Shown: piece after piece, positions 1 through 64,000 of the stretch
How the letters are laid out: every line of letters starts with the position of its first letter
Position numbering within the stretch: position 1 is the first letter of the stretch
Assembly: GCF_004803505.1 (NCBI RefSeq)
Contig: NZ_SSWH01000003.1
Location: 1-64,000, forward strand
Origin: Arthrobacter echini
Lineage (GTDB): Bacteria; Actinomycetota; Actinomycetes; Actinomycetales; Micrococcaceae
Direction of reading: 5' to 3'
DNA length: 64,000 nt
Notes under the pieces: generated by a model
The model's database searches: none
What the model was told of the DNA's origin: nothing
What the model saw: only the letters and a program-made list of their open reading frames with translations
Made by a program: the position numbers and the translations under genes

Positions 1-12
1 AACGTAAGACAC
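1..12 (-). CDS. Possible first codons of the next minus-strand operon gene (cut by window edge)
   Basis: Reading leftwards, a GTG codon at 12-10 follows a strong Shine-Dalgarno GGAGG (22-18) with 5-nt spacing, and the frame stays open to the window edge (start MSYV). This is what the next gene of the aldolase operon would look like. Only four codons are visible, so no product can be named. Confidence 0.3.
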
Positions 13-69
13 GAGGACCTCCGTGAACTCGATCAGGTGTGGTAACCCATATCGATACCGGAGGTCCTC
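13..69. repeat. Perfect 11-bp inverted repeat over a ribosome binding site
   Basis: GAGGACCTCCG (13-23) is the exact reverse complement of CGGAGGTCCTC (59-69), with a 35-nt spacer. On the minus-strand transcript the distal arm contains the GGAGG that would serve the start codon at position 12, so folding would hide that site. It could instead be a protein operator. Confidence 0.5.
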
Positions 70-118
70 ACCTCACTCAACCACGCCACGCTGCACACAA
101 CCTCCGTGGGAAGAACAG

Positions 119-982
119 CTAGCCCCGTCCGTTCGTCACTGCCGACGACATCGAGATGATCCGCAGGAGGCGCTCGGCCTCCTGGCTCAGCGCCTCCCGC
201 CCCGTGCCGAGATATTTCCTGGAGTCCACGACGTCGGGATCGTCCTCCAGGAACGTCCGTACGGCGCCCGTGAACGCCTTGTTGAGATGGGTGGAGACAT
301 TCACCTTCACGATACCGGCACCGATGGCCTCCTGGATGTGCGCATCGGCGACCCCTGATGAACCGTGCAGGACGAGCGGGACGAGCGGCAGGTTCCGGCT
401 CAGCCGCGAGATCAGCTCCAGATCGAGCTGTGCGGTCCGGTCCGTCATCGCGTGCGACGACCCGACGGCCACGGCGAGCGAATCGACTCCGGTCGACGTC
501 ACGAACTCGAGCGCCTCGTCCGGATCGGTGCGGACACCCGGCGCGTGCGCTCCCTGCTTCCCTCCGATCTCGCCGAGCTCGGCCTCCACGTACACGTCGT
601 GCCGGTGGGCATACTCGGTGATGCGATGAGTCGCCGCCACGTTGTTCTCGAAATCGAGGCGCGCGCCGTCGTACATGATCGAGGAGAACCCCAGGTCCAC
701 TGCCCGGCGCGCGAGGTCTTCGTCCTCGGCGTGATCCAGGTGGAGGGAGAACCGCTGCTCCGACGCCGCTGCTGCCGCCATGGCCGCCCGGGCGATGGGC
801 TCCAGCGAACCGTGGTAGCGGACACAGTTCTCGGAGATCTGCAGCACGAGAGGCAGGCGCGCCCGCTCCGCGGCCGCCACCAGTGCCGTCACCGTCTCGA
901 GGTGGAGGACGTTGAAGGCCGCGACGCCCACCTTCCGCTCGCGGGCTTCCGCGACGATCTGCGCTGTCGGGACGAGAGGCAT
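119..982 (-). CDS. Class II fructose/tagatose-bisphosphate aldolase
   Basis: Zinc-dependent aldolase of 287 aa that splits a ketohexose 1,6-bisphosphate (tagatose or fructose form) into DHAP and glyceraldehyde 3-phosphate. Visible class II features are HLDH (81-84, catalytic Asp and Zn His), VEAELGEIGG (132-141), a Zn-binding His in GSSH (174-177), LHGSSG (205-210) and the phosphate-binding NVST (228-231). It is the last complete gene of a four-gene minus-strand operon with a PfkB kinase 11 bp upstream, a ROK kinase and a SIS isomerase. That context favours a GatY/KbaY/AgaY-type tagatose-bisphosphate role over general glycolysis. Sugar specificity cannot be read from sequence alone. Confidence 0.88.
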   Translation of the reverse strand: MPLVPTAQIVAEARERKVGVAAFNVLHLETVTALVAAAERARLPLVLQISENCVRYHGSLEPIARAAMAAAAASEQRFSLHLDHAEDEDLARRAVDLGFSSIMYDGARLDFENNVAATHRITEYAHRHDVYVEAELGEIGGKQGAHAPGVRTDPDEALEFVTSTGVDSLAVAVGSSHAMTDRTAQLDLELISRLSRNLPLVPLVLHGSSGVADAHIQEAIGAGIVKVNVSTHLNKAFTGAVRTFLEDDPDVVDSRKYLGTGREALSQEAERLLRIISMSSAVTNGRG

Positions 983-993
983 GCTGGTTCCTT

Positions 994-1911
994 CTAGAGA
1001 GCGGACAGGACGATATCGCGTTCGAGCGCGTCGGGAGCAGAACCGAGCTCACCCGCGAGCGGTGCCAGAACAGCAGCTGCGGACCAGGCTGCCGCGCGCC
1101 GCGCCCATTCCGCCGGTTCGTGCACGTCTGTGGCGATCAGGCTTGCGATCGCGGCGACTGCGGCATCACCGGCCCCGGTCGGATTCCCTGCGAGCGGTTC
1201 CGGGGTGCGGGCCCGCCACACCGTGGCGGAGCGCTCGCGCGGTACGACGACCAGGCCCTCGGAGCCGAGGGACACGACCACCACTCCGGCGCCGAGGTCC
1301 TGCAGCGCGCGGGCACCATCGAGTGGGTCCGAGGTACCGACGGCATCCCGCAACTCGTCCTGGTTCGGTTTGAGCACATCCGCACCCGCTGCCGCCGCCG
1401 CTCGGAGATGGTCCCGCGCGAGATCGGCGATGATCGGGACACCCGAGTCACGACCGGCGCGCACCAGTGCTGTGGCCCTTGCGGTGTCGCTGCCCGGAGG
1501 CAGTGAACCTGAGATCACCAGGCACGCGGCGCCGGGCACCTGGCTCCGCACCAGCTCGTGGAAGAGTTCCCAGTCCTCGTCCCGGCGCTCGTGGCCGCGC
1601 TCCGTGACCATCGTGGTCACGCCGTCGTCGGACTCGACGAGCGCATACGTGCTACGGGTAGCAGTCGCGGACGCGGCGAGTCGATGTGGCACAGTGCCCA
1701 GATCGGCCGCGAACTCCTCGAGATCCTTCGAACCGATCGGGGCCAGCGCCAGGGCCGCGATCCCCTGACTCTCGAGCACGCGGGCCACGTTGATTCCTTT
1801 GCCGCCGGCACGCCTGCGCGCGGGCGGTACCGAATTGGTTGCCCCACGCTGAAGGTGCGGCGCGTCGATCGTCACGTCCCACGCCGGATTCGGCGTCACG
1901 GCGATGATCAT
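994..1911 (-). CDS. PfkB-family hexose-phosphate kinase (1-phosphofructokinase / tagatose-6-phosphate kinase type)
   Basis: Ribokinase-fold sugar kinase of 305 aa. The N-terminus MIIAVTPNPAWD is typical of the 1-phosphofructokinase/LacC group. GGKGINVA (about 36-43) is the substrate-side motif, and NPTGAGDA (about 243-250) carries the catalytic Asp of the anion hole. The ATG at 1911 was chosen because it starts at this family signature and overlaps the ROK stop codon by 4 bp (ATGA), implying coupled translation. Placed between a hexosamine kinase and an aldolase, it would make the bisphosphate substrate. Tagatose-6-P and fructose-6-P or -1-P are all possible substrates. Confidence 0.87.
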   Translation of the reverse strand: MIIAVTPNPAWDVTIDAPHLQRGATNSVPPARRRAGGKGINVARVLESQGIAALALAPIGSKDLEEFAADLGTVPHRLAASATATRSTYALVESDDGVTTMVTERGHERRDEDWELFHELVRSQVPGAACLVISGSLPPGSDTARATALVRAGRDSGVPIIADLARDHLRAAAAAGADVLKPNQDELRDAVGTSDPLDGARALQDLGAGVVVVSLGSEGLVVVPRERSATVWRARTPEPLAGNPTGAGDAAVAAIASLIATDVHEPAEWARRAAAWSAAAVLAPLAGELGSAPDALERDIVLSAL

Positions 1912-2873
1912 GCGCCCGCCTCCGAACCGAGCAGATCGCGGGCGGCGAGAGCGGATCCGTACAGTCCTGCATCCTGACCGAAGTGTGCACGGGTGAGCCG
2001 CGGAACGGGCTGGATCCTGACGAGCTCTTCCAGACGCGCCTGCAGGGGCCGGATCAGGGTGTCCCCTGCTTCGGCCACTCCACCTCCGAGAACGATCACG
2101 TCCGGTGCCACGAGGCTGATCGCGTGGGCGAGTCCGAACGCCAGGGCATCGAGCGCGGATTCCCAGATCTGGCCGGCGGCCGTATCGCCGGAGTCTGCCA
2201 GGGCGAGTACCGCTGAGGCCCCCGGAACGACGGCTCCGGTGAGCCGCTCGTACCGGCGCACGACGGCCGCTGCCGACGCGGTGGCCTCGAGACAGCCTCG
2301 ATTGCCGCACAGGCACTTCTCTCCGCCGGGCACGACGACGGCGTGCCCGATCTCGCCCGCATAGCCGCGAGCAACATGGGTGGTCTCCCCGATGAACAGC
2401 GCCGCCGAGACCCCGGTACCGATGAGGACCACCAGCGCAGTCGCTGCATCCCGGGCCGCACCGAGCCGACGCTCGGCGTATGCGGCCGCACGCACGTCAT
2501 GGCGAAGGGCGACGGGCAGCGCGAACCGCCGCGCCGTCAGCGCGGAGAAGTCGACGCCCTTCCACCCCAGGTTCTCGGACCAGTGTCCGACGCCCGTCTC
2601 GTCGTCGAAGATTCCCGGCAGTGCCAGACCGACGGCCCGGGGGGCGTCTGCCGGAGTCGCCGAGAGTTCCCCGACCAGCTGACCGACGACGTCCAGGACC
2701 CGCTCGGCGGAATCCGGCCCACGGACAGGCGTGGGCACCCGAAGGGGCTCGGACAGCCGCCCGTCGGAGGTGAGCGCGGCCGCCTTGATGGTGGTGCCAC
2801 CCACGTCGATAGCGACGACCGGCGCGCCCGGGCCGAGCGGCGCGGCCGTAGCCACGCCTAGTTCCGGCTCCAT
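1908..2873 (-). CDS. ROK-family sugar kinase (probable N-acetylhexosamine kinase)
   Basis: Cytoplasmic ATP-dependent sugar kinase of 321 aa. DVGGT (23-27) is the ATP phosphate-binding motif. The ROK hallmarks are GEIGH (173-177) and the zinc-binding CLCGNRGCLE (187-196). The catalytic Asp is probably D126, although its neighbours (RHDVRA) depart from the usual NDANA. It lies one base downstream of the SIS-domain gene and overlaps the PfkB kinase, so all are probably on one mRNA. With nagA divergently adjacent, GlcNAc or GalNAc is the most likely substrate; a glucokinase role is not excluded. Confidence 0.85.
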   Translation of the reverse strand: MEPELGVATAAPLGPGAPVVAIDVGGTTIKAAALTSDGRLSEPLRVPTPVRGPDSAERVLDVVGQLVGELSATPADAPRAVGLALPGIFDDETGVGHWSENLGWKGVDFSALTARRFALPVALRHDVRAAAYAERRLGAARDAATALVVLIGTGVSAALFIGETTHVARGYAGEIGHAVVVPGGEKCLCGNRGCLEATASAAAVVRRYERLTGAVVPGASAVLALADSGDTAAGQIWESALDALAFGLAHAISLVAPDVIVLGGGVAEAGDTLIRPLQARLEELVRIQPVPRLTRAHFGQDAGLYGSALAARDLLGSEAGA

Positions 2874-2874
2874 G

Positions 2875-3750
2875 TCACCGGATGACCGAGCGCGTGAGCG
2901 AGCGCGGATTGTCGGGGTCGAGGCCCTGCTTCTCTGCCAGCGCGACCGCGAAACGCTGGGCGACGATCAGGCCGGCCGCCGCGTCGAGATCGTGATGGAC
3001 GAAACGCGCGCCGGTCGTGCCGATATCGGCTGCGAGATCCTCGTCGAGTTCTCCGAGGAGCCAGACGAGGCGGCCCGGCTCGGCAATGGAGATGGGGCCG
3101 TGGCGGTAGTCCAGCGCGGGGTAGGACTCGGACCAGAACTGGGCTGCTTCACGAGCCTTGAGGGCTGCTTCGAAGGCGAGACCGACGGCGAATCCCCTGC
3201 CCAGGAAGGTCACCTGGTCGATGTCGAGCAAATCGGAGATGTCGACGGCCAGCGCGGTCTCCGCCTCGCGCGACAGGGCCTCGACGTCCTCGCCGAGGTG
3301 GGCGCGCAGGAGCGTGAGTGCCGTCGTGGCGAAACGGGTCTGCACCACGGACTGTTCGTCGGCGAACCGGAGGCCGATCACCTCGTCCGCGATCTCTGCA
3401 GCGGGGGAATCCGTGACCGCTGTGATCACGACCGTGGTCATGTCACTGACGGAGTCGATCAGTTCGATCACCTCGCTGGTGGTCCCCGAGCGCGAGATGG
3501 CGATCAGGCGGTCGTAGTCGCGACCGAGGGGGAACTCCGACGCCGCGAAGGCGTCCGTGACTCCATGACCTGCCCGCTCCCGGAGAACGGCATAGGCTTG
3601 CGCCATGAACCAGCTCGTTCCGCAGCCGACGACGGCGACGCGCTCGCCGGAGCGTGGCAGGGAATGGGAGACGTCGGCAACGAGCTCTGCCGCACGGAGC
3701 CAGGTGGCCGGTTGCGACTCCAACTCCGCGTGTACGTACGCTTCACTCAT
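2875..3750 (-). CDS. SIS-domain sugar isomerase/deaminase (AgaS/GlmS-isomerase-like)
   Basis: A 291-aa protein with two tandem SIS domains. VGCGTSWF (about 42-49) and the SRSGTTSEV loop (about 85-95) are phosphosugar-binding segments shared with the isomerase half of GlmS and with AgaS. It lacks a glutamine amidotransferase domain, so a catabolic amino-sugar 6-phosphate deaminase/isomerase fits best. It is the first gene of the minus-strand operon and divergent from nagA. No NagB-type deaminase is seen nearby, which makes this the likely deamination step. Whether the product is tagatose-6-P (AgaS) or fructose-6-P is inference. Confidence 0.8.
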   Translation of the reverse strand: MSEAYVHAELESQPATWLRAAELVADVSHSLPRSGERVAVVGCGTSWFMAQAYAVLRERAGHGVTDAFAASEFPLGRDYDRLIAISRSGTTSEVIELIDSVSDMTTVVITAVTDSPAAEIADEVIGLRFADEQSVVQTRFATTALTLLRAHLGEDVEALSREAETALAVDISDLLDIDQVTFLGRGFAVGLAFEAALKAREAAQFWSESYPALDYRHGPISIAEPGRLVWLLGELDEDLAADIGTTGARFVHHDLDAAAGLIVAQRFAVALAEKQGLDPDNPRSLTRSVIR

Positions 3751-3803
3751 GGGTTTCTCCGCTTCCAGTTGACGTGCGAATGATCGCTAGGTGCTTTAAT
3801 CCG

Positions 3804-3833
3804 ATTGTAAGCCGCTCGTTTTGTCAGAATCAA
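3804..3833 (-). promoter_or_regulatory. Candidate promoter of the SIS-ROK-PfkB-aldolase operon
   Basis: On the minus strand TTGATT (3833-3828) and TACAAT (3809-3804) are separated by 18 bp, close to a housekeeping sigma promoter. The surrounding intergenic DNA is clearly more AT-rich than its neighbours, as expected for a shared regulatory region between divergent operons. Confidence 0.5.
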
Positions 3834-3852
3834 TCATTGGGTAGCAAAGTCT

Positions 3853-3877
3853 TCCGGTGCCGTAACGCATCACCGGA
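3853..3877. promoter_or_regulatory. Candidate operator in the nagA leader
   Basis: TCCGGTG (3853-3859) and CACCGGA (3871-3877) form a perfect 7-bp inverted repeat with an 11-bp spacer just upstream of nagA. Geometry fits a dimeric repressor site, but no regulator gene is visible in the window. Confidence 0.3.
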
Positions 3878-3899
3878 CGGTTGCCCCGCCGGAGGTTCC

Positions 3900-5060
3900 G
3901 TGTATTCCCATCCGACCACGATCATCCACTCGGCCCGGCTGTCCTCCGGTTCCCTCACCCAGACGGATGCGTGGGTGAGGTTCGACGACGACCGCGTCTC
4001 GGCGCGCGGCACCGGGGACGCCTGGAGAACCGGGCTCCCACCCGGGGCCGCCGTCGTCGACGCCGCGGACCGCGCGCTGGTGCCCGGTTTCATCGACATG
4101 CACTGCCACGGCGGAGGAGGCGCGGCTGCCGACGAAGGGGCCGAGGCGATAGGAACGGTGCTGCGTGCCCACCGAGCGCACGGCACGACGCGGACGGTGC
4201 TGTCCCTCGTCACCGCAGCCACCGATGCCCTCCTCGGCCGGCTCGGTTCCATCGCCCGGATCACCGCGGAGGATCCGGGCGTGCTCGGCGCGCACCTCGA
4301 AGGACCGTTCCTCGACCACGACTTCCGCGGCGCGCACGATCCTTCGCTCCTGCGCGAAGCGGACGACGCGACGGTGGACGCGCTCCTGGAAGCAGCCGGT
4401 GGCACACTGCGCCAGATCACCATCGCGCCCGAGCACCCGGGGGCGGCTTCAGCCATCACACGCTTCGTCGATGCAGGGGTGGCGGTGGCGGTCGGCCACA
4501 GCGGGACGGACTACCCGACCGCCATGGAGGCCTTCGGGCGCGGTGCGTCGATCCTGACGCATGCCTTCAACGGCATGCGGGGCATCCACCACCGGGCCCC
4601 GGGCCCCGTGGTTGCCGCACTTCGGAGCGATCACGTGACACTCGAGATGATCAACGACGGCGTTCACGTGCACCCGGGCGTCGTCGGCCTCGCATTCGCC
4701 TCGGCACGTGGACGGGTTGCTCTCATCACGGATGCGATGGCCGCAGCGGACTACGCCGACGGTACGTACCAGCTCGGCACGCTGGAGGTGGTCGTGAGCG
4801 AGGGCATCGCGCGGACGGTGTCCACCGGTTCCATCGCCGGTTCCACCCTCACCCAGGACGCCGCGCTGCGCAGGGCCGTCCTCGAGTGCGGCGTCTCGTT
4901 CGGTGACGCCGTGAAGGCCCTGACGACTGTTCCGGCCGCCGCCGTCGGTCGTGCTCACGATCTCGGTCGGCTCGACGTCGGGTTCGCGGCCGACGCCGTG
5001 CTCCTCGACAGCAATTTCCACGTTGACGCCGTCTGGGGAGCCGGATCGCGGCTGGTATGA
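3900..5060 (+). CDS. nagA: N-acetylglucosamine-6-phosphate deacetylase
   Basis: Amidohydrolase of 386 aa that removes acetate from GlcNAc-6-P (or GalNAc-6-P), the first step after phosphorylation. Metal and catalytic motifs are present in order: GFIDMHCHGGG (HxH), HLEGPF (metal-binding Glu), VGHSGTDY (His), HAFNGMRG (His) and ITDAMAA (catalytic Asp). The GTG at 3900 was chosen because GGAGG lies at 3891-3895 and the family N-terminus begins here; the longer upstream frame has no homology-like sequence. It is divergent from the SIS/ROK/PfkB/aldolase operon and completes an amino-sugar route. It converges with the UvrA-like gene after 23 bp. Confidence 0.92.
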   Translation: MYSHPTTIIHSARLSSGSLTQTDAWVRFDDDRVSARGTGDAWRTGLPPGAAVVDAADRALVPGFIDMHCHGGGGAAADEGAEAIGTVLRAHRAHGTTRTVLSLVTAATDALLGRLGSIARITAEDPGVLGAHLEGPFLDHDFRGAHDPSLLREADDATVDALLEAAGGTLRQITIAPEHPGAASAITRFVDAGVAVAVGHSGTDYPTAMEAFGRGASILTHAFNGMRGIHHRAPGPVVAALRSDHVTLEMINDGVHVHPGVVGLAFASARGRVALITDAMAAADYADGTYQLGTLEVVVSEGIARTVSTGSIAGSTLTQDAALRRAVLECGVSFGDAVKALTTVPAAAVGRAHDLGRLDVGFAADAVLLDSNFHVDAVWGAGSRLV

Positions 5061-5083
5061 GAACACAGGCAGGACCGGGCCGG

Positions 5084-7455
<2,372 letters not shown>

Positions 7456-7459
<4 letters not shown>

Positions 7460-9504
7460 GTCCGTGCCTCGGCCGAACCTGCAGGATTCGACGCCGTCGG
7501 CAGGTACCTCGCCCACCAGCGCAGGATGTGCTCGAAACGCTGCCGTCGGTGCCAGGGAGAGCCGGACCGCGACAGCTCGTGGTTCTCCCCCGGGAAGACG
7601 AGCAGTTCCGTCTCGACGCCCTGCTTCTTCAGCGCCGTGTAGTACCGCTGGGCCTGCTCGATCGGGCAGCGCAGGTCCTCCTCCGAGTGGATCACGAATG
7701 CGGGGGTACGGACGTCTCCGATCTTCGCGAAGGGGTTCTGCTCCTCCACCTGTGCGGGATCGGCCCCGGTGTAGGCCTCGGAGAAGAACCACCCGATGTC
7801 CGAGGACCCCACGAACGACGGCGGGTCGAGGTACCCCCGTTCGACGATCGCGGCCTGGAACCGATGATCGTGGGCGATGGTCCACGCCGTCAGGTACCCG
7901 CCGTACGAGCCTCCCATGACCCCGAGCCGTCCGGGGTCCATGGCGTCGAACTCGGCGAGTGCACCCTCGAGATAGGCGAGGACGTCGTCGAGATCCACCG
8001 TGCCCATGGCCTCCTTGATCACGCGGCCGTGGGCCTGCCCGTAGCCGGCCGCACCGCGGGGGTTGCACAGCAGCACCGCGTAGCCCGCCGCCGCATAGAC
8101 CTGCGCCTCGTCGAAATAGCCCCAGCCGTACTGCGCGAAAGGACCCCCGTGGATGACGAGGAGGACCGGATGCGGGCCGTCCCCCTCGGGCAGGACGACC
8201 CAGCCGTGGACCGGGGTGGCGTCGGGGGCCGCGTAGGAGCGTTCCTGCGGTTCCCCGATGCGTGTGCGCTGCTGGAGAGGTGCGGAGAAGTCGGTGAGCC
8301 GGCGCAGGGAGCCGTCCTCGACGACGGCGACCTCGCCGGTGGTCGAGGGGTCGGTGAAGGACACGACGACGGTCCCCTGGGCTGCCGCCGCACCCGTGAC
8401 GACCGTCGGGCCGGTCACCAGGGTCTCCGGCTCCCCCGAAGGCCGGAACCGCAGCAGCTTCCCCGAGCCGCGCGAGCGGTCGACCACGAGCACGGAGTCG
8501 GGGCCGTCCGCCACGATCTCCTGCACGTCGCCGACGTCGATGGTCTCGGGATCGCTGAGCCGGGTTACCGAGGCGGGATCGTCCGTCGGCATGACGTACA
8601 GCGCGGTGTTGCGGGCCACGAAGTCCAGCCCGGTCGGTGACAGGTCGGAGGCCAGGAAGAACAGCCACGCACCGTCCCTGCTGGGCTGCGCCGCGCTGCA
8701 CCCCAGCAGGGTGTCCGCGCCCAGGTTCGTGAGCTTCTGCGGCTGACCGCCGTCGGGGCTGATCACGTGGATGTCGGAGACGAGCGTGGCATCCGCAGCG
8801 GGACCGAGCGCGGCAGTGAAGAAGATCCGCTGTCCGTCGGCCGAGAAGACCGGCTCGAGGTGGTCCGCGTCGGCGGTGGTCAGCTGCGCGGCGACGGGGA
8901 ACCCGGAGCGTTCTGCGGCGTCATCGGAGTCCTTCTCGTCGTCCGCCGCGGCACGACCGACGGCGGCGACGTACGGCTCGGCGTCGGGATCCGGAATGGC
9001 AAGGGTGAACAGCTGCGAGCGTTTGTCCGTGGTGTACCCGAGCCCGTTCATCCGGTACTTGTAGCCGGTGATCAGCCGCGGATCCTCCAGGTCGGGGGTG
9101 ACGCCGTCCACCGTCCCGTAACGCCCGTGCTCGGGGACACGGGCTGCGAAGACGACGGTTGTCGAATCCGGGGAGATGTCGAAGGCCCCGACGCCGAGCG
9201 GCTGGTCCGTGAGCTGAGCCGGCTCTCCCCCGGAAGCACGCACCGCGAACAGTTGCGGTTTCGCCCCTGGTGCTGCGCGCAGGAACACCAGGAGCGACCC
9301 GTCGGGCGAGTAGCGCGGGGACGTGTCCCTGAAGCCGCGCGTCAGTCGCCGTCGGCCGCCGTCGAGCGCGACTTCCCAGAGCTGTCCCACATAGGCGTCC
9401 GCGCGGAGATCCGGTCGGGTCGCGGAGACGACGAGACGGGAACCCTCCGGGTGGAGGGCCGGTGCGCCGGTGATGGTCAGGAGCTCGAGCTGGTCTGGTT
9501 TCAT
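7456..9504 (-). CDS. S9-family prolyl oligopeptidase / acylaminoacyl-peptidase
   Basis: Serine peptidase with an N-terminal TolB/DPP4-like beta-propeller (first about 400 residues) and a C-terminal alpha/beta-hydrolase domain. The catalytic Ser is in GGSYGGYLT, Asp in HSEEDLRCP and His in GENHELSRS. No signal peptide is seen, so it is probably cytoplasmic. The ATG at 9504 gives the usual family start MKPDQLELL, but the AGGAGG sits directly against it; an in-frame GTG at 9552 (16 residues longer) is the alternative. It is followed with a 4-bp overlap by the UvrA-like gene. Confidence 0.85.
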
Positions 9505-9560
9505 CCTCCTGATCAGATCGGAAACAGTGGCCCGAGTCAACGGAAGGAGCACGTTCTCTC

Positions 9561-9572
9561 TAGGCTGGACCC
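9561..9572 (+). promoter_or_regulatory. Leaderless promoter of the RlmA-like gene
   Basis: TAGGCT (9561-9566) is followed by 6 nt and then the ATG at 9573, so transcription should begin at or next to the start codon. No Shine-Dalgarno fits this start. Confidence 0.6.
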
Positions 9573-10475
9573 ATGCGAGCCCTTCCCGCCCTCCTCGTCT
9601 GCCCCGTGTGCAGGCTGGCGTTGGCGGGTGACGACCGCTCCCTGACGTGCGGCAACGGTCACCGCTTCGATGCGGCCCGGCAGGGCTACGTCAATCTGCT
9701 CACGGGACGAGGGTCACCGTTCGACGGCGATACCGCCGAGATGGTCGATGCGAGGGACACGTTCCTCGGCTCCGGTCATTACGCTCCGCTCAGGAAGGCC
9801 GTGGTCTCGGCAGTACGGCGGCACGTGGGATCACCGGCCGTGGTCCTCGACGCGGGCGCCGGGACCGGGTACTACCTCGAGGGCATCGTGGCTTCCTTTC
9901 CGGGTGCATTCCCTCTTGCACTGGACATCTCGAAGCCCGCCCTCCGCCGGGCAGCGCGCAGACTGCCCGGCGGAATCAGTATCGTCTGGGATGTCTGGCG
10001 GTCCCTGCCGGTGTCCGATGGATCAGTGGATGTGCTCCTCAATGTGTTCGCTCCCCGGAACCCGGTCGAGTTCACCAGGATCCTCGCGCCGGACGGCTGC
10101 GTCGTCGCGGTCACTCCACGTCCTGGTCACCTGGCGGGGCTGGAGACCGTGGGCCCGCTCCTCGCGGTCCCGGACCAGAAAGCCGACGACGTCACGGCAG
10201 CCTTCCACGGGCTGCTCGTGGAGGTGGCGCGGGAGGACCTCGACTACGTCATGACCCTGCCCCGTGAGCTCGCCGAATCGGCGCTGGTCATGGGACCCGC
10301 GGCACGTCACCCCCGCAAGCGGCTCGACGCCCGGACCGCACCCGATGCGGTACCCGGAGCAGGCGACGCACTGGAGGTCGAGGCGCGCTTCACCCTCCAG
10401 GTTCTCGCCCGATCCACCGGCGAGCCTGTCCCGGCCGCCCTGGCGGTTCCTGCGGGTGCGGACCCGCACGTGTGA
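9573..10475 (+). CDS. rlmA: 23S rRNA (guanine-N1)-methyltransferase, RlmA/TlrB family
   Basis: SAM-dependent methyltransferase of 300 aa. The N-terminal zinc finger (CPVC at 10-13, then Cys and His in SLTCGNGHRFD) and the following GYVNLL segment are diagnostic of RlmA-type enzymes, which methylate G745 or G748 of 23S rRNA helix 35. The SAM-binding motif I is LDAGAGTGYY (about 92-101). Paralogues of this family can give macrolide (tylosin-type) resistance, but the exact target nucleotide cannot be inferred. Transcription is probably leaderless and divergent from the S9 peptidase. Confidence 0.85.
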   Translation: MRALPALLVCPVCRLALAGDDRSLTCGNGHRFDAARQGYVNLLTGRGSPFDGDTAEMVDARDTFLGSGHYAPLRKAVVSAVRRHVGSPAVVLDAGAGTGYYLEGIVASFPGAFPLALDISKPALRRAARRLPGGISIVWDVWRSLPVSDGSVDVLLNVFAPRNPVEFTRILAPDGCVVAVTPRPGHLAGLETVGPLLAVPDQKADDVTAAFHGLLVEVAREDLDYVMTLPRELAESALVMGPAARHPRKRLDARTAPDAVPGAGDALEVEARFTLQVLARSTGEPVPAALAVPAGADPHV

Positions 10476-10629
10476 CCCCACAGGTTCGACCGTGCGGGTT
10501 CGACCGTGCCGGGAACAGAACGGTAACGACGGGACCGTCCTGAGCAGTGGGTCTAGGTAATGTCGGAGCCCTTTGCCATGATGGAGTCAGGCGGTGCTCC
10601 GCGCGCTGTCGGATCAAAGGGGTTGCACC

Positions 10630-11115
10630 ATGGACTGGTTGCTCGACAATGGCTGGTTTCTCTGGCTCGTTCTCTTCCTGGGGCTTGCAGCGGTGGAGAC
10701 GCTGACGCTGGATCTGTTCTTCATCATGCTCTCGGTCGGCGCCCTCGGCGGTCTCTTCGCCGCTCTCGCAGGAAGCGGAGCGGTTCTGCAGATCGTCGTC
10801 TTCGCCGTCGTCTCCCTGCTGATGATCCTCCTCGTACGGCCCATAGCGCTGCGCCATCTCAAGAAGGGGCCCGCCGACCGGCTGGACAACATGGATCGCC
10901 TCGTCGGATCGACGGCGCTCGCCCTGGAACCCGTCACGGGTCTTTCGGGGACCGTGAAGATCGGCGGCGACACCTGGACAGCGCGTTCGGCGGACGGTCT
11001 GTCCCTGCCCGCCGGCGCCAGGCTCTCCGTGGCACGGATCGAGGGCGCCACGGCCGTCGTCGAGCCGGCGGCCCCGGCGGCCGACGGTCCTGTTCCGCCG
11101 ACCGTCGGTGGTTAG
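10630..11115 (+). CDS. NfeD-family membrane protein
   Basis: A 161-aa membrane protein. Hydrophobic segments cover about residues 6-25, 29-45 and 50-70, followed by a soluble OB-fold-like domain typical of short NfeD proteins. The last 15 residues are Pro/Ala/Gly-rich. The ATG at 10630 has AAGGGG upstream and begins at the first membrane helix. It is followed after 72 bp by an SPFH/stomatin gene; NfeD and stomatin-like proteins are commonly paired and are thought to act together in membrane microdomains or quality control. Confidence 0.85.
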   Translation: MDWLLDNGWFLWLVLFLGLAAVETLTLDLFFIMLSVGALGGLFAALAGSGAVLQIVVFAVVSLLMILLVRPIALRHLKKGPADRLDNMDRLVGSTALALEPVTGLSGTVKIGGDTWTARSADGLSLPAGARLSVARIEGATAVVEPAAPAADGPVPPTVGG

Positions 11116-11187
11116 GCCACCCGCCGCTGTTCTCATCTCGTCCATCGTGCCTCCCACTGGGGTGCGTCACCACAATCAAGGGGATCT

Positions 11188-12120
11188 ATGAACGGCTCAT
11201 CCGGAACGATCGCACTCACGCTGGTTCTCGTCGTCCTCATCATCTTCGTTCTGGTCGTCCTGGTGAAGGCGGTGCGGATCATCCCGCAGGCCCGCGCGGG
11301 CGTGGTGGAGCGGCTCGGCAAATATCAGCGAACGCTGAATCCGGGACTGACCATCCTGATCCCGTTCGTGGACAGACTGCTCCCGATCCTCGACCTGCGT
11401 GAGCAGGTGGTGTCCTTCCCTCCACAGCCGGTCATCACGGAGGACAACCTCGTGGTCTCCATCGACACCGTGGTCTACTTCCAGGTCACCGATGCCCGCG
11501 CCGCCACCTATGAGATCGCCAACTACATCCAGGCCGTCGAGCAATTGACCACCACGACCCTCAGGAACGTGGTCGGCGGCCTCAACCTCGAGCAGGCGCT
11601 GACCTCGCGTGACCAGATCAACGGCCAACTGCGCGGTGTCCTCGACGACGCCACCGGTCGCTGGGGTATCCGGGTGGGCCGTGTGGAACTCAAGGCCATC
11701 GACCCGCCGCTGTCCATCCAGGACTCGATGGAGAAGCAGATGCGGGCCGAGCGCGACCGCCGCGCGGCGATCCTCACGGCCGAGGGCACGAAGCAATCGC
11801 AGATCCTCACGGCCGAGGGCCAGCGACAAGCGGCCATCCTCGCTGCCGAGGGTGATGCCAAGGCAGCGATCCTCCGCGCCGACGGTGAGGCCCAGGCGAT
11901 CCACAAGGTGTTCGATGCCATCCACAAGGGCAATCCGACGCAGAAGCTGCTGGCGTACCAGTACCTGCAGACCCTTCCGAAGCTCGCTGACGGATCGTCC
12001 AACAAGCTCTGGATCATCCCGAGTGAGGTCGGCGAGGCGCTGAAGGGCATCGGTGACGTGCTCGGCACCACGACCCCCGACTCCCCCGCTGATGGTCCTG
12101 AGCTCACCACGCAGAGCTAG
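11188..12120 (+). CDS. SPFH/Band 7 (stomatin-like, QmcA-type) protein
   Basis: A 310-aa membrane-anchored scaffold protein. One N-terminal transmembrane helix (about 8-28) precedes the SPFH domain (VRIIPQARAGVVERLGKY onward). A coiled, Ala/Glu-rich region around 190-240 shows the imperfect repeat motif ILTAEG/ILAAEG typical of the flotillin-like assembly segment. A good Shine-Dalgarno (AAGGGG) precedes the ATG. It follows nfeD on the same strand. A role in membrane organisation is known for the family; the specific partner here is inferred from context. Confidence 0.9.
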   Translation: MNGSSGTIALTLVLVVLIIFVLVVLVKAVRIIPQARAGVVERLGKYQRTLNPGLTILIPFVDRLLPILDLREQVVSFPPQPVITEDNLVVSIDTVVYFQVTDARAATYEIANYIQAVEQLTTTTLRNVVGGLNLEQALTSRDQINGQLRGVLDDATGRWGIRVGRVELKAIDPPLSIQDSMEKQMRAERDRRAAILTAEGTKQSQILTAEGQRQAAILAAEGDAKAAILRADGEAQAIHKVFDAIHKGNPTQKLLAYQYLQTLPKLADGSSNKLWIIPSEVGEALKGIGDVLGTTTPDSPADGPELTTQS

Positions 12121-12131
12121 CTGCATGCGGA

Positions 12132-12158
12132 GGCCGTCGGCGCCCAGCGGCGACGGCC
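12132..12158 (+). terminator. Hairpin after the SPFH gene
   Basis: GGCCGTCG (12132-12139) pairs with CGACGGCC (12151-12158) across an 11-nt loop, 12 bp after the stop codon. There is no T-tract, so termination is possible but weakly supported. Confidence 0.35.
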
Positions 12159-12166
12159 ACCGCCTG

Positions 12167-12172
12167 TAGACT
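12167..12172 (+). promoter_or_regulatory. Candidate -10 box of rbpA
   Basis: TAGACT lies about 95 bp before the rbpA start, implying a 5' leader of roughly 85-90 nt, in contrast to the leaderless genes nearby. Confidence 0.45.
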
Positions 12173-12266
12173 TGAGTGTTTGTGCCTGCGCCGGACCCGA
12201 CCGGAACATTCTCCGTCGCTCCGAGGTTATGCAGGTGAAGCGTACATCGGTGACTAGGAGAGAATC

Positions 12267-12614
12267 ATGAGCGATCGCAGCCTGCGCGGCATGCGCCTCG
12301 GAGCGCAGTCCATGGAAACGGAATCCGGGGTCGAACCGGCTCCTCGCCAGCGCGTCGAATACCGGTGCGAGGACGGGGAAAGTGTCTTCGTGACCTTCTC
12401 CTCGGAGGCCGAGATCCCGGCGACCTGGGTCTCGAAGACCGGCAAGGAAGCTCTTCTCGTCGACGGCGAGAAGCCCGACACCTCCAATGACAAGCCCGTG
12501 CGCACGCACTGGGACATGCTGCTGGAGCGCCGCTCCATGGACGAGCTCGAGCAGATCCTGCAGGATCGGCTGACCATCCTCCGCGAACGTCGCGGGGAGC
12601 GTACGTCGGCATAA
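12267..12614 (+). CDS. rbpA: RNA polymerase-binding protein RbpA
   Basis: Actinobacterial transcription factor of 115 aa that binds group 1/2 sigma factors and RNA polymerase and stabilises the open complex. The sequence shows the basic N-terminal tail (MSDRSLRGMRLG), the core zinc-ribbon-like region (VEYRCEDGESVFVTFSSEAEIP) and the C-terminal sigma-interacting helices containing THWDMLLERRS. Only one of the core cysteines is obvious, so the metal site may be absent, as in some relatives. A good Shine-Dalgarno (AGGAGAG) precedes the ATG. A strong bidirectional terminator follows. Confidence 0.95.
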   Translation: MSDRSLRGMRLGAQSMETESGVEPAPRQRVEYRCEDGESVFVTFSSEAEIPATWVSKTGKEALLVDGEKPDTSNDKPVRTHWDMLLERRSMDELEQILQDRLTILRERRGERTSA

Positions 12615-12630
12615 CCACTCGGGTAATACC

Positions 12631-12668
12631 GAACAGGAGGCGTTCGCTGCGGCGGATGCCTCCTGTTC
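12631..12668. terminator. Bidirectional terminator between rbpA and the GT2 gene
   Basis: GAACAGGAGGC (12631-12641) and GCCTCCTGTTC (12658-12668) form a perfect 11-bp stem with a 16-nt loop, between convergent genes and followed by a short T-containing run. Confidence 0.7.
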
Positions 12669-12700
12669 TGCTTTCGGGCCAGACCTCCGAGGCCAGGTCT

Positions 12701-13441
12701 TCAGGACCAGGGCAGGCGTCCGTCACCTGAGAGCTTCCGCCAGCGAGCCGCCAGGCCCCACCGCGTGACGTTGACCATCGCTTCGACGACGATGCTCCCG
12801 CTCATCTTCGAGACGCCGAATCCACGCTCCACGAAGGTGATGGGGACCTCGACGATCCGCAGACCCGATCGGGCCACCCGGAAGGTCATGTCGACCTGGA
12901 AGCCGTAACCCACCGATTCGACGGCCGACAGCTCCAGGGCCTCCAGGGTGGACCGGCGGAAGACCCGGAACCCTGCAGTGACGTCCCGCACCGGCAGGCC
13001 GAGCATGAGCCTGGAATAGCCGCTGCCGGCCCGGGACAGCAGGGTGCGGTGCAGGGACCAGTTCTGCACGCTGCCACCGGTGACCCAGCGGCTCCCGATG
13101 ACCAGGTCCGCACCCTCCACGGCCTCCAGGAGGCGCGGCAGTTGCTCGGGCCCGTGCGATCCGTCGGCGTCCATCTCCACGAGCAGGTCGTAATCACGCT
13201 CGAGTGCCCAGCGGAAACCGGCGATGTAGGCCGCACCGAGCCCCTCCTTGCCGGTACGGTGCAGAACATGCACCCGTGGGTCGGACGCAGCGGACCGATC
13301 CGCGAGATCACCGGTGCCGTCGGGGCTGTTGTCGTCGACGATCAGGACGTCGGAGGAGGGTACCGCGGCACGAAGACGCGCAAGGGTGAGCGGGAGCGAC
13401 TCGATCTCGTTGTAGGTGGGCATGATCGTGACGACTCGCAC
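12701..13441 (-). CDS. Polyprenol monophosphomannose synthase-like glycosyltransferase (GT2)
   Basis: A 246-aa GT2 enzyme resembling dolichol/polyprenol-phosphate mannose synthases (Ppm1 catalytic domain), which transfer mannose from GDP-mannose to polyprenyl phosphate for cell-envelope mannosylation. Visible motifs are IMPTYNEIESL, VDDNSPDGTGD and the metal-binding EMDADGSH. There is no C-terminal membrane domain. In mycobacteria this domain may be fused to or next to apolipoprotein N-acyltransferase; no such gene is adjacent here. The GTG at 13441 was chosen because GAAAGG lies upstream and the family N-terminus (MRVVTIMPTYNE) begins there. Confidence 0.85.
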   Translation of the reverse strand: MRVVTIMPTYNEIESLPLTLARLRAAVPSSDVLIVDDNSPDGTGDLADRSAASDPRVHVLHRTGKEGLGAAYIAGFRWALERDYDLLVEMDADGSHGPEQLPRLLEAVEGADLVIGSRWVTGGSVQNWSLHRTLLSRAGSGYSRLMLGLPVRDVTAGFRVFRRSTLEALELSAVESVGYGFQVDMTFRVARSGLRIVEVPITFVERGFGVSKMSGSIVVEAMVNVTRWGLAARWRKLSGDGRLPWS

Positions 13442-13508
13442 GCGGGTGGGCCTTTCGGGTGGGACGCTCCGTACTCGGGAACTGCTCCGGACGAGGAGCC
13501 AGTCTGCA

Positions 13509-13514
13509 AGTATA
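13509..13514 (-). promoter_or_regulatory. Candidate -10 box of the GT2 gene
   Basis: TATACT on the minus strand, about 68 bp upstream of the GTG start. It is the best -10 match in this interval; no clear -35 partner was found. Confidence 0.4.
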
Positions 13515-13713
13515 GGCGACCGCGGATCCGCCCGACCGGCCGGTCGTCGCCCGGCCCGACGGTGCGACACGAAGGCAGGCCCTCTCATCCTCGTACCGAC
13601 GCCCGCAGCTGTACCGGCGCCGTTTTCTACTGATGAGTGGACCTGCCCGCGTGCCTGCCGACTTCACGTGATCGGGCAATACGCGCCATGGTTGAGGCCG
13701 ATGCACTGCGCTT

Positions 13714-13914
13714 GTGAAGACCGGCCAGGTTATCCCCACCGAGGGGCTCTACCAACCCGTAGGGCAAGAGTTTACGTGCCTGGGAGAGCGTGTCAATGAG
13801 CCTCTGACCTGCTCGTTCTTCCTTCGGTGCAGGTCAGGCGGGGGTCGGACCGCCGAAGAATCATGCCCCACCGATCCTGTGCCCTATCGACCGTCGAAGC
13901 CTTCGGCACTGTAG
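13714..13914 (+). CDS. Possible small protein with a GQxxPxxGxY start
   Basis: A 66-aa frame beginning at GTG with KTGQVIPTEGLYQPVG. The pattern G-Q-x-x-P-x-x-G-x-Y resembles the opening of small YjzC-like proteins. The rest is compositionally unremarkable and its last 31 bp overlap the convergent amidohydrolase. No convincing Shine-Dalgarno is seen. It is the only gene candidate in the 442-bp space between the GT2 and amidohydrolase genes; the tail may be truncated or out of frame. Confidence 0.3.
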   Translation: MKTGQVIPTEGLYQPVGQEFTCLGERVNEPLTCSFFLRCRSGGGRTAEESCPTDPVPYRPSKPSAL

Positions 13915-15524
13915 AGGCGGCGGCCCTCGTGCACGGTCTGCAGACACACCGGAAGGTTCCCGGTGTCGAGGGCCGGCAGCAGTGGGGTCCCGGCGCGGGG
14001 GTCCGTGCTCCAGGACTGTACGCGCGCGTCCGGAGTCTGCACCATCAGTTCCTCCACCTCCCAGACGGCGAACGAGGCCGGCGTACCGGGAGCCAGTTGT
14101 CCGAGCATCGGACTGCGCCCGGCGAGTCTCCAGCCGGCGCGGGTGTGCGCGATGAACGCTGCCCGCGCGGAGATCCTCTCCAGGGTGTTGCTGTGCTGCA
14201 GACACGCACGCACCGATGCCCACGGGTCCAGCGGCGTCACGGGGCTGTCGGAACCCAGCGCAAGCAGAGCACCCCGGGCCAGCAGGGAGGCGAAGCGATT
14301 CATGCCCGGCCTCCTGCCGCCCAGTCGCTGGTCGTAGAGGCCCCCGCCCGCTCCCCAGAGCGCGTCGAACACGGGCTGACCACTCACGGCGACCCCGAAG
14401 TGCACGAGTGCCTCGACGGCCGCGTCATCGGCCAGTTCGACGTGTTCCAGACGGTGGCGGGAGCGCCGTACCGCCTCCACGCCCGTCACGCGTGCCGTTG
14501 CCTCCAGGGCACGCAGGACGACGTCGAGACCCGCATCGCCGATCACATGGAAGCCCGCCTGCACACTCTCCGCGGTGGCCGCCAGAAGATGGGCTGTGAC
14601 GTCGTCCTCGCCCAGGTAGAGCGTCCCACGGTTCCCCGGGTCGTCGCTGTAGTCCTCCCGCAGTGCCGCCGTTCGCGAGCCGATCGACCCGTCCACGTTC
14701 AGATCCCCGGCGAGACCGGCGAGTCGGCCGTCGAAGCCGAGCATCAGCTCCCTGACCTCCTCCGGGGACGACGTCAGCTGGGCCCAGTACGGGATGACCT
14801 CGGGCAGCGGGAGATCGTGTCCCGGACCGTCGATGGAGAGCAGTGTCCGGAGATCGTCCGACGGGGCGATGTGCGCAGCAGCCATCTCCGTGACCGCGAT
14901 ATAGCCCCTGGATGCGGCATGCAGCAGGGCTGCCTGCTGGTAGCTGCGACGCTGGCCGTCGGACAGGCGCCGCGTGGCCTTCCGTGCTGCCTCATGGGCG
15001 CCACGGACGACGAAGCCGTCGCTCCATCCGTCGACACCCGCCAGTTCGAGTCCTGCCGCGAGAGTGCCGGAGACGACGGCCGAGTGGATATCCGCCCGCA
15101 CGAGGTAGACGAGCGCACCGCGGCCGGCACGGTCGAGTTCGGCCGCCGTGGGCACGCGTTTTTCGGGCCACCCCGATTCGTCCCAGCCGAAGCCGAGAAT
15201 GGTCGAGGCCCCGGCCTGCGCCGCCGTCGATACCGCCGTGAGCAGTTCGCCGAGAGACCTGCAGGCGGAGAGGTCGATGGAGCCGAGGGCGATCCCGGTC
15301 TCCGTGGTGTGGGTGTGCGCGTCGACGAAGCCCGGGGTGATCAGCGCTCCGTCCAGGTCGATCGTGAGCACGTCCGGTCCGGCGAGATTCGCCGCGGCGT
15401 GCTCGGACCCGACCCACGCTACGGTCGCCCCGTCCACGAGCATGGCGGTGGCGAAGGGGTCAGCCGGACTGTAGACCGAGCCGTTGCGATAGAGGATCGG
15501 TCTCGGGCGCTCGTGGTGTGACAT
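13884..15524 (-). CDS. Amidohydrolase family 3 protein (YtcJ-like)
   Basis: Metal-dependent hydrolase of 546 aa with the YtcJ-type architecture. The metal HxH is in GFVDAHTHTTETG. A long central TIM-barrel insert contains FGWDESGWPE, and VIGDAGLDVVLRAL and HRLEHVELADD supply the later metal/catalytic positions. The C-terminus rejoins the composite beta-sandwich. Substrates of this group are poorly defined (N-acyl amides, formamides), so none is assigned. The ATG at 15524 is chosen over the upstream frame because conserved-looking sequence starts there. It lies 44 bp downstream of helY on the same strand. Confidence 0.8.
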   Translation of the reverse strand: MSHHERPRPILYRNGSVYSPADPFATAMLVDGATVAWVGSEHAAANLAGPDVLTIDLDGALITPGFVDAHTHTTETGIALGSIDLSACRSLGELLTAVSTAAQAGASTILGFGWDESGWPEKRVPTAAELDRAGRGALVYLVRADIHSAVVSGTLAAGLELAGVDGWSDGFVVRGAHEAARKATRRLSDGQRRSYQQAALLHAASRGYIAVTEMAAAHIAPSDDLRTLLSIDGPGHDLPLPEVIPYWAQLTSSPEEVRELMLGFDGRLAGLAGDLNVDGSIGSRTAALREDYSDDPGNRGTLYLGEDDVTAHLLAATAESVQAGFHVIGDAGLDVVLRALEATARVTGVEAVRRSRHRLEHVELADDAAVEALVHFGVAVSGQPVFDALWGAGGGLYDQRLGGRRPGMNRFASLLARGALLALGSDSPVTPLDPWASVRACLQHSNTLERISARAAFIAHTRAGWRLAGRSPMLGQLAPGTPASFAVWEVEELMVQTPDARVQSWSTDPRAGTPLLPALDTGNLPVCLQTVHEGRRLYSAEGFDGR

Positions 15525-15568
15525 GTCGGGGTGGGCAGACTTCCTGTGGATGATGCGTGCTGCAGCAG

Positions 15569-18391
15569 CTACGCGCTGATGTTCGAGTATGCCACCACGC
15601 CGCGACGAACCAGCCGGATGGCACGCGTGCACGTCTGCTGGAGGTTGCCCGGCAGATCCGGCACCTTCGCCAACTGGTCGAGGAGATCGATCACCTGTTT
15701 GGACCAGCGCACGAAATCACCGGCGGCGAGTTCCGTGCCGCTCAGCGTAGCCTGCAGCGAGCGTCCCTGCGCCCACTTGAACATGGGCCACACGAGTGAG
15801 AGCTCCGGCTCCCCCGTGATCGGGAGGCGGTATTGTTCCTCGACGTCGTTGAGCTCGGACCACTGGCGGATGATCGTCTCGACGGAGGTCTCCAGCACCG
15901 CACTGGGCATCACCGGACGCATCCCGCGTTCCTCCCGCTTGGCCTGGTAGACGAGCACCGTCATGACCGCCGCCAGTTCTGCGGCGTTCAGGCTGCCGAA
16001 TGCCCCCTCCTCGATACTCAGGGCGATCAGCAGGTCCTTCTCACCGTAGATGCGGCGAAGCTTCTGCCCCGCGTCGCTGACGACGACGCCGTCGTCGGTT
16101 CCCCGGAGGTACCCGTAGTGGGTGAGTACCTCCGAGACCCGGTCGAAGGTCTTGGCGATCGTGTTGGTGCGGCCCCTGATCTGCCCCGCGAGCCTGTCGG
16201 TCTCGCGGCGCAGCTTCCACCAGCGCTCGGCCCAGCGGGCGTGCTGCTCGCGATCGCTGCAGCCATGGCAGGGGTGTGCCCGCACACGGCGGCGCAGCTC
16301 GGTGATGACCCGTTCCTCCGCGGCCGCGGACGCCGAGTAGCCCGCGGCGATGCGGTCCGCACCGGCTCGTGGTGGTCGCCTGTCCTGCAGGGCATTGCGC
16401 AGCGACGACGTCAGGTCGCGACGGTCCTTGGGGCTGCGGGCGCTGAAGCTCTTGGGGATCCGGATACGTGAGAGCACCTCGACCGGCCCGTCGAGATCCT
16501 GGGCGCCGACCCTGCGGATCTGCGTCTCGAGCGTCAGGACGGTCGGCCGCGGTTCCCGCGCGGAGTCGCTGTCCAGGACGACGGCGTACCCCTGGCTGCG
16601 CCCGCCCGGGACATCGATGACATCGCCCGGACGCAGCGACTCCAGCGATGACTCCGCCGCGGACCGCAGGGTGCGCGATCTGTCCCGTGACGCTCTGGAC
16701 TCCACGTCGGACAACTCGCGTCGCAGCTTCGAGTACTCCTGGAAGTCACCCAGGTGACAGGTCATGGCCTTCTCGTATCCCTTGAGGGATTCCTCGCGGC
16801 TGCGCACCTGCTTCGCGAGGTCGACCACCGAGCGGTCCGCCTGGAACTGGGCGAAGGAGGTCTCGAGGATCTCCCGGGAGCGCGACCGGCCGAACTGCGC
16901 GACGAGATTGATGCTCATGTTGTAGGTGGGGCGGAAGCTGGAGTTCAGCGGATAGGTGCGCCGCGAGGCGAGCCCGGCCACCGCGCCCGGATCGGTACCC
17001 GGCTGCCAGAGCACCACAGCGTGGCCCTCGACATCGATCCCCCGCCGTCCTGCCCGGCCCGTGAGCTGGGTGTACTCACCGGCGGTCACGTCGACGTGGG
17101 CCTCGCCGTTGAACTTGTCGAGCTTCTCGAGGACCACGGTGCGCGCGGGCATGTTCACGCCGAGGGCAAGGGTCTCGGTGGCGAAGACCGCCTTGACCAG
17201 GCCTGCGGCGAAGAGCCGCTCCACCACTTCCTTGAAGGTCGGGAGCATTCCCGCGTGGTGGGCCGTGAACCCGCGGATCAGACCCTCGCGCCAGGTCCAG
17301 AATCCGAGGATCTCCAGATCCTCACGTGGGATGTCCACTGTTGCCGCATCGACCGTCTCGCTGATGCGGTCCTGTTCGTCCTCCGTCGTGAGCCACAGTC
17401 CTGCGTGCAGGCACTGCGTGACGGCCGCCTCGCACCCCGCGCGGGAGAAGATGAAGGTGATGGCCGGCAGCAGGTCGGCCCGGTCCAGCGCGCTGATCAC
17501 CTGCGGTCTGGTGGCACGGCGCACCATGGTCGTCGGAGTTCCGCCCTGACGAGAGTTGCGTGACTTGCCACGTCGCCCGCTCGCACCCCCACCGGCACGC
17601 TGATTCAGCCTGGTCTCGTTGCTCGCGAGATCGAGCAGATCCGGGTTCACCTCGTACTGGTCGCGCGCTCCGGTCACCGCTCCGGCCGGTGCCGCCTCGT
17701 CGAAGGCGATGTCCCCTGCGAACAGGTCGATCAGATTCTGACCCACCATGACGTGCTGCCACAGGGGCACGGGCCGGTGCTCGGACACCACCACGTCCGT
17801 ACGGCCGCGGACGGTGTCGAGCCAGGCACCGAACTCCTCGGCGTTCGAGACCGTCGCGCTGAGCGACACCACGGTCACCTCGGCGGGCAGATGGATGATC
17901 ACTTCCTCCCACACCGCGCCACGGAAGCGGTCTGCCAGGTAGTGGACCTCGTCCATGATCACGTAGCCGAGGTGGTCCAGTACGTCGGAGTTCGCGTACA
18001 GCATGTTGCGAAGCACCTCCGTGGTCATCACGATCACGTCCGCGTCGGGGTTGATGCTGGTGTCACCGGTGAGCAGTCCCACGCGATCGCTTCCGTGGAC
18101 GGAGGCGAGTTCGGCGTACTTCTGGTTGCTCAGGGCCTTGATGGGCGTAGTGTAGAAGGCCTTGAGTCCGCGCTGCAGCGCGAGGTAGACGGCGAATTCC
18201 CCGACCACGGTCTTGCCTGCACCGGTGGGAGCGGCAACCAGCACGCCATGTCCGCTCTCGACGGCGGCGCACGCGTCAAGTTGGAAGGGGTCGAGTTCGA
18301 AGGCGAGCGTCTGCTCGAACCGGGACAACTGGGTCCGCGAATGCTCCGAGCGGGCCTTGGCTGCTGCGTATCGTTCAGCTGGACTACTCAT
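15569..18391 (-). CDS. helY: Ski2-like DEAD/DEAH-box RNA helicase HelY
   Basis: Superfamily 2 helicase of 940 aa. Visible motifs are the Walker A APTGAGKT, TTPIKALSNQK (Ia), LTGDTSINP, the DExH box MDEVHYL, SLSATVSN (III), the regulatory AHHAGMLP and QLTGRAGRRGID (VI). The C-terminal third matches the rRNA-processing arch/DSHCT region of Ski2/Mtr4-like proteins. A basic linker (GGASGRRGKSRNSRQGG) sits between the RecA domains. Its probable role is RNA unwinding or decay. The gene next to tatC is typical for actinobacteria. It has a leaderless promoter. Confidence 0.92.
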   Translation of the reverse strand: MSSPAERYAAAKARSEHSRTQLSRFEQTLAFELDPFQLDACAAVESGHGVLVAAPTGAGKTVVGEFAVYLALQRGLKAFYTTPIKALSNQKYAELASVHGSDRVGLLTGDTSINPDADVIVMTTEVLRNMLYANSDVLDHLGYVIMDEVHYLADRFRGAVWEEVIIHLPAEVTVVSLSATVSNAEEFGAWLDTVRGRTDVVVSEHRPVPLWQHVMVGQNLIDLFAGDIAFDEAAPAGAVTGARDQYEVNPDLLDLASNETRLNQRAGGGASGRRGKSRNSRQGGTPTTMVRRATRPQVISALDRADLLPAITFIFSRAGCEAAVTQCLHAGLWLTTEDEQDRISETVDAATVDIPREDLEILGFWTWREGLIRGFTAHHAGMLPTFKEVVERLFAAGLVKAVFATETLALGVNMPARTVVLEKLDKFNGEAHVDVTAGEYTQLTGRAGRRGIDVEGHAVVLWQPGTDPGAVAGLASRRTYPLNSSFRPTYNMSINLVAQFGRSRSREILETSFAQFQADRSVVDLAKQVRSREESLKGYEKAMTCHLGDFQEYSKLRRELSDVESRASRDRSRTLRSAAESSLESLRPGDVIDVPGGRSQGYAVVLDSDSAREPRPTVLTLETQIRRVGAQDLDGPVEVLSRIRIPKSFSARSPKDRRDLTSSLRNALQDRRPPRAGADRIAAGYSASAAAEERVITELRRRVRAHPCHGCSDREQHARWAERWWKLRRETDRLAGQIRGRTNTIAKTFDRVSEVLTHYGYLRGTDDGVVVSDAGQKLRRIYGEKDLLIALSIEEGAFGSLNAAELAAVMTVLVYQAKREERGMRPVMPSAVLETSVETIIRQWSELNDVEEQYRLPITGEPELSLVWPMFKWAQGRSLQATLSGTELAAGDFVRWSKQVIDLLDQLAKVPDLPGNLQQTCTRAIRLVRRGVVAYSNISA

Positions 18392-18403
18392 CCGTCCAGC
18401 CTA
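18392..18403 (-). promoter_or_regulatory. Leaderless promoter of helY
   Basis: TAGGCT on the minus strand (18403-18398), then 6 nt, then the helY ATG at 18391. No ribosome binding site precedes the start. Confidence 0.6.
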
Positions 18404-18446
18404 AGCGTTCACGAACCACCCGGTGCTCCAGCCCCTGTCCGTCGTC

Positions 18447-19286
18447 CTAAAGTTCCCCCAGGGGCGAGGCGGTGTCAGCGCCGGCCTCGACGGCGGCCTC
18501 GCGGGAGGCGATGCGACGGGCGCGGCGCCTGTCGTTGAGCAGGCACAGCCCGATGGCGACGAAGAACAGGAGCAGCAGGGGCACTGCCAGGTAGAACATG
18601 CTCAGTGCATCGCCGCCCGGCGCCGCCATGGCCGCGAAGAGGCACACGAGGAACACCGTGATCCGCCATGCCTTGAGAATCTGCCGTCCCGAGACGAGCC
18701 CGACCATGTTCAGCCCGACGAGCACCACCGGCAGCAGGAACGCTATGCCGAAAGCCAGCATGAGCCGGAGCACGAAGGTGAAGTACACGGAGACGCTGAT
18801 GAGGTTGGAGAAATCATCCGGCGTGAACTCGGTGAGCACTCGTACGGCGTTGGGCAGGATCAGCCACGCCAGGCCGATACCGGCCAGGAACAGCGGCACG
18901 GCGACCGCGATGAAAGCCAGGGCGGTGCGCCGTTCCTTGGTCCTGAGCCCGGGGGTGATGAAGGCCCAGATCTGGTAGAGCCAGATGGGTGAGGAGATCA
19001 CGACACCGAGGAACACGGAGATCTGGATGAGCAGATCGAACGGTGACGCCGCAGTGTCGAAGTTCAGGGACGCTGTTCGTCCCGCCTGAGCATCGATCTC
19101 GTTGATGGGCGAGGCCAGAGCCTGCTGGACCGGGTTGTAGAGGAAGAAACCGCCGACAGTGCCGAGGATGACCGCGATGGCCGAGACGAACAACCGGTTC
19201 CGCGCCTCGCGTAGATGCGCCTTGAGCGCCATCTTCCCCTCGGGATTGGCCTTCCTGCCGCGGGACCGGGATTTTGCAGGTGACAC
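18447..19286 (-). CDS. tatC: Sec-independent protein translocase TatC
   Basis: A 279-aa polytopic membrane protein, the receptor for twin-arginine signal peptides. The conserved N-terminal motif MALKAHLREARNRLF lies before the first helix, and six hydrophobic segments are visible. The family Glu region appears as FLGVVISSPIWLYQIWAFITPGL, followed by VLTEFTPDDFSNLISVSVYF. The C-terminal tail is basic then acidic. It follows tatA after 15 bp, so the two form an operon. A TatB gene is not seen here; in actinobacteria it often lies elsewhere. Confidence 0.95.
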   Translation of the reverse strand: MSPAKSRSRGRKANPEGKMALKAHLREARNRLFVSAIAVILGTVGGFFLYNPVQQALASPINEIDAQAGRTASLNFDTAASPFDLLIQISVFLGVVISSPIWLYQIWAFITPGLRTKERRTALAFIAVAVPLFLAGIGLAWLILPNAVRVLTEFTPDDFSNLISVSVYFTFVLRLMLAFGIAFLLPVVLVGLNMVGLVSGRQILKAWRITVFLVCLFAAMAAPGGDALSMFYLAVPLLLLFFVAIGLCLLNDRRRARRIASREAAVEAGADTASPLGEL

Positions 19287-19301
19287 GGAACGGGTCTCCG
19301 C

Positions 19302-19628
19302 CTACCTGTTCGTGTGCGACGAGCCGCTCTGCTGAGCCGGGCCCGCCTCGTCGTCGGTGCGGTGCGGCATACGCTGCGTGGAGCCGTGCCCGAGATCCTG
19401 ATGGGTCGGGGTGTAGGAGCCTGCGGCGGGATTGTTGACCACACGTCCCTCCACGGGCCCTGCTTCGGGCTCGTCCGTCGTGTTCTCGTCCTTCATCTGC
19501 TTCACTTCGGACTTGAAGATCCTCATGGACTGGCCCACACTCCGGGCGAGACCGGGAAGTTTCGGGGCGCCGAACAGGACGATCGCCAGGACGATGATGA
19601 TAACGATGTGCCAGCCTTCGAGCCTCAT
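19302..19628 (-). CDS. tatA: Sec-independent protein translocase TatA
   Basis: A 108-aa pore subunit of the twin-arginine system. One N-terminal membrane helix (HIVIIIVLAIVLF, about 6-18), the hinge FGAPKLPGLARSVGQS and an amphipathic helix are followed by a long acidic, low-complexity cytoplasmic tail. The ATG at 19628 starts immediately before the helix and has GAGAGGAA upstream. The tail is longer than in E. coli TatA, as is usual in actinobacteria. Operon with tatC. Confidence 0.93.
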   Translation of the reverse strand: MRLEGWHIVIIIVLAIVLFGAPKLPGLARSVGQSMRIFKSEVKQMKDENTTDEPEAGPVEGRVVNNPAAGSYTPTHQDLGHGSTQRMPHRTDDEAGPAQQSGSSHTNR

Positions 19629-19654
19629 GCCCAATTCCTCTCGTTGATGTCCCC

Positions 19655-19660
19655 AGTCTA
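19655..19660 (-). promoter_or_regulatory. Candidate -10 box of tatAC
   Basis: TAGACT on the minus strand, about 26 bp before tatA, giving a short leader that keeps the tatA Shine-Dalgarno. Confidence 0.5.
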
Positions 19661-19662
19661 GG

Positions 19663-20013
19663 CTACAGGTGGGGCATATCACGCAGCAGCTGCGGTTGGC
19701 GCCGCGTCACGCGTCGTTCCACTCGCCGACTGCGTCGATCAGCGGCGCGGCGCAGCGCAGCTGCATCCCTCGCCGCCCGGACCTCGTCCGGTGCCGAGAA
19801 CACTGCCGGGACGTCGAGACCGGGAACGCCTTCTGCGGACCGGGACGCCGTATCCTCCCTCGCGGGGACGAGCTGCATGCGGTCCATCGCGGCGCCGAAG
19901 TCGGTGATCGTCCTCGCACCGCTCCTGAAGACGCGGAATCCGACGACCACCAGGAAAATCGCCGCGGCGAGTACGAGCAGCGCCCACAGAACGATCCACA
20001 TCCACCAGAGCAT
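19663..20013 (-). CDS. Single-pass membrane protein of unknown function
   Basis: A 116-aa protein. A Trp-rich hydrophobic N-terminus (about 1-26) forms one membrane helix, followed by a cytoplasmic stretch very rich in Arg near the C-terminus (RRAADRRSRRVERRVTRRQ). It sits between pafBC (10 bp upstream) and tatA. The position suggests co-regulation with either, but nothing in the sequence gives a function. It has its own leaderless promoter. Confidence 0.7.
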   Translation of the reverse strand: MLWWMWIVLWALLVLAAAIFLVVVGFRVFRSGARTITDFGAAMDRMQLVPAREDTASRSAEGVPGLDVPAVFSAPDEVRAARDAAALRRAADRRSRRVERRVTRRQPQLLRDMPHL

Positions 20014-20025
20014 GAGCCCAGTCTA
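20014..20025 (-). promoter_or_regulatory. Leaderless promoter of the 116-aa membrane protein
   Basis: TAGACT on the minus strand (20025-20020), 6 nt, then the ATG at 20013. The box overlaps the last codons of pafBC. Confidence 0.55.
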
Positions 20026-22008
20026 GGCCAGCGCCTGGTGGGCGCGGGCCGCCTCCAGCCAGCGCAGGGTCTCCTGTCGTACCGCATCGGGAGCGACCAC
20101 GGCCGCCGAGCCGCCGAGGCCTGCCACCAGTCCTGGGATCCATGAGCTGGAGGCGATCCTCAGGCGGGCGGCGAGACGGTCCTCGCCCATCTCCTGCACG
20201 GCTTCGGCGTTGTACTGCGCTGCGACCCAGCGCGCGCTGCTCTCCAGCACGAGTGTGACGGTCTGGTCCGTCTCGCCGGACCGGTAGGGCGTGACGGATC
20301 TGCTCCGGGCCAGAGCTGCCTCGTCCCTCACCGCGGTGGCGCGCTCCTCGGTGAGCCGGGCGCTCTGGATGCGGTCGAGCCGGAAGTTGCGCAGGCCATC
20401 GGCCTCGGTGCTCCAGGCTTCCAGGTACCAGGTGTCCTGATGGAGGAAGATCCTGATCGGCTCGAGGACGCGGCGGGTGATCTCGTCCCGCGTCGGGACG
20501 AAGTACTCCACCGCGATCCGGACGCCCGTCTGGAGTGCGGCCTGCAGCACCTCGAGGGTCGGATCGAGGTCGTCCTCCGTGAGCTTGGTCGCGACGGAGG
20601 TGCCGATGCGTGCAGCGTCACCGGCAGCAGCGGTGAGTTTCGTCTGGGCGCTCACGATCGCCTCGTTGTTCCGCATCCCGGGAAGTTCGCGCAGTGCCTG
20701 CAGACCCACGATCAGGGAACAGGCCTCGTCCATGCTCAGCTTGACCGGTTCGGCGAGATCGCGGGCGTTGCTGAGATAGATGCGGCCGTCCTCGATGTTC
20801 ACGTCCATCAGCGCGTCCGGGTAGTGCCGCGGCCCGCTCACGAACAACAGATCGAGATCCTTCGTCAACTGGCTCTCACTGACCTCGAACTTCCGGGCCG
20901 TTTCCCCGATCTCTGCTCCCGGATGTGCCAGGAGATAGGGCACGAGGTCGAGCAGCCGCAGCAGGTGGTCCTGGGAGGAGGATTTCCGGCGGGGGGCCGG
21001 GCGTGCACCGGCGGTGATCTCCACGTCGCGCGGAGCGATGACGGCGGCGTCGTACGCCCTCTCCAGCAGGCGTGCCACTTCGGTGATCAGCTCCTGCGGC
21101 TCCTGGACGCGGGCGTTGATCCCCAGTCCGGCGATCGTCGCCGCCATCGGGCTCGATGCCGCATAGGGGACGCGCAGCAGGTCCCAGTCCTGCCCGGTCC
21201 GCGTCACCTCGGTGTCCTTGCGCACCCGCAGCACCTGGCAGGATCCCGGCCTCACCGCGACGACGGCGACACGGTCGGGCTCGCTGCGTGAGAGCGAGGA
21301 CAGCGTCCGGTTCATGTCGAACGACGCCGGGACCTCGAACGTGCCACTCAGCACCACGGGTTCGGCCGTCATCCGGGACAGGCGGAAGAAGCGTTCGGCC
21401 TGCCGGGTGGTGTCGTAGCCGACGACATACCAGTGGCCGAAGCGGGCACCCATGCCCCAGGGGTGGACCGTCCGGACCTCCTCGCGACCTGTGCTGGCTG
21501 CCCGGTACGGGAAGCGGATGGGGCTTCGGGCCGTGAGTGCCTGCCAGACGATGTCCCAGAACGGCGCGTCGGTGGTGATGCGTGGCTGGATGAGCGGGGT
21601 CAGTTCGATGTCGCCGTCGGTACTGCGGGAACTGAGTTTCCGCAGGGCACGCGAGGCGGCGGAGTCCAGTGAACCCTGATCCCACACTCCTGCTGCGAGA
21701 TTCAGGACGGCGTATTCCTCCGGGAGGAAGCTCACACCGCCCAGTCGATAGTCCTCGGCATTGATCCGGTAGCGCTGCACGGTGTTGTCGTTGTCGAACA
21801 TGGTGTCCTCGCTGAAGGACTCCAGCGGGATGCCCTGTTCGCGCAGCGCAGCCTTGTCACGATCGAAGAGCTTCTCCCGCGCGGCGACGGACGTCGCCTC
21901 ACGATACAGGTCGATCTCCGAGAACAGATCCTCCTTGGTGAAACCCCGGCGGCTCGACAGGAGCATGATCACGAGGGTCAGAAGGCGTTCGGTACGTTTT
22001 GCGGACAC
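20023..22008 (-). CDS. pafBC: PafBC: fused WYL-domain DNA-damage transcription regulator
   Basis: A 661-aa fusion of the PafB and PafC halves that are separate genes in mycobacteria. Each half has an N-terminal winged helix and a WYL-type domain: residues about 1-320 (start MSAKRTERLLTLVIMLLSSRRG, WYL around GHWYVVGYD), then about 330-661 (LLRLLDLVPYLLAHPG as second helix-turn-helix, WYL around DTWYLEAWS). PafBC activates LexA/RecA-independent DNA-damage genes in mycobacteria, and a natural fusion is known from Arthrobacter. It lies downstream of pafA, separated by two FKBP genes, and has a leaderless GTG start. Confidence 0.92.
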   Translation of the reverse strand: MSAKRTERLLTLVIMLLSSRRGFTKEDLFSEIDLYREATSVAAREKLFDRDKAALREQGIPLESFSEDTMFDNDNTVQRYRINAEDYRLGGVSFLPEEYAVLNLAAGVWDQGSLDSAASRALRKLSSRSTDGDIELTPLIQPRITTDAPFWDIVWQALTARSPIRFPYRAASTGREEVRTVHPWGMGARFGHWYVVGYDTTRQAERFFRLSRMTAEPVVLSGTFEVPASFDMNRTLSSLSRSEPDRVAVVAVRPGSCQVLRVRKDTEVTRTGQDWDLLRVPYAASSPMAATIAGLGINARVQEPQELITEVARLLERAYDAAVIAPRDVEITAGARPAPRRKSSSQDHLLRLLDLVPYLLAHPGAEIGETARKFEVSESQLTKDLDLLFVSGPRHYPDALMDVNIEDGRIYLSNARDLAEPVKLSMDEACSLIVGLQALRELPGMRNNEAIVSAQTKLTAAAGDAARIGTSVATKLTEDDLDPTLEVLQAALQTGVRIAVEYFVPTRDEITRRVLEPIRIFLHQDTWYLEAWSTEADGLRNFRLDRIQSARLTEERATAVRDEAALARSRSVTPYRSGETDQTVTLVLESSARWVAAQYNAEAVQEMGEDRLAARLRIASSSWIPGLVAGLGGSAAVVAPDAVRQETLRWLEAARAHQALA

Positions 22009-22020
22009 GGTGAAACCCTA
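22009..22020 (-). promoter_or_regulatory. Leaderless promoter of pafBC
   Basis: TAGGGT on the minus strand (22020-22015), 6 nt, then the GTG at 22008. Confidence 0.6.
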
Positions 22021-22029
22021 CCTTCATGG

Positions 22030-22079
22030 AAAAAGGCGGAAGGGACGCACGCCAACGGTGGTTGACCCGCGTCCCTTCC
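22030..22079 (-). terminator. Rho-independent terminator after the cytosolic FKBP gene
   Basis: GGAAGGGACGC (22038-22048) pairs with GCGTCCCTTCC (22069-22079), an 11-bp perfect stem. On the minus strand it is followed by a five-T run (22034-22030). It insulates pafBC from the upstream genes. Confidence 0.8.
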
Positions 22080-22130
22080 CGGTCGAGCAGTGGTGCTGGT
22101 GCTTCCGGATGCATCCCGGGCGGCGGCGGC

Positions 22131-22526
22131 CTAGCGGATACCCAGCAGATCGACGACGAAGATCAGCGCCTCATCGGGACCGATGGCGGATCCGGCACCG
22201 CTGGAACCATAAGCGAGCTCGGACGGTATCTCGAGCCGCCGCCGTCCACCGACCTTCATCCCGACCAGTCCCTGGTCCCACCCCTCGATGACCTGCCGTG
22301 CCCCCAACCGGAAGTCGAGCGGGGTGCCGCGGTTCCAGGAGGCATCGAACTCCTCCCCGGTGGAGAAGGCGACCCCCACGTAGTGCGTGGAGACGGTACT
22401 GCCGGGCTCGGCTACAGCGCCTTTGCCGATGATGAGATCCTCGATGACGAGATCGGTGGGTGCGCCGTGGTCGGGGAAGTCGATCTCGGGCTTCTGCCGG
22501 TCGAACTCACGCTGTCCGAAGGACAT
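22131..22526 (-). CDS. FKBP-type peptidyl-prolyl cis-trans isomerase (cytosolic)
   Basis: Compact single-domain FKBP of 131 aa without a signal peptide. Canonical core segments are present: VSTHYVGVAFSTGEEFDASWNRG, FRLGARQVIEGWDQGLVGMKVGGRRRLEIPSELAYG and the final strand ALIFVVDLLGI. Active-site aromatic and Asp residues (Y, D, W of the EGWDQG region) are retained, so it should be an active proline isomerase. AAGGAG precedes the ATG. It follows the lipoprotein FKBP after 42 bp. Confidence 0.93.
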   Translation of the reverse strand: MSFGQREFDRQKPEIDFPDHGAPTDLVIEDLIIGKGAVAEPGSTVSTHYVGVAFSTGEEFDASWNRGTPLDFRLGARQVIEGWDQGLVGMKVGGRRRLEIPSELAYGSSGAGSAIGPDEALIFVVDLLGIR

Positions 22527-22568
22527 GGGTACTCCTTGGTGGTCGTAGGTGGGGCTGTACTGCCGGCG

Positions 22569-23525
22569 TCAGTCGGCGGATTCCTTGCTGATGATCTCGA
22601 CGTAGAACACGAGGGTTCCGGAGGGCTCGCCGCCCGGGTAGGCCCAGGGCTCGGGGATGACGAGCATGATCTCGGAGCCGACCTTCTGGCCGGCCAGTCC
22701 CCTGGTCCACCCCTCGATGACGGCGTTCAGCGGGAATTCGGCGGGCTCGCCGCGCTCGAAGCTCGAGTCGAACTGCTCGCCGTCCTCCCAGCGCCAGCCG
22801 GTGTAGTCGACGGTGACGGTGTCGTCCTCGGTGACCACTTCGCCCTCGCCCTCCTCGAGCACCTCGACCACGAGGTCGTCGGAGGGCTCGTTGTCCGGGA
22901 TGGTGATCTCGGGCGCGCCGTCGTCGTCGAAGGTGAAGGTCGGAAGCATGCCGTCCTCGTCGAGTCCCTGGACCTCCTCGGGAGACAGGATCTCCGGTTC
23001 GGGTGCGGGTGGCGGGGGTTCCTCGGCGGAGATGACGCGGAACACGATCAGCTGCTGCGGGATTGCAGGCTGCCCCTCGGCCGGCTCGTCGATCGGTGCG
23101 GTGTACGCGACCTGCGCTCCGACATTCGTTCCGACCAGGACCTCGTACAGTTCCGCGTCCTGCTCCGCGAGCGTGTCGTCCACCGGCAGGACCTGGGGTT
23201 CGCCGAGGCTGTAGGTGTCCCCCAGGACATCGCCGCTCTCCGCGTCGAGCGAGATCAACTGGTACTCGATGGTGTCCCCGGCCTCCACCTCGTCGCCGTC
23301 ACCCTCCACGACCGTCTGGGCTGCTATCCCGGTGATGTCGAGGGGTTCGTCGAACTCGACGGTGGGCGGTTCCTCGTCCGATCCTCCGGTCACGACGACC
23401 GAGTCGAAGACGTCGGTGGCGCCCGCCGAGTTCGCGGACCCCGCCATCACCTCGTCCGTGGTCATGCCGCCGCAGGCCGTCAGCGTCAACATGAGCGGAA
23501 GCAGGATTGCAGGTACTTTTCGCAC
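22569..23525 (-). CDS. Secreted lipoprotein FKBP-type prolyl isomerase
   Basis: A 318-aa exported lipoprotein. The signal peptide ends in the lipobox LTAC with acylated Cys18. Residues about 60-180 look like a degenerate first FKBP-like domain. An acidic, Pro-rich linker (about 185-220) leads to a canonical FKBP domain with VDYTGWRWEDGEQFDSSF and NAVIEGWTRGLAGQKVG. It likely folds extracytoplasmic proteins. The GTG at 23525 has only a weak Shine-Dalgarno. It is 134 bp downstream of pafA. Confidence 0.9.
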   Translation of the reverse strand: MRKVPAILLPLMLTLTACGGMTTDEVMAGSANSAGATDVFDSVVVTGGSDEEPPTVEFDEPLDITGIAAQTVVEGDGDEVEAGDTIEYQLISLDAESGDVLGDTYSLGEPQVLPVDDTLAEQDAELYEVLVGTNVGAQVAYTAPIDEPAEGQPAIPQQLIVFRVISAEEPPPPAPEPEILSPEEVQGLDEDGMLPTFTFDDDGAPEITIPDNEPSDDLVVEVLEEGEGEVVTEDDTVTVDYTGWRWEDGEQFDSSFERGEPAEFPLNAVIEGWTRGLAGQKVGSEIMLVIPEPWAYPGGEPSGTLVFYVEIISKESAD

Positions 23526-23659
23526 AGAACTACTTTCAGATTGGTGTCCGGCCAGAGGGCCCGCGAACAGGGAACTCCGTCAAGCCTAACGGGTGCGTGA
23601 GTCCCGTACCGACCCGGAAGGCGCGCCCGAACACCTGCGGGAAGCCCTGACGGGTCCTT

Positions 23660-25024
23660 TCACAGGTGCTGCAGGAGCTGCTCCACACGCTCGTCCACCG
23701 AGGCGAAGGGGTCCTTGCACAGGATGGTCTGCTGCGCCCGGTCGTTGAGTTTGAGATGCACCCAGTCCACGGTGTAGTCGCGGTTGGCCTCCTTGGCACG
23801 TCGCACGAATTCTCCGCGGAGCCGCGCACGCGTGGTCTGCGGCGGCACGTCCACGGCTTCCTTGATCGCCATGTCGTCCACGACGCGCGCCGCTTCCCCG
23901 CGCGCCTGCAGCAGGAAGAACAGTCCGCGCGAGCGCGAGATGTCGTGGTAGGTGAGATCGAGCTGCGCTGCCCGCGCCGAGTCGAGGCCCTCGCCGGATC
24001 GGGCGAGATAGCGGTCGATCAGCTTCTTCTTGATCGCCCAGTCGATCTCCGTGTCGATCCGGGAGGTATCGGAGGTCTCGACGGCCTCGAGGACCCGCTC
24101 CCAGAGGTCGAGGATGCCCGGAACGTGATCGTTGTGCGCACCATGCCGCTCCACGAAGGCGCTGGCACGGGCCAGGTACTCGCGCTGCATCTCGATGGCG
24201 GTCAGCTGCCGGCCGTTCGCCAGCCTCAGCAGGTGGCGTCCCGTGAGGTCGTGGGAGATCTCCCGGATGCTGCGGATCGGGTTCTCCAGGCGGAAGTCAC
24301 GCATCTGCTCACCGGCCTCCACCATGCGCAGGAGCAGATCGACCGAGCCGATCTTGAGCAGCGTGGTGGTCTCGGACATGTTCGAGTCACCGGCGATCAC
24401 GTGGAGCCGGCGATAGTGCTCGGCGTCCGCGTGCGGTTCGTCCCTGGTGTTGATGATCGGCCGCGACCTCGTGGTGGCCGAGGAGATGCCCTCCCACAGA
24501 TGGTCCGCACGCTGCGAGAACGCGTAGATGGAGCCGGTCTGCGTCGGCAGGACCTTCCCGGCGCCGACCAGCACCTGCCGCGTGACCAGGAAGGGTATGA
24601 GGATGTCGGCGAGGCGGCCGAACTCGACTGCCCGCGGAATCAGGTAGTTCTCGTGACTGCCGTAGGAGTTCCCGGTGGAGTCCGTGTTGTTCTTGAAGAG
24701 ATAGATCCTGCCGTCGTACCCCTCCTGGGCCAGCTTGCGCTGGGCTTCGTGGATGAGGTCCTCGAGGATCAGTTCGCCCGCACGGTCGTGGGCGATCAGC
24801 TGCGCAAGACCGTCGCACTCCGCGGTCGCGTACTCCGGGTGCGAGCCCACGTCGAGGTACAGGCGCGAGCCGTTGGTGAGGAAGACGTTCGAGGACCTGC
24901 CCCAGCTGACGACCTTCCGGAAGAGGTAGCGTGCCACCTCCTCGGGTGAGAGCGGCCGGGAGTTCGGACCGGAGTAGGAGATGCCGAACTCCGTCTCCAC
25001 CCCGAAGATGCGCCGGTCCATCAC
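23660..25024 (-). CDS. pafA: Pup--protein ligase PafA
   Basis: Glutamine-synthetase-like ligase of 454 aa that joins the C-terminal Glu of Pup to substrate lysines using ATP. Hallmarks are [10 protein letters not shown], the catalytic Asp in [36 protein letters not shown], and the Arg-rich [30 protein letters not shown] and [10 protein letters not shown] distinguish it from Dop. The GTG at 25024 overlaps the prcA stop by 4 bp; an ATG one codon later also fits. It ends the proteasome operon. Confidence 0.95.
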
Positions 25025-25764
25025 GAGTCCTGTTCGTGCTGCAGCAGTGTGGTCAGTTCCGGTCCGCCGACCCGCCGGAAGGCACGTCGGCTCCCACGCA
25101 GCGTGTCCGGATCACGCTCGAGGAACGCCACCTCGAGGACGGAGGGATCCGGCATCATACCGGACGCGGCGTCGTCGCCTGCTGTGGGGCCCGCACCGGC
25201 CTTCCGGAGGGAACGGGCGGAGGCGGGCACGGCCTCGCGAAGACTGAGGTCGCTCGACCAGGAGGCCCGCAGTGCCTCGACCACGGCCTCGGCGGCGCCG
25301 CCCATCACCACGAAGTCGGACTCGTCGGCGATCGAGCCGTCGAACATCAGCCGGTACAGGTGGTCGCTCTGCTGGGTACGGCCCACCTCGGCCACGACGA
25401 GTTCGACCTCGAACGGCTTGCTCTCCGCGGTGAACACGGCGCCGAGGCTCTGCGCGTAGACACTGGCGAGCCCCCGTGCCGTGACGTCCTCCCGGGCGTA
25501 GGAGTACCCGCGGACATCGGCGTAGCGGACACCGGCCTGGCGCAGGCTCTCGAACTCGTTGTACTTCCCCACGGCCGCGAACGCGATGCGATCGTAGATC
25601 TCACCGAGCTTGTGCAGGGAGGGCGAGGGATTCTCGGCCACGAGCGCGATGCCGTCGCGGCAGCTCATCACCACCACCGACCGGCCACGACCGATTCCCT
25701 TCCTCGCGAAGTCCGCGCGGTCCTTCATGAGCTGTTCGGGGGACACGTAGAACTGCTGGGTCAC
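25021..25764 (-). CDS. prcA: 20S proteasome alpha subunit PrcA
   Basis: A 247-aa subunit of the alpha rings of the actinobacterial 20S proteasome; its N-terminus ([28 protein letters not shown]) forms the gate. The fold segments [24 protein letters not shown] and [13 protein letters not shown] are clear. There is no catalytic Thr, as expected for alpha subunits. The GTG start is preceded by GGGAGG, located in the prcB stop region 3 bp upstream, so expression of the two is tightly coupled. Confidence 0.95.
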
Positions 25765-25767
25765 GGG

Positions 25768-26601
25768 TCATGCCTCCCGGCCTGCGGCCGACCGCGCGTC
25801 GAGAAGTGCGCGGGCCACGGCTTCGAGCTCGCGGTCCGGGATCCGGCGGGTTCCTGCGGCGTCCACGACGTACACCACGGGCCACAGCCCGCGAACCACG
25901 TCCGGTCCCCCGGTGGCGGAGTCGTCGTCCGCCGCGTCGTAGAGAGCCTCGACGCCCACGCGCACGGCCGAAGCCTCGTCGAGGCGGGGGTTCCACAGCT
26001 TCTTCAGGGCACCGCGGGCGAAGACCGAGCCGGAGCCCACCGAGTGGTGCTCGTGTTCCTCGTAGCGTCCGCCCGTGGCGTCGAAGGAGAACAGCCGGCC
26101 GACGTGGCGCTCCGCGTCGAAGCCTGCGTACAGCGGTACGACCGCCAGGCCCTGCAGTGCCAGGGAGAGGTTCTGGCGCACCATGGCGGCCAGCCGGTTG
26201 GCCTTGCCGTCCAGGCTCATCATGGTGGCCTCGATCTTCTCGTAGTGTTCCAGTTCCACCTGGAACAGGCGCGCCAGATCCAGCCCTATCCCGGCGCTGC
26301 CGGCTATCCCGAGGACCGAGTAGTGATCCGCCGGGAACACCTTCTCGATGTGCCGGCTGGCGATCACGTTCCCCAGGGTCGCGCGACGATCACCCGCCAT
26401 CAGGACCCCGCCCGGGAAGGTCAGGGACACGATCGTGGTTGCGTGAGGCGCCAGATGTCCGGCGTCGAACGTGCCGTCGGCTCCGGCAGGGTCACGTGTC
26501 GCGAGCGGAGGCAGGAGCGAGGGATGGTGCACCCCCAGATAGTCGGCGAAGGACGTCGCCGCAGCCCCGGGGATCGCTGATGCCGCGTCGTCCGGGAGCA
26601 T
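25768..26601 (-). CDS. prcB: 20S proteasome beta subunit PrcB
   Basis: Catalytic subunit of 277 aa, made with an N-terminal propeptide of about 54 residues. The predicted cut is in [12 protein letters not shown], exposing the catalytic Thr55; in M. tuberculosis the site reads HG|TTIVAL. Conserved elements are [16 protein letters not shown] (active-site Asp/Lys region), [17 protein letters not shown] and [16 protein letters not shown]. It starts 3 bp after the pup stop and precedes prcA, the standard order. Confidence 0.96.
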
Positions 26602-26604
26602 CCG

Positions 26605-26811
26605 CTACTGGCCGCCCTTCTGGACGAATCCGCGGACGAACTCCTCCGCATTGGACTCCAGGACACCGTCGATCTCGTCCAGGAGGTCATCGACGCCCTG
26701 GGTCTGCGCCGAGTCCTGCGCTGCAGGAGCAGCTACCGCGGGCTCCGTGACGTCGTCCTCCGCTGCAGCGGAGGAGGCGGCGGACGTAGTGCTCCGGTCC
26801 TGTGTCGCCAT
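26605..26811 (-). CDS. pup: Prokaryotic ubiquitin-like protein Pup
   Basis: A 68-aa intrinsically disordered tag. The C-terminus GFVQKGGQ ends in Gln, so it must be deamidated to Glu by Dop before ligation. The preceding acidic helix DDLLDEIDGVLESNAEEFVR is the ARC/Mpa-binding region. The ATG at 26811 has AGGAAGAGGGTGG upstream. The N-terminal 30 residues are Ala/Thr-rich and variable, as in other Pups. Between dop and prcB in the operon. Confidence 0.97.
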   Translation of the reverse strand: MATQDRSTTSAASSAAAEDDVTEPAVAAPAAQDSAQTQGVDDLLDEIDGVLESNAEEFVRGFVQKGGQ

Positions 26812-26865
26812 GCTGGCCACCCTCTTCCTGTTAGCGACCACCGTGGTGATCGGTATCTCGGACTT

Positions 26866-28512
26866 CTATGGTGCCACGCGGCGCTCGGGACCGCTCAACA
26901 GCATCGCGAGGAAGTCCTCGGCATCGGCTGCACGGTCGAAGAGTTCCGCGGTGAGTGCGGCGGTACCGCGCAACGGCTCACGGGTCTGTACCCGCTGGAG
27001 CCGCCGCTCCCCGGCCAGCTCGAAGATGAGCGAGTCCCAGCTCGCACCGACCACCTCGGCCGGGTACCGGGCGATGCAGCGTCCCCGGAAGTACGCCCGC
27101 GTGTCCTGCGGCGGTTCGACGGCGGCGCTCGCCACCGCGGCGGCATCCACCAGCAGTTCCGCTTCCCCCCGGCGCGCGAGCCTGCTGTAGATGCCCTTGT
27201 CCGGTCGCAGATCCGCGTACTGCAGGTCCACGAGGGCGAGCCTGGGATCGGTCCAGTCGAGCTGGTCCCTGGCGCGGTAGGCCTCGAGCACCTTCAGTTT
27301 GGCGATCCAGTCGACCTGGCGCGATGCATCCGCGGGATCACGCCGCAGCGTCGTCAGCAGATTCTGCCAGCGCTCGACGACGTCGCGGGTCTGGTCATCG
27401 GCGTCGGCCGGCAGGGCGCGCAGCACCGCCTCGCAGTACAGGTCCTGCAGGTCGAGCCCGGTCATGCTCCGACCGTCGGCGAGCCTGACCGTGGCCCGGA
27501 GCGAGGAGTCGTGGCTGATGGTCCTCAGCGCGCCCACCGGGTCCTCGAGGACGGGAACCGGCGCCAGGGACTGCTCGATGAGCGCGAGGACGAGTGCCGT
27601 GGTGCCGGTCTTGAGGTAGGTGGAGACCTCGTTGAGATTCGCGTCGCCGATGATCACGTGGAGCCGTCGATACTTCTCGGCGACGGCGTGCGGCTCGTCC
27701 CGGGTGTTGATGATGGGGCGGCGCACCGTGGTCTCGAGGCCGATCTCGTTCTCGAAGAAGTCCGCGCGCTGACTGATCTGGAAGCCCGGTTCCTGGTTCA
27801 GCGGTCCTCTCCCGACACGGCCGGCACCACAGATGACCTGACGCGAGACGAAGAAGGGGATGAGCGCCTCGGCGAGATGGGAGAACGGGACGCTGCGGGG
27901 CACGAGGTAGTTCTCGTGGGAGCCGTAGGAGACGCTCTTGCTGTCGGTGTTGTTCTTGTAGAGGATCACCGGGGAGAAACCGGGCGTGGAGGCGATCCTG
28001 TCCATGGCCGCGACGGCCACGTGGTCGCCGGCCCTGTCCCAGAGGACCGCGTCCAACGGGTTGGTCACCTCGGGTGAGGAGTACTCGGGATGCGCGTGGT
28101 CCACGTACAGTCGGGCACCGTTGTTCAGCACGAGGTTCATGAGCACGGCGACCTCCGCGGAACCCCCGCGTTCGAGCGCGATCTGCTCCGCATCCAGTTC
28201 CGCGGGTTCGTCGGTCAGCTGACTCGGATGCGCGCTCGCGCGGTCCATCCGGAAACCCCGCGCGTCGGTCAGCGGCGTCTCGTCGGTGTAGTCCCAGCGG
28301 GTCCCGGCGAGATTACCCAGTCCCTGACGCAGGGTCGCCGCATAGGCGTTGACGACCTGCGAGGACAACAGCGTCGGATTCGCGGAGGGTAGTCCCGGGG
28401 CGATGATCCCGTACTCCGTCTCGGTGCCCATCACACGGTGGACGGAGATACCCTCTCCGACCGGAGGCAGTCCTGGCTGCCGTGCTGCGGACCGTCCTGG
28501 CGAACCCGTCAC
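26866..28512 (-). CDS. dop: Deamidase/depupylase of Pup, Dop
   Basis: A 548-aa PafA homologue that deamidates Pup-Gln and removes Pup from substrates. [23 protein letters not shown] and [20 protein letters not shown] are Dop-specific versions of the shared motifs, and [24 protein letters not shown] is conserved. The GTG at 28512 overlaps the arc stop by 4 bp (GTGA), leaving about 27 residues before the usual Dop N-terminus ([12 protein letters not shown]). No better internal start is seen. Confidence 0.94.
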
Positions 28513-30266
28513 AGGTACTGGCCGGTGTTCGCCGTCGTCTCGAGCGTCTTGCCCGGTTCCTGCCCGGCCTTGCCCTGCACGATGGTCCGGATGTACGTGA
28601 TGCGCTCGCCCTTCTTGCCGGAGATCCGCGCCCAGTCGTCGGGGTTGGTGGTGTTGGGCATGTCCTCGTGCTCTCGGAACTCGTCGACGACGGCACGCAT
28701 GAGGTGCTCGATGCGCAGGCCCTTGCTGCCGTCCAGGAGCAGATCCTTGATGGCGTACTTCTTGGCGCGGTCGACGACGTTCTGGATCACGGCCCCGGAG
28801 TTGAAATCCTTGAAGTACAGCATCTCGGTGTCGCCGTTGGCGTACGTGACCTCGAGATACTCGTTGGACCTGTCCGTCGAGTACATCTGTTCCACGGTGC
28901 GCCGGATCATCTCGGCGATGGTGGCCTGCGGATCGTCGCCGTTCTCGGCGAGGTCATCGGCGTGCAGGGGCAGATCCGCGGTGACGTACTTCGCGAAGAT
29001 CTCCGCCGCACCCTCGGCGTCGGGCCGCTGGATCTTGATCTTCACGTCGAGGCGGCCCGGGCGGAGGATGGCGGGGTCGATCATGTCCTCCCGATTCGAG
29101 GCACCGATGACGATCACGTTCTCGAGCTTCTCGACGCCGTCGATCTCGCTGAGCAACTGGGGCACGATCGTGGTCTCGACGTCGGAGGACACTCCTGTCC
29201 CCCGCGTGCGGAACAGCGAGTCCATCTCGTCGAAGAACACCACGACCGGGCTGCCGTCGGACGCCTTCTCCCGGGCCCGGGCGAAGATGAGCCTGATGTG
29301 GCGCTCCGTCTCCCCCACGTACTTGTCCAGGAGCTCCGGGCCCTTGATGTTGAGGAAGTGGCTGCGGATCTGTTCGACGCCGGCGCGCTCCGCCGCCCGG
29401 GCCGCCAGGGAATTGGCGACCGCCTTGGCGATGAGGGTCTTCCCGCAGCCCGGAGGGCCGTAGAGGAGGATTCCCTTGGGCGGTTTGAGGCCGTGCTCGC
29501 GGTAGAGATCGGGGTGCAGGAACGGCAGTTCGACGGCGTCGCGGATCTGCTCGATCTGCGGCCCGAGGCCCCCGATGTCGCGGTACGCGATATCCGGCAC
29601 GTCCTCGAGGACGAGATTCTCCACCTCGCTGCGGGGCACCTTCTCCAGCGCGAAACCCGACTTCGCGTCCATGGCCAGGGCGTCCCCGACGCGGATTCTC
29701 TCGGTCCGCAGCGGCCCGGAGAGTTTGATGAGGCGCTCGTCGTCGGTCCGCCCCACGACCACTGCCCGGTCGGCGCCCACCACTTCCTTGACGGTGACCA
29801 GCTCTCCGGCACGCTCGAACCCGAGCGCCGCCACGATGGTCAGGGACTCGTTGAGCAGTACTTCCTGGCCCGGTGCGAGGCGGCGCACGCTGATCAGGGG
29901 GCTGACGGTCACGCGGAGCTTGCGCCCGGACTGCAGGATGTCGGCCGTGTCCTGCACGGTGGCGTCCGTCGTCACGCCCGGCTCGGAGGCCCGCCTGGGA
30001 TTGACCTGCATGACGGTCGCGAAGCTGAAGGGAGCAGCTCCCTCCTTCTCGAGGGCCGCTTTCAGCCGCACGATCTCCGCGCGCGCCGTTTCCAGCGCGC
30101 TGACCAGTTTCGCGTTGTTCTGCGTGGCGGCGGCGAGCTGGCGGTCGATACTGCGCAGTCTGTCGCGCAGGATGCCGGCCTGACGCTGGGCCACGGAGTT
30201 CTCGAGTGCGGGTGGGACAGGATCCCGCTGGTCGTCGGCGCGTGCGTTCTCGCTGGACTCGGACAT
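28509..30266 (-). CDS. arc: Proteasomal AAA+ ATPase ARC/Mpa
   Basis: A 585-aa hexameric unfoldase that binds pupylated proteins and threads them into the 20S core. Order of parts: N-terminal coiled coil (about 25-80), tandem OB domains, then the AAA module with Walker [11 protein letters not shown], Walker [13 protein letters not shown] and the arginine-finger region [12 protein letters not shown]. The C-terminus ends TGQYL, matching the proteasome-docking tail. The ATG at 30266 has AAGGTGG upstream; the frame continues upstream without family features. First gene of the arc-dop-pup-prcB-prcA-pafA series. Confidence 0.96.
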
Positions 30267-30306
30267 GGTGTTCGCCACCTTGGATTGTGTCGTCTGGTGT
30301 CTTCCG

Positions 30307-30312
30307 ACTGTA
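30307..30312 (-). promoter_or_regulatory. Candidate -10 box of the proteasome operon
   Basis: TACAGT on the minus strand about 40 bp before arc, consistent with a leader of about 30-35 nt that contains the arc ribosome binding site. Confidence 0.45.
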
Positions 30313-30391
30313 GCGCAGAGCCCTGACGGTCCCGACTGCCCGGGGCTCTCCCGGCGCCTCTGTGACGCCTGCCGGAAGCTGCGTGTGGCTC

Positions 30392-31519
30392 CTACTCGGG
30401 GCTCCCGCCGTCGGCGATGGCATCGCGGCGTGCCTGCGCCTCCTCCGGCGGGAGCGACCCGCGCTGGATCGTGGAGGCGGCGTCGCGAGCCACGCGCCGC
30501 AACCGCTTGTCGGAGACCTCCCGCTCCCCCACCGCCTGGGGGGTCCACGCGTTCAGGTCCTCCTCGCTGAAGCCGGTCTTCGACGGACGGCGCTTGGGGG
30601 TGAACCCGACGGCTCCGTCCGCGAGCCTGCGCGCGGTGAGCAGGAAACCGGTGTGCGCCACCATGCGGTGGTCGGGACGCACGGCAAGACCTTCCAGGTG
30701 CCAGCCGCGCACCATGGATTCCCACCCCTCGGGCTCGGTGAAGCGCCCGTCCGCCCTGATGGCCTCGGCCGTCCGGGACAGCTGCGTCACGGTCGCCACG
30801 TAGCTGATCCAGACCCCCCCGGGGGCGAGCACGGTCGCCACGGCCTCCAGGCATTCCCAGGGAGCCAGCATGTCGAGGACGACGCGGTCCACCGATCCGG
30901 GTTCCTCGTGCTGCACCACCTGGTCCTGGAAGTCCCCGAGGGTGATCTGCCAGGCGGGGTGTGGACCGCCGAAGATCGTCTCGACATTCCCGCGCGCGAT
31001 GTCGGCGAACTCCGACCGGCGTTCGAAGGAATGGAGGTACCCGGCGTCACCGACGGCGCGCAGGAGCGAGATGGACAGCGCTCCCGATCCGACGCCCGCC
31101 TCGACCACGCGCGCACCCGGGTAGATGTCGGCCATCGTGACGATCTGCCCGGCGTCCTTGGGGTAGACCACGGCGGCACCGCGCGGCATGGACAGCACGA
31201 AGTCCGACAGGAGGGGCCGGAGCGCCTGGTAGAGCCCGCCGTCGGTGTTCTCGAGGATGGTCCCCTCCGGGGCGCCGATGATCGCGTCGTGCTGCAGGAA
31301 GCCCTTGTGGGTGTGGAAGGCGCCGTCGGGGGTCAGGGTGATGGTGTTCATCCTGCCCTTCTCATCGGTCAGTTGCACACGTTCACCCGCACGGAACGGT
31401 CCACGGCGCGCTGCAGCCCCGTGCGGCGCGACCCGGGAGTCCTGCACCGGTTGCGCTGTCTGTGCTGTCCGTGCCGGCGACGGGACCGGTGTGGCGGGAT
31501 CGATCGGGCTGGAACTCAT
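30392..31519 (-). CDS. trmI: tRNA (adenine58-N1)-methyltransferase TrmI
   Basis: SAM-dependent class I methyltransferase of 375 aa that forms m1A58 in the T-loop of tRNAs. The small N-terminal beta domain ([21 protein letters not shown]) and the motifs [26 protein letters not shown] (SAM binding) and [13 protein letters not shown] (catalytic Asp region) are characteristic. About 40 N-terminal residues are Pro/Ala-rich. GAAGGA precedes the ATG. Location upstream of arc is conserved in actinobacteria. Confidence 0.93.
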
Positions 31520-31609
31520 GCGTGGTCCTTCGGTGGGCCGGGCCTGGCCGGCACGGGAACGGGTGCTCGTGGATCGGGGTGGACGTGACGCGCTCGGCTG
31601 CGCCGTGGG

Positions 31610-32770
31610 TCAGGGATCGGGGGTGCCCCTGCCGGTGATGGCCTGCACCACCGTCCGCTGGTACAGCAGTCCCGTGACCGTGCCGCGGCGGTCGATCACG
31701 GCGTACTCGCTGCCCTCGAGACGTGCCAGGAACTGCACGAGCTCCTGGCCACCGGCGGTCTCGGGGACGTAGGCGCCGGCTCCGAGGCGGCGGGCCGTCG
31801 CGGAGACCGGCGTCGTGTTCGCGGCGTCGTCGGGCACGGCCAGGAGCGCGCCCTCGTCGACGACCGCCTCCGGTACGCCACCCGCACCGGTGAGCACGAC
31901 GACGGTACCGGGGTTCTCGCGCAATACGCGACGGGCCGCCAGGGCGCTCGCTCCCGCAGGAAGACCGACGGCCCGGTGCTGCAGTCTGCCGGCACTGATC
32001 GCCGGAAGCCGCAGGCGCACGCGCGCGCCCTCGATCACCGCCGAAGCGCCCGTCCAGAGGAACGCGCCCATGACGACGACGATGAGGATGATCGTCAGGT
32101 CCGGGGAGCGTCCGCGGAGCAGGGGCGGACCGACCACGGCCAGGAGCAGGAGGATCACGATGATCCGCCCGGCCCATCCGGCAGCGATGGTCCCCTTCTC
32201 CTGGCTGCCGGTCGCCTTCCACACGGCACTCTCCACCAGGCGACCGCCGTCGAGCGGCAATCCCGGCAGCACGTTGAAGGCGCCGAGGAGGAGATTCGCC
32301 CAGACGAGGATGGTGACCAGCAGGTGGGCGACCGAGCCGGGGACCATGGCCTGCAGGACCACCCAGCCGAGGGCGGCGAGGACGACGTTGGCGGCCGGAC
32401 CGGCGAGCGCGACGAGGAGGGAGCGTCCCGGGGAGGCGTTGAACGTGGCGAACTGGGTATGACCACCCCAGAGATTGAGCACGATGCGCGTCGTCGGCCA
32501 GCCGAACGCCCGCGCGGTGAGCGCGTGGGCCAGCTCGTGCAGGAGGACGGACACGGCGAGCAGCAATGCGTACCCCAGTGCGACGGCGTACGCACCGATA
32601 CCGATACCGATACCCGGGAACGCGGAGGCCACCCGCGGTCCGAAGACGACGGCGATGAAGACGGTGATGACGAACCACGACCAGGCCAGCGACACGGGGA
32701 TCCCGGCGATGCGCCCGAGCGAGAGTCCCGGCCCGGGCCGGGTGCCGGGGGCTTCGGGGGTACGGCTCAT
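31610..32770 (-). CDS. Site-2-type M50 membrane metalloprotease with C-terminal CBS domains
   Basis: Intramembrane zinc protease of 386 aa. The active site HELAH (78-82) lies in a membrane helix, and the third ligand is D174 in NVLPGLPLDGGR. Several further hydrophobic segments follow to about residue 245. The C-terminal 130 residues look like a CBS pair. Members cleave membrane-anchored regulators or process proteins; the substrate is unknown. The start overlaps the HAD gene stop by 4 bp. A CCGATA triplet repeat encodes GIGIGIG just before the active-site helix. Confidence 0.88.
   Translation of the reverse strand: MSRTPEAPGTRPGPGLSLGRIAGIPVSLAWSWFVITVFIAVVFGPRVASAFPGIGIGIGAYAVALGYALLLAVSVLLHELAHALTARAFGWPTTRIVLNLWGGHTQFATFNASPGRSLLVALAGPAANVVLAALGWVVLQAMVPGSVAHLLVTILVWANLLLGAFNVLPGLPLDGGRLVESAVWKATGSQEKGTIAAGWAGRIIVILLLLAVVGPPLLRGRSPDLTIILIVVVMGAFLWTGASAVIEGARVRLRLPAISAGRLQHRAVGLPAGASALAARRVLRENPGTVVVLTGAGGVPEAVVDEGALLAVPDDAANTTPVSATARRLGAGAYVPETAGGQELVQFLARLEGSEYAVIDRRGTVTGLLYQRTVVQAITGRGTPDP
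32595..32612. repeat. Three tandem CCGATA hexamers inside the M50 gene
   Basis: Three perfect 6-bp copies in the coding sequence, giving a Gly-Ile repeat. The hexamer unit keeps the reading frame if copy number changes. Confidence 0.7.
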
Positions 32771-33546
32771 GAGTGCTCGGGTACGACGACGTCGGAGCGT
32801 ACGGCAGGCAGCAGCGCCGCCAGATCGGCCGGGCTCCTGCCGGCAAGGCTGTCCCAGTCGGTGCGGCGATCATCCGGCGGGAGCGTTCCGATGTGGGGTA
32901 CGGCGAGGGTGACGACGCCGGCGGCCAGTGCCGAGGTGACCCCCGGCAGGGAGTCCTCGATCGCTATGACGCGGTCCCTGCTCAGTCCGGGATGATCCCT
33001 CGCCAGCAGCTCGAAGCCCAGAAGGTACGCTTCGGGGTCCGGTTTGCCCTGGCTCACCCGGTCGCCGGTGACGAGGTGCGAGAAGGTGCCCTCGGGGAGC
33101 TGGTCCGCGACGGCGTGGGCCAGCAGGGGTTCGGACATGGTGACCATCGCGCAGGGAATCCCTTCCGCGTGGAGGCCGGCCAGCAGTTCCCGGGCACCCG
33201 GGCGCCAGGGTGCCCCGGCGCGTACCCTGGCCGCGACCTGGTCGGTGAGGTGGTCGATGATGTCCCGTATCCCGAGTCGCACGCCGGCGCCCTGGAGTTG
33301 TGCGGCGGAGAACGAGAGTGCCTGCCCGACGAGCGACAGCGCCTGCTCGTCGGTCCAGGTGCCCCCGTGTGCCTCCACCAGTTCCTGTTCGGCCCGGATC
33401 CAGAAGGGTTCGGTATCGACGATGGTCCCATCCATGTCCCAGAGCACCCCCTGCAGCCGGTGGACGCCCGTCGCGGTGCCGGACGCGCTGCTGCCGGGTT
33501 CGGCGTCGCCCGGGATCCGGGCGCTGTCGCTGGGGAGGTATGCCAT
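32767..33546 (-). CDS. HAD-superfamily phosphatase (beta-phosphoglucomutase-like)
   Basis: A 259-aa HAD subfamily IA hydrolase. Motif I is WDMDGTIVDTEP, motif II AMVTMS, motif III the Lys in SQGKPDPEAY, and motif IV IAIEDSLPGV. A helical cap follows motif I. Substrate unknown; a sugar-phosphate or nucleotide phosphatase is plausible. The ATG at 33546 follows a leaderless promoter. It ends in a 4-bp overlap with the M50 protease gene. Confidence 0.88.
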   Translation of the reverse strand: MAYLPSDSARIPGDAEPGSSASGTATGVHRLQGVLWDMDGTIVDTEPFWIRAEQELVEAHGGTWTDEQALSLVGQALSFSAAQLQGAGVRLGIRDIIDHLTDQVAARVRAGAPWRPGARELLAGLHAEGIPCAMVTMSEPLLAHAVADQLPEGTFSHLVTGDRVSQGKPDPEAYLLGFELLARDHPGLSRDRVIAIEDSLPGVTSALAAGVVTLAVPHIGTLPPDDRRTDWDSLAGRSPADLAALLPAVRSDVVVPEHS

Positions 33547-33559
33547 GCGGTCAAGTCTA
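33547..33559 (-). promoter_or_regulatory. Leaderless promoter of the HAD-M50 operon
   Basis: TAGACT on the minus strand (33559-33554), 7 nt, then the ATG at 33546. Confidence 0.6.
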
Positions 33560-33639
33560 CGGGGGGTGCTCGGGGCACCTGCCCGTCTGCTCTGCGCGAA
33601 GCGGGACCCACGTCCCTGACAGGCCCGAGCGGCGGGGAC

Positions 33640-33652
33640 TAGGGTGAGAGAC
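33640..33652 (+). promoter_or_regulatory. Leaderless promoter of the PAC2 gene
   Basis: TAGGGT (33640-33645), then 7 nt, then GTG at 33653. This decides the start, because an in-frame GTG at 33644 overlaps the -10 box itself. Confidence 0.6.
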
Positions 33653-34543
33653 GTGAACAGCTTTGACGAGAACCAGCAGAGCGGGGTACAGGATCTCTTC
33701 CAGGACGCCGGTGAGCCCGAGCGGCGCATCACGATCATGCTCGCGGCCTTCGAGGGGTGGAACGACGCCGGCGAGGCGGCCAGTGATGCACTGAAGTACC
33801 TGGGACGCTTCTTCGGCAGCGAGCGGATCTCCACGATCGACGCGGACGAATTCTACGATTTCCAGTTCACGCGGCCCACCATCGAGCGCAACTCCTCCGG
33901 TCAGCGCCGCATCAGCTGGCCCACCACGCGCATCAGCAAGACCGAGGTGCCCGACTCGAACGTCGACCTCGTTCTCGTCAACGGTGTCGAACCGTCCTAC
34001 AAGTGGCGCGCCTACACGGCGGAGCTCGTCGCGCTCGCCAAGGAGATGAGCGTCGACTGCATCGTCCTGGTCGGCGCGCTGCTGGCCGACGTGCCCCATT
34101 CCCGTCCCATCCCGGTCACGGTCACCTCCGACGATGCGATGGTACGCAAGAGCCTCGACGTGGAGCCGTCCACCTACGAGGGCCCCATCGGCATTGTCGG
34201 CGTCCTGGCCGAGGTTGGTCTGCTCGCGGACATCCCCACCATGTCGCTCTGGGCCGCCGTTCCGCACTACGTGGGACAGTCGCCCTCGCCCAAGGCGCAG
34301 CTCGCCCTGCTGAACAAGCTGGAGGAGGTCCTGCAGATCACCGTGGATTCGCAGGTGCTGACCGAGGAAGCCGAGGCCTGGGAGCGTGGCGTGGACGAAC
34401 TCGCCGTCGAGGACCCCGAGGTCGCCGCCTACGTGCGTCAGCTCGAGGAGGCCAAGGACACGGTGGATCTTCCGGAGGCGAGCGGGGAATCGATCGCGCG
34501 GGAGTTCGAGCGCTACCTCAGGAAGCGACGTCGGGAGCAGTAG
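33653..34543 (+). CDS. PAC2-family protein (proteasome-assembly-chaperone-like)
   Basis: A 296-aa protein of the PAC2 family, which is widespread in proteasome-bearing actinobacteria and archaea. The segment MLAAFEGWNDAGEAASDALKYL is the family signature. The middle part alternates hydrophobic strands (VDLVLVNGVEPSYKW, VDCIVLVGALLADVPHSRP) and the C-terminus is a long acidic helix ending in KRRREQ. A proteasome-linked role is suggested by the homology and by the nearby locus, but no bacterial member has a firmly known activity to my knowledge. Confidence 0.85.
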   Translation: MNSFDENQQSGVQDLFQDAGEPERRITIMLAAFEGWNDAGEAASDALKYLGRFFGSERISTIDADEFYDFQFTRPTIERNSSGQRRISWPTTRISKTEVPDSNVDLVLVNGVEPSYKWRAYTAELVALAKEMSVDCIVLVGALLADVPHSRPIPVTVTSDDAMVRKSLDVEPSTYEGPIGIVGVLAEVGLLADIPTMSLWAAVPHYVGQSPSPKAQLALLNKLEEVLQITVDSQVLTEEAEAWERGVDELAVEDPEVAAYVRQLEEAKDTVDLPEASGESIAREFERYLRKRRREQ

Positions 34544-34587
34544 CTCCCCGTCCGGGCACGGCGACGCGGGCGGTCGCGCGCCGGAGG

Positions 34588-35916
34588 TCAGGACTCCGGG
34601 AGCCGCACCCCGAGCAGGGCATCGACGACGTCGGTGAGGCGCTGCTGTGCTCCACCGTCCTCCGCTCCATCTGCTGCACGGGCGGTCGATGACCTCGGCC
34701 GCTCATCGGTGCGCTCACGCGTCGAGGCCGCCCACTCATCGATCACGTGCAGGGCGGCCGGTGCATCGAGATCGTTCGCCAGCTGCTCGCGAACCCGGTC
34801 GCGGACCAGGACGACGTCGGACTCCGTGGCGGACCGTGCCGCCCCACGCCACGCCTCGAGGCGGGCCACGGCCTCCGGCAGCACCTGATCGGTCCAGGAC
34901 CAGTCGGTGCGGTAGTGGTGGGCGAGGATGGCCAGCCGGATCGCAGCCGGTTCGACTCCGGCCCGGCGGAGCTTCGACACGAGCACGAGATTGCCGCGGG
35001 ACTTGCTCATCTTCTCGCCGTCGAACCCGACCATACCCGTGTGTGCGTAGTGGTCCGCGAGCGGGACACCGCCCGCCGCCCAGGCGTGGGAGGCGCTCAT
35101 CTCATGGTGCGGGAAGACGAGGTCGGAGCCTCCGCCCTGGACCGTGAACGGTGCCGGCAGGAACCGCCGCGCGATCACCGCGCACTCGATGTGCCAGCCC
35201 GGGCGGCCCTCACCGAGGCGTCCTCCCGGCCAGGAGGGTTCACCCGGCCGTTCGACCCGCCAGAGCAGTGGGTCGAGTGCGTTGCGCTTGTGCGGGCGCG
35301 CCGGGTCCCCTCCCCGCTCGGCCGAGAGCCCGAGCATCACGTCGGCGTCCAGATGCGAGATCTGACCCAGGAACCAGCGGGCGTCGTCGTCCTCGTGCAG
35401 CGCGGCAACGGCGTCGAGGGAGAAATAGATGTCGCCGCCGGGCTCCCCCGCGCCCCCGGGAACGGCGTAGGCGAGGTCCCGGTCCACCAGCTCCTCCACC
35501 ACCGGGGCGATCCAGCCGATCGACTCGACAGCACCGATGTAGTGGTCTGGGGGCAGCACGTTGAGCGCCTCCATGTCCTCGCGGAAGAGCTGGATCTGCT
35601 CGGCGGCGAGATCGCGCCAGTCGACGCCCGTCGCCGTGGCTCGCTCCAGCAGCGGATCATCGACGTCGGTCACGTTCTGCACGTAGGAGACCGTGGATCC
35701 GGCGTCGCGCCAGACACGGTTCAGCAGATCGAAGGCGACGTAGGTCGCCGCATGGCCCAGGTGCGTCGCGTCGTAGGGGGTGATCCCGCACACGTACAGA
35801 CTCCGCTCGGGCCGGACCGGCAGGGGGACGAGCTCCTCGCGGGCGGTGTCGAACAGTTCGATGCCCGACTGGCTGCCGTCGAGGTCTGGGACAGGAGTCG
35901 AGTTCCACGCAATCAC
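34588..35916 (-). CDS. mshC: Mycothiol cysteine ligase MshC
   Basis: CysRS-like enzyme of 442 aa that joins Cys to GlcN-Ins in mycothiol biosynthesis. The class I signature HLGHA, the KMSKSRGN loop and the zinc-site Cys in [16 protein letters not shown] are present. Lacking the CysRS anticodon-binding extension, and starting with [11 protein letters not shown], it matches MshC and not CysS. The GTG at 35916 has AAGGTGG upstream at good spacing. It lies just downstream of uppP, as usual in actinobacteria. Confidence 0.94.
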
Positions 35917-35939
35917 ACGTTCCACCTTACGGGCACTCC

Positions 35940-36764
35940 TCAGGCGGTGATGACCCCGGCGCCCAGCAGCACGTAGAGGGCCACGCCGAGCAGGATGCGG
36001 TACCCGACGAAAAGACCGTAGCCGCGCGTGCTGACATATTTCAGGAACCAGCCGATGATGGCGAAGCCCACGACGAAGGCGACCACGGTGGCCAGGGCGG
36101 TCTCGGGCAGTGCGTACGGGCCGGTCTCGTCCCAGCTCTTCACGAGCTGGAAGACACCGCTGCCGAAGACCGCCGGAACGGCCAGGAGGAAGGAGTAGCG
36201 GGCGGCCGCCTCCCTGGTGTAGCCCATGAACAGGCCGGCCGTGATGGTGCCACCGGAGCGGGAGACGCCCGGCACAAGTGCCAGCGCCTGCGCGAGACCG
36301 TACAGGATACCGTGCCGGTAGGTGAGATCGGTCAGTTCCCGCCGCTGGCGGCCCGCGCGGTCGGCCACGGCGAGGATCAGGCCGAAGACGATCAGCATGG
36401 TGGCGACGATCCACATGCTGCGGAAGGTGCTCTCGATCTGGTCCTGGAACAGGAGACCGAGCACCACGATGGGCACACTGCCGATGATCACCAGCCAGCC
36501 CATCCGGGCATCCGGGTCGTCCCTCGGCACTGTCCCTCGCAGTGCCCCGAACCATGCCCTGACGATCCGCACGATGTCCCGCCAGAAGAACACGATGACG
36601 GCGGTCTCGGTGCCCAGCTGCGTGATGGCGGTGAAGGCAGCCCCGGGATCCTGCGCGTCGGGCAGCAGTTCTCCGACGATGCGCAGGTGAGCGCTCGATG
36701 AAATGGGCAGGAATTCGGTGAGGCCCTGGACGAATCCCAGGATGATCGCTTCTAGCCAGTTCAC
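35940..36764 (-). CDS. uppP: Undecaprenyl-diphosphatase UppP
   Basis: A 274-aa integral membrane enzyme that recycles undecaprenyl diphosphate to the monophosphate for peptidoglycan synthesis and can give bacitracin resistance. The motifs [18 protein letters not shown] (Glu-rich motif 1) and [12 protein letters not shown] (motif 2) are present with about seven to eight hydrophobic helices. The GTG at 36764 follows a leaderless promoter and begins MNWLEAI. It is followed by mshC after 23 bp. Confidence 0.95.
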
Positions 36765-36777
36765 ACGTCCGACCCTA
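36765..36777 (-). promoter_or_regulatory. Leaderless promoter of uppP
   Basis: TAGGGT on the minus strand (36777-36772), 7 nt, then the GTG at 36764. Confidence 0.6.
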
Positions 36778-36827
36778 GGCCATCGCGTCGGCGTCGGCGT
36801 GCACGCACCCTCACAGGTCACTACATC

Positions 36828-36840
36828 TAGGCTGGGCCGT
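36828..36840 (+). promoter_or_regulatory. Leaderless promoter of the aldo/keto-reductase-like gene
   Basis: TAGGCT (36828-36833), 7 nt, then ATG at 36841. Divergent from uppP with 76 bp between the two starts. Confidence 0.6.
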
Positions 36841-37776
36841 ATGCAACGGCGAAATGTGGGAGCGAGCGGGCTGTCCGTCTCCGCTCTGGGACTGGGCACC
36901 ATGAACTGGGGCCAGGAGGTACCGGAGGACGTGGCGCGCGAGCAGCTGCGCCTGTTCACTGCTGCCGGAGGCACCTTCGTGGAGACCGCGGGGCGCTACG
37001 GAGAGGGTCGGGCGGAGGCCATGCTCGGCGGCTTCCTCGGCGACGCCGTCGCCCGTGCGGAGGTGGTGCTCGCGGTGCAGGGCGGAACCACCCGCTCCGG
37101 CAGCAGGCGCCTGGACAGCTCCAGGCGGGGTCTGCTCGATTCGCTGGACGGTTCGCTGTCCCTCCTCGGGACCGATCACGTGGATCTGTGGCTGGCGCCG
37201 ACGCCGGATCCTGCCGTCCCGCTGCACGAGATCCTCAGCGCCCTGGAGACTGCGTACAGCAGCGGTCGGGCGCGCTACGTGGGGCTGTCCAACTACCCGG
37301 GCTGGGAATTCGCGCGCGCCGCGGCGACGGCGTCGTTCCCGATCCTGGCGAACGACGTCGAGTACTCCCTCGTGAACCGGCGCGCGGAACGCGACATCCT
37401 CCCGTCGGCCGAGGCCTTCGGAGCAGCGGTGCTGGCCTGGGCTCCGCTGGGACGCGGCGTGCTCACCGGCAAGTACCGCGGCAGGATCCCGACGGGATCG
37501 AGGGGGGCCTCGGACGTCTGGTCCCCCTACGTGGAGCCCTATCTCTCGGGCCGGGCCCAACGCGTCACGGAAGCCCTGTGCACCGCTGCACGCGGTCTCG
37601 ATCTGCCGCCGCACGAACTCGCCCTGCGCTGGCTGCTGCATCGCAGGGGCGTCGCCTCGGCGATCATCGGTGCCCGGACCTCGCAGCAGCTCGAGGAGAT
37701 CCTCCGGATCGGCGGAGCGCCGGTGGCAGAGCCGATCGCCGATGTCCTCGGGGAGGTCTCGGCGCTCGCGGACTGA
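36841..37776 (+). CDS. Aldo/keto-reductase-fold protein with a degenerate catalytic tetrad
   Basis: A 311-aa TIM-barrel AKR relative ([66 protein letters not shown]). NADPH-binding C-terminal segments look intact. Of the Asp-Tyr-Lys-His tetrad only Tyr53 remains at its expected place. The Asp of the usual VDTA motif is Glu48, the Lys of ATKAG is Gln80, and the His of DLWxxH is Pro120. It may be a non-reductase, perhaps a nucleotide-binding or scaffolding protein, or act by another mechanism. Confidence 0.8.
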
Positions 37777-37803
37777 ACGGCACGAGGCCCGGCCGGGCGC
37801 CGG

Positions 37804-38106
37804 TCAGGCACTCGGTCCCTGCTCCACCTCTGCGTCGATCAGCTCGGACACGTATCCCGACTCGTCGCTGTCGTCGTCCACGTCGTCATCATCGTCGCTG
37901 TCGTCATCGTCGTAGACCTCCAGGGGTGTGACCTCGCCGAAGGCGTCGTAGAGGGCCTCCTGGTAGTCCTCGAAGGCTGCAGCGACGCTGCGATACGCTG
38001 CTTCCACCGCGGGGTCGTCGTCCCGGCGCCGCGACGCCGACGAGGCAAGGTGCTCCTCGAGAGCCGAGACGAGGCGCTCGAGCGCGACACGCGGATCTAT
38101 GCTCAT
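37804..38106 (-). CDS. Small conserved acidic protein
   Basis: A 100-aa protein. The first 60 residues form a predicted helical domain (VALERLVSALEEHLASSASRRRDDDPAVEAAYRS style), followed by a run of Asp/Glu (about 66-82) and a short tail. Similar proteins occur widely in actinobacteria next to DUF5703 genes and are sometimes labelled primosomal protein without evidence. Function unknown. Divergent from the DUF5703 gene with 41 bp between starts. Confidence 0.7.
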   Translation of the reverse strand: MSIDPRVALERLVSALEEHLASSASRRRDDDPAVEAAYRSVAAAFEDYQEALYDAFGEVTPLEVYDDDDSDDDDDVDDDSDESGYVSELIDAEVEQGPSA

Positions 38107-38147
38107 GGGCTAGACGTTATCGGTAAAGTGAGAAGAATTGGAGGGAT

Positions 38148-38381
38148 ATGCGAGAACAATTCCAGAACGCGACCGCCATCCGGAAGCGCGACTACGGACG
38201 ACAGTACGAGTACCTGGTCCTCACTGTTTCGGCGAACGAACCCCTGCCCGCAGCTCGTCGGCTCGTCACCGAGCACACCGAGTACGGCAAGTGGGAGCTG
38301 GAGCGCAGCTGCGTCTACATCGGCGGGAGCCGGCGGTACTGGCTGAGGCGCAAGGTGCTGCGGGTCGAACGTACAGCCTAG
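38148..38381 (+). CDS. DUF5703-family small protein
   Basis: A 77-aa basic protein containing YEYLVLTVSANEPLPAARRLVTEHTEYGKWELERSCVYIGGSRRYWLRRKV, the core of DUF5703. GGAGGG lies 3-4 bp before the ATG. No function is known. Conserved adjacency to the acidic protein on the other strand suggests a functional link. Confidence 0.85.
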   Translation: MREQFQNATAIRKRDYGRQYEYLVLTVSANEPLPAARRLVTEHTEYGKWELERSCVYIGGSRRYWLRRKVLRVERTA

Positions 38382-38449
38382 TCCGACCCACGGCAGAGTC
38401 CACCCCACCGCGGAGTTCAACTCACAACAGGGTCCAGTCGATGGCGGAG

Positions 38450-38473
38450 CCTGTCGGCACAGCCTCCGACAGG
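38450..38473. terminator. Weak bidirectional hairpin between convergent genes
   Basis: CCTGTCGG (38450-38457) and CCGACAGG (38466-38473), 8-nt loop, no T-tract. Confidence 0.35.
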
Positions 38474-38496
38474 GCCGCCGGCAGCGGCGGGAACCG

Positions 38497-39681
38497 TTAG
38501 CTCGACGGCGGTCCGAGCAGACTCGTCGCCACGGTCGACCGGGCCGATTCGAGGGTGGACGGGTGGAACTGCCCGGCCAGCGCATCGCGATGCAGCCTCA
38601 CCACCTCCGACGACGCCGAGAAGCCCGATCCACCGCCCACGTGCAGTGCCACGGAGGTCGCCTCCACTGCAGCCTGGACGGCGTGGGTCTTCAGCGTCAC
38701 GAGTCGGGCGAACCAGTCCGCAGCGGCGTCCGTGCGCGAGTCGATGTCGTGGAGGACTCCGCGCAGTTCCGCTGCAGCCCCGGTGCGGTGCATCGCGGCT
38801 CCCGCAAGGAGGTTCCGCAGTACCGGGTCGTCTGACAACGCACGGCCTGCGACATGGCTGCGGCGCGTCGTCAGGGCCTGGCCCGCCAACTCGAGCGCCC
38901 GGTCGGCGATGCCCAGATAGACCGACGCGATGAGGGTCTCGAAGGCCGAGAAGATCGCGTGGATCAGCGGTTCCCTGTTCGGACCGACCGGCACGCGGCG
39001 GAAGACGGCGTCGGAGGACACCCGGACATCGGTAAGGCGCGTGGTGTTCGACTGCGTGGCCCGCATGCCGAGCGGATTCCAGTCCTGCAGGATCTCCACA
39101 CCGGGGGTGCCCCTGGGCACGAAGGCGTGGAGGAGTACGTCATCGTCCCCGTCCTCTTTGTCTTCCCCGACGAGTTTGCCGAAGATGCCCAGGCGCGTCC
39201 AGACCGGGGACAAACTCGTGAAGACCTTGGTCCCGCTGTAGGTGTACCCGCCGTCGTCGAGCGGCTCCACGCGCGTCAGGGAGTCGAAGAGGACGGCGTC
39301 GTTCCCGGGTTCGGAGACGCCGAAGGCGAAGATCTCGCCCTGTGCTGCCTCATCGAGGACGAACAGGAGCGAATCGTCGCCGCGATCGGCCAGGATCCCG
39401 GCCACCGCCGTCCAGATCAGGTGCATGTTCACCCCGAGCGCGGTGGCGGGAGCGGCCGCGGCCAGTCGGCGCTGAGCGGATGCTGCGCGCTCCGTTCCTC
39501 GGGCTGATCCGACTCTGGTGTGCGCCAGTTGCTGCAGGTACCCGTTGTCCTGCAGCTCCGCGAAGTCCTCAGCGAAGAATACGTTCTCGGCGTCGTAGCG
39601 CGCGGCTCGTGCCCTGAAGCGCTCGAGCAGGTCATCGGGGAGCAACTGCTCGGCGGTCTGGGCGGTGCTGGTTCGCGTCAT
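38497..39681 (-). CDS. Acyl-CoA dehydrogenase-family flavoprotein
   Basis: About 394 aa with the acyl-CoA dehydrogenase fold: a helical N-terminal domain, middle beta domain (FGVSEPGNDAVLFDSLTRVEP, YSGTKVFTSLSPV) and C-terminal helical domain (VALHVGGGSGFSASSEVVRLHRDALAGQFHPSTLE). I do not see the usual catalytic Glu motif near the C-terminus, and the ending resembles relatives that act as flavin monooxygenases or oxidases. Activity is therefore open. Start at 39681 preferred; a second ATG at 39690 is possible. 27 bp after the M20 gene on the same strand, likely one operon. Confidence 0.8.
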   Translation of the reverse strand: MTRTSTAQTAEQLLPDDLLERFRARAARYDAENVFFAEDFAELQDNGYLQQLAHTRVGSARGTERAASAQRRLAAAAPATALGVNMHLIWTAVAGILADRGDDSLLFVLDEAAQGEIFAFGVSEPGNDAVLFDSLTRVEPLDDGGYTYSGTKVFTSLSPVWTRLGIFGKLVGEDKEDGDDDVLLHAFVPRGTPGVEILQDWNPLGMRATQSNTTRLTDVRVSSDAVFRRVPVGPNREPLIHAIFSAFETLIASVYLGIADRALELAGQALTTRRSHVAGRALSDDPVLRNLLAGAAMHRTGAAAELRGVLHDIDSRTDAAADWFARLVTLKTHAVQAAVEATSVALHVGGGSGFSASSEVVRLHRDALAGQFHPSTLESARSTVATSLLGPPSS

Positions 39682-39708
39682 GGGCGGCATCCTGTCCGTG
39701 AACGGTAC

Positions 39709-41010
39709 TCAGTAGGTGGTCAGCAACCGGGCGAGGACCTTCGCGCCGAACCGCAGGGAATCCGTGGGAACGCGCTCGTCGACGCCGTGGAACATTCCCG
39801 TGAAGTCCAGCTCGTCCGGCAACTGCAGGGGCGCGAAGCCGTAGCCCGTGATCCCGAGGCGGCTCAACGACTTGTTGTCCGTCCCACCGGAGAGCGTGTA
39901 CGGCAGCACCCTGGCTCCGGGATCCTCGGCGTGCAGGGCGTCGATCATCGAGTCGACGAGATTGCCGGCGAACGGCACCTCGAGCGAGGTGTCCTTGTGC
40001 TCGTAGCTCACGTCCACTCCCTCACCGGCGAGTCCGCGGATGATCTCGAGGACCTGGTCCTGCTGACCCGGCAGCGTGCGCACGTCGATCAGAGCCTCGG
40101 CCGTGCCGGGGATCACGTTGTGCTTGTAGCCGCCCTTGAGGACGGTCGGGTTCGCCGTGTTCTGCAGGGTCGCACCCACGAAGCGGGCCACCGTGCCGAG
40201 CTCGCGCAGCAGGATCTCGGGATTGTCGGCGTCGAACTCCACACCCGTGAGCTCGGTGACGCCGTCCAGGAATTGGCGTGTGGTGGGGGTGAGTTCGATG
40301 GGCCAGGAGTAGTCGCCGATGCGGGTGACGGCGCGGGCCAAAGCTGTGACGGCGTTGTCGGTGTTGATCTGCGAGCCGTGGCCGGCGCGGCCGTGGGCCA
40401 CCAGGCGGAGCCAGGAGATGCCCTTCTCGGCTGTCTGCAGCAGATACGTGCGCTGCCCGCCGATGGTCGCGGAGAACCCGCCGACCTCCGAGATGGCCTC
40501 CGTGGCGCCCTCGAAGACCTCGGGCTTGTTGTCCACGAGCCATGAGGCACCGTAGGCACCGCCGGCTTCCTCGTCGGCGAAGAAGCCGAAGATCAGATCG
40601 CGTTGCGGCTTGACGCCGTCGCGCTGCATGGACCGCAGGACGGACAGGATCATGGCGTCCATGTCCTTCATGTCCACGGCTCCGCGGCCCCAGATGAGGC
40701 CGTCCTTCTCCTCGCCGCTGAACGGATCGACGCTCCAGTCCTCCTTCTGTGCGGGGACGACGTCGAGGTGGCCGTGCACCACGAGGGCGGGAAGGGAGGA
40801 ATCAGTTCCTTCCATGCGGGCCACGACGGAGGTGCGTCCCGGTGCCGCTTCGAAGAGCTGCGTGGACAGGCCCACCTCCTCGATGAGCCCCGCCGTGTAC
40901 TCTGCGGCCTGGCGCTCCCCCGGGCCTTCGTTGCCCCCGAAGTTCGAGGTATCGAAACGGATCAGTTCCTGGCAGATCCTGACGACTTCAGCTTCGGGTG
41001 TGATGCCCAT
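39709..41010 (-). CDS. M20-family metallopeptidase (ArgE/DapE/CPG2-like)
   Basis: Zinc-dependent aminoacylase/peptidase of 433 aa. Metal ligands are visible in order: VHGHLDVVPA (His, Asp), GRGAVDMKDM (bridging Asp), FFADEEAGG (catalytic Glu/metal Glu), and the late His in TGMFHGVDERVP. The dimerisation (lid) domain lies between about 195 and 310. The ATG at 41010 has AGGAGG at 5-bp spacing. Substrate not determinable; dipeptidase or N-acyl amino acid hydrolase are the main options. Confidence 0.9.
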   Translation of the reverse strand: MGITPEAEVVRICQELIRFDTSNFGGNEGPGERQAAEYTAGLIEEVGLSTQLFEAAPGRTSVVARMEGTDSSLPALVVHGHLDVVPAQKEDWSVDPFSGEEKDGLIWGRGAVDMKDMDAMILSVLRSMQRDGVKPQRDLIFGFFADEEAGGAYGASWLVDNKPEVFEGATEAISEVGGFSATIGGQRTYLLQTAEKGISWLRLVAHGRAGHGSQINTDNAVTALARAVTRIGDYSWPIELTPTTRQFLDGVTELTGVEFDADNPEILLRELGTVARFVGATLQNTANPTVLKGGYKHNVIPGTAEALIDVRTLPGQQDQVLEIIRGLAGEGVDVSYEHKDTSLEVPFAGNLVDSMIDALHAEDPGARVLPYTLSGGTDNKSLSRLGITGYGFAPLQLPDELDFTGMFHGVDERVPTDSLRFGAKVLARLLTTY

Positions 41011-41038
41011 GTGGTCCTCCTGGGTAGCGGTTGCTCCA

Positions 41039-41044
41039 AGCCTA
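41039..41044 (-). promoter_or_regulatory. Candidate -10 box of the M20 gene
   Basis: TAGGCT on the minus strand, about 30 bp before the ATG. It sits in a perfect 7-bp inverted repeat (CAAGCCT 41037-41043 / AGGCTTG 41048-41054), which could be an operator. Confidence 0.4.
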
Positions 41045-41158
41045 CCGAGGCTTGCAGGCCAACGGTCTTCCGCTCTCCCCTGCCCGCGGTCGTTCCTCGC
41101 AGTCCTCCGCACGACGACGAGGCAGGCACTGCCTCCCGCTGCATGGTCCTGGTGGTCG

Positions 41159-41637
41159 TCAGCGGGCGATCGCCGCTGCCACCAGTTCGGCGTGCGCGTG
41201 GTCGCCGAGCACGAACTGGTAGCGGTGTTCGGCTGGATCCGAGAAGGTCACGGCGGTGGAACCTTCCATGGTCAACCGCGTGAGGTGGTCACGCTCCCGA
41301 GAGACGACCGGCCAGTTCACCAGCCCGGTGGTCATGCCGCTGTCTGCCTCCACGGACACTGACGGAGCTGCTGCCGTTGCAGCACGCGCTTCCATGCAGG
41401 GCCGCGCAGAGTGACGGTCCGATCGTCGACCGTGATCGTGATCTTCGCCAACCAGCACCACCAGAATGCGGCAAGAACGAAAAGACCCGCGACCGGATAG
41501 ACCAGCCATGCCGATTCGATGACGGCTTCCACCGCGAGGATGACCGCGACGAGGAGAAGGACAATGGCGCCTCCCCAGCGCAGCCACCCCGGTGAGCGCT
41601 CCGTATGACTGAGCGCTTCAGCCAGAGTTCCGGACAT
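41159..41637 (-). pseudogene. Frameshifted small membrane protein gene
   Basis: Two minus-strand frames together make one protein. Frame one starts at ATG 41637 (GGAGG upstream), has two membrane helices (IVLLLVAVILAV; VYPVAGLFVLAAFWW) and the strand ITVDDRTVTLRGPAWKRVLQRQQ. At about 41360-41370 the reading must jump by one missing base to continue as VSVEADSGMTTGLVNWPVV ... YQFVLGDHAHAELVAAAIAR. The joined product of about 160 aa looks natural (two helices plus a PH-like domain). Unshifted, frame one ends at 41332 with unrelated residues. Real mutation, assembly error and programmed shift are all possible. Confidence 0.65.
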
Positions 41638-42052
41638 CGTCGTCCTCCTCTCCTCGTACGTCGTGTCCATGGGTACTTTATGTCGGGGCGGGCGCGGACC
41701 GACTCATCGAGGATCAGGGAATCGATAGCTTCACGACGGACCCGGACCTCATCCCGGAGCGATCACGCGCCAGGAGCGGGCACCGAGCAGGAGAGCGACG
41801 AGGGTGATGGTGCCGATCGACCAGAGCGGCCTTCGGTGTCGGCCGCAGCCATACCGCTCTGCGAGTAGTATGGGCGACCCGACGTCGCGAGCATGCGAGG
41901 GCATTGAGCGCGAAGCACACCGTCGTCGCAGATGCAAAGCCGGAACGCGTCGCCTGAGGGTCGGTATCGAGATGAGTCAGTATCCGGCAGACTCGCCGCG
42001 CGCTCCGGACAAGATAGTTCACAGGCTGAAGTAGACGGAGCCGTTAGTTCAG
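41638..42052. other. Gene-poor interval
   Basis: This stretch of about 415 bp holds the -10 box (TAAAGT, 41680-41675, minus strand) of the frameshifted gene. Otherwise only short open frames are present, one of them (minus, 41749-41937) with a hydrophobic piece but no credible start or homology-like pattern. I see no supported gene, RNA or repeat. Confidence 0.5.
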
Positions 42053-42805
42053 TCAGCTCACAGACCGACTGGCTGCACGCAGAATACTGGCATACATTCG
42101 CTCGGCGACAACGGTCTCGAATTCTTTCCTGTAATGATTGCTGTCGGCCAAGGCGACGTCGACACCATGTTCTACGATTACCGGCTTTGTCGGATGGAAC
42201 ATCACACCGTCGCCGTCTGCGACAGACTCCAGGACTTGAGTAAGACTGGTTCTCTCCGCCATAGGTTCGCCCTCGATCTCGAAGTACAAATGGTCGACCG
42301 TGAGTATCGGTACCGCCAGCTGGTCCCTGAGTGCCCTGATGTCCGCAGCAATCGACTCCGCGGATGCTCTGCTGACAGTCATGCCTTTCAATGGATGGCC
42401 ATCCGGAACCTGCGAAACGTCTCCGTTCACTACCGGCCTGTACTCGATACCCAATTCCTTCGCAATGTTGTACACACGGTGAGCATTCAGCTCAATGCCT
42501 TCGGCGCTGTGCTGCTTCACTGTGCTGACTTCTACAACTGCAAGATCGAAAGACGGAATTTCACCCGACATCTCGGCTTCATAGCCGATCATTGTCTCGA
42601 ATGCCGCACCGCGCAGCGGCTCTGGAACTATCGTTCGGCCCTCACTGATCTCGACGAACTGGCGCGCTGCAGCGGCGGTGTGCGTGAACCAATTGTGGTG
42701 GGTCTGATTCACCAGTTGAATTGATCCGAGGTCGCTGAGGCGCCGCAGCGGTCGGAAGATTCGGCAGCTACCGATCGCGAGTACTGCCGGTGCGTGAGAA
42801 GACAT
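42053..42805 (-). CDS. Unknown protein with an IGSCRI N-terminus (SGNH/GSCFA-like?)
   Basis: A 250-aa protein of unknown role. It opens with PAVLAIGSCRIFRPLRRL, the G-S-C arrangement seen at the start of GSCFA/SGNH-like proteins, and later has ILTVDHLYFE and DSNHYRKEFE, where an Asp and His could complete a hydrolase-like site. No membrane segment or signal peptide. Its base composition is visibly less GC-rich than every neighbour, and it sits beside a tRNA-Leu gene, both consistent with horizontal acquisition. Start set by a leaderless promoter. Confidence 0.65.
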   Translation of the reverse strand: MSSHAPAVLAIGSCRIFRPLRRLSDLGSIQLVNQTHHNWFTHTAAAARQFVEISEGRTIVPEPLRGAAFETMIGYEAEMSGEIPSFDLAVVEVSTVKQHSAEGIELNAHRVYNIAKELGIEYRPVVNGDVSQVPDGHPLKGMTVSRASAESIAADIRALRDQLAVPILTVDHLYFEIEGEPMAERTSLTQVLESVADGDGVMFHPTKPVIVEHGVDVALADSNHYRKEFETVVAERMYASILRAASRSVS

Positions 42806-42817
42806 TCCCCGATCCTA
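42806..42817 (-). promoter_or_regulatory. Leaderless promoter of the IGSCRI gene
   Basis: TAGGAT on the minus strand (42817-42812), 6 nt, then the ATG at 42805. Confidence 0.5.
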
Positions 42818-42930
42818 ACAAGCCACCGAGTGGTCAACGGTGTTATGAGTGGCGAATGGTGTTGCCAGGAACCGTTCCATCGACCATGAAGGGCAATGAC
42901 ATGGCAGAGCTGACGGGAGATCTCATCAAC

Positions 42931-42967
42931 AAAAAGTCCCCGGCCAGAGCACTCTGACCGGGGACTT
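42931..42967 (-). terminator. Rho-independent terminator of tRNA-Leu
   Basis: AAGTCCCCGG (42934-42943) pairs with CCGGGGACTT (42958-42967). After one C/A mismatch, CAGAG (42945-42949) pairs with CTCTG (42952-42956), making a near-continuous hairpin. On the minus strand a run of five T (42935-42931) ends it. Confidence 0.85.
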
Positions 42968-42972
42968 CACTG

Positions 42973-43056
42973 TGCGCGGAGGGGGACTTGAACCCCCACC
43001 CTCAATAAGAGGACTAGCACCTCAAGCTAGCGCGTCTGCCATTCCGCCACCCGCGC
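42973..43056 (-). tRNA. tRNA-Leu(GAG)
   Basis: An 84-nt class II tRNA. The acceptor stem GCGCGGG pairs with the 3' TCCGCGC (last pair G-U), with discriminator A at 42973. The D-arm is GGCGGAATGGCAGACGC-like, the anticodon arm GCTAG/CTAGT encloses the loop TTGAGGT with anticodon GAG, a long variable arm follows, and the T-arm has GGTTCAAGTCC. CCA is not encoded. It reads CUC/CUU leucine codons. Confidence 0.95.
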
Positions 43057-43161
43057 GGGTGGTTTTCCGCGGCCTGAACCGCTGAAAGCAACGAGAAAGA
43101 CTCTACACGAGATGCGCGCCGATGGTGAATCAGCCCGACACCTCTGCGCTATGTGCCGGTG

Positions 43162-44412
43162 CTACACCTGCGGGGACGAGGCACCGCGCGCATCCAGCCG
43201 CGCCGCGATCGCCTCGATGGTGAGCACAACGTCCTCGAACGACGTCGTCAGCGGTGAGAGACCCAGCCTGATGCCGTTCGGGTTGCGGTAATCGGGGATG
43301 ACGCCCTCCTCCCACAGCTCGGGCACCATGGTGGCGAACGCGGCGTGGTCGATGGTGATGTGTCCACCGCGTCGGGAGGCGTCGCGCGGCGAGGCCAGGA
43401 CCACACCGTGGGGCTCGAGCAGCGTGTCGACCGCGTGGACCGCTAACGCGGTGAGGAGCTCGGACTTCGCACGGATGGCGTCCATGCTGACGCCCTCGAT
43501 CACGGAGAGCATGTCCTGGATGGCGAGCATGCCGATGATCGGCGGTGTTCCCGAGACGAGGCGCCTGATACCGTCCGCGGGCTCGTAGGCCGAACCCATC
43601 CTGAAGGGATCGGCGCTGCCCAGCCAGCCCAGGATCGGCTGCTCGAAGGTCGCCAGATGCCGCTGCGCCACGTAGGCCCATGCCGGGGCACCGGGTCCGC
43701 CGTTGAGGTACTTGTAGCTGCAGCCCGTGGCGTAGTCGACCTCCCAGGCATCGAGTTGTGCCGGGACGGAGGCCACGGAGTGGCTCAGATCCCAGAGGAC
43801 CAGCGCTCCGGCGTCGTGGGCGATGCGCGTGATGGTTGGCACGTCGGCGATGAAGCCCGAGCGGTAGGCGACATGGCTGAGCAGCACCAGGGCGGTCTGC
43901 GGACCGACGGCGGCGGCGACGTCGTCGGGGGTGGCCCCGCCGTCGTAGGCGACGTCCAGCCAGCGCACCGTGAGACCGCGCTCGCGGGCGATGCCCTCGA
44001 CGATGAACCGGTCGCTCGGGAAGTTGTCCCGGTCCACCACGATCTCGGTGCGCTCCGGACGGGCGGCGACGGCGGCACGCGCCAGCTTGTACAGCAGCAC
44101 GCTGGTGGAGTCCGCCACGACGCACTGACCCTCGGCGGCGCCGAGAGCCACCCTCCCGAGGCGGTCCCCGATCTGCTGTGGCAGCCTCAGCCAGCCCTCG
44201 TCCCAGCCGCGGATGAGGCGACCGCCCCACTGCTCCTGTACGAACGAGGTGAGCGTGTCCACCGTCGCCGCGAGCGGGCGCCCCAGCGAGTTGCCGTCGA
44301 GGTACGCCCGGACGGAGTCGTCCGGAGCGTCGAGGAACAGCTTGCGGTGGGGTGCCAGAGGGTCGTCGGCGTCGAGTTCGGCAGCGCGATCGGCGAGGGA
44401 GGAACGAGTCAT
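43162..44412 (-). CDS. kynU: Kynureninase
   Basis: PLP enzyme of 416 aa that cleaves kynurenine to anthranilate and alanine in tryptophan breakdown. Family features are YLDGNSLGRP near residue 40, the cofactor-binding DSTSVLLYK, LVLLSHVAYRSG, ALVLWDLSHSVASVP (Asp for the pyridine N) and the Schiff-base Lys in TGCSYKYLNGGPG. The ATG at 44412 is fixed by a leaderless promoter. No other kyn genes are in the window, so it may feed a peripheral catabolic route. Confidence 0.93.
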   Translation of the reverse strand: MTRSSLADRAAELDADDPLAPHRKLFLDAPDDSVRAYLDGNSLGRPLAATVDTLTSFVQEQWGGRLIRGWDEGWLRLPQQIGDRLGRVALGAAEGQCVVADSTSVLLYKLARAAVAARPERTEIVVDRDNFPSDRFIVEGIARERGLTVRWLDVAYDGGATPDDVAAAVGPQTALVLLSHVAYRSGFIADVPTITRIAHDAGALVLWDLSHSVASVPAQLDAWEVDYATGCSYKYLNGGPGAPAWAYVAQRHLATFEQPILGWLGSADPFRMGSAYEPADGIRRLVSGTPPIIGMLAIQDMLSVIEGVSMDAIRAKSELLTALAVHAVDTLLEPHGVVLASPRDASRRGGHITIDHAAFATMVPELWEEGVIPDYRNPNGIRLGLSPLTTSFEDVVLTIEAIAARLDARGASSPQV

Positions 44413-44424
44413 GGCCCCAGTGTA
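44413..44424 (-). promoter_or_regulatory. Leaderless promoter of kynU
   Basis: TACACT on the minus strand (44424-44419), 6 nt, then the ATG at 44412. Confidence 0.6.
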
Positions 44425-44455
44425 GATCGCACCCCAGCCCATCGGCCGGGCGACA

Positions 44456-45421
44456 TCAGCCGTTCTGCGCCGAACCGCCCGCGTCCTGGCCCGAGCGCAC
44501 CCAGCCCGTGAAGTGGGGCCGGCGCCGTTTCGCCGACCAGCCGACGACGTCGGTCCTGCCGGCGCCGGAGCTGCCGTCGCCGTCGTCGCGCGTCCGCGTG
44601 AACGACGTCGTGACCCGTCCGGGCAGCAGGACCGGCGAGAGGAAGTCGATGCGCCAGTCGAGGGCGCCCGACGGCGCCGGCACGGCCTGGTCCACCATCC
44701 GCGCCGCGAGATACATCCCGTGGGCGATGGCGCCCTTCATGCCGAGCGCCTTCGCCGTCGGAGCGCTGAGGTGGATGGGGTTCCAGTCCCCCGACACCGC
44801 GGCGTAGCGGCGCCCGATCCCGGCGTCGAGCCGCCAGATCCCCGTGGGCGTGGGAGGCGAGAACGCGGGACGGTCGGAGGACTGGCGCTGTTCGGCTTCA
44901 GCCCCTGCGCCGAGCCGCACCCCGCGCGCCAGATACACCGAGCGCCCCGTCCAGACGCGCTCTCCGGCCGCGCTGATCTCCGTCACGAGGTCCACCTGCG
45001 TCCCGGCGGCGTGCGGCCGAAGATCCTCCGCCCAGGCCACGACGTCGAGCCGCTCCGATGAGCGGACCTGTCGGGCCTGGTGCACCTCGTTGCTCAGATG
45101 CACCATGCCCAGCAGGGGCAGCGGGAAGTCGGAGCGCGCGAGGACGCTCATCGCCACCGGGAAGGCGAGCGTGTGCAGGTAGGCCGAGGGCAGCAGGTCC
45201 CGCGCAGTGGAGTGGAGCAACTGCTGGAACCGGGTCAACTCGGTGGGATCGGCCGTGACACCGCGGACGGCGTGCCGGGCGTCTGGCAGCTGCGACGGCG
45301 TACCGGCGCGGCCGATCCTGCGGCGTACGGCCAGCGTGAGCGCCTTCCGGTACAGTCCGGGCAGGCCCGGTACCCTCTCCAGCTCCTGCGTCGGCGTTCC
45401 GGCCGACCCGCCCCCGCTCAT
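44456..45421 (-). CDS. MaoC-like enoyl/3-hydroxyacyl dehydratase (HtdX-like)
   Basis: Double hotdog hydratase of 321 aa. The hydratase-2 motif is GDWNPIHLSAPTAKALGMKGAIAHGMY (about 240-266) with catalytic Asp and His; the N-terminal half is a degenerate hotdog domain. It hydrates or dehydrates acyl-thioesters. The ATG at 45421 overlaps the stop of the FabG4-like gene by 4 bp. The order thiolase, FabG4-like, MaoC-like matches the fadA2-fabG4-htdX neighbourhood of mycobacteria. Confidence 0.88.
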   Translation of the reverse strand: MSGGGSAGTPTQELERVPGLPGLYRKALTLAVRRRIGRAGTPSQLPDARHAVRGVTADPTELTRFQQLLHSTARDLLPSAYLHTLAFPVAMSVLARSDFPLPLLGMVHLSNEVHQARQVRSSERLDVVAWAEDLRPHAAGTQVDLVTEISAAGERVWTGRSVYLARGVRLGAGAEAEQRQSSDRPAFSPPTPTGIWRLDAGIGRRYAAVSGDWNPIHLSAPTAKALGMKGAIAHGMYLAARMVDQAVPAPSGALDWRIDFLSPVLLPGRVTTSFTRTRDDGDGSSGAGRTDVVGWSAKRRRPHFTGWVRSGQDAGGSAQNG

Positions 45422-46794
45422 GCTCCCACCAGATTCTGGCCGCAGACGCGGACCACCTGACCGTTGACGCCGGCTGCGGCGTCGGAGGCCAGGAACGCGA
45501 TCGTCTCCGCGACGTCCACCGGCAGGCCTCCCTGCTGCAGACTGCTCAGGCGCCTGGCCACCTGCCGCCGCACGGCCGGGATCTTCGCCGTCATGTCGGT
45601 CTCGATGAACCCGGGGGCCACAGCGTTGATGGTGCGTGCGCCGCCGTCGAACGCCTCTGCCTGCGCCCGGACCATGCCCATGACACCGGCCTTGGAGGCG
45701 GCGTAGTTGCTCTGGCCCCGGTTGCCGGCAATGCCGCTGGTCGAGGCGAGAGAGATGATGCGCCCGGACGAGGAGAAGACCGGCGAGCCCAGGAACTGCT
45801 CGTTCATGCGCAGCTGCGAGGAGATGTTCACCGCGATCACGGAGTCCCACCGGGCTGCGTCCATGTTGGCGAGCAGCTTGTCGCGTGTGATGCCGGCGTT
45901 GTGCACCACGATGTCCAGCGTGCCGTGCCGCTCCCCCACGTGCTCGAGGATGCGGGTGCCGGCGTCCGGAGCGGTGATATCGAGCTGCAGCGCAGTGCCA
46001 CCCACCCGATTGGCGACCTGCGCCAGCTGCTCGCCGGCGGCGGGCACGTCGACGGCGATCACGTGGGCGCCGTCGCGCGCGAGGATCTCCGCGATCCTGG
46101 CGCCGATCCCGCGCGCAGCTCCGGTCACCACGGCCGTCCTGCCCGCGAGTGGCCGATCCGGGATGCCCTCGCCCTCGGCGGCGGTCGACGCCGCGAGCTC
46201 GGAGACACTCTCCTCGGGCAGCGCCAGCACCTCGATGAACTGGCCGTCCACATAGGCGCTCTTGCCGGAGAGGAAGAAGCGGAGCGTGCCGATCGTGGAA
46301 GGATCGGTCGTCGTGGCCTCCCCCCGCAGGATGATGCCGTTGGCCGTGGCACCTCCCCGCAGCTCGTGGGCCACCGAGCGTAGTGCGCCGTCGATACCCT
46401 GACGGGCGGCGGCTCGTGCCGGATCGGTCGTGTCCTCGGCGGACCGCGAGATCCCGACCACGCGTCCGCCCGGGACCAGCAGTTTCACGGCCTGGCCCAG
46501 TTCCAGGAGCGGAGCGGACAGATCTGCCGGCGACTCGGCGGCGTCGAGGACGACGACGGCGGCGCTGAGCTTCTCCCCGGGCAGCACGTGGCGCCGGACC
46601 TCGACGTCCCAGCCCAGGATCACCTCGGCGAGCGCGTCGGCCCCGGCGCCGGATCCGGTCACGAGGATCGGCTGCGTCGCGACGGGCTCGCCCGGTGTGA
46701 AGCGCCGCAGGACGGACGGACGCGGCAGACCGAGCGCCTTGGCGAGCTTCCCCGGCAGCGGTGTGTTGACGAGGTCGATGTACCGGTCCGTCAT
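45418..46794 (-). CDS. FabG4-like high-molecular-weight 3-oxoacyl reductase
   Basis: A 458-aa two-domain SDR. An N-terminal flavodoxin-like domain without obvious catalytic motif (about 1-210) precedes a complete SDR domain: GAARGIGARIA (cofactor), HNAGITRDKLLANM (NAG), Ser in SLASTSG, YAASK catalytic Tyr/Lys and APGFIETDM. Such HMW FabG enzymes (FabG4 type) usually use NADH on CoA esters and belong to beta-oxidation. The ATG shares one base with the thiolase stop (TGATG). Confidence 0.9.
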   Translation of the reverse strand: MTDRYIDLVNTPLPGKLAKALGLPRPSVLRRFTPGEPVATQPILVTGSGAGADALAEVILGWDVEVRRHVLPGEKLSAAVVVLDAAESPADLSAPLLELGQAVKLLVPGGRVVGISRSAEDTTDPARAAARQGIDGALRSVAHELRGGATANGIILRGEATTTDPSTIGTLRFFLSGKSAYVDGQFIEVLALPEESVSELAASTAAEGEGIPDRPLAGRTAVVTGAARGIGARIAEILARDGAHVIAVDVPAAGEQLAQVANRVGGTALQLDITAPDAGTRILEHVGERHGTLDIVVHNAGITRDKLLANMDAARWDSVIAVNISSQLRMNEQFLGSPVFSSSGRIISLASTSGIAGNRGQSNYAASKAGVMGMVRAQAEAFDGGARTINAVAPGFIETDMTAKIPAVRRQVARRLSSLQQGGLPVDVAETIAFLASDAAAGVNGQVVRVCGQNLVGA

Positions 46795-48110
46795 CAGTTC
46801 CTCGCCTCGAGAATCGCCACGACGCCCTGGCCGCCGGCCGCACAGACCGAGATCAGTCCGCGTCCGCCCTTCTCGGAGAGGGTCTTGGCCAGCGAGGCGA
46901 CGATGCGCCCGCCGGTCGCTGCGAAGGGGTGTCCGGCTGCCAGGGAGGACCCGTTGACGTTGAGCTTCGAGCGGTCGATGCTCCCGAGCGCGCCGTCCAG
47001 TCCGAGGACGCGTTTGCAGTAGTCCTCGTCCTCCCATGCGGCCAGCGATGCCAGGACCGTTCCGGCGAAGGCCTCGTGGATCTCGAAGAAGTCGAAGTCG
47101 TCGAAGGTGAACCCGTTGCGTGCCAGCAGGCGCGGCATCGCATGGACGGGCGCCATCAGCAGACCTTCTTCCCCGCTGACGAAGTCGACCGCAGCAGCTT
47201 CGGCGTCCACGATGTTGGCCAGCATGGGCAGATTGTGTGCCGCGGCGTACTCCTCGCTGCCGAGCAGGACCACGGCGGCGCCGTCGGTCAACGGCGTCGA
47301 ATTGCCGGCGGTCATGGTGGCAGGGGTCTCCAGATCCTTCCCGAAGACCGGCTTGAGGGTCGCGAGCTTCTCCACCGACGTGTCCGGGCGGAGATTCGCA
47401 TCCTTCACGAGACCGCGGTAGCCGGTCACGAGGTCCTCGAAGAAGCCGCGCTCGTACGCGGCCGCCAGGTTGTGGTGGCTCTGGTAGGCCAGCTGATCCT
47501 GCTCCTCTCGTGTGATCTTCCAGGCCGCCGTCGTGATCGCCTGGTGCTCTCCCATCGACAGCCCGGTGCGGGGCTCTCCCGTCCCCGGCACGCTCGGCGA
47601 GAGATCCCTGGGCCGCAGCGTGGCGAGGATGCGGATCTTCTGCTGCGTCGTCTTCGCCCGGCCCAGGTCGAGGAGCACCCGGCGCAGGCCCTCGCTGACC
47701 GCGATCGGGGCGTCGGAGGCGGAGTCCACCCCACCGGCGATGCCGGAGTCGATCTGCCCCAGCTTGATCTTGTTGGACAGTCCCACGACCGTCTCGAGAC
47801 CGGTTGCGCAGGCCTGCTGGAGATCGTAGGCGGGCGTCTCGGGAGAGAGCGCGGAACCGAGGACCGCTTCACGGGTGAGGTTGAAGTCGCGGGTGTGCTT
47901 GAGCACGGCGCCTGCGGCGACCTCCCCCATGCGCTCGCCCTGCAGCCCGAACCGGGCGATGAGCCCGTCCAGCGCGGCGATGAGCATGTCCTGGTTCGAC
48001 GCATATGCGTAGGCGCCGCCGGTCCGGGCGAAGGGAATACGGTTCCCGCCGATGACCACTGCCGTACGGGGTGTGCTGGGAGCGTTGTGGGCCTGCACCT
48101 GATCTGTCAT
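46794..48110 (-). CDS. Acetyl-CoA C-acyltransferase (thiolase, FadA/FadI type)
   Basis: A 438-aa thiolase of beta-oxidation. The nucleophilic Cys is in QQACATGLETV, the active-site His in FFEIHEAFAGTVL and NVNGSSLAAGHPFAATGGR, and the second Cys in ISVCAAGGQG. First gene of the minus-strand thiolase/FabG4-like/MaoC-like operon, divergent from the tetR gene across a palindromic operator. Confidence 0.93.
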   Translation of the reverse strand: MTDQVQAHNAPSTPRTAVVIGGNRIPFARTGGAYAYASNQDMLIAALDGLIARFGLQGERMGEVAAGAVLKHTRDFNLTREAVLGSALSPETPAYDLQQACATGLETVVGLSNKIKLGQIDSGIAGGVDSASDAPIAVSEGLRRVLLDLGRAKTTQQKIRILATLRPRDLSPSVPGTGEPRTGLSMGEHQAITTAAWKITREEQDQLAYQSHHNLAAAYERGFFEDLVTGYRGLVKDANLRPDTSVEKLATLKPVFGKDLETPATMTAGNSTPLTDGAAVVLLGSEEYAAAHNLPMLANIVDAEAAAVDFVSGEEGLLMAPVHAMPRLLARNGFTFDDFDFFEIHEAFAGTVLASLAAWEDEDYCKRVLGLDGALGSIDRSKLNVNGSSLAAGHPFAATGGRIVASLAKTLSEKGGRGLISVCAAGGQGVVAILEARN

Positions 48111-48142
48111 GGAAGAACTCCTGGAGAGCGATGGAAGTTATC

Positions 48143-48173
48143 GATACCTATCGTAGCTGATACGCTAGGTATC
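48143..48173. promoter_or_regulatory. 31-bp TetR operator palindrome
   Basis: GATACCTATCGTA (48143-48155) and TACGCTAGGTATC (48161-48173) are inverted repeats with a single mismatch around a 5-bp centre. The right arm contains the -10 box TACGCT of the tetR gene and touches its ATG, so binding would block that promoter and probably the divergent thiolase promoter. Confidence 0.75.
48161..48173 (+). promoter_or_regulatory. Leaderless promoter of tetR
   Basis: TACGCT (48161-48166), 7 nt, then ATG at 48174. Confidence 0.6.
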
Positions 48174-48923
48174 ATGAAGTTGGCCCCCTCGCGCAAGAAT
48201 GCCTCCGTAGTACCGGGTGATCCTTCCGTGCCCGTGCCCGACGGGCGTTCCAGCCGGTGGACCGAGCACCGCACGGAACGACGTCGTGAGCTCATCAAGA
48301 CGGCCAGGCGCGCCATCGACGCCCTCGGTCCGGGTGCTTCGATGGAGGACATCGCGGCCACGGCCGATACCTCCAAGTCCGTGTACTACCGCTACTTCGG
48401 CGACAAGACCGGTCTGCAGCGGGCTGTCGCCGAGGTGGTCCTCGGGCAGATGCAGCAGAAGGTGCTCGATGCCGCGAAGGCCGCCTCCGGCCCGCGGGAG
48501 GGGTTCCACTCGATGGTGCTGGCGTACCTGCAGATGGCGCAGACCTCACCGAACGTCTACGCCTTCGTGACCCGCGTGGGCATCGCCGAGTCGAGCGCGT
48601 CCGACGACGGTGCCCACGACACGCTCGCCCACTTCCTCGCCGCGGTGACGGCGATGATCTCGCGCCCCGTCCGCGCCTTCCTGCTCTCCCCGGAGCGCTC
48701 CGCCGGTCCCGACGACGCCGCCCCGGAGTACTGGCCCACTGCGGCGATCGGCATGGTGCGCTCCGCCGGCGAGCAGTGGCTCGCCACACCGCCCGGACCG
48801 GGCAGGCCGACGGAGGAGCAACTCGCCCGCCAGATCACCGGATGGCTCTTCGACGGCATCGGCCCTGGCGAGCCCCCCGCACTTCCTTCCACCACGCGCC
48901 GACAAGAAAAGGACATGCCATGA
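48174..48923 (+). CDS. TetR-family repressor of the fatty-acid oxidation genes
   Basis: A 249-aa regulator. An unusually long basic N-terminal arm (about 40 residues) precedes the helix-turn-helix (SMEDIAATADTSKSVYYRYFGDKTGLQRAVAE). The C-terminal ligand domain is typical for TetR and would bind an acyl-CoA by context. It overlaps the following acyl-CoA oxidase-like gene by 4 bp (ATGA) and faces the thiolase operon, making it the probable autoregulated local repressor. Confidence 0.88.
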   Translation: MKLAPSRKNASVVPGDPSVPVPDGRSSRWTEHRTERRRELIKTARRAIDALGPGASMEDIAATADTSKSVYYRYFGDKTGLQRAVAEVVLGQMQQKVLDAAKAASGPREGFHSMVLAYLQMAQTSPNVYAFVTRVGIAESSASDDGAHDTLAHFLAAVTAMISRPVRAFLLSPERSAGPDDAAPEYWPTAAIGMVRSAGEQWLATPPGPGRPTEEQLARQITGWLFDGIGPGEPPALPSTTRRQEKDMP

Positions 48924-51049
48924 CGCAGACCATCTCCACGCCTCAGCAGATTCCGGCGACAGTCGACATCACGGACAACGATCAGGCCACCGTCGACACG
49001 GCGGAACTCGGCGAACTGCTCCTGGGCAGATGGGCCGACATCCGCCGCACGGCCCGCGAACTGGCGGGACGGCCCGAGCTGCACAAGATCGAGGGACTCA
49101 CCCACCACGACCACCGCCTGCGCTGTTCCGACCAGCTGCACTACCTCGTGGAGAACAAGGCCGTTCACCGCGCGTTCCCTGCGGCCTTCGGTGGCGACGA
49201 CAACCACGGCGGGAACGTGGCCGGCTTCGAGGAGCTCGTCATCGGTGACCCCTCGGTGCAGATCAAGGCCGGTGTGCAGTGGGGTCTCTTCGGCTCCGCG
49301 GTGCTGCATCTGGGTACCGACAAGCACCACGAGGCCTGGCTCCCGGGCATCCTGTCCCTGGAGATCCCCGGCTGTTTCGCCATGACCGAGACCGGCCACG
49401 GCAGTGACGTGGCGAGCATCGCCACCACAGCCACGTTCGATCCCGCGACGGACGAGTTCGTCATCGACACCCCCTTCCGGGCTGCCTGGAAGGACTACAT
49501 CGGCAACGGCGCGATCGACGGGCGGGCCGCCGTCGTCTTCGCCCAGCTCATCACCAACGGGGTCAACCACGGTGTGCACGGGCTGTACGTGGAGCTCCGC
49601 GAGGCGGACGGGTCCTTCAAGCCGGGCGTCGGCGGGGAGGACGACGGCATCAAGGGCGGACTGAACGGCATCGACAACGGGCGACTGCACTTCGACGGCG
49701 TCCGGGTACCACGCACGAATCTGCTCAACCGCTACGGGGATGTTGCCGCCGACGGCACCTACACCTCGCCGATCGCGTCCCCGGGCAGGCGCTTCTTCAC
49801 GATGCTCGGCACTCTCGTGCAGGGCCGCGTCTCGCTCGACGGCGCTGCCGTCGCCGCGAGCAAGCTGGCCCTCACCGCAGCGATCACCTACTCCACCCAG
49901 CGACGTCAGTTCAACGGTTCCTCGAATCTCACCGAGGAAGTGCTGATGGACTACCAGCGCCACCAGCGGCGCCTGCTGCCGCGACTGGCTGCGACCTACG
50001 CGGCGTCGTTCGCCCACGAGGAACTGCTGGAGAAGTTCGACGACGTCTTCTCGGGCAGGCACGACACCGACGAGGACCGCCAGGATCTCGAGACCCTCGC
50101 CGCCGCCCTGAAGCCCCTGAGCACCTGGCTGGCACTGGACACCCTGCAGGAGAGCCGGGAGGCCACCGGAGGCCAGGGCTTCCTGATCGAGAACCGTTTC
50201 GCGTCGCTGCGTGCGGACCTGGACGTGTACGTGACCTTCGAGGGGGACAACACCATCCTCCTCCAGCTGGTCGCCAAGCGTCTGCTGACGGACTACGCGA
50301 AGGAGTTCAAGGGCGTCGACTTCGGGGTGCTGGCACGCTACGCCGTGTCGCAGGCCGCGGAGAAGACGCTGCACCGCTCCGGTCTGCGCAGGGTCGCCCA
50401 GACCGTGGTCGATTCGGGGTCGGAACGGAAGTCCGCCAAGGCACTGCGCGACGAGGATACCCAGCGTGAGCTCCTCTCGGATCGCGTGCAGTCGCGCGTG
50501 GCGGAGCTGGCCGCCGTCCTGCGCGGGGCGAAGGGCATGTCACAGGAGAAGTCGGCAGCTCTGTTCAACGAGCACCAGAACGAGCTGATCGAAGTGGCCC
50601 ATGCACACGCCGAGCTGCTCCAGTGGGAGGCGTTCTCCCGCGCACTGCAGCAGATCCAGGATCCGGGGACGAAGGAGGTCATGACGCGCCTGCGTGATCT
50701 GTTCGGGCTGTGCCTGATCGAGAAGGACCTGGCCTGGTTCCTGATGAACGGCCGGCTCTCCTCGCAGCGCGCCCGCACCTTGGACGGGTACATCAACCGG
50801 CTGCTGACGAAGATCCGTCCGCATGCACTCGATCTCGTGGAGGCCTTCGGCTATGGTCCGGAGCATCTGCGGTCGGCCGTGGCCGGCGGAGCGGAGCAGG
50901 AGCGCCAGGAGGAAGCGGCCGCCTACGTCCGGCGTCGTCGTGCCAGCGGTGACGCGCCGATCGACGAGAAGACCCTGCTCGCCCGCTCGGCCCAGGACAA
51001 GAAGGCGAGGAAGACCGGGAAGACCCAGGCGTCGTCTGCCGCCAAGTAG
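48920..51049 (+). CDS. Acyl-CoA oxidase/dehydrogenase-like flavoenzyme (FadE5-like)
   Basis: A 709-aa enzyme with acyl-CoA oxidase-style architecture. The N-terminal and middle domains include FAMTETGHGSDVASIATTATFD, and the first C-terminal helical domain contains AAITYSTQRRQFN, EATGGQGFLIENR and VTFEGDNTILLQ. A second helical domain follows, longer than in ordinary dehydrogenases. A Lys-rich tail ends the protein. It introduces the alpha-beta double bond of acyl-CoAs. AAAGGA precedes the ATG, which overlaps tetR. Confidence 0.88.
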   Translation: MTQTISTPQQIPATVDITDNDQATVDTAELGELLLGRWADIRRTARELAGRPELHKIEGLTHHDHRLRCSDQLHYLVENKAVHRAFPAAFGGDDNHGGNVAGFEELVIGDPSVQIKAGVQWGLFGSAVLHLGTDKHHEAWLPGILSLEIPGCFAMTETGHGSDVASIATTATFDPATDEFVIDTPFRAAWKDYIGNGAIDGRAAVVFAQLITNGVNHGVHGLYVELREADGSFKPGVGGEDDGIKGGLNGIDNGRLHFDGVRVPRTNLLNRYGDVAADGTYTSPIASPGRRFFTMLGTLVQGRVSLDGAAVAASKLALTAAITYSTQRRQFNGSSNLTEEVLMDYQRHQRRLLPRLAATYAASFAHEELLEKFDDVFSGRHDTDEDRQDLETLAAALKPLSTWLALDTLQESREATGGQGFLIENRFASLRADLDVYVTFEGDNTILLQLVAKRLLTDYAKEFKGVDFGVLARYAVSQAAEKTLHRSGLRRVAQTVVDSGSERKSAKALRDEDTQRELLSDRVQSRVAELAAVLRGAKGMSQEKSAALFNEHQNELIEVAHAHAELLQWEAFSRALQQIQDPGTKEVMTRLRDLFGLCLIEKDLAWFLMNGRLSSQRARTLDGYINRLLTKIRPHALDLVEAFGYGPEHLRSAVAGGAEQERQEEAAAYVRRRRASGDAPIDEKTLLARSAQDKKARKTGKTQASSAAK

Positions 51050-51087
51050 GGCGAGGCGCTCGCACGGGGCCGATCGCTCGGAGGCGA

Positions 51088-51143
51088 GCCGTCACGGCGG
51101 GGTGGGCCGTCACAGCGGGGGTGGGCCGTCACAGCGGGGGTGG
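51088..51143. repeat. Tandem 18/19-bp GC-rich repeat
   Basis: Three consecutive copies of a GCCGTCACAGCGGGGGTGG-type unit (51088-51105, 51106-51124, 51125-51143), the first with two changes, just after the acyl-CoA oxidase gene. A fourth partial copy runs into the palindromic array. Confidence 0.85.
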
Positions 51144-51239
51144 GCCGTCGATCCCATCCTTCCGTGCCCTCCGGTGGGAACGACCGGTAGTTCCCAGATG
51201 CCGCACCCCAGCAGTGGGATCCGCGGTCCAGCCTGGCCC

Positions 51240-51298
51240 GGATGACTCCCCCGATCCCACCGGTCATGCACCAAGGGTGGGATCGGGAGGAGTCATCC
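51240..51298. repeat. Extended hairpin within the array
   Basis: Arms 51240-51261 (begins GGATGACTCC) and 51276-51298 (ends GAGTCATCC) are complementary over 22 bp with one single-base bulge and a 14-nt loop. It is the longest stem in the array and lacks a T-tract. Confidence 0.8.
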
Positions 51299-51410
51299 GA
51301 CGGCCATGCTCCTGCTGCCCGCAGGTCATCCGTCATGAGTGGGATCGACAGTGCAGCCGGTCCCGGAGGACGCGTCGCTCCTAGGGTTCAGGCATCACGA
51401 GCGGGAGCGG

Positions 51411-51752
51411 GCGGGGACTCGATCCGCCCTGCGGCGTGCTGCCCATCAATCCCACTGCTCAGGGCTCTCCCGTGGGAAGGACCGCTGCTGCCCACAGCTG
51501 ACTCCCGAGGAGTGGGAACGACGATGCCGCTGACGCCGAGTCGTCGGTCGCTCCCGGACTCTAGGCGCCAGAAGTGGGAGCGATGGAACAGGCGGTTCCG
51601 AGGGACGCTTCAATCCCGAACTCCAGGCGCCACGAGTGGGATCGAGCGGGGACTCGATCCGCCCTGCGGCGTGCTGCCCATCAATCCCACTGCTCAGGGC
51701 TCTCCCGTGGGAAGGACCGCTGCTGCCCACAGCTGACTCCCGAGGAGTGGGA
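51411..51752. repeat. 107-bp exact direct repeat in the array
   Basis: 51411-51517 and 51646-51752 are identical over 107 bp (offset 235). A further 66-bp exact copy pair lies at 51726-51791 and 51900-51965 (offset 174). These mark recent segmental duplication of hairpin groups. Confidence 0.85.
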
Positions 51753-52058
51753 TCGACGATGCAGGCAGTCCCTAGAGGACGCTTCGATCCCAGACTTTAG
51801 GCACGGCGAGTGGGATCTCACGGACGCTCCATCCGCCCTTCGGCGTGCTGCCTATCGATCCCACTGCTCAGGGCTGTCGCGTGGGAAGGGTCGGTGCTAC
51901 CCACAGCTGACTCCCGAGGAGTGGGATCGACGATGCAGGCAGTCCCTAGAGGACGCTTCGATCCCGGATTTCAGCAGCCACGAGTGGGATCGGAGCTGCG
52001 GCACGCCCCGGATGACACTCCATTCGCCCGTCCACATCGCCCGAACGGGTCCCCAGAT

Positions 52059-53252
52059 CTAGAGCACGCCGCGGTAGACCTCGAGCGTGGCGTCGGCGAT
52101 GGTGCCCCAGTCGAAGTGCTGCTCAGCGCGCCTGCGGCCGGCAGCGCCCATGGCGGACGCCCGCGCCGGGTCCTCGACCAGAGCGGTGAGGGCCGCGGCG
52201 AAGTCGGCCACGAAGCGCTCCGGGTCCAGTGGTGTTCCCGTGCCGTCCTGGACCTGCTCGAGCGGTACCAGCGTGCCCGTGACGCCATCGTCGACGACCT
52301 CCGGGATACCGCCGGTGGCAGAGGCGACGACGGCGGCCCCGCAGGCCATCGCCTCGAGGTTGACGATCCCCAGGGGTTCGTAGATGGAGGGGCAGGCGAA
52401 GACCGTCGCATGGCTGAGGATCTGCACGACCTCGCGCCGGGGCAGCATCCGCTCGATGAGGACCACCGAGCCCCGCCTCCGGCGCAGGTCACTGATCAGC
52501 TGCTCCGTCTCGGCTGCGAGCTCGGGCGTGTCGGCGGCGCCCAGGCACAGGACCAGCTGCACGTCGGTGGAGAGGTGGGCGGCCGCCCGCAGCAGGTAGG
52601 GCACGCCCTTCTGCCGGGTGTTCCGGCCCACGAAGACCACGCTCGGCCGGTCGGGGTCGATCCCGTGGGCGCGCAGGACGTCGTCGTCCTCGTCCCGCGA
52701 CCACTGGGAGACGTCGATCCCGTTGTGGACCACGTGCACCTTGCCCGGGTCGACGTCGGGGTAGCTGCGCAGGATGTCGGCACGCATCCCCGCGGAGACC
52801 GCGATCACGGCGGCTGCCGCGTCGTAGGAGGTCTTCTCCACCCACGAGGAGAGCGCGTACCCGCCACCGAGCTGCTCCGCCTTCCAGGGGCGCAGCGGCT
52901 CGAGGCTGTGGGCGCTGAGCACGTGCGGAATGCCGTGCAGCAGGGCCGCGAGATGACCGGCCATGTTGGCGTACCAGGTGTGCGAGTGCACCAGATCGGC
53001 GCCGGCGATGCCGTCGAGCATCTGCAGATCCGTCCCGAGGGTCTGCACCGCGGCATTGGCGCCGGCGAGAGCCTCCGGAACCCCGTAGGACAGCACCGAG
53101 GCTCCGTGGTAGTCCTCCGGACGGGCTGCTCCGAAGGCGTGGACCCGCAGGTTCACCTGGCCCGCGAGGACACGACTGAGCTCGGCGACGTGCACTCCTG
53201 CCCCACCGTAGATCTCGGGCGGGAATTCCTTGGTCACAATGTCTACTCGCAC
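52059..53252 (-). CDS. glgA: Glycogen synthase (GT4, actinobacterial GlgA/GlgM type)
   Basis: GT-B glycosyltransferase of 397 aa. The N-terminal acceptor domain begins MRVDIVTKEFPPEIYGGAGVHVAEL; the C-terminal nucleotide-sugar domain has VGRNTRQKGVPYLL and the E-x7-E motif in YEPLGIVNLEAMA. In actinobacteria this GT4 enzyme elongates alpha-1,4-glucan or makes maltose-1-phosphate from ADP-glucose. GTG at 53252 is preferred over the in-frame GTG at 53258 because the -10 box TACGTT ends just before 53258, leaving 6 nt to 53252. Divergent from glgC. Confidence 0.9.
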   Translation of the reverse strand: MRVDIVTKEFPPEIYGGAGVHVAELSRVLAGQVNLRVHAFGAARPEDYHGASVLSYGVPEALAGANAAVQTLGTDLQMLDGIAGADLVHSHTWYANMAGHLAALLHGIPHVLSAHSLEPLRPWKAEQLGGGYALSSWVEKTSYDAAAAVIAVSAGMRADILRSYPDVDPGKVHVVHNGIDVSQWSRDEDDDVLRAHGIDPDRPSVVFVGRNTRQKGVPYLLRAAAHLSTDVQLVLCLGAADTPELAAETEQLISDLRRRRGSVVLIERMLPRREVVQILSHATVFACPSIYEPLGIVNLEAMACGAAVVASATGGIPEVVDDGVTGTLVPLEQVQDGTGTPLDPERFVADFAAALTALVEDPARASAMGAAGRRRAEQHFDWGTIADATLEVYRGVL

Positions 53253-53264
53253 TCTCACAACGTA
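53253..53264 (-). promoter_or_regulatory. Leaderless promoter of glgA
   Basis: TACGTT on the minus strand (53264-53259), 6 nt, then GTG at 53252. Confidence 0.55.
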
Positions 53265-53286
53265 GTGCAGTCCGGTCGAAGTCCTC

Positions 53287-53292
53287 TAGTGT
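53287..53292 (+). promoter_or_regulatory. Candidate -10 box of glgC
   Basis: TAGTGT about 95 bp before glgC, implying a leader of about 85 nt with its own ribosome binding site. Confidence 0.4.
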
Positions 53293-53384
53293 GAGCAGAC
53301 CGGAGGGGTTCCGGGACGTGCACCTGCGTCCGATCGGGTATCGATCGACGGGGCAGAACACTCGAGGAAGAGCGGGAGGCCGAC

Positions 53385-54629
53385 GTGGCACCGAAGAAAG
53401 TACTCGCCGTCGTACTGGCAGGCGGGGAGGGCAAGAGGCTGATGCCGCTCACCGCGGACAGGGCCAAACCGGCCGTTCCCTTCGCGGGCAGCTACCGGCT
53501 CATCGACTTCGCCCTGTCGAATCTCGTCAATTCCCGCTACCTGCAGATCGTGGTCCTCACGCAGTACAAGTCTCACAGCCTCGACCGGCACGTCTCGGAG
53601 ACCTGGCGCATGTCGACGCTGCTGCAGAACTACGTGGCGTCGGTACCCGCCCAGCAGCGCAGGGGCAAGAGCTGGTTCCTCGGCAGCGCCAACGCGATCT
53701 ACCAGTCGCTGAATCTGATCCACGACGCCCAGCCGGACATCGTGGTGGTGATCGGCGCCGACCACGTCTACCGCATGGACTTCGAGCAGATGGTCGACGC
53801 GCATGTGAAGAGCGGAGCCTCCGTGAGCGTTGCGGCCGTCCGCCAACCGATGCACCTGGTCGACCAGTTCGGGGTCATCGAGGTGGAGCCGGACGATCCC
53901 GGACGCATCAGGGCATTCGTCGAGAAACCGTCCAGCACACCCGGTCTGCCCGATGACCCGGACAGCTTCCTCGCATCCATGGGCAACTACGTCTTCACCA
54001 CCGAGGCACTCCTGAAGGCACTCGAGGAGGACGCCGCGCGCCTCGACACCAAGCACGACATGGGCGGGGACATCATCCCGTACTTCGTGGATCGCAACGA
54101 CGCCGCCGTGTACGACTTCACACTGAACGAGATCCCCGGATCCACGGACCGTGACCGCCAGTACTGGCGCGACGTAGGGACCATGGACTCGTACTACGAC
54201 GCGAACATGGACCTCATCTCCCCGCTGCCCCTGTTCAACCTGTACAACCTGAAGTGGCCCATCTACACGCGCCAGAGCATCTCCCCGCCGGCCAAGTTCG
54301 TGCGCAGTTCCTCCGGTCGCCCGGGTGAGGCCCACGACTCGATCGTGTCGGCGGGCGTCGTCGTCTCCGGAGGAGCCGTGCGGTCCTCCGTCCTCGCCAC
54401 CGACGTCTTCGTCGCCGAGGCCGCCGAAGTCTCCGGATCCGTGCTGCTCGACAAGGTCCAGGTCGGCGCGGGGGCGGTGGTGCGGCGGGCGATCATCGAC
54501 AAGAACGTCAGGATCCCGGCCGGCGTCAGGATCGGCGTCGATGCCGAGCTGGACCGGAGCCGCGGTCTCGTCGTGACGGACTCGGGACTGACGATCATCC
54601 GCAAGGGGCAGGTCGTCGAGCCGGGCTGA
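53385..54629 (+). CDS. glgC: Glucose-1-phosphate adenylyltransferase
   Basis: ADP-glucose pyrophosphorylase of 414 aa, the committed step of glycogen synthesis. The nucleotidyltransferase signature [24 protein letters not shown] opens the protein. [18 protein letters not shown], the catalytic [19 protein letters not shown] (sugar-phosphate Lys) and [18 protein letters not shown] follow. The C-terminal left-handed beta-helix spans about 290-400. The GTG start has GGGAGG upstream. It forms a divergent pair with glgA. Confidence 0.95.
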
Positions 54630-54667
54630 TGTCCCGCGGGCAGGACGCTCCATGATTTGATACGTGG

Positions 54668-57271
54668 ATGGAGAACGAGAACCTGGGCCGGGACGAGGCC
54701 TCCGTACGATCGGCACTGCTGGAGACCGAGAGCTACAGCGTCGAACTCGATCTGTCGGGAGCCCGCGACCCGGATGAGGACACCTACCGAAGTACCACGA
54801 CGATCGTCTTCGGGTGCCGCGAGCCCGGGGCCGACACCTTTCTCGATTTCATCGGCGAGGTCGTCGGTATCGAACTCAACGGTGTGTCGGTGGACCCGTC
54901 CGACGCCCGTGACGGCGCCCGCATCCGGCTCAGCGGCCTGGCAGCGCACAACACGGTGACGGTACGCGGGCGGGCCCGCTACAGTACCAGCGGCGAGGGC
55001 CTGCACCGCTTCGTGGATCCGGTGGACGAGAAGACGTACCTGTACACGCAGTACGAGCCGGCGGACGCCCGACGTGTCTTCGCGAACTTCGAGCAGCCGG
55101 ATCTGAAGGCGTCGTTCACCTTCAGCGTCATCGCGCCCTCGGAGTGGACGGTCGCCGCCAACAGCGCCGCCGAGGACATCGCGGAGGTGGAAGGAGCGCC
55201 GCTCTCACGCTGGCGCTTCGCCCCCACCCCGCGGATCTCCACCTACATCACCACGGTGCTCGCCGGGCCCTACCACCTCGAGAGCGATGCGTGGACCGGC
55301 CGGTCCGGCACCGCAGGGGAAGGTCTCGAGATCCCGCTGACGGTGTACTGCCGGAGCTCCCTCGCAGCCTCCCTCGATGCGCCGGAGATCTTCGACACGA
55401 CGAAACGGGGCCTCGATTTCTTCCATGACGTCTTCGGCTACCCCTACCCCTTCGGCAAGTACGAGCAGGCGTTCGTGCCCGAATACAATCTCGGTGCGAT
55501 GGAGAACCCCGGTCTGGTGACCTTCACGGAGGACTACGTCTTCGAGTCCGTGGCAACCCAGGCGCAGCGGGAAGCTCGTGCGACCACCATCATGCACGAG
55601 ATGGCCCACATGTGGTTCGGCGACCTGGTGACCATGTCCTGGTGGGACGACCTGTGGCTGAAGGAATCCTTCGCGGACTACATGGGCACCCTGGCGGTGG
55701 CGGAGGCGACGCGCTGGAGCACCGCGTGGGTCAGCTTCGCGAATCGCCGGAAGGCCTGGGCGTACGTCCAGGACCAGCTCCCGACGACGCACCCCATCGT
55801 CGCCGACATCCCGAACCTGGAGGCCGCGAAACAGAACTTCGACGGCATCACCTATGCCAAGGGCGCCTCGGTCCTGAAGCAGCTCGTGGCATTCGTGGGC
55901 AGGGACGCCTTCTTCTTCGCAGCGCGGCAGTACTTCGCCCGGCACGCCTACGGCAACACCACGCTCGCGGATCTCCTCGAGGTGCTCACCGACGCCACCG
56001 GTCAGGACCTCGCTGCCTGGTCGCGGGCCTGGCTGCAGACCTCCGGCGTCCCTTCCCTCCGGGCGGAGGTCACCGTCGACGCGGGAACCTTCACGAGCGT
56101 CACCATCGTGCAGGACGCCACGGACCCGGTGACCGGTGAACAGCAACCGCGTCCGCACCGCATCAGGATCGGGCTCTACAGCTTCGACGACGACGGGTGG
56201 CTCGTCCGCACCTCGGCGGAGGCGGTGGTGGTCGAGGGCGGAACGACGCCGGTCCCCCAGCTTGCAGGACGCACCCAGCCGGATCTCCTCCTCATCAACG
56301 ACGACGATCTCACCTATGCCAGGGTCTGGTTCGACGAACGCTCGCTGTCCACCCTCCTGACCTCCGTGCACCGACTGCGGGACCCGCTCGCCAGGGCCAC
56401 GTGCCTGGGAGCACTCTGGTCCGCGACACGGGACGCGCGCCTGGCCGTCCCCTCCTACCTCGCGGCGGTGGTGCTCGCCGCGCCCGCGGAGACGGACGTG
56501 GGCGTACTGCAGGTCCTGCTCGCCAATGCGCGTGCCGCCATCGACGGCTTCGCGCCCGAACCGTCGCGTGCGGGATTGCATGACCAGCTCCATGCCTGCC
56601 TGTGGGACGGCCTGCGGGCGTCGGAGGCGGGTTCGGGCCTGCAGCTCGTCTGGGCGCGGGCGCTGGCCCTCACCTCACGCAGCGCCACCGCGTCGGCCGA
56701 CGCGGTCCGGGCGGTTCTCGACGGCGACGAGCCGATCCCGGGGCTGCGCCTGGATGCGGAACTGCGCTGGTTGCTCCTCCAGGGGCTCGCCGCCCAGGGG
56801 CGCATCCTCCCGGGCGAGCTGGAGGCCGAGCGCGCAGCGGACACGACCGCGTCCGGGCGGGTGGAGTTCACCCTCGCCTCCGCTGCGATACCGGACGCCG
56901 CGATCAAGAAGGCGACCTGGGAGGAAGCCGTACATGGTGACCGGCTCTCGAACGATCTGCTCAGTGCGGCGATCGAGGGCTTCATGCTCGGCTTGCGCGA
57001 GCTACTGATCCCCTACGAGGAGCCCTACTTCGGGATGCTCCGCAGCATCTGGGCGACCCGCGGCATCGAGATGGCGAGCAGGATCGTGCGCGGTCTCTAT
57101 CCGGGCCGGCAGGATCTTTCCTCCTCCCCGGAGGACCACCCCGTCGTCGTGCGGACGGACGAGTGGCTGTCGAGGAACGCGGACGCTCCCGCAGCCCTGC
57201 GCCGCATCGTCGTCGAGGAACGCGATCATCTGCTGCGCAGGCTCAGGGCGCAGGCTCACGGAACGCGGTAG
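54668..57271 (+). CDS. pepN: Aminopeptidase N (M1 family)
   Basis: Zinc aminopeptidase of 867 aa. The exopeptidase motif GAMEN lies near residue 276, and the zinc site is H310-E-M-A-H314 with E333 as third ligand (HExxH-x18-E). A proton-donor Tyr region is YAKGASVLKQL. The C-terminal alpha-helical half matches actinobacterial ERAP-like PepN. No signal peptide, so cytoplasmic peptide turnover. No clear Shine-Dalgarno precedes the ATG. Its last 16 bp overlap the convergent lipoate ligase gene. Confidence 0.95.
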   Translation: MENENLGRDEASVRSALLETESYSVELDLSGARDPDEDTYRSTTTIVFGCREPGADTFLDFIGEVVGIELNGVSVDPSDARDGARIRLSGLAAHNTVTVRGRARYSTSGEGLHRFVDPVDEKTYLYTQYEPADARRVFANFEQPDLKASFTFSVIAPSEWTVAANSAAEDIAEVEGAPLSRWRFAPTPRISTYITTVLAGPYHLESDAWTGRSGTAGEGLEIPLTVYCRSSLAASLDAPEIFDTTKRGLDFFHDVFGYPYPFGKYEQAFVPEYNLGAMENPGLVTFTEDYVFESVATQAQREARATTIMHEMAHMWFGDLVTMSWWDDLWLKESFADYMGTLAVAEATRWSTAWVSFANRRKAWAYVQDQLPTTHPIVADIPNLEAAKQNFDGITYAKGASVLKQLVAFVGRDAFFFAARQYFARHAYGNTTLADLLEVLTDATGQDLAAWSRAWLQTSGVPSLRAEVTVDAGTFTSVTIVQDATDPVTGEQQPRPHRIRIGLYSFDDDGWLVRTSAEAVVVEGGTTPVPQLAGRTQPDLLLINDDDLTYARVWFDERSLSTLLTSVHRLRDPLARATCLGALWSATRDARLAVPSYLAAVVLAAPAETDVGVLQVLLANARAAIDGFAPEPSRAGLHDQLHACLWDGLRASEAGSGLQLVWARALALTSRSATASADAVRAVLDGDEPIPGLRLDAELRWLLLQGLAAQGRILPGELEAERAADTTASGRVEFTLASAAIPDAAIKKATWEEAVHGDRLSNDLLSAAIEGFMLGLRELLIPYEEPYFGMLRSIWATRGIEMASRIVRGLYPGRQDLSSSPEDHPVVVRTDEWLSRNADAPAALRRIVVEERDHLLRRLRAQAHGTR

Positions 57272-58332
57272 AGCCACTCGTCGGTGCCGAACTTCCGCTC
57301 CACCAGCTCCTCGGCGCGGCGTAGCTCCTCGGCCGACAGCGTGGCATCCACTGCGTTGTAGCGGCGACGGAACGTCTCCGTCATGACGTCGATGATCTCC
57401 TCCCGCGAGATCCCGGTCTGCCGCCGCAGTGGGTCCACGCGCTTCTTCGCGCTACCGGTGCCCTTGTCGGAGAGCTTCTCCCGGCCGATCCGCAGCACCT
57501 CGAGCATCTTGTCGGCGTCGATGTCGTAGCTCATGGTGACGTGGTGCAGCATGCCGCCGTCGGCCAGTCGCTTCTGCGCTGCCCCGCCGATCTTGCCGAT
57601 TCCGGTCGCTATGTCGTTGAGCGGCTGGTACCAGGCCTCGATACCGAGCGTGCCGAGCGCCTCCATGACCCAGGCGTCCAGGAACGGGTAGGAGTCGGCG
57701 AAGCTGAGACCGTCCACGAGGGTCTGCGGGATGTAGAGCGAGTACGTGATGGCGTTCCCGTGCTCCATGAACATCGCCCCGCCGCCGCTGATCCGTCGTA
57801 CCACGGTGACACCGTGCCGCTGCGCTCCCTCCGGGTCGATCTCGTTGCGCATCGACTGGAAGCTGCCGATCACCACGGACGGCGACTCCCACTCCCAGAA
57901 GCGCAAGGTCGGGTTCCTGCGGCCGACTCCCACGTCGTGTGTGAGGACCTCGTCCATGGCGACGTGCATCGCGGTCGGCAGTGGTGTCGGAGGGATGATC
58001 TCCCACTGGTGGTCCGCGAAGCCGGAGGCCTTGCCCAGGGCACGGCGGACGGCTGTGGCGATGGCCTGCGCCGAGAAGCCGAAGAGGACGACGCCCGGGT
58101 CCAGCCGGGCGGTGATGGCCGAGGCGAGGTCTCCCGGCGCGGTGTCCGCGGGCAGTCCCTCCAGTGCCGCGTTGATCTCGAGCAGGGCCTCGTCCGGCTC
58201 GAGGAAGAAGTCGCCGTTGACCGAGACACCGGCGAGGCGACCGTCCTCGACCGAGAGATCGACGGCGGTCAGCTTGCCGCCGGGAGTCTTGAATTCGCCG
58301 TGCAGACGCTCGGTGTCGGGTATTCGAGCCAT
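57256..58332 (-). CDS. Lipoate--protein ligase with an N-terminal accessory domain
   Basis: A 358-aa protein. Residues about 5-95 (HGEFKTPGGKLTAVDLSVEDGRLAGVSVNGDFFLEPDE...) resemble the small accessory domain that sits at the C-terminus of bacterial LplA or is a separate LplB subunit in archaea. Residues about 110-358 are the catalytic LplA/LipB/BirA domain: RRISGGGAMFMEHGNAITYSL (lipoyl-AMP loop) and IGKIGGAAQKR (catalytic Lys). It would attach lipoate to dehydrogenase complexes. The order is permuted relative to LplA. GGAG precedes the ATG. Confidence 0.85.
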   Translation of the reverse strand: MARIPDTERLHGEFKTPGGKLTAVDLSVEDGRLAGVSVNGDFFLEPDEALLEINAALEGLPADTAPGDLASAITARLDPGVVLFGFSAQAIATAVRRALGKASGFADHQWEIIPPTPLPTAMHVAMDEVLTHDVGVGRRNPTLRFWEWESPSVVIGSFQSMRNEIDPEGAQRHGVTVVRRISGGGAMFMEHGNAITYSLYIPQTLVDGLSFADSYPFLDAWVMEALGTLGIEAWYQPLNDIATGIGKIGGAAQKRLADGGMLHHVTMSYDIDADKMLEVLRIGREKLSDKGTGSAKKRVDPLRRQTGISREEIIDVMTETFRRRYNAVDATLSAEELRRAEELVERKFGTDEWLYRVP

Positions 58333-58440
58333 GACTGGTCTCCTTCTCGCGGGGCCGCTGCCAGAAGCGACCTGAGTGTTGTGGATGCTGCGACGGACGC
58401 CACCGGGACTGCCGCTGCTGCGCTGAACCAGGATCTTAAA

Positions 58441-58479
58441 CGAGGAGGAGCCACGCCTGACGGGCGTGGCTCCTCCTCG
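58441..58479 (-). terminator. Strong hairpin terminator after rpmE2
   Basis: A 17-bp perfect stem (58441-58457 with 58463-58479) around a 5-nt loop. On the minus strand it is followed by TTTAA. It ends the rpmE2 transcript upstream of the lipoate ligase gene. Confidence 0.85.
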
Positions 58480-58519
58480 CGGACCATCGACACGACCCGG
58501 CGTGCCGGTTCGAGCCGAA

Positions 58520-58774
58520 CTACTTCTTGCCGAAACCCTTGAAGCGGGCATTGAAGCGCTCCACGCGACCTGCGGAGTCCATGATGCGCTGCTTGCCCGT
58601 GTAGAACGGGTGGGACTCCGAGGAGATCTCGACCTCGATCAGGGGGTACGTGTTGCCGTCCTCCCACTCGATGGTCTTGGACGATCCGGCGGTCGACTTC
58701 GTCAGGAATGCCTTGTCGGAGGCCAGATCGCGGAACACGATCGACTGGTACTTGGGGTGGATGTCAGACTTCAC
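58520..58774 (-). CDS. rpmE2: Ribosomal protein L31, type B
   Basis: An 84-aa large-subunit protein. It begins [16 protein letters not shown], contains [10 protein letters not shown] and VERFNARF, and has no cysteine, which marks the zinc-free (type B) form often induced when zinc is scarce. GTG at 58774 has AGAAGG upstream. A strong terminator follows. No Zur-like palindrome was identified upstream. Confidence 0.95.
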
Positions 58775-58907
58775 GGGACTACCTTCTCTGGGTGCCTGGA
58801 TTTTGCCAGGCACGAATGGTTGAAAGGGTGGCAACGGGGCCAACTGTCCATACTAGCGCAGGCTCCGTGCTCCTCGCGAAAGCAGTCGGCAAACAGCGCA
58901 GCATCGC

Positions 58908-59711
58908 TCACCACCGGCATTCCCAGAAGGCTACCGCGGCCGCAGCGGCCACGTTGAGCGAGTCCACTCCGGCGTGCATCGGGATGGTGAGGTTCACGTC
59001 GGCCCGCGAGAGTGCACTGCCGCTCAGCCCGTGACCCTCGGTGCCGAGGAGCAGTGCCAGGCGCTCGTGCGCGCGGGCGTCGAACACGCCGAGCGGCGTG
59101 GCGTCCGGGGTCAGGGCCAGCGCGGCGAGCGTGAATCCCGCGGCGCCGAGCACCTCGAGATCGTCGGGCCACGTGTTGACCCGTACCCAGGGCACCTGCA
59201 GCACGCTGCCCATACTCACCCGCACGGCACGCCGGTACAGCGGATCGGCGCTGCGCGGACTGAGCAGGACGGCGTCGATCCCGAGCGCTGCGGCCGACCT
59301 GAAGATGGCACCGAGATTGGTGTGGTCGATCAGGTCCTCGATCACGGCGACACGCCGGGCGGGGGCGAGGACGTCGGAGAGGAGTCGTGGTGGCGGACGG
59401 TGCATGGCCGCCAGAGCGCCGCGATGCAGCGGGAAACCCGTGATCGCCTCGAGCACCGGATCCGCCGCGACGAAGGCCGGGACGTCGGGGAACCGGGCGA
59501 GGACGTCGTCGAGACCGGGTACCCAGGAGCTGGTGAGGAGGAAGGACCGCGGCGCGTGGCCGGCGTCGATCGCCCGGCGCAGCACCTTCGGGCCCTCGGC
59601 GATGTAGAGCCCCTCGGCCGGTTCCTTCAGCAGGCGGAGCTGGACGTCGGTGAGCTTCCGGTAGTCCGAGATGCGCGGATCGTCGGAGGAGTGGACATCG
59701 ATCAGTGGCAC
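58908..59711 (-). CDS. TrmH/SpoU-family RNA 2'-O-methyltransferase
   Basis: SPOUT methyltransferase of 267 aa. An N-terminal L30-like substrate-binding domain (KLTDVQLRLLKEPAEGLYIAEGPKVLRRA) leads into the knotted domain with motif 1 VIEDLIDHTNLGAIFRSAAALG, motif 2 LLLGTEGHGLS and motif 3 IPMHAGVDSLNVAAAAAV. It modifies rRNA or tRNA ribose; the target is not defined. GTG at 59711 has AGGA upstream and begins the conserved part. 43 bp after the ABC ATPase gene. Confidence 0.9.
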   Translation of the reverse strand: MPLIDVHSSDDPRISDYRKLTDVQLRLLKEPAEGLYIAEGPKVLRRAIDAGHAPRSFLLTSSWVPGLDDVLARFPDVPAFVAADPVLEAITGFPLHRGALAAMHRPPPRLLSDVLAPARRVAVIEDLIDHTNLGAIFRSAAALGIDAVLLSPRSADPLYRRAVRVSMGSVLQVPWVRVNTWPDDLEVLGAAGFTLAALALTPDATPLGVFDARAHERLALLLGTEGHGLSGSALSRADVNLTIPMHAGVDSLNVAAAAAVAFWECRW

Positions 59712-59754
59712 GGGGTCCGTCCTGGGGCCAGCGGCAACATCCCGTGGTGTCCGC

Positions 59755-60540
59755 TCATTGTCTGGCGACGGCCCTGTAACGCCCGTTCTCCCTCGTGAGA
59801 CCGACCTCGAGGTCGAACGCCGCACCGAGGTGCTCCTCCGTCAGGACCTCCTCGATGGGTCCGGCGGACACCACGGCTCCCTCGCGCAGCAGCATCGCGT
59901 GGGTGAAGCCCGGTGGGACCTCCTCGAGGTGATGGGTCACGAGGACCATCGCGGCGGCGTCCTCGTCACGGGCCAGCGCACTCAGACGCCGGACGAGGTC
60001 CTCCCGACCGGCGAGATCGAGTCCGGCGAAAGGTTCGTCGAGGAGCAGCAGTTCGGGATCGGCCATGAGCGCCCGGGCTATCTGGACGCGCTTCCGCTCG
60101 CCCTCGCTCAGCGAGCCGAAGGGCCGGTTCATGAAGCGGGAGACTCCCCAGGTGTCGAGCAACCGCAGGGCGCGTCGCTCGTCGAGGCGCTCGTACTCCT
60201 CCCGCCAGCGGCCCGTAACGCCGTAGGAAGCCGTGACGACGACGTTCAGGACCGTCTCCTGCTCCGGCACCTGCGCGGCAAGTGCGGCCGACGCCAGCCC
60301 GATCCGCGGTCGCAGCTCGAAGACGTCGACGGCGCCCATGACCTCGTCGAGGATCCCGACCACCCCGCTCGTGGGATGCAGGCGCGCGCCTGCCAGCTGC
60401 AGCAGGGTGGTCTTCCCTGCGCCGTTGGGGCCCATGACCACCCAGCGCTCACCCTCGCGGACCTGCCAGTCGATGCCGTCGAGCAGCGTCTTGCCACCCC
60501 TGACGAGGCTCACGCCCGCCAGTTCCAGAACGTCGCTCAT
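59755..60540 (-). CDS. Stand-alone ABC ATPase (ModF-like)
   Basis: A 261-aa ATP-binding protein with Walker A GPNGAGKTT, the signature LSEGERKRVQIARAL (LSEGE in place of LSGGQ), Walker B LLLLDEPFAGLDL and the switch His in LVTHHLEEVP. No membrane partner is encoded nearby. The substitution and sequence style resemble ModF-like or energy-coupling ATPases whose partners lie elsewhere. It has a leaderless promoter with 8-nt spacing. Confidence 0.85.
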   Translation of the reverse strand: MSDVLELAGVSLVRGGKTLLDGIDWQVREGERWVVMGPNGAGKTTLLQLAGARLHPTSGVVGILDEVMGAVDVFELRPRIGLASAALAAQVPEQETVLNVVVTASYGVTGRWREEYERLDERRALRLLDTWGVSRFMNRPFGSLSEGERKRVQIARALMADPELLLLDEPFAGLDLAGREDLVRRLSALARDEDAAAMVLVTHHLEEVPPGFTHAMLLREGAVVSAGPIEEVLTEEHLGAAFDLEVGLTRENGRYRAVARQ

Positions 60541-60554
60541 GGTCCTAGACACTA
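60541..60554 (-). promoter_or_regulatory. Possible leaderless promoter of the ABC ATPase gene
   Basis: TAGTGT on the minus strand (60554-60549), 8 nt, then the ATG at 60540. Confidence 0.45.
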
Positions 60555-60677
60555 GGCTAAGGAGCGCCTCCGTGGCGAAATCCGTGGCGAACCCGGTGGC
60601 CGCTTCCGGACGGGCGACGACGGTTGCCTGCATCAGCGGCAGTGAGCACCCCGTGGGGTGGGGACAGGAGGAGCGTG

Positions 60678-61583
60678 ATGACCGAAATCGCCGCTGAGAT
60701 CACCGCTGACAGCGCCCGGGTCGTCGCCTATGCCAGAACCATCGACGACGGGCACCGCCTGTCCCTCATCCGGGCGCTGAGGCACAGCGGGCGGATCACT
60801 GCTGAAGCATCCGCCCAGCAGCCCACCTTCGACGTCCTGACCCTGAATCTCACCCCGTCCGCGGAGCTTTCGGAGCTCCGTGCACAGCTGTCGGTGTGGA
60901 CCACGACGACGGGGATCGGCGCGGCATGCGTTCCGGCACCCGTCCACCGGCCGGGCCCGAAGCTGCTCATCCTCGACGTCGACTCGACCCTCATCAGGCA
61001 GGAGGTCATCGAGCTGCTCGCGGCCCATGCGGGTCGGGAGGCCGAGGTCGCGGCGGTGACGGAAGCGGCGATGCGCGGTGAGCTCGACTTCGCCCGGTCG
61101 CTGCACCGGAGGGTGCTCGCTCTGGAGTCCCTGCCGGTCTCGGTGGTCGACGCCGTCGTGGACCGGATCGAGCTGAGCGACGGCGCCGAGCAGCTCGTGA
61201 CCGCCTACCACGATGCAGGACAGCCCGTGGGAGTCGTCTCGGGAGGCTTCTCCCAGGTGCTGGCGCCGCTCGCCGCCCGGCTCCGCCTCGACTTCGCCGA
61301 GGCGAACGAGCTCGAGATCGTCGACGGTCATCTCACGGGCCGCATCTCGGGTGCCGTCGTCGACCGGCGTGCCAAGGAGCGGGTGCTGCGGCGCGAAGCC
61401 GCACGCGCCGGCGTTCCGCTGGAGGCCACACTCGCCGTGGGCGACGGCGCTAACGATCTCGACATGCTGGCCGCGGCGGGTCTCGGCGTCGCGTTCAATG
61501 CCAAGCCCGCCGTCCGCGCTTCCGCCGGTGCTGCCCTGGACCTGCCCGATCTCGACGTCGTCCGGTACTTCTCGGGTCTCTAG
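60678..61583 (+). CDS. serB: Phosphoserine phosphatase SerB
   Basis: HAD-type phosphatase of 301 aa making L-serine from phosphoserine. Residues about 1-85 form an ACT-like regulatory domain, and the catalytic part begins LLILDVDSTLIRQEVIELLA (nucleophile Asp, E/R substrate residues). VVSGGFSQVLAPLA (motif II), AKERVLRR (motif III Lys) and VGDGANDLDML (motif IV) complete it. The ATG at 60678 has AGGAGG upstream. Confidence 0.95.
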   Translation: MTEIAAEITADSARVVAYARTIDDGHRLSLIRALRHSGRITAEASAQQPTFDVLTLNLTPSAELSELRAQLSVWTTTTGIGAACVPAPVHRPGPKLLILDVDSTLIRQEVIELLAAHAGREAEVAAVTEAAMRGELDFARSLHRRVLALESLPVSVVDAVVDRIELSDGAEQLVTAYHDAGQPVGVVSGGFSQVLAPLAARLRLDFAEANELEIVDGHLTGRISGAVVDRRAKERVLRREAARAGVPLEATLAVGDGANDLDMLAAAGLGVAFNAKPAVRASAGAALDLPDLDVVRYFSGL

Positions 61584-61599
61584 CGTCTCTAGCGTCTCT

Positions 61600-61616
61600 C
61601 CGGCGGTCCCCGCCGG
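61600..61616. terminator. Short hairpin between serB and the SDR gene
   Basis: CCGGCGG (61600-61606) and CCGCCGG (61610-61616) with a 3-nt loop, between convergent genes; a TCTCTAGCG direct repeat precedes it. No T-tract. Confidence 0.4.
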
Positions 61617-61617
61617 C

Positions 61618-62367
61618 TCAGCTCCTGGCGAGGAAGTCCTCCGCGCCGCCGACGTACTCGGTATGGCCGGTGGGTACATCCGCCGTGGCCATCCTGACGA
61701 TCTCGGTGGCGAATTCGGCCACGGAGTAGAGCCGCCCTGCCTCCTGGCGCCGGGCCTCGATGGCCCCGGGAGTGGCGCGGTCCAGCAGCGTCGCCGTCAC
61801 CGTCCCCTCGATCATGTCCCCCGAGACGACCACGAACGAGATGCCCTTCGCGTCCAGTTCCGGGATCATGGCCCGCAGTGCGTCCTCGCCGGCCCGCTTG
61901 CTGCGTGCGACCGGCTCGTAGGCCGCCATGGTCTCGACCTTCTCGACGAAGTGCGCCTGATGGCTCGTGATGAAGACCACGCGCGATCCGGCCGGCATGA
62001 CGTCGACGGCCGCGGCGAGCATGGCCACCTGCGCGTCCCGGTTCAGCCGCAGGGCGTAGTCCTCGCCCATCGCCGTCTCCATGCCCCCGGAGGCGTTGAG
62101 CACGAGCAGATCCAGTCCCCCGAAGGTCGACACGGCGGTGTCCACGAGCGCTGCAGGACCCTCGGGCGTGGTCAGGTCGGCTCCCACGGCGACGGCCCTG
62201 CCACCGGCTGCCTCGATCCCCGTGACCACCCTGGTGGCGCGCGGCGCCTTCTGCCGGTAGTTGACGACGACGGCTGCACCCTGCGCCGCGAGTTGCGCGG
62301 CGACGTCGGCGCCGATGCCGCGCGAGGATCCGGTGACGATTGCCGTGGTGCCCTCGAGGGTGTCCAT
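61618..62367 (-). CDS. Atypical SDR-family oxidoreductase
   Basis: A 249-aa Rossmann protein with TGSSRGIGADVA (cofactor), LNASGG (in place of NNAG) and the Ser in FITSHQAHF. The catalytic Tyr/Lys motif is not a normal YxxxK: the segment reads YEPVARSKRAGEDAL, with Lys seven residues after Tyr. This pattern recurs in a known actinobacterial subgroup, so it is likely natural, but activity is uncertain. AAGGAG precedes the ATG. 59 bp downstream of fabG. Confidence 0.85.
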   Translation of the reverse strand: MDTLEGTTAIVTGSSRGIGADVAAQLAAQGAAVVVNYRQKAPRATRVVTGIEAAGGRAVAVGADLTTPEGPAALVDTAVSTFGGLDLLVLNASGGMETAMGEDYALRLNRDAQVAMLAAAVDVMPAGSRVVFITSHQAHFVEKVETMAAYEPVARSKRAGEDALRAMIPELDAKGISFVVVSGDMIEGTVTATLLDRATPGAIEARRQEAGRLYSVAEFATEIVRMATADVPTGHTEYVGGAEDFLARS

Positions 62368-62426
62368 GCTGCTCCTTCTGGTGGGGATGACTGCTCTGTC
62401 GATGCCGTGCGGGCGGACCGCCGGTG

Positions 62427-63161
62427 TCAGTGGCCCATGCCGAGGCCGCCGTCGACCGGGATGACCGCACCGGAGATGTAGCCCGCGGCATCGCCGGCCA
62501 GCCAGGACACGACGCCGGCCACCTCGTCAGGCGACGCGAAGCGCCCGGCCGGGATGGTGGCGAGATAGCTCCTGCGCGTCTCCTCCGGCAGCGCGGCCGT
62601 CATGTCGGTGTCGATGAATCCGGGAGCGACGACGTTGGCCGTGATCCCGCGGGAGCCCAGTTCGCGCGTGATGGAGCGGGCGATCCCCACGAGCCCCGCC
62701 TTCGACGCGGAGTAGTTGATCTGGCCCGGCGCTCCGTAGAGCCCGGTGACACTGGAGATCAGGATGATCCGCCCGCGTCTGAGGCGGATCATGCCGCGGG
62801 AGGCGCGCTTGATCACGCGGAACGCTCCGGAGAGATTGGTGTCGACGACGTCGGTGAAGTCACTCTCGCTCATCCGCAGGAGCAGGGTGTCCCGCGTCAT
62901 GCCGGCGTTCGCCACGAGGACCTCCACCGGGCCGTGCTCGGCCTCGACGCGCGTGAAGGCGGCGTCGATCTGTTCCTCGCTCGTGACATCGGCCCTGACC
63001 CCGAGCATTCCGGCGGGAATCTCACCTTTGCGGTAGGTGATGGCAACCCTGTCGCCGTTGGCTACGAATACCTTTGCGATAGCAAGTCCGATACCCCGGT
63101 TCCCCCCGGTGACCAGCACGCTCCGACCGGTCGTCGTCTTGCTCTCTGCATCAGGTGCCAC
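62427..63161 (-). CDS. fabG: 3-oxoacyl-ACP reductase FabG
   Basis: A 244-aa NADPH-dependent SDR of fatty-acid synthesis, similar to actinobacterial FabG1/MabA. TGGNRGIGLAIA (cofactor), NAGMTRDTLLLRM, catalytic Ser in ILISSVTG, YSASK (Tyr/Lys) and VAPGFIDTDM are all in place. The GTG at 63161 has GAGGAG upstream. Beside another SDR; the usual partner inhA is not next to it. Confidence 0.93.
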   Translation of the reverse strand: MAPDAESKTTTGRSVLVTGGNRGIGLAIAKVFVANGDRVAITYRKGEIPAGMLGVRADVTSEEQIDAAFTRVEAEHGPVEVLVANAGMTRDTLLLRMSESDFTDVVDTNLSGAFRVIKRASRGMIRLRRGRIILISSVTGLYGAPGQINYSASKAGLVGIARSITRELGSRGITANVVAPGFIDTDMTAALPEETRRSYLATIPAGRFASPDEVAGVVSWLAGDAAGYISGAVIPVDGGLGMGH

Positions 63162-63205
63162 GGGGTAACTCCTCTGTCTGCGGGCCGGAAGCGGTCCGTG
63201 TCATT

Positions 63206-63222
63206 CTCCCGCCGAGCGGGAG
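63206..63222. repeat. Short perfect palindrome between fabG and the DUF3099 gene
   Basis: CTCCCGC (63206-63212) and GCGGGAG (63216-63222) with a 3-nt centre, in the divergent promoter region; a possible operator. Confidence 0.35.
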
Positions 63223-63321
63223 GACGCGTATCGAACTGTTCCGACGATCCTAACGAAGCATCCCTCGACTTCGGGAACGGGACCCGGAGTGAGATGATGG
63301 AGGGAGCCTTCCTGGAGTGTG

Positions 63322-63753
63322 ATGAGCAAGCAAACCAAGCACAGCCCGGACGTCCACAGCATCTCCGATGCCCGGGAGTCGCACACCGACGAGATGCGAA
63401 GCCGCATGATCCGGTACTCGGTCTCCATGGGTATCCGCCTCGTCTGCTTCGTCCTCGTCTTCGTGGTCCCCTATGTCTGGCTCCAGTGGGTCATGGTCGC
63501 TGGAGCGGTCTTCCTGCCCTACTTCGCCGTCATCCTCGCCAACGGCGGGAGCGACACCAGCAGCATCCGCCACAGTGATGCGCTGCTCGATCGCGCCCCT
63601 CTCCGGGAACTCGAGGCGAAGGTCAGCGACGCCGGTACAGCCGATGAGGAAACGGTCCTCAGCGGGGAGATCATCGACGACCAGGGACCGGGGGCCCACG
63701 GCTCCCACACCACGCCTCCGACCGCCACGGGCAGGACCCGCACCGATGGCTGA
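63322..63753 (+). CDS. DUF3099 membrane protein
   Basis: A 143-aa protein with an N-terminal soluble part (VHSISDARESHTDEMRSRMIRYSVSMGIR) and two adjacent membrane helices (about 38-55 and 59-77), matching DUF3099, a common actinobacterial family of unknown role. The tail is polar. The ATG at 63322 has GGAG a few bases upstream. It overlaps the next gene by 8 bp. Confidence 0.88.
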   Translation: MSKQTKHSPDVHSISDARESHTDEMRSRMIRYSVSMGIRLVCFVLVFVVPYVWLQWVMVAGAVFLPYFAVILANGGSDTSSIRHSDALLDRAPLRELEAKVSDAGTADEETVLSGEIIDDQGPGAHGSHTTPPTATGRTRTDG

Positions 63754-64000
63754 CCCGTCACCGCCCGATCCCTCGACCGACCCGCGACCCGCCGCAGCGG
63801 CTGGTATGGGACTGTTCGCTCCGGTGCAGCGCGAGGACGGCCGGCCCGTCTGCTCGCGGAAGAACTGCCGTGCTCCTGCACAGTGGCAGCTGCTGTGGAA
63901 CAACCCCCGTATCCACACGCCCGAGCGCCGGAAGGCCTGGGCCTCCTGCGTCGACCACCGGGTGTGGTTCGAGGAGTACCTGATGGAACGTGGGCTCTGG
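63746..64000 (+). CDS. Small Cys/His/Trp-rich protein, partial at window end
   Basis: ATG at 63746 opens a frame that runs to the window edge (85 codons). After a Pro-rich start, VCSRKNCRAPAQWQLLWNNPRIHTPERRKAWASCVDHR shows a C-x4-C ... C-x2-H arrangement, likely a zinc site. Similar actinobacterial proteins are often mislabelled acetone carboxylase and sit between DUF3099 and SURF1-like genes. Overlap with the DUF3099 stop suggests coupled translation. Confidence 0.75.
   Translation, partial: MADPSPPDPSTDPRPAAAAGMGLFAPVQREDGRPVCSRKNCRAPAQWQLLWNNPRIHTPERRKAWASCVDHRVWFEEYLMERGLW

Follow-up and report, generated by a model that had tools for sequence, protein, structure and literature searches.

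One of the questions raised by this locus is whether an aldo/keto reductase (AKR), in which three of the four catalytic residues are replaced, can still be an enzyme and, if not, in what other way it may act. The window analyzed here is a stretch of 64,000 nucleotides from Arthrobacter echini (contig NZ_SSWH01000003.1), and a sequence-only reading of it had proposed that the AKR is a conserved pseudo-enzyme lying beside uppP and mshC. The explanation that we consider probable is that the gene encodes an NADP(H)-binding AKR pseudoenzyme, which would not perform normal carbonyl reduction and would have a non-enzymatic role. Our best reading of its origin is that a syntenic actinobacterial AKR turned into it at the same locus, with no duplication involved. 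The label 'aldo/keto reductase' is probably misleading for this clade.

The altered tetrad and its locus

The gene (36841–37776, forward strand), defined by its open reading frame, Pfam and orthologues, encodes a protein of 311 amino acids. By descent it belongs to the AKR superfamily, as the PF00248 (Aldo_ket_red) match in Pfam covers residues 16–290 with 189 bits, above the curated cut-off of 24 (E 1.3e-55). In NCBIfam several AKR subfamilies were matched, all below the cut-off, and therefore a named equivalog is not applicable. Instead of the usual Asp-Tyr-Lys-His tetrad the protein has Glu-Tyr-Gln-Pro. Codon 48 (GAG, 36982–36984) encodes Glu, where all 133 orthologues outside the clade described below have Asp; codon 53 (TAC, 36997) retains Tyr; codon 80 (CAG, 37078–37080) encodes Gln, where 132 of the 133 have Lys; and codon 120 (CCG, 37198–37200) encodes Pro, where the orthologues have His, or Gln, Asn, Asp, Glu or Arg. 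In the alignment these changes are seen as ETAGRY for DTAxxY, AVQGG for xTKAG and WLAP for WLVH or WLAH. The coordinates, residues and codons of the earlier reading, including the kept Tyr53 and the three replaced residues, were thus confirmed on the sequence.

The gene is divergent from uppP (undecaprenyl-diphosphate phosphatase; 35940–36764, reverse strand), whose start is 76 bases away on the opposite strand, and mshC (mycothiol ligase; 34588–35868, reverse strand, start codon not fixed) lies beyond uppP, which bears out the location that had been claimed. In all genus and family rows examined with their flanks (L001–L019, L091–L159), and in 54 of 61 more distant loci, uppP was found upstream, on the strand opposite to the AKR; some of the other seven loci are cut by contig ends. 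A horizontal origin is unsupported, as the synteny matches the rest of the family.

A TANNNT box close before the start codon is the arrangement expected of a leaderless transcript. The AKR has such a -10-like box, TAGGCT, 7 bases before its ATG (36828–36840, forward strand), and TANNNT was found 5–8 bases before the start in 38/38 upstream regions of Pro120 genes and in 32/32 others scanned, these 70 rows counting some genomes twice. This suggests that the AKR start is leaderless-type. In the same interval (36764–36841) uppP also has an apparently leaderless-type start, with TAGGGT 7 bases before its GTG. On the other side of the AKR, a small protein of 100 amino acids with an acidic run is encoded at 37804–38106 (reverse strand), for which no Pfam or NCBIfam match was found, and a DUF5703 protein of 77 amino acids (PF18963 in Pfam) at 38148–38381 (forward strand); the latter is also present in locus L160.

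L160 belongs to G018, the one genus species in which the AKR is absent. There (1552–3059), uppP is followed directly by the genes of the acidic small protein and the DUF5703 protein, and no AKR remnant was seen at the uppP locus; the gene was therefore cleanly lost and uppP is independent of it there. As a clean loss in one of 38 species, this means that the AKR is not essential in G018, and it argues against an essential role of the AKR for UppP. A regulatory or conditional role for UppP may exist.

Distribution of the tetrad residues and probable order of their loss

Our search of the genus covered 38 species, of which 37, including the window, carry the gene; the other 36 carriers are 61–86% identical to the window protein. 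Among the matches listed, the named genomes with the closest loci belong to Arthrobacter (A. agilis, A. echini, A. bussei, A. cheniae and others). The 37 tetrads read EYQP in 24 species, GYQP in four, SFLP and SFSP in three each, and SYQP, CYQP and SYLP in one each. Asp, Lys and His are therefore absent from their positions in all 37: close orthologues with an intact tetrad, which would have spoken against a pseudo-enzyme, were looked for and none was found, and the substitutions are conserved. Tyr is retained in 31 of the 37 and is replaced by Phe in six (SFLP and SFSP), so that the entire tetrad is lost there. As some sister species are changed at all four residues, the case is stronger than the sequence-only reading had it. 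Sequencing or assembly error, or chance, is ruled out by the recurrence of the Lys, His and Asp losses in 37/37 carrier species.

A second genus (g26, two species) has the tetrad DFQP. In the other family genera, 72 orthologues, mostly from the top of the match list and with intermediate-score members of g9 and g30 left out, read DYKH (44), DYKQ (16), DYKN (3), DHKN (2), DYKD (2) and, once each, DFKQ, DDRQ, DCKH, DHKQ and DYKE. The 61 distant actinobacterial orthologues read DYKH (49), DYKQ (11) and DYKR (1); this sample is biased to conserved sequences because the search required exact short peptides and the best 80 were retained. Together these are the 133 comparison orthologues, from which the sister-genus rows L127 and L128 are excluded. 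Asp is present in all of them and Lys in all but one, and His and, less often, Tyr were lost repeatedly. It had been suspected that relatives share the loss of His. This is true and wider than supposed, as His is changed in 27 of the 72 family orthologues, and its loss by itself is therefore weak evidence of inactivity. On these alignments, the clade-specific part is the loss of Lys and Asp. In two rows, L156 and L159 (orthologues of G175 and G296), one in-frame stop each was flagged; these may be pseudogenes or end effects.

In a tree of 123 rows, from which the four tetrad columns were removed, all 39 rows with Pro120 form a single clade (SH-aLRT 98) and the 37 genus rows form their own clade (SH-aLRT 99). 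A tree of 92 rows agrees, with the Pro120 carriers as one clade (SH-aLRT 99); both trees are quick builds with support by SH-aLRT only. On the larger tree, the changes from intact to lost number at least one for Asp, at least two for Lys, at least seven for Tyr (two inside the clade) and at least 15 for His. These counts indicate that His is labile family-wide and Tyr less so, that the loss of Asp is the clade's own, and that the loss of Lys is so too, save for one Arg elsewhere. The motif was thus lost in a lineage that has active-type relatives. Because the sister genus reads DFQP, we infer that Lys and His were lost first, followed by Asp and Tyr.

A general decay of AKR tetrads in these genomes was rejected, as 20/20 paralogues, picked from a longer list as one per genome and each from a different genus genome, read DYKH. 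The window genome encodes eight other AKRs, all of other subfamilies, seven of which read DYKH; the eighth (L089) aligned as DYKR, a weakly aligned protein whose His column is doubtful. In none of the genus genomes does the next-best match to the window protein exceed 41% identity, and the presence of a duplicate with an intact tetrad elsewhere was therefore rejected as well.

Predicted fold, cofactor pocket and selection

The AlphaFold2 model, made from 46 aligned sequences, is a standard AKR barrel (pLDDT 92.9, pTM 0.90), and this predicted (beta/alpha)8 barrel matches the 50 AKR-type entries listed with Z scores of 32–40. In structure it comes closest to human Kv beta2, AKR6D1 and E. coli Tas (Z 39.7–39.6, rmsd 1.9–2.1), and Foldseek matched it with AKRtyl, DepB and 7utf. 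A similar fold does not demonstrate function. No solved orthologue was found in the PDB, where the best sequence match reached 141.6 bits.

Analysis of the 81 near-invariant positions (one residue in at least 95% of the 133 orthologues outside the clade) shows how selective the losses are: 70 survive in 90% or more of the genus's 37 sequences, 61 of them in every one. Only four are lost in the majority, namely D48 and K80, the only ones lost in all 37, and R108 and P296, which are lost in part. The earlier reading had held that the cofactor-binding segments look intact, and the predicted cofactor residues are indeed kept, nearly all unchanged in the 37. Codons 200–212 (37438–37476, forward strand) contain the stacking Trp and a loop that, from AKR structures, we take to bind the phosphate, and codons 277–283 (GARTSQQ; 37669–37689, forward strand) presumably form the clamp for the adenosine and 2'-phosphate. 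The predicted clamp residues W200, G204, R205, G206, K211, Y212, G277, R279, T280 and Q283 are present in 37/37 sequences, and P202 in 28/37. By sequence, the residues that bind NAD(P)(H) at the C-terminal end of the barrel are thus retained, with the amide contacts partly changed. Among the carboxamide contacts, S150 is found in 27/37 and N151 in 35/37. Residue 172 (Asp in the window; codon GAC, 37354–37356, forward strand), which is aligned with the nicotinamide-amide Gln186 of AKRtyl, is Asp in 20 and Glu in 18 of the 38 distinct clade sequences, i.e., the 37 and one further named genome (L004); Glu172 is also shared by 22 of the 61 more distant orthologues and hence does not set the clade apart. 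The protein seems to grip the ADP end of the cofactor as usual, with changes at the nicotinamide end, and since part of the carboxamide contacts has been lost (S150, and Q172 to Asp or Glu), the cofactor may be bound weakly or in an altered way.

Such a pocket would also fit a repurposed enzyme, which transfers hydride to reactive acceptors such as quinones or nitro compounds or performs a different chemistry through newly fixed residues; we regard this as unlikely, even if it is the option that survives best next to the preferred reading. Tyr mutants of AKRs retain quinone reductase activity, which favours it, as do the kept stacking Trp and clamp. Several residues are also fixed in the clade: Trp227 (codon 227, 37519–37521) is found in 38/38 clade sequences and in 2/2 of the sister genus, with mostly Phe, Leu or Met elsewhere, R85 is found in 37/38, and residue 172 is acidic in 38/38. 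However, the newly fixed residues may reflect kinship, because the clade is less diverse than the comparison set (mean identity 74% vs 66%), position 48 is variable (Glu, Gly, Ser, Cys) and thereby gives no hint of a new acid–base role there, and six of the 37 species have changed all four tetrad residues.

The dN/dS values of the altered groups are 0.043 (25 EYQP), 0.046 (13 others) and 0.049 (7 SYLP, SFLP and SFSP sequences). In two groups of orthologues whose tetrad is the usual one they are 0.049 and 0.067; all these group values are rough, as synonymous sites are partly saturated. Because synonymous change is high, close pairs (dS below 0.8) were counted as well, and the counting method gave 0.03–0.16 in the ten altered pairs listed and 0.235 in the single usual-tetrad pair. 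The altered genes have their full length, and no internal stop codons were found in the 37 genus genes. With UppP as the yardstick, the slope is 2.08 for the altered protein and 1.63 for the comparison orthologues; this rate, about 27% higher, is a mild relaxation. A dN/dS of about 0.04–0.05 together with the conserved promoter-like box is what can be expected of a maintained pseudoenzyme, and this purifying selection, with changes common to 37/37 genus orthologues, points to a conserved pseudo-enzyme, as had been proposed.

The mildly raised rate could instead mark a gene in decay, in which activity was lost first and the remainder is to follow. Its loss in G018, the repeated changes of Tyr and His on the tree, and the many family genera that show only paralogue-level matches would fit such a course. 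Yet the low dN/dS, the absence of stops, the -10-like box in all Pro120 upstream regions scanned and the 70 kept near-invariant positions disfavour decay and make it improbable. An ordinary active AKR with an unusual yet working tetrad is very improbable, for although the window protein keeps Tyr53 and family relatives naturally replace His, both the Asp and the Lys that are held almost without exception outside the clade are gone, SFSP and SFLP sisters lack every tetrad residue, and in a fungal AKR a single change of Tyr to Cys abolished activity, according to PMC5734042.

A possible non-enzymatic role

In the pseudoenzyme reading, which we prefer, the window gene is the only orthologue of an AKR that many actinobacteria keep in this position next to uppP. 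In the common ancestor of the window's genus (g1) and the sister genus (g26), Lys would have changed to Gln and His to Pro; later, Asp would have been lost in g1 and Tyr in two sublineages. Throughout, the predicted barrel fold and the residues predicted to bind the dinucleotide were retained. Binding of NADP(H) is likely because the predicted clamp is kept. Normal carbonyl reduction is expected to be absent based on AKR chemistry and on the inactive fungal mutant described in PMC5734042, and as Tyr is kept in 31 of the 37 species some residual chemistry is possible there. Most likely it is the occupied or the empty form of the protein that acts, which would make it a sensor of redox nucleotides, a partner subunit or a scaffold.

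The Kv beta subunits (AKR6), which are the best structural matches to the predicted model (Z about 39.5), have Asn in place of His. According to PMC9317154, Kv beta tunes a partner, holds NADP+ tightly, and retains the catalytic Tyr and a slow reductase activity. Just as Kv beta couples NADP(H) to its partner (PMC9317154), the bound nucleotide or the protein surface would most likely be what is used here.

Other known systems differ from the window protein in the residues that matter. AKRtyl (AKR12D subfamily, Streptomyces; 8jwk–8jwo, 8xr2–8xr4) has the same fold (Z 38, 34% identity). Its stacking W214 corresponds to W200 here, and its amide contacts S160 and N161 to S150 and N151 (alignment; PMC10923870). 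However, AKRtyl works as a reductase, with Tyr53 and His130 in place and with Gln186 touching the nicotinamide amide (PMC10923870), whereas Pro and Asp occupy the sites of His130 and Gln186 here. The syntenic orthologues of Cellulomonas, Nocardioides, Demequina and other family members share the locus and its divergent order and are 46–58% identical, but unlike the window protein they retain Asp and Lys. A natural AKR that lost a catalytic residue is S. cerevisiae Aad3 (Tyr73Cys), yet according to PMC5734042 it belongs to a degenerating paralogue family, whereas the window gene is single-copy and under strong purifying selection genus-wide. No AKR pseudoenzyme of a comparable kind was found in the open-licence literature, which is weak evidence of absence. 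PMC10893638 mentions mshC and an aldo-keto reductase, in passages that are not about the window gene.

A functional link to UppP or to mycothiol is speculative. One form of it, to which we attach little weight, is that an NADP(H)-occupied pseudo-AKR senses the redox state of the cell and, by way of the uppP/mshC neighbourhood, tunes the recycling of undecaprenyl phosphate or the supply of mycothiol. On that view catalysis was already optional in the family, with Tyr lost at least seven times, and the real role of this AKR in actinobacteria may always have gone beyond carbonyl reduction. As the AKR steadily adjoins uppP, what it does matters for a locus of actinobacteria that has been little studied.

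Gene duplication commonly lies behind pseudoenzymes, with one copy of the pair inactive. The gene described here is single-copy and syntenic and seems to have lost its chemistry stepwise at its own locus, and the intermediates are found in living species: DYKH, DFQP, EYQP/GYQP/CYQP/SYQP, SYLP and SFLP/SFSP. They form a testable series by which it can be asked when catalysis ends and what the protein does instead. In other family genera, the catalytic Tyr is changed in L142, L152, L157, L167, L169 and L181 to His, Phe, Asp, His, Cys and His, respectively; these proteins span 310–335 amino acids and may therefore be further, independent pseudoenzymes.
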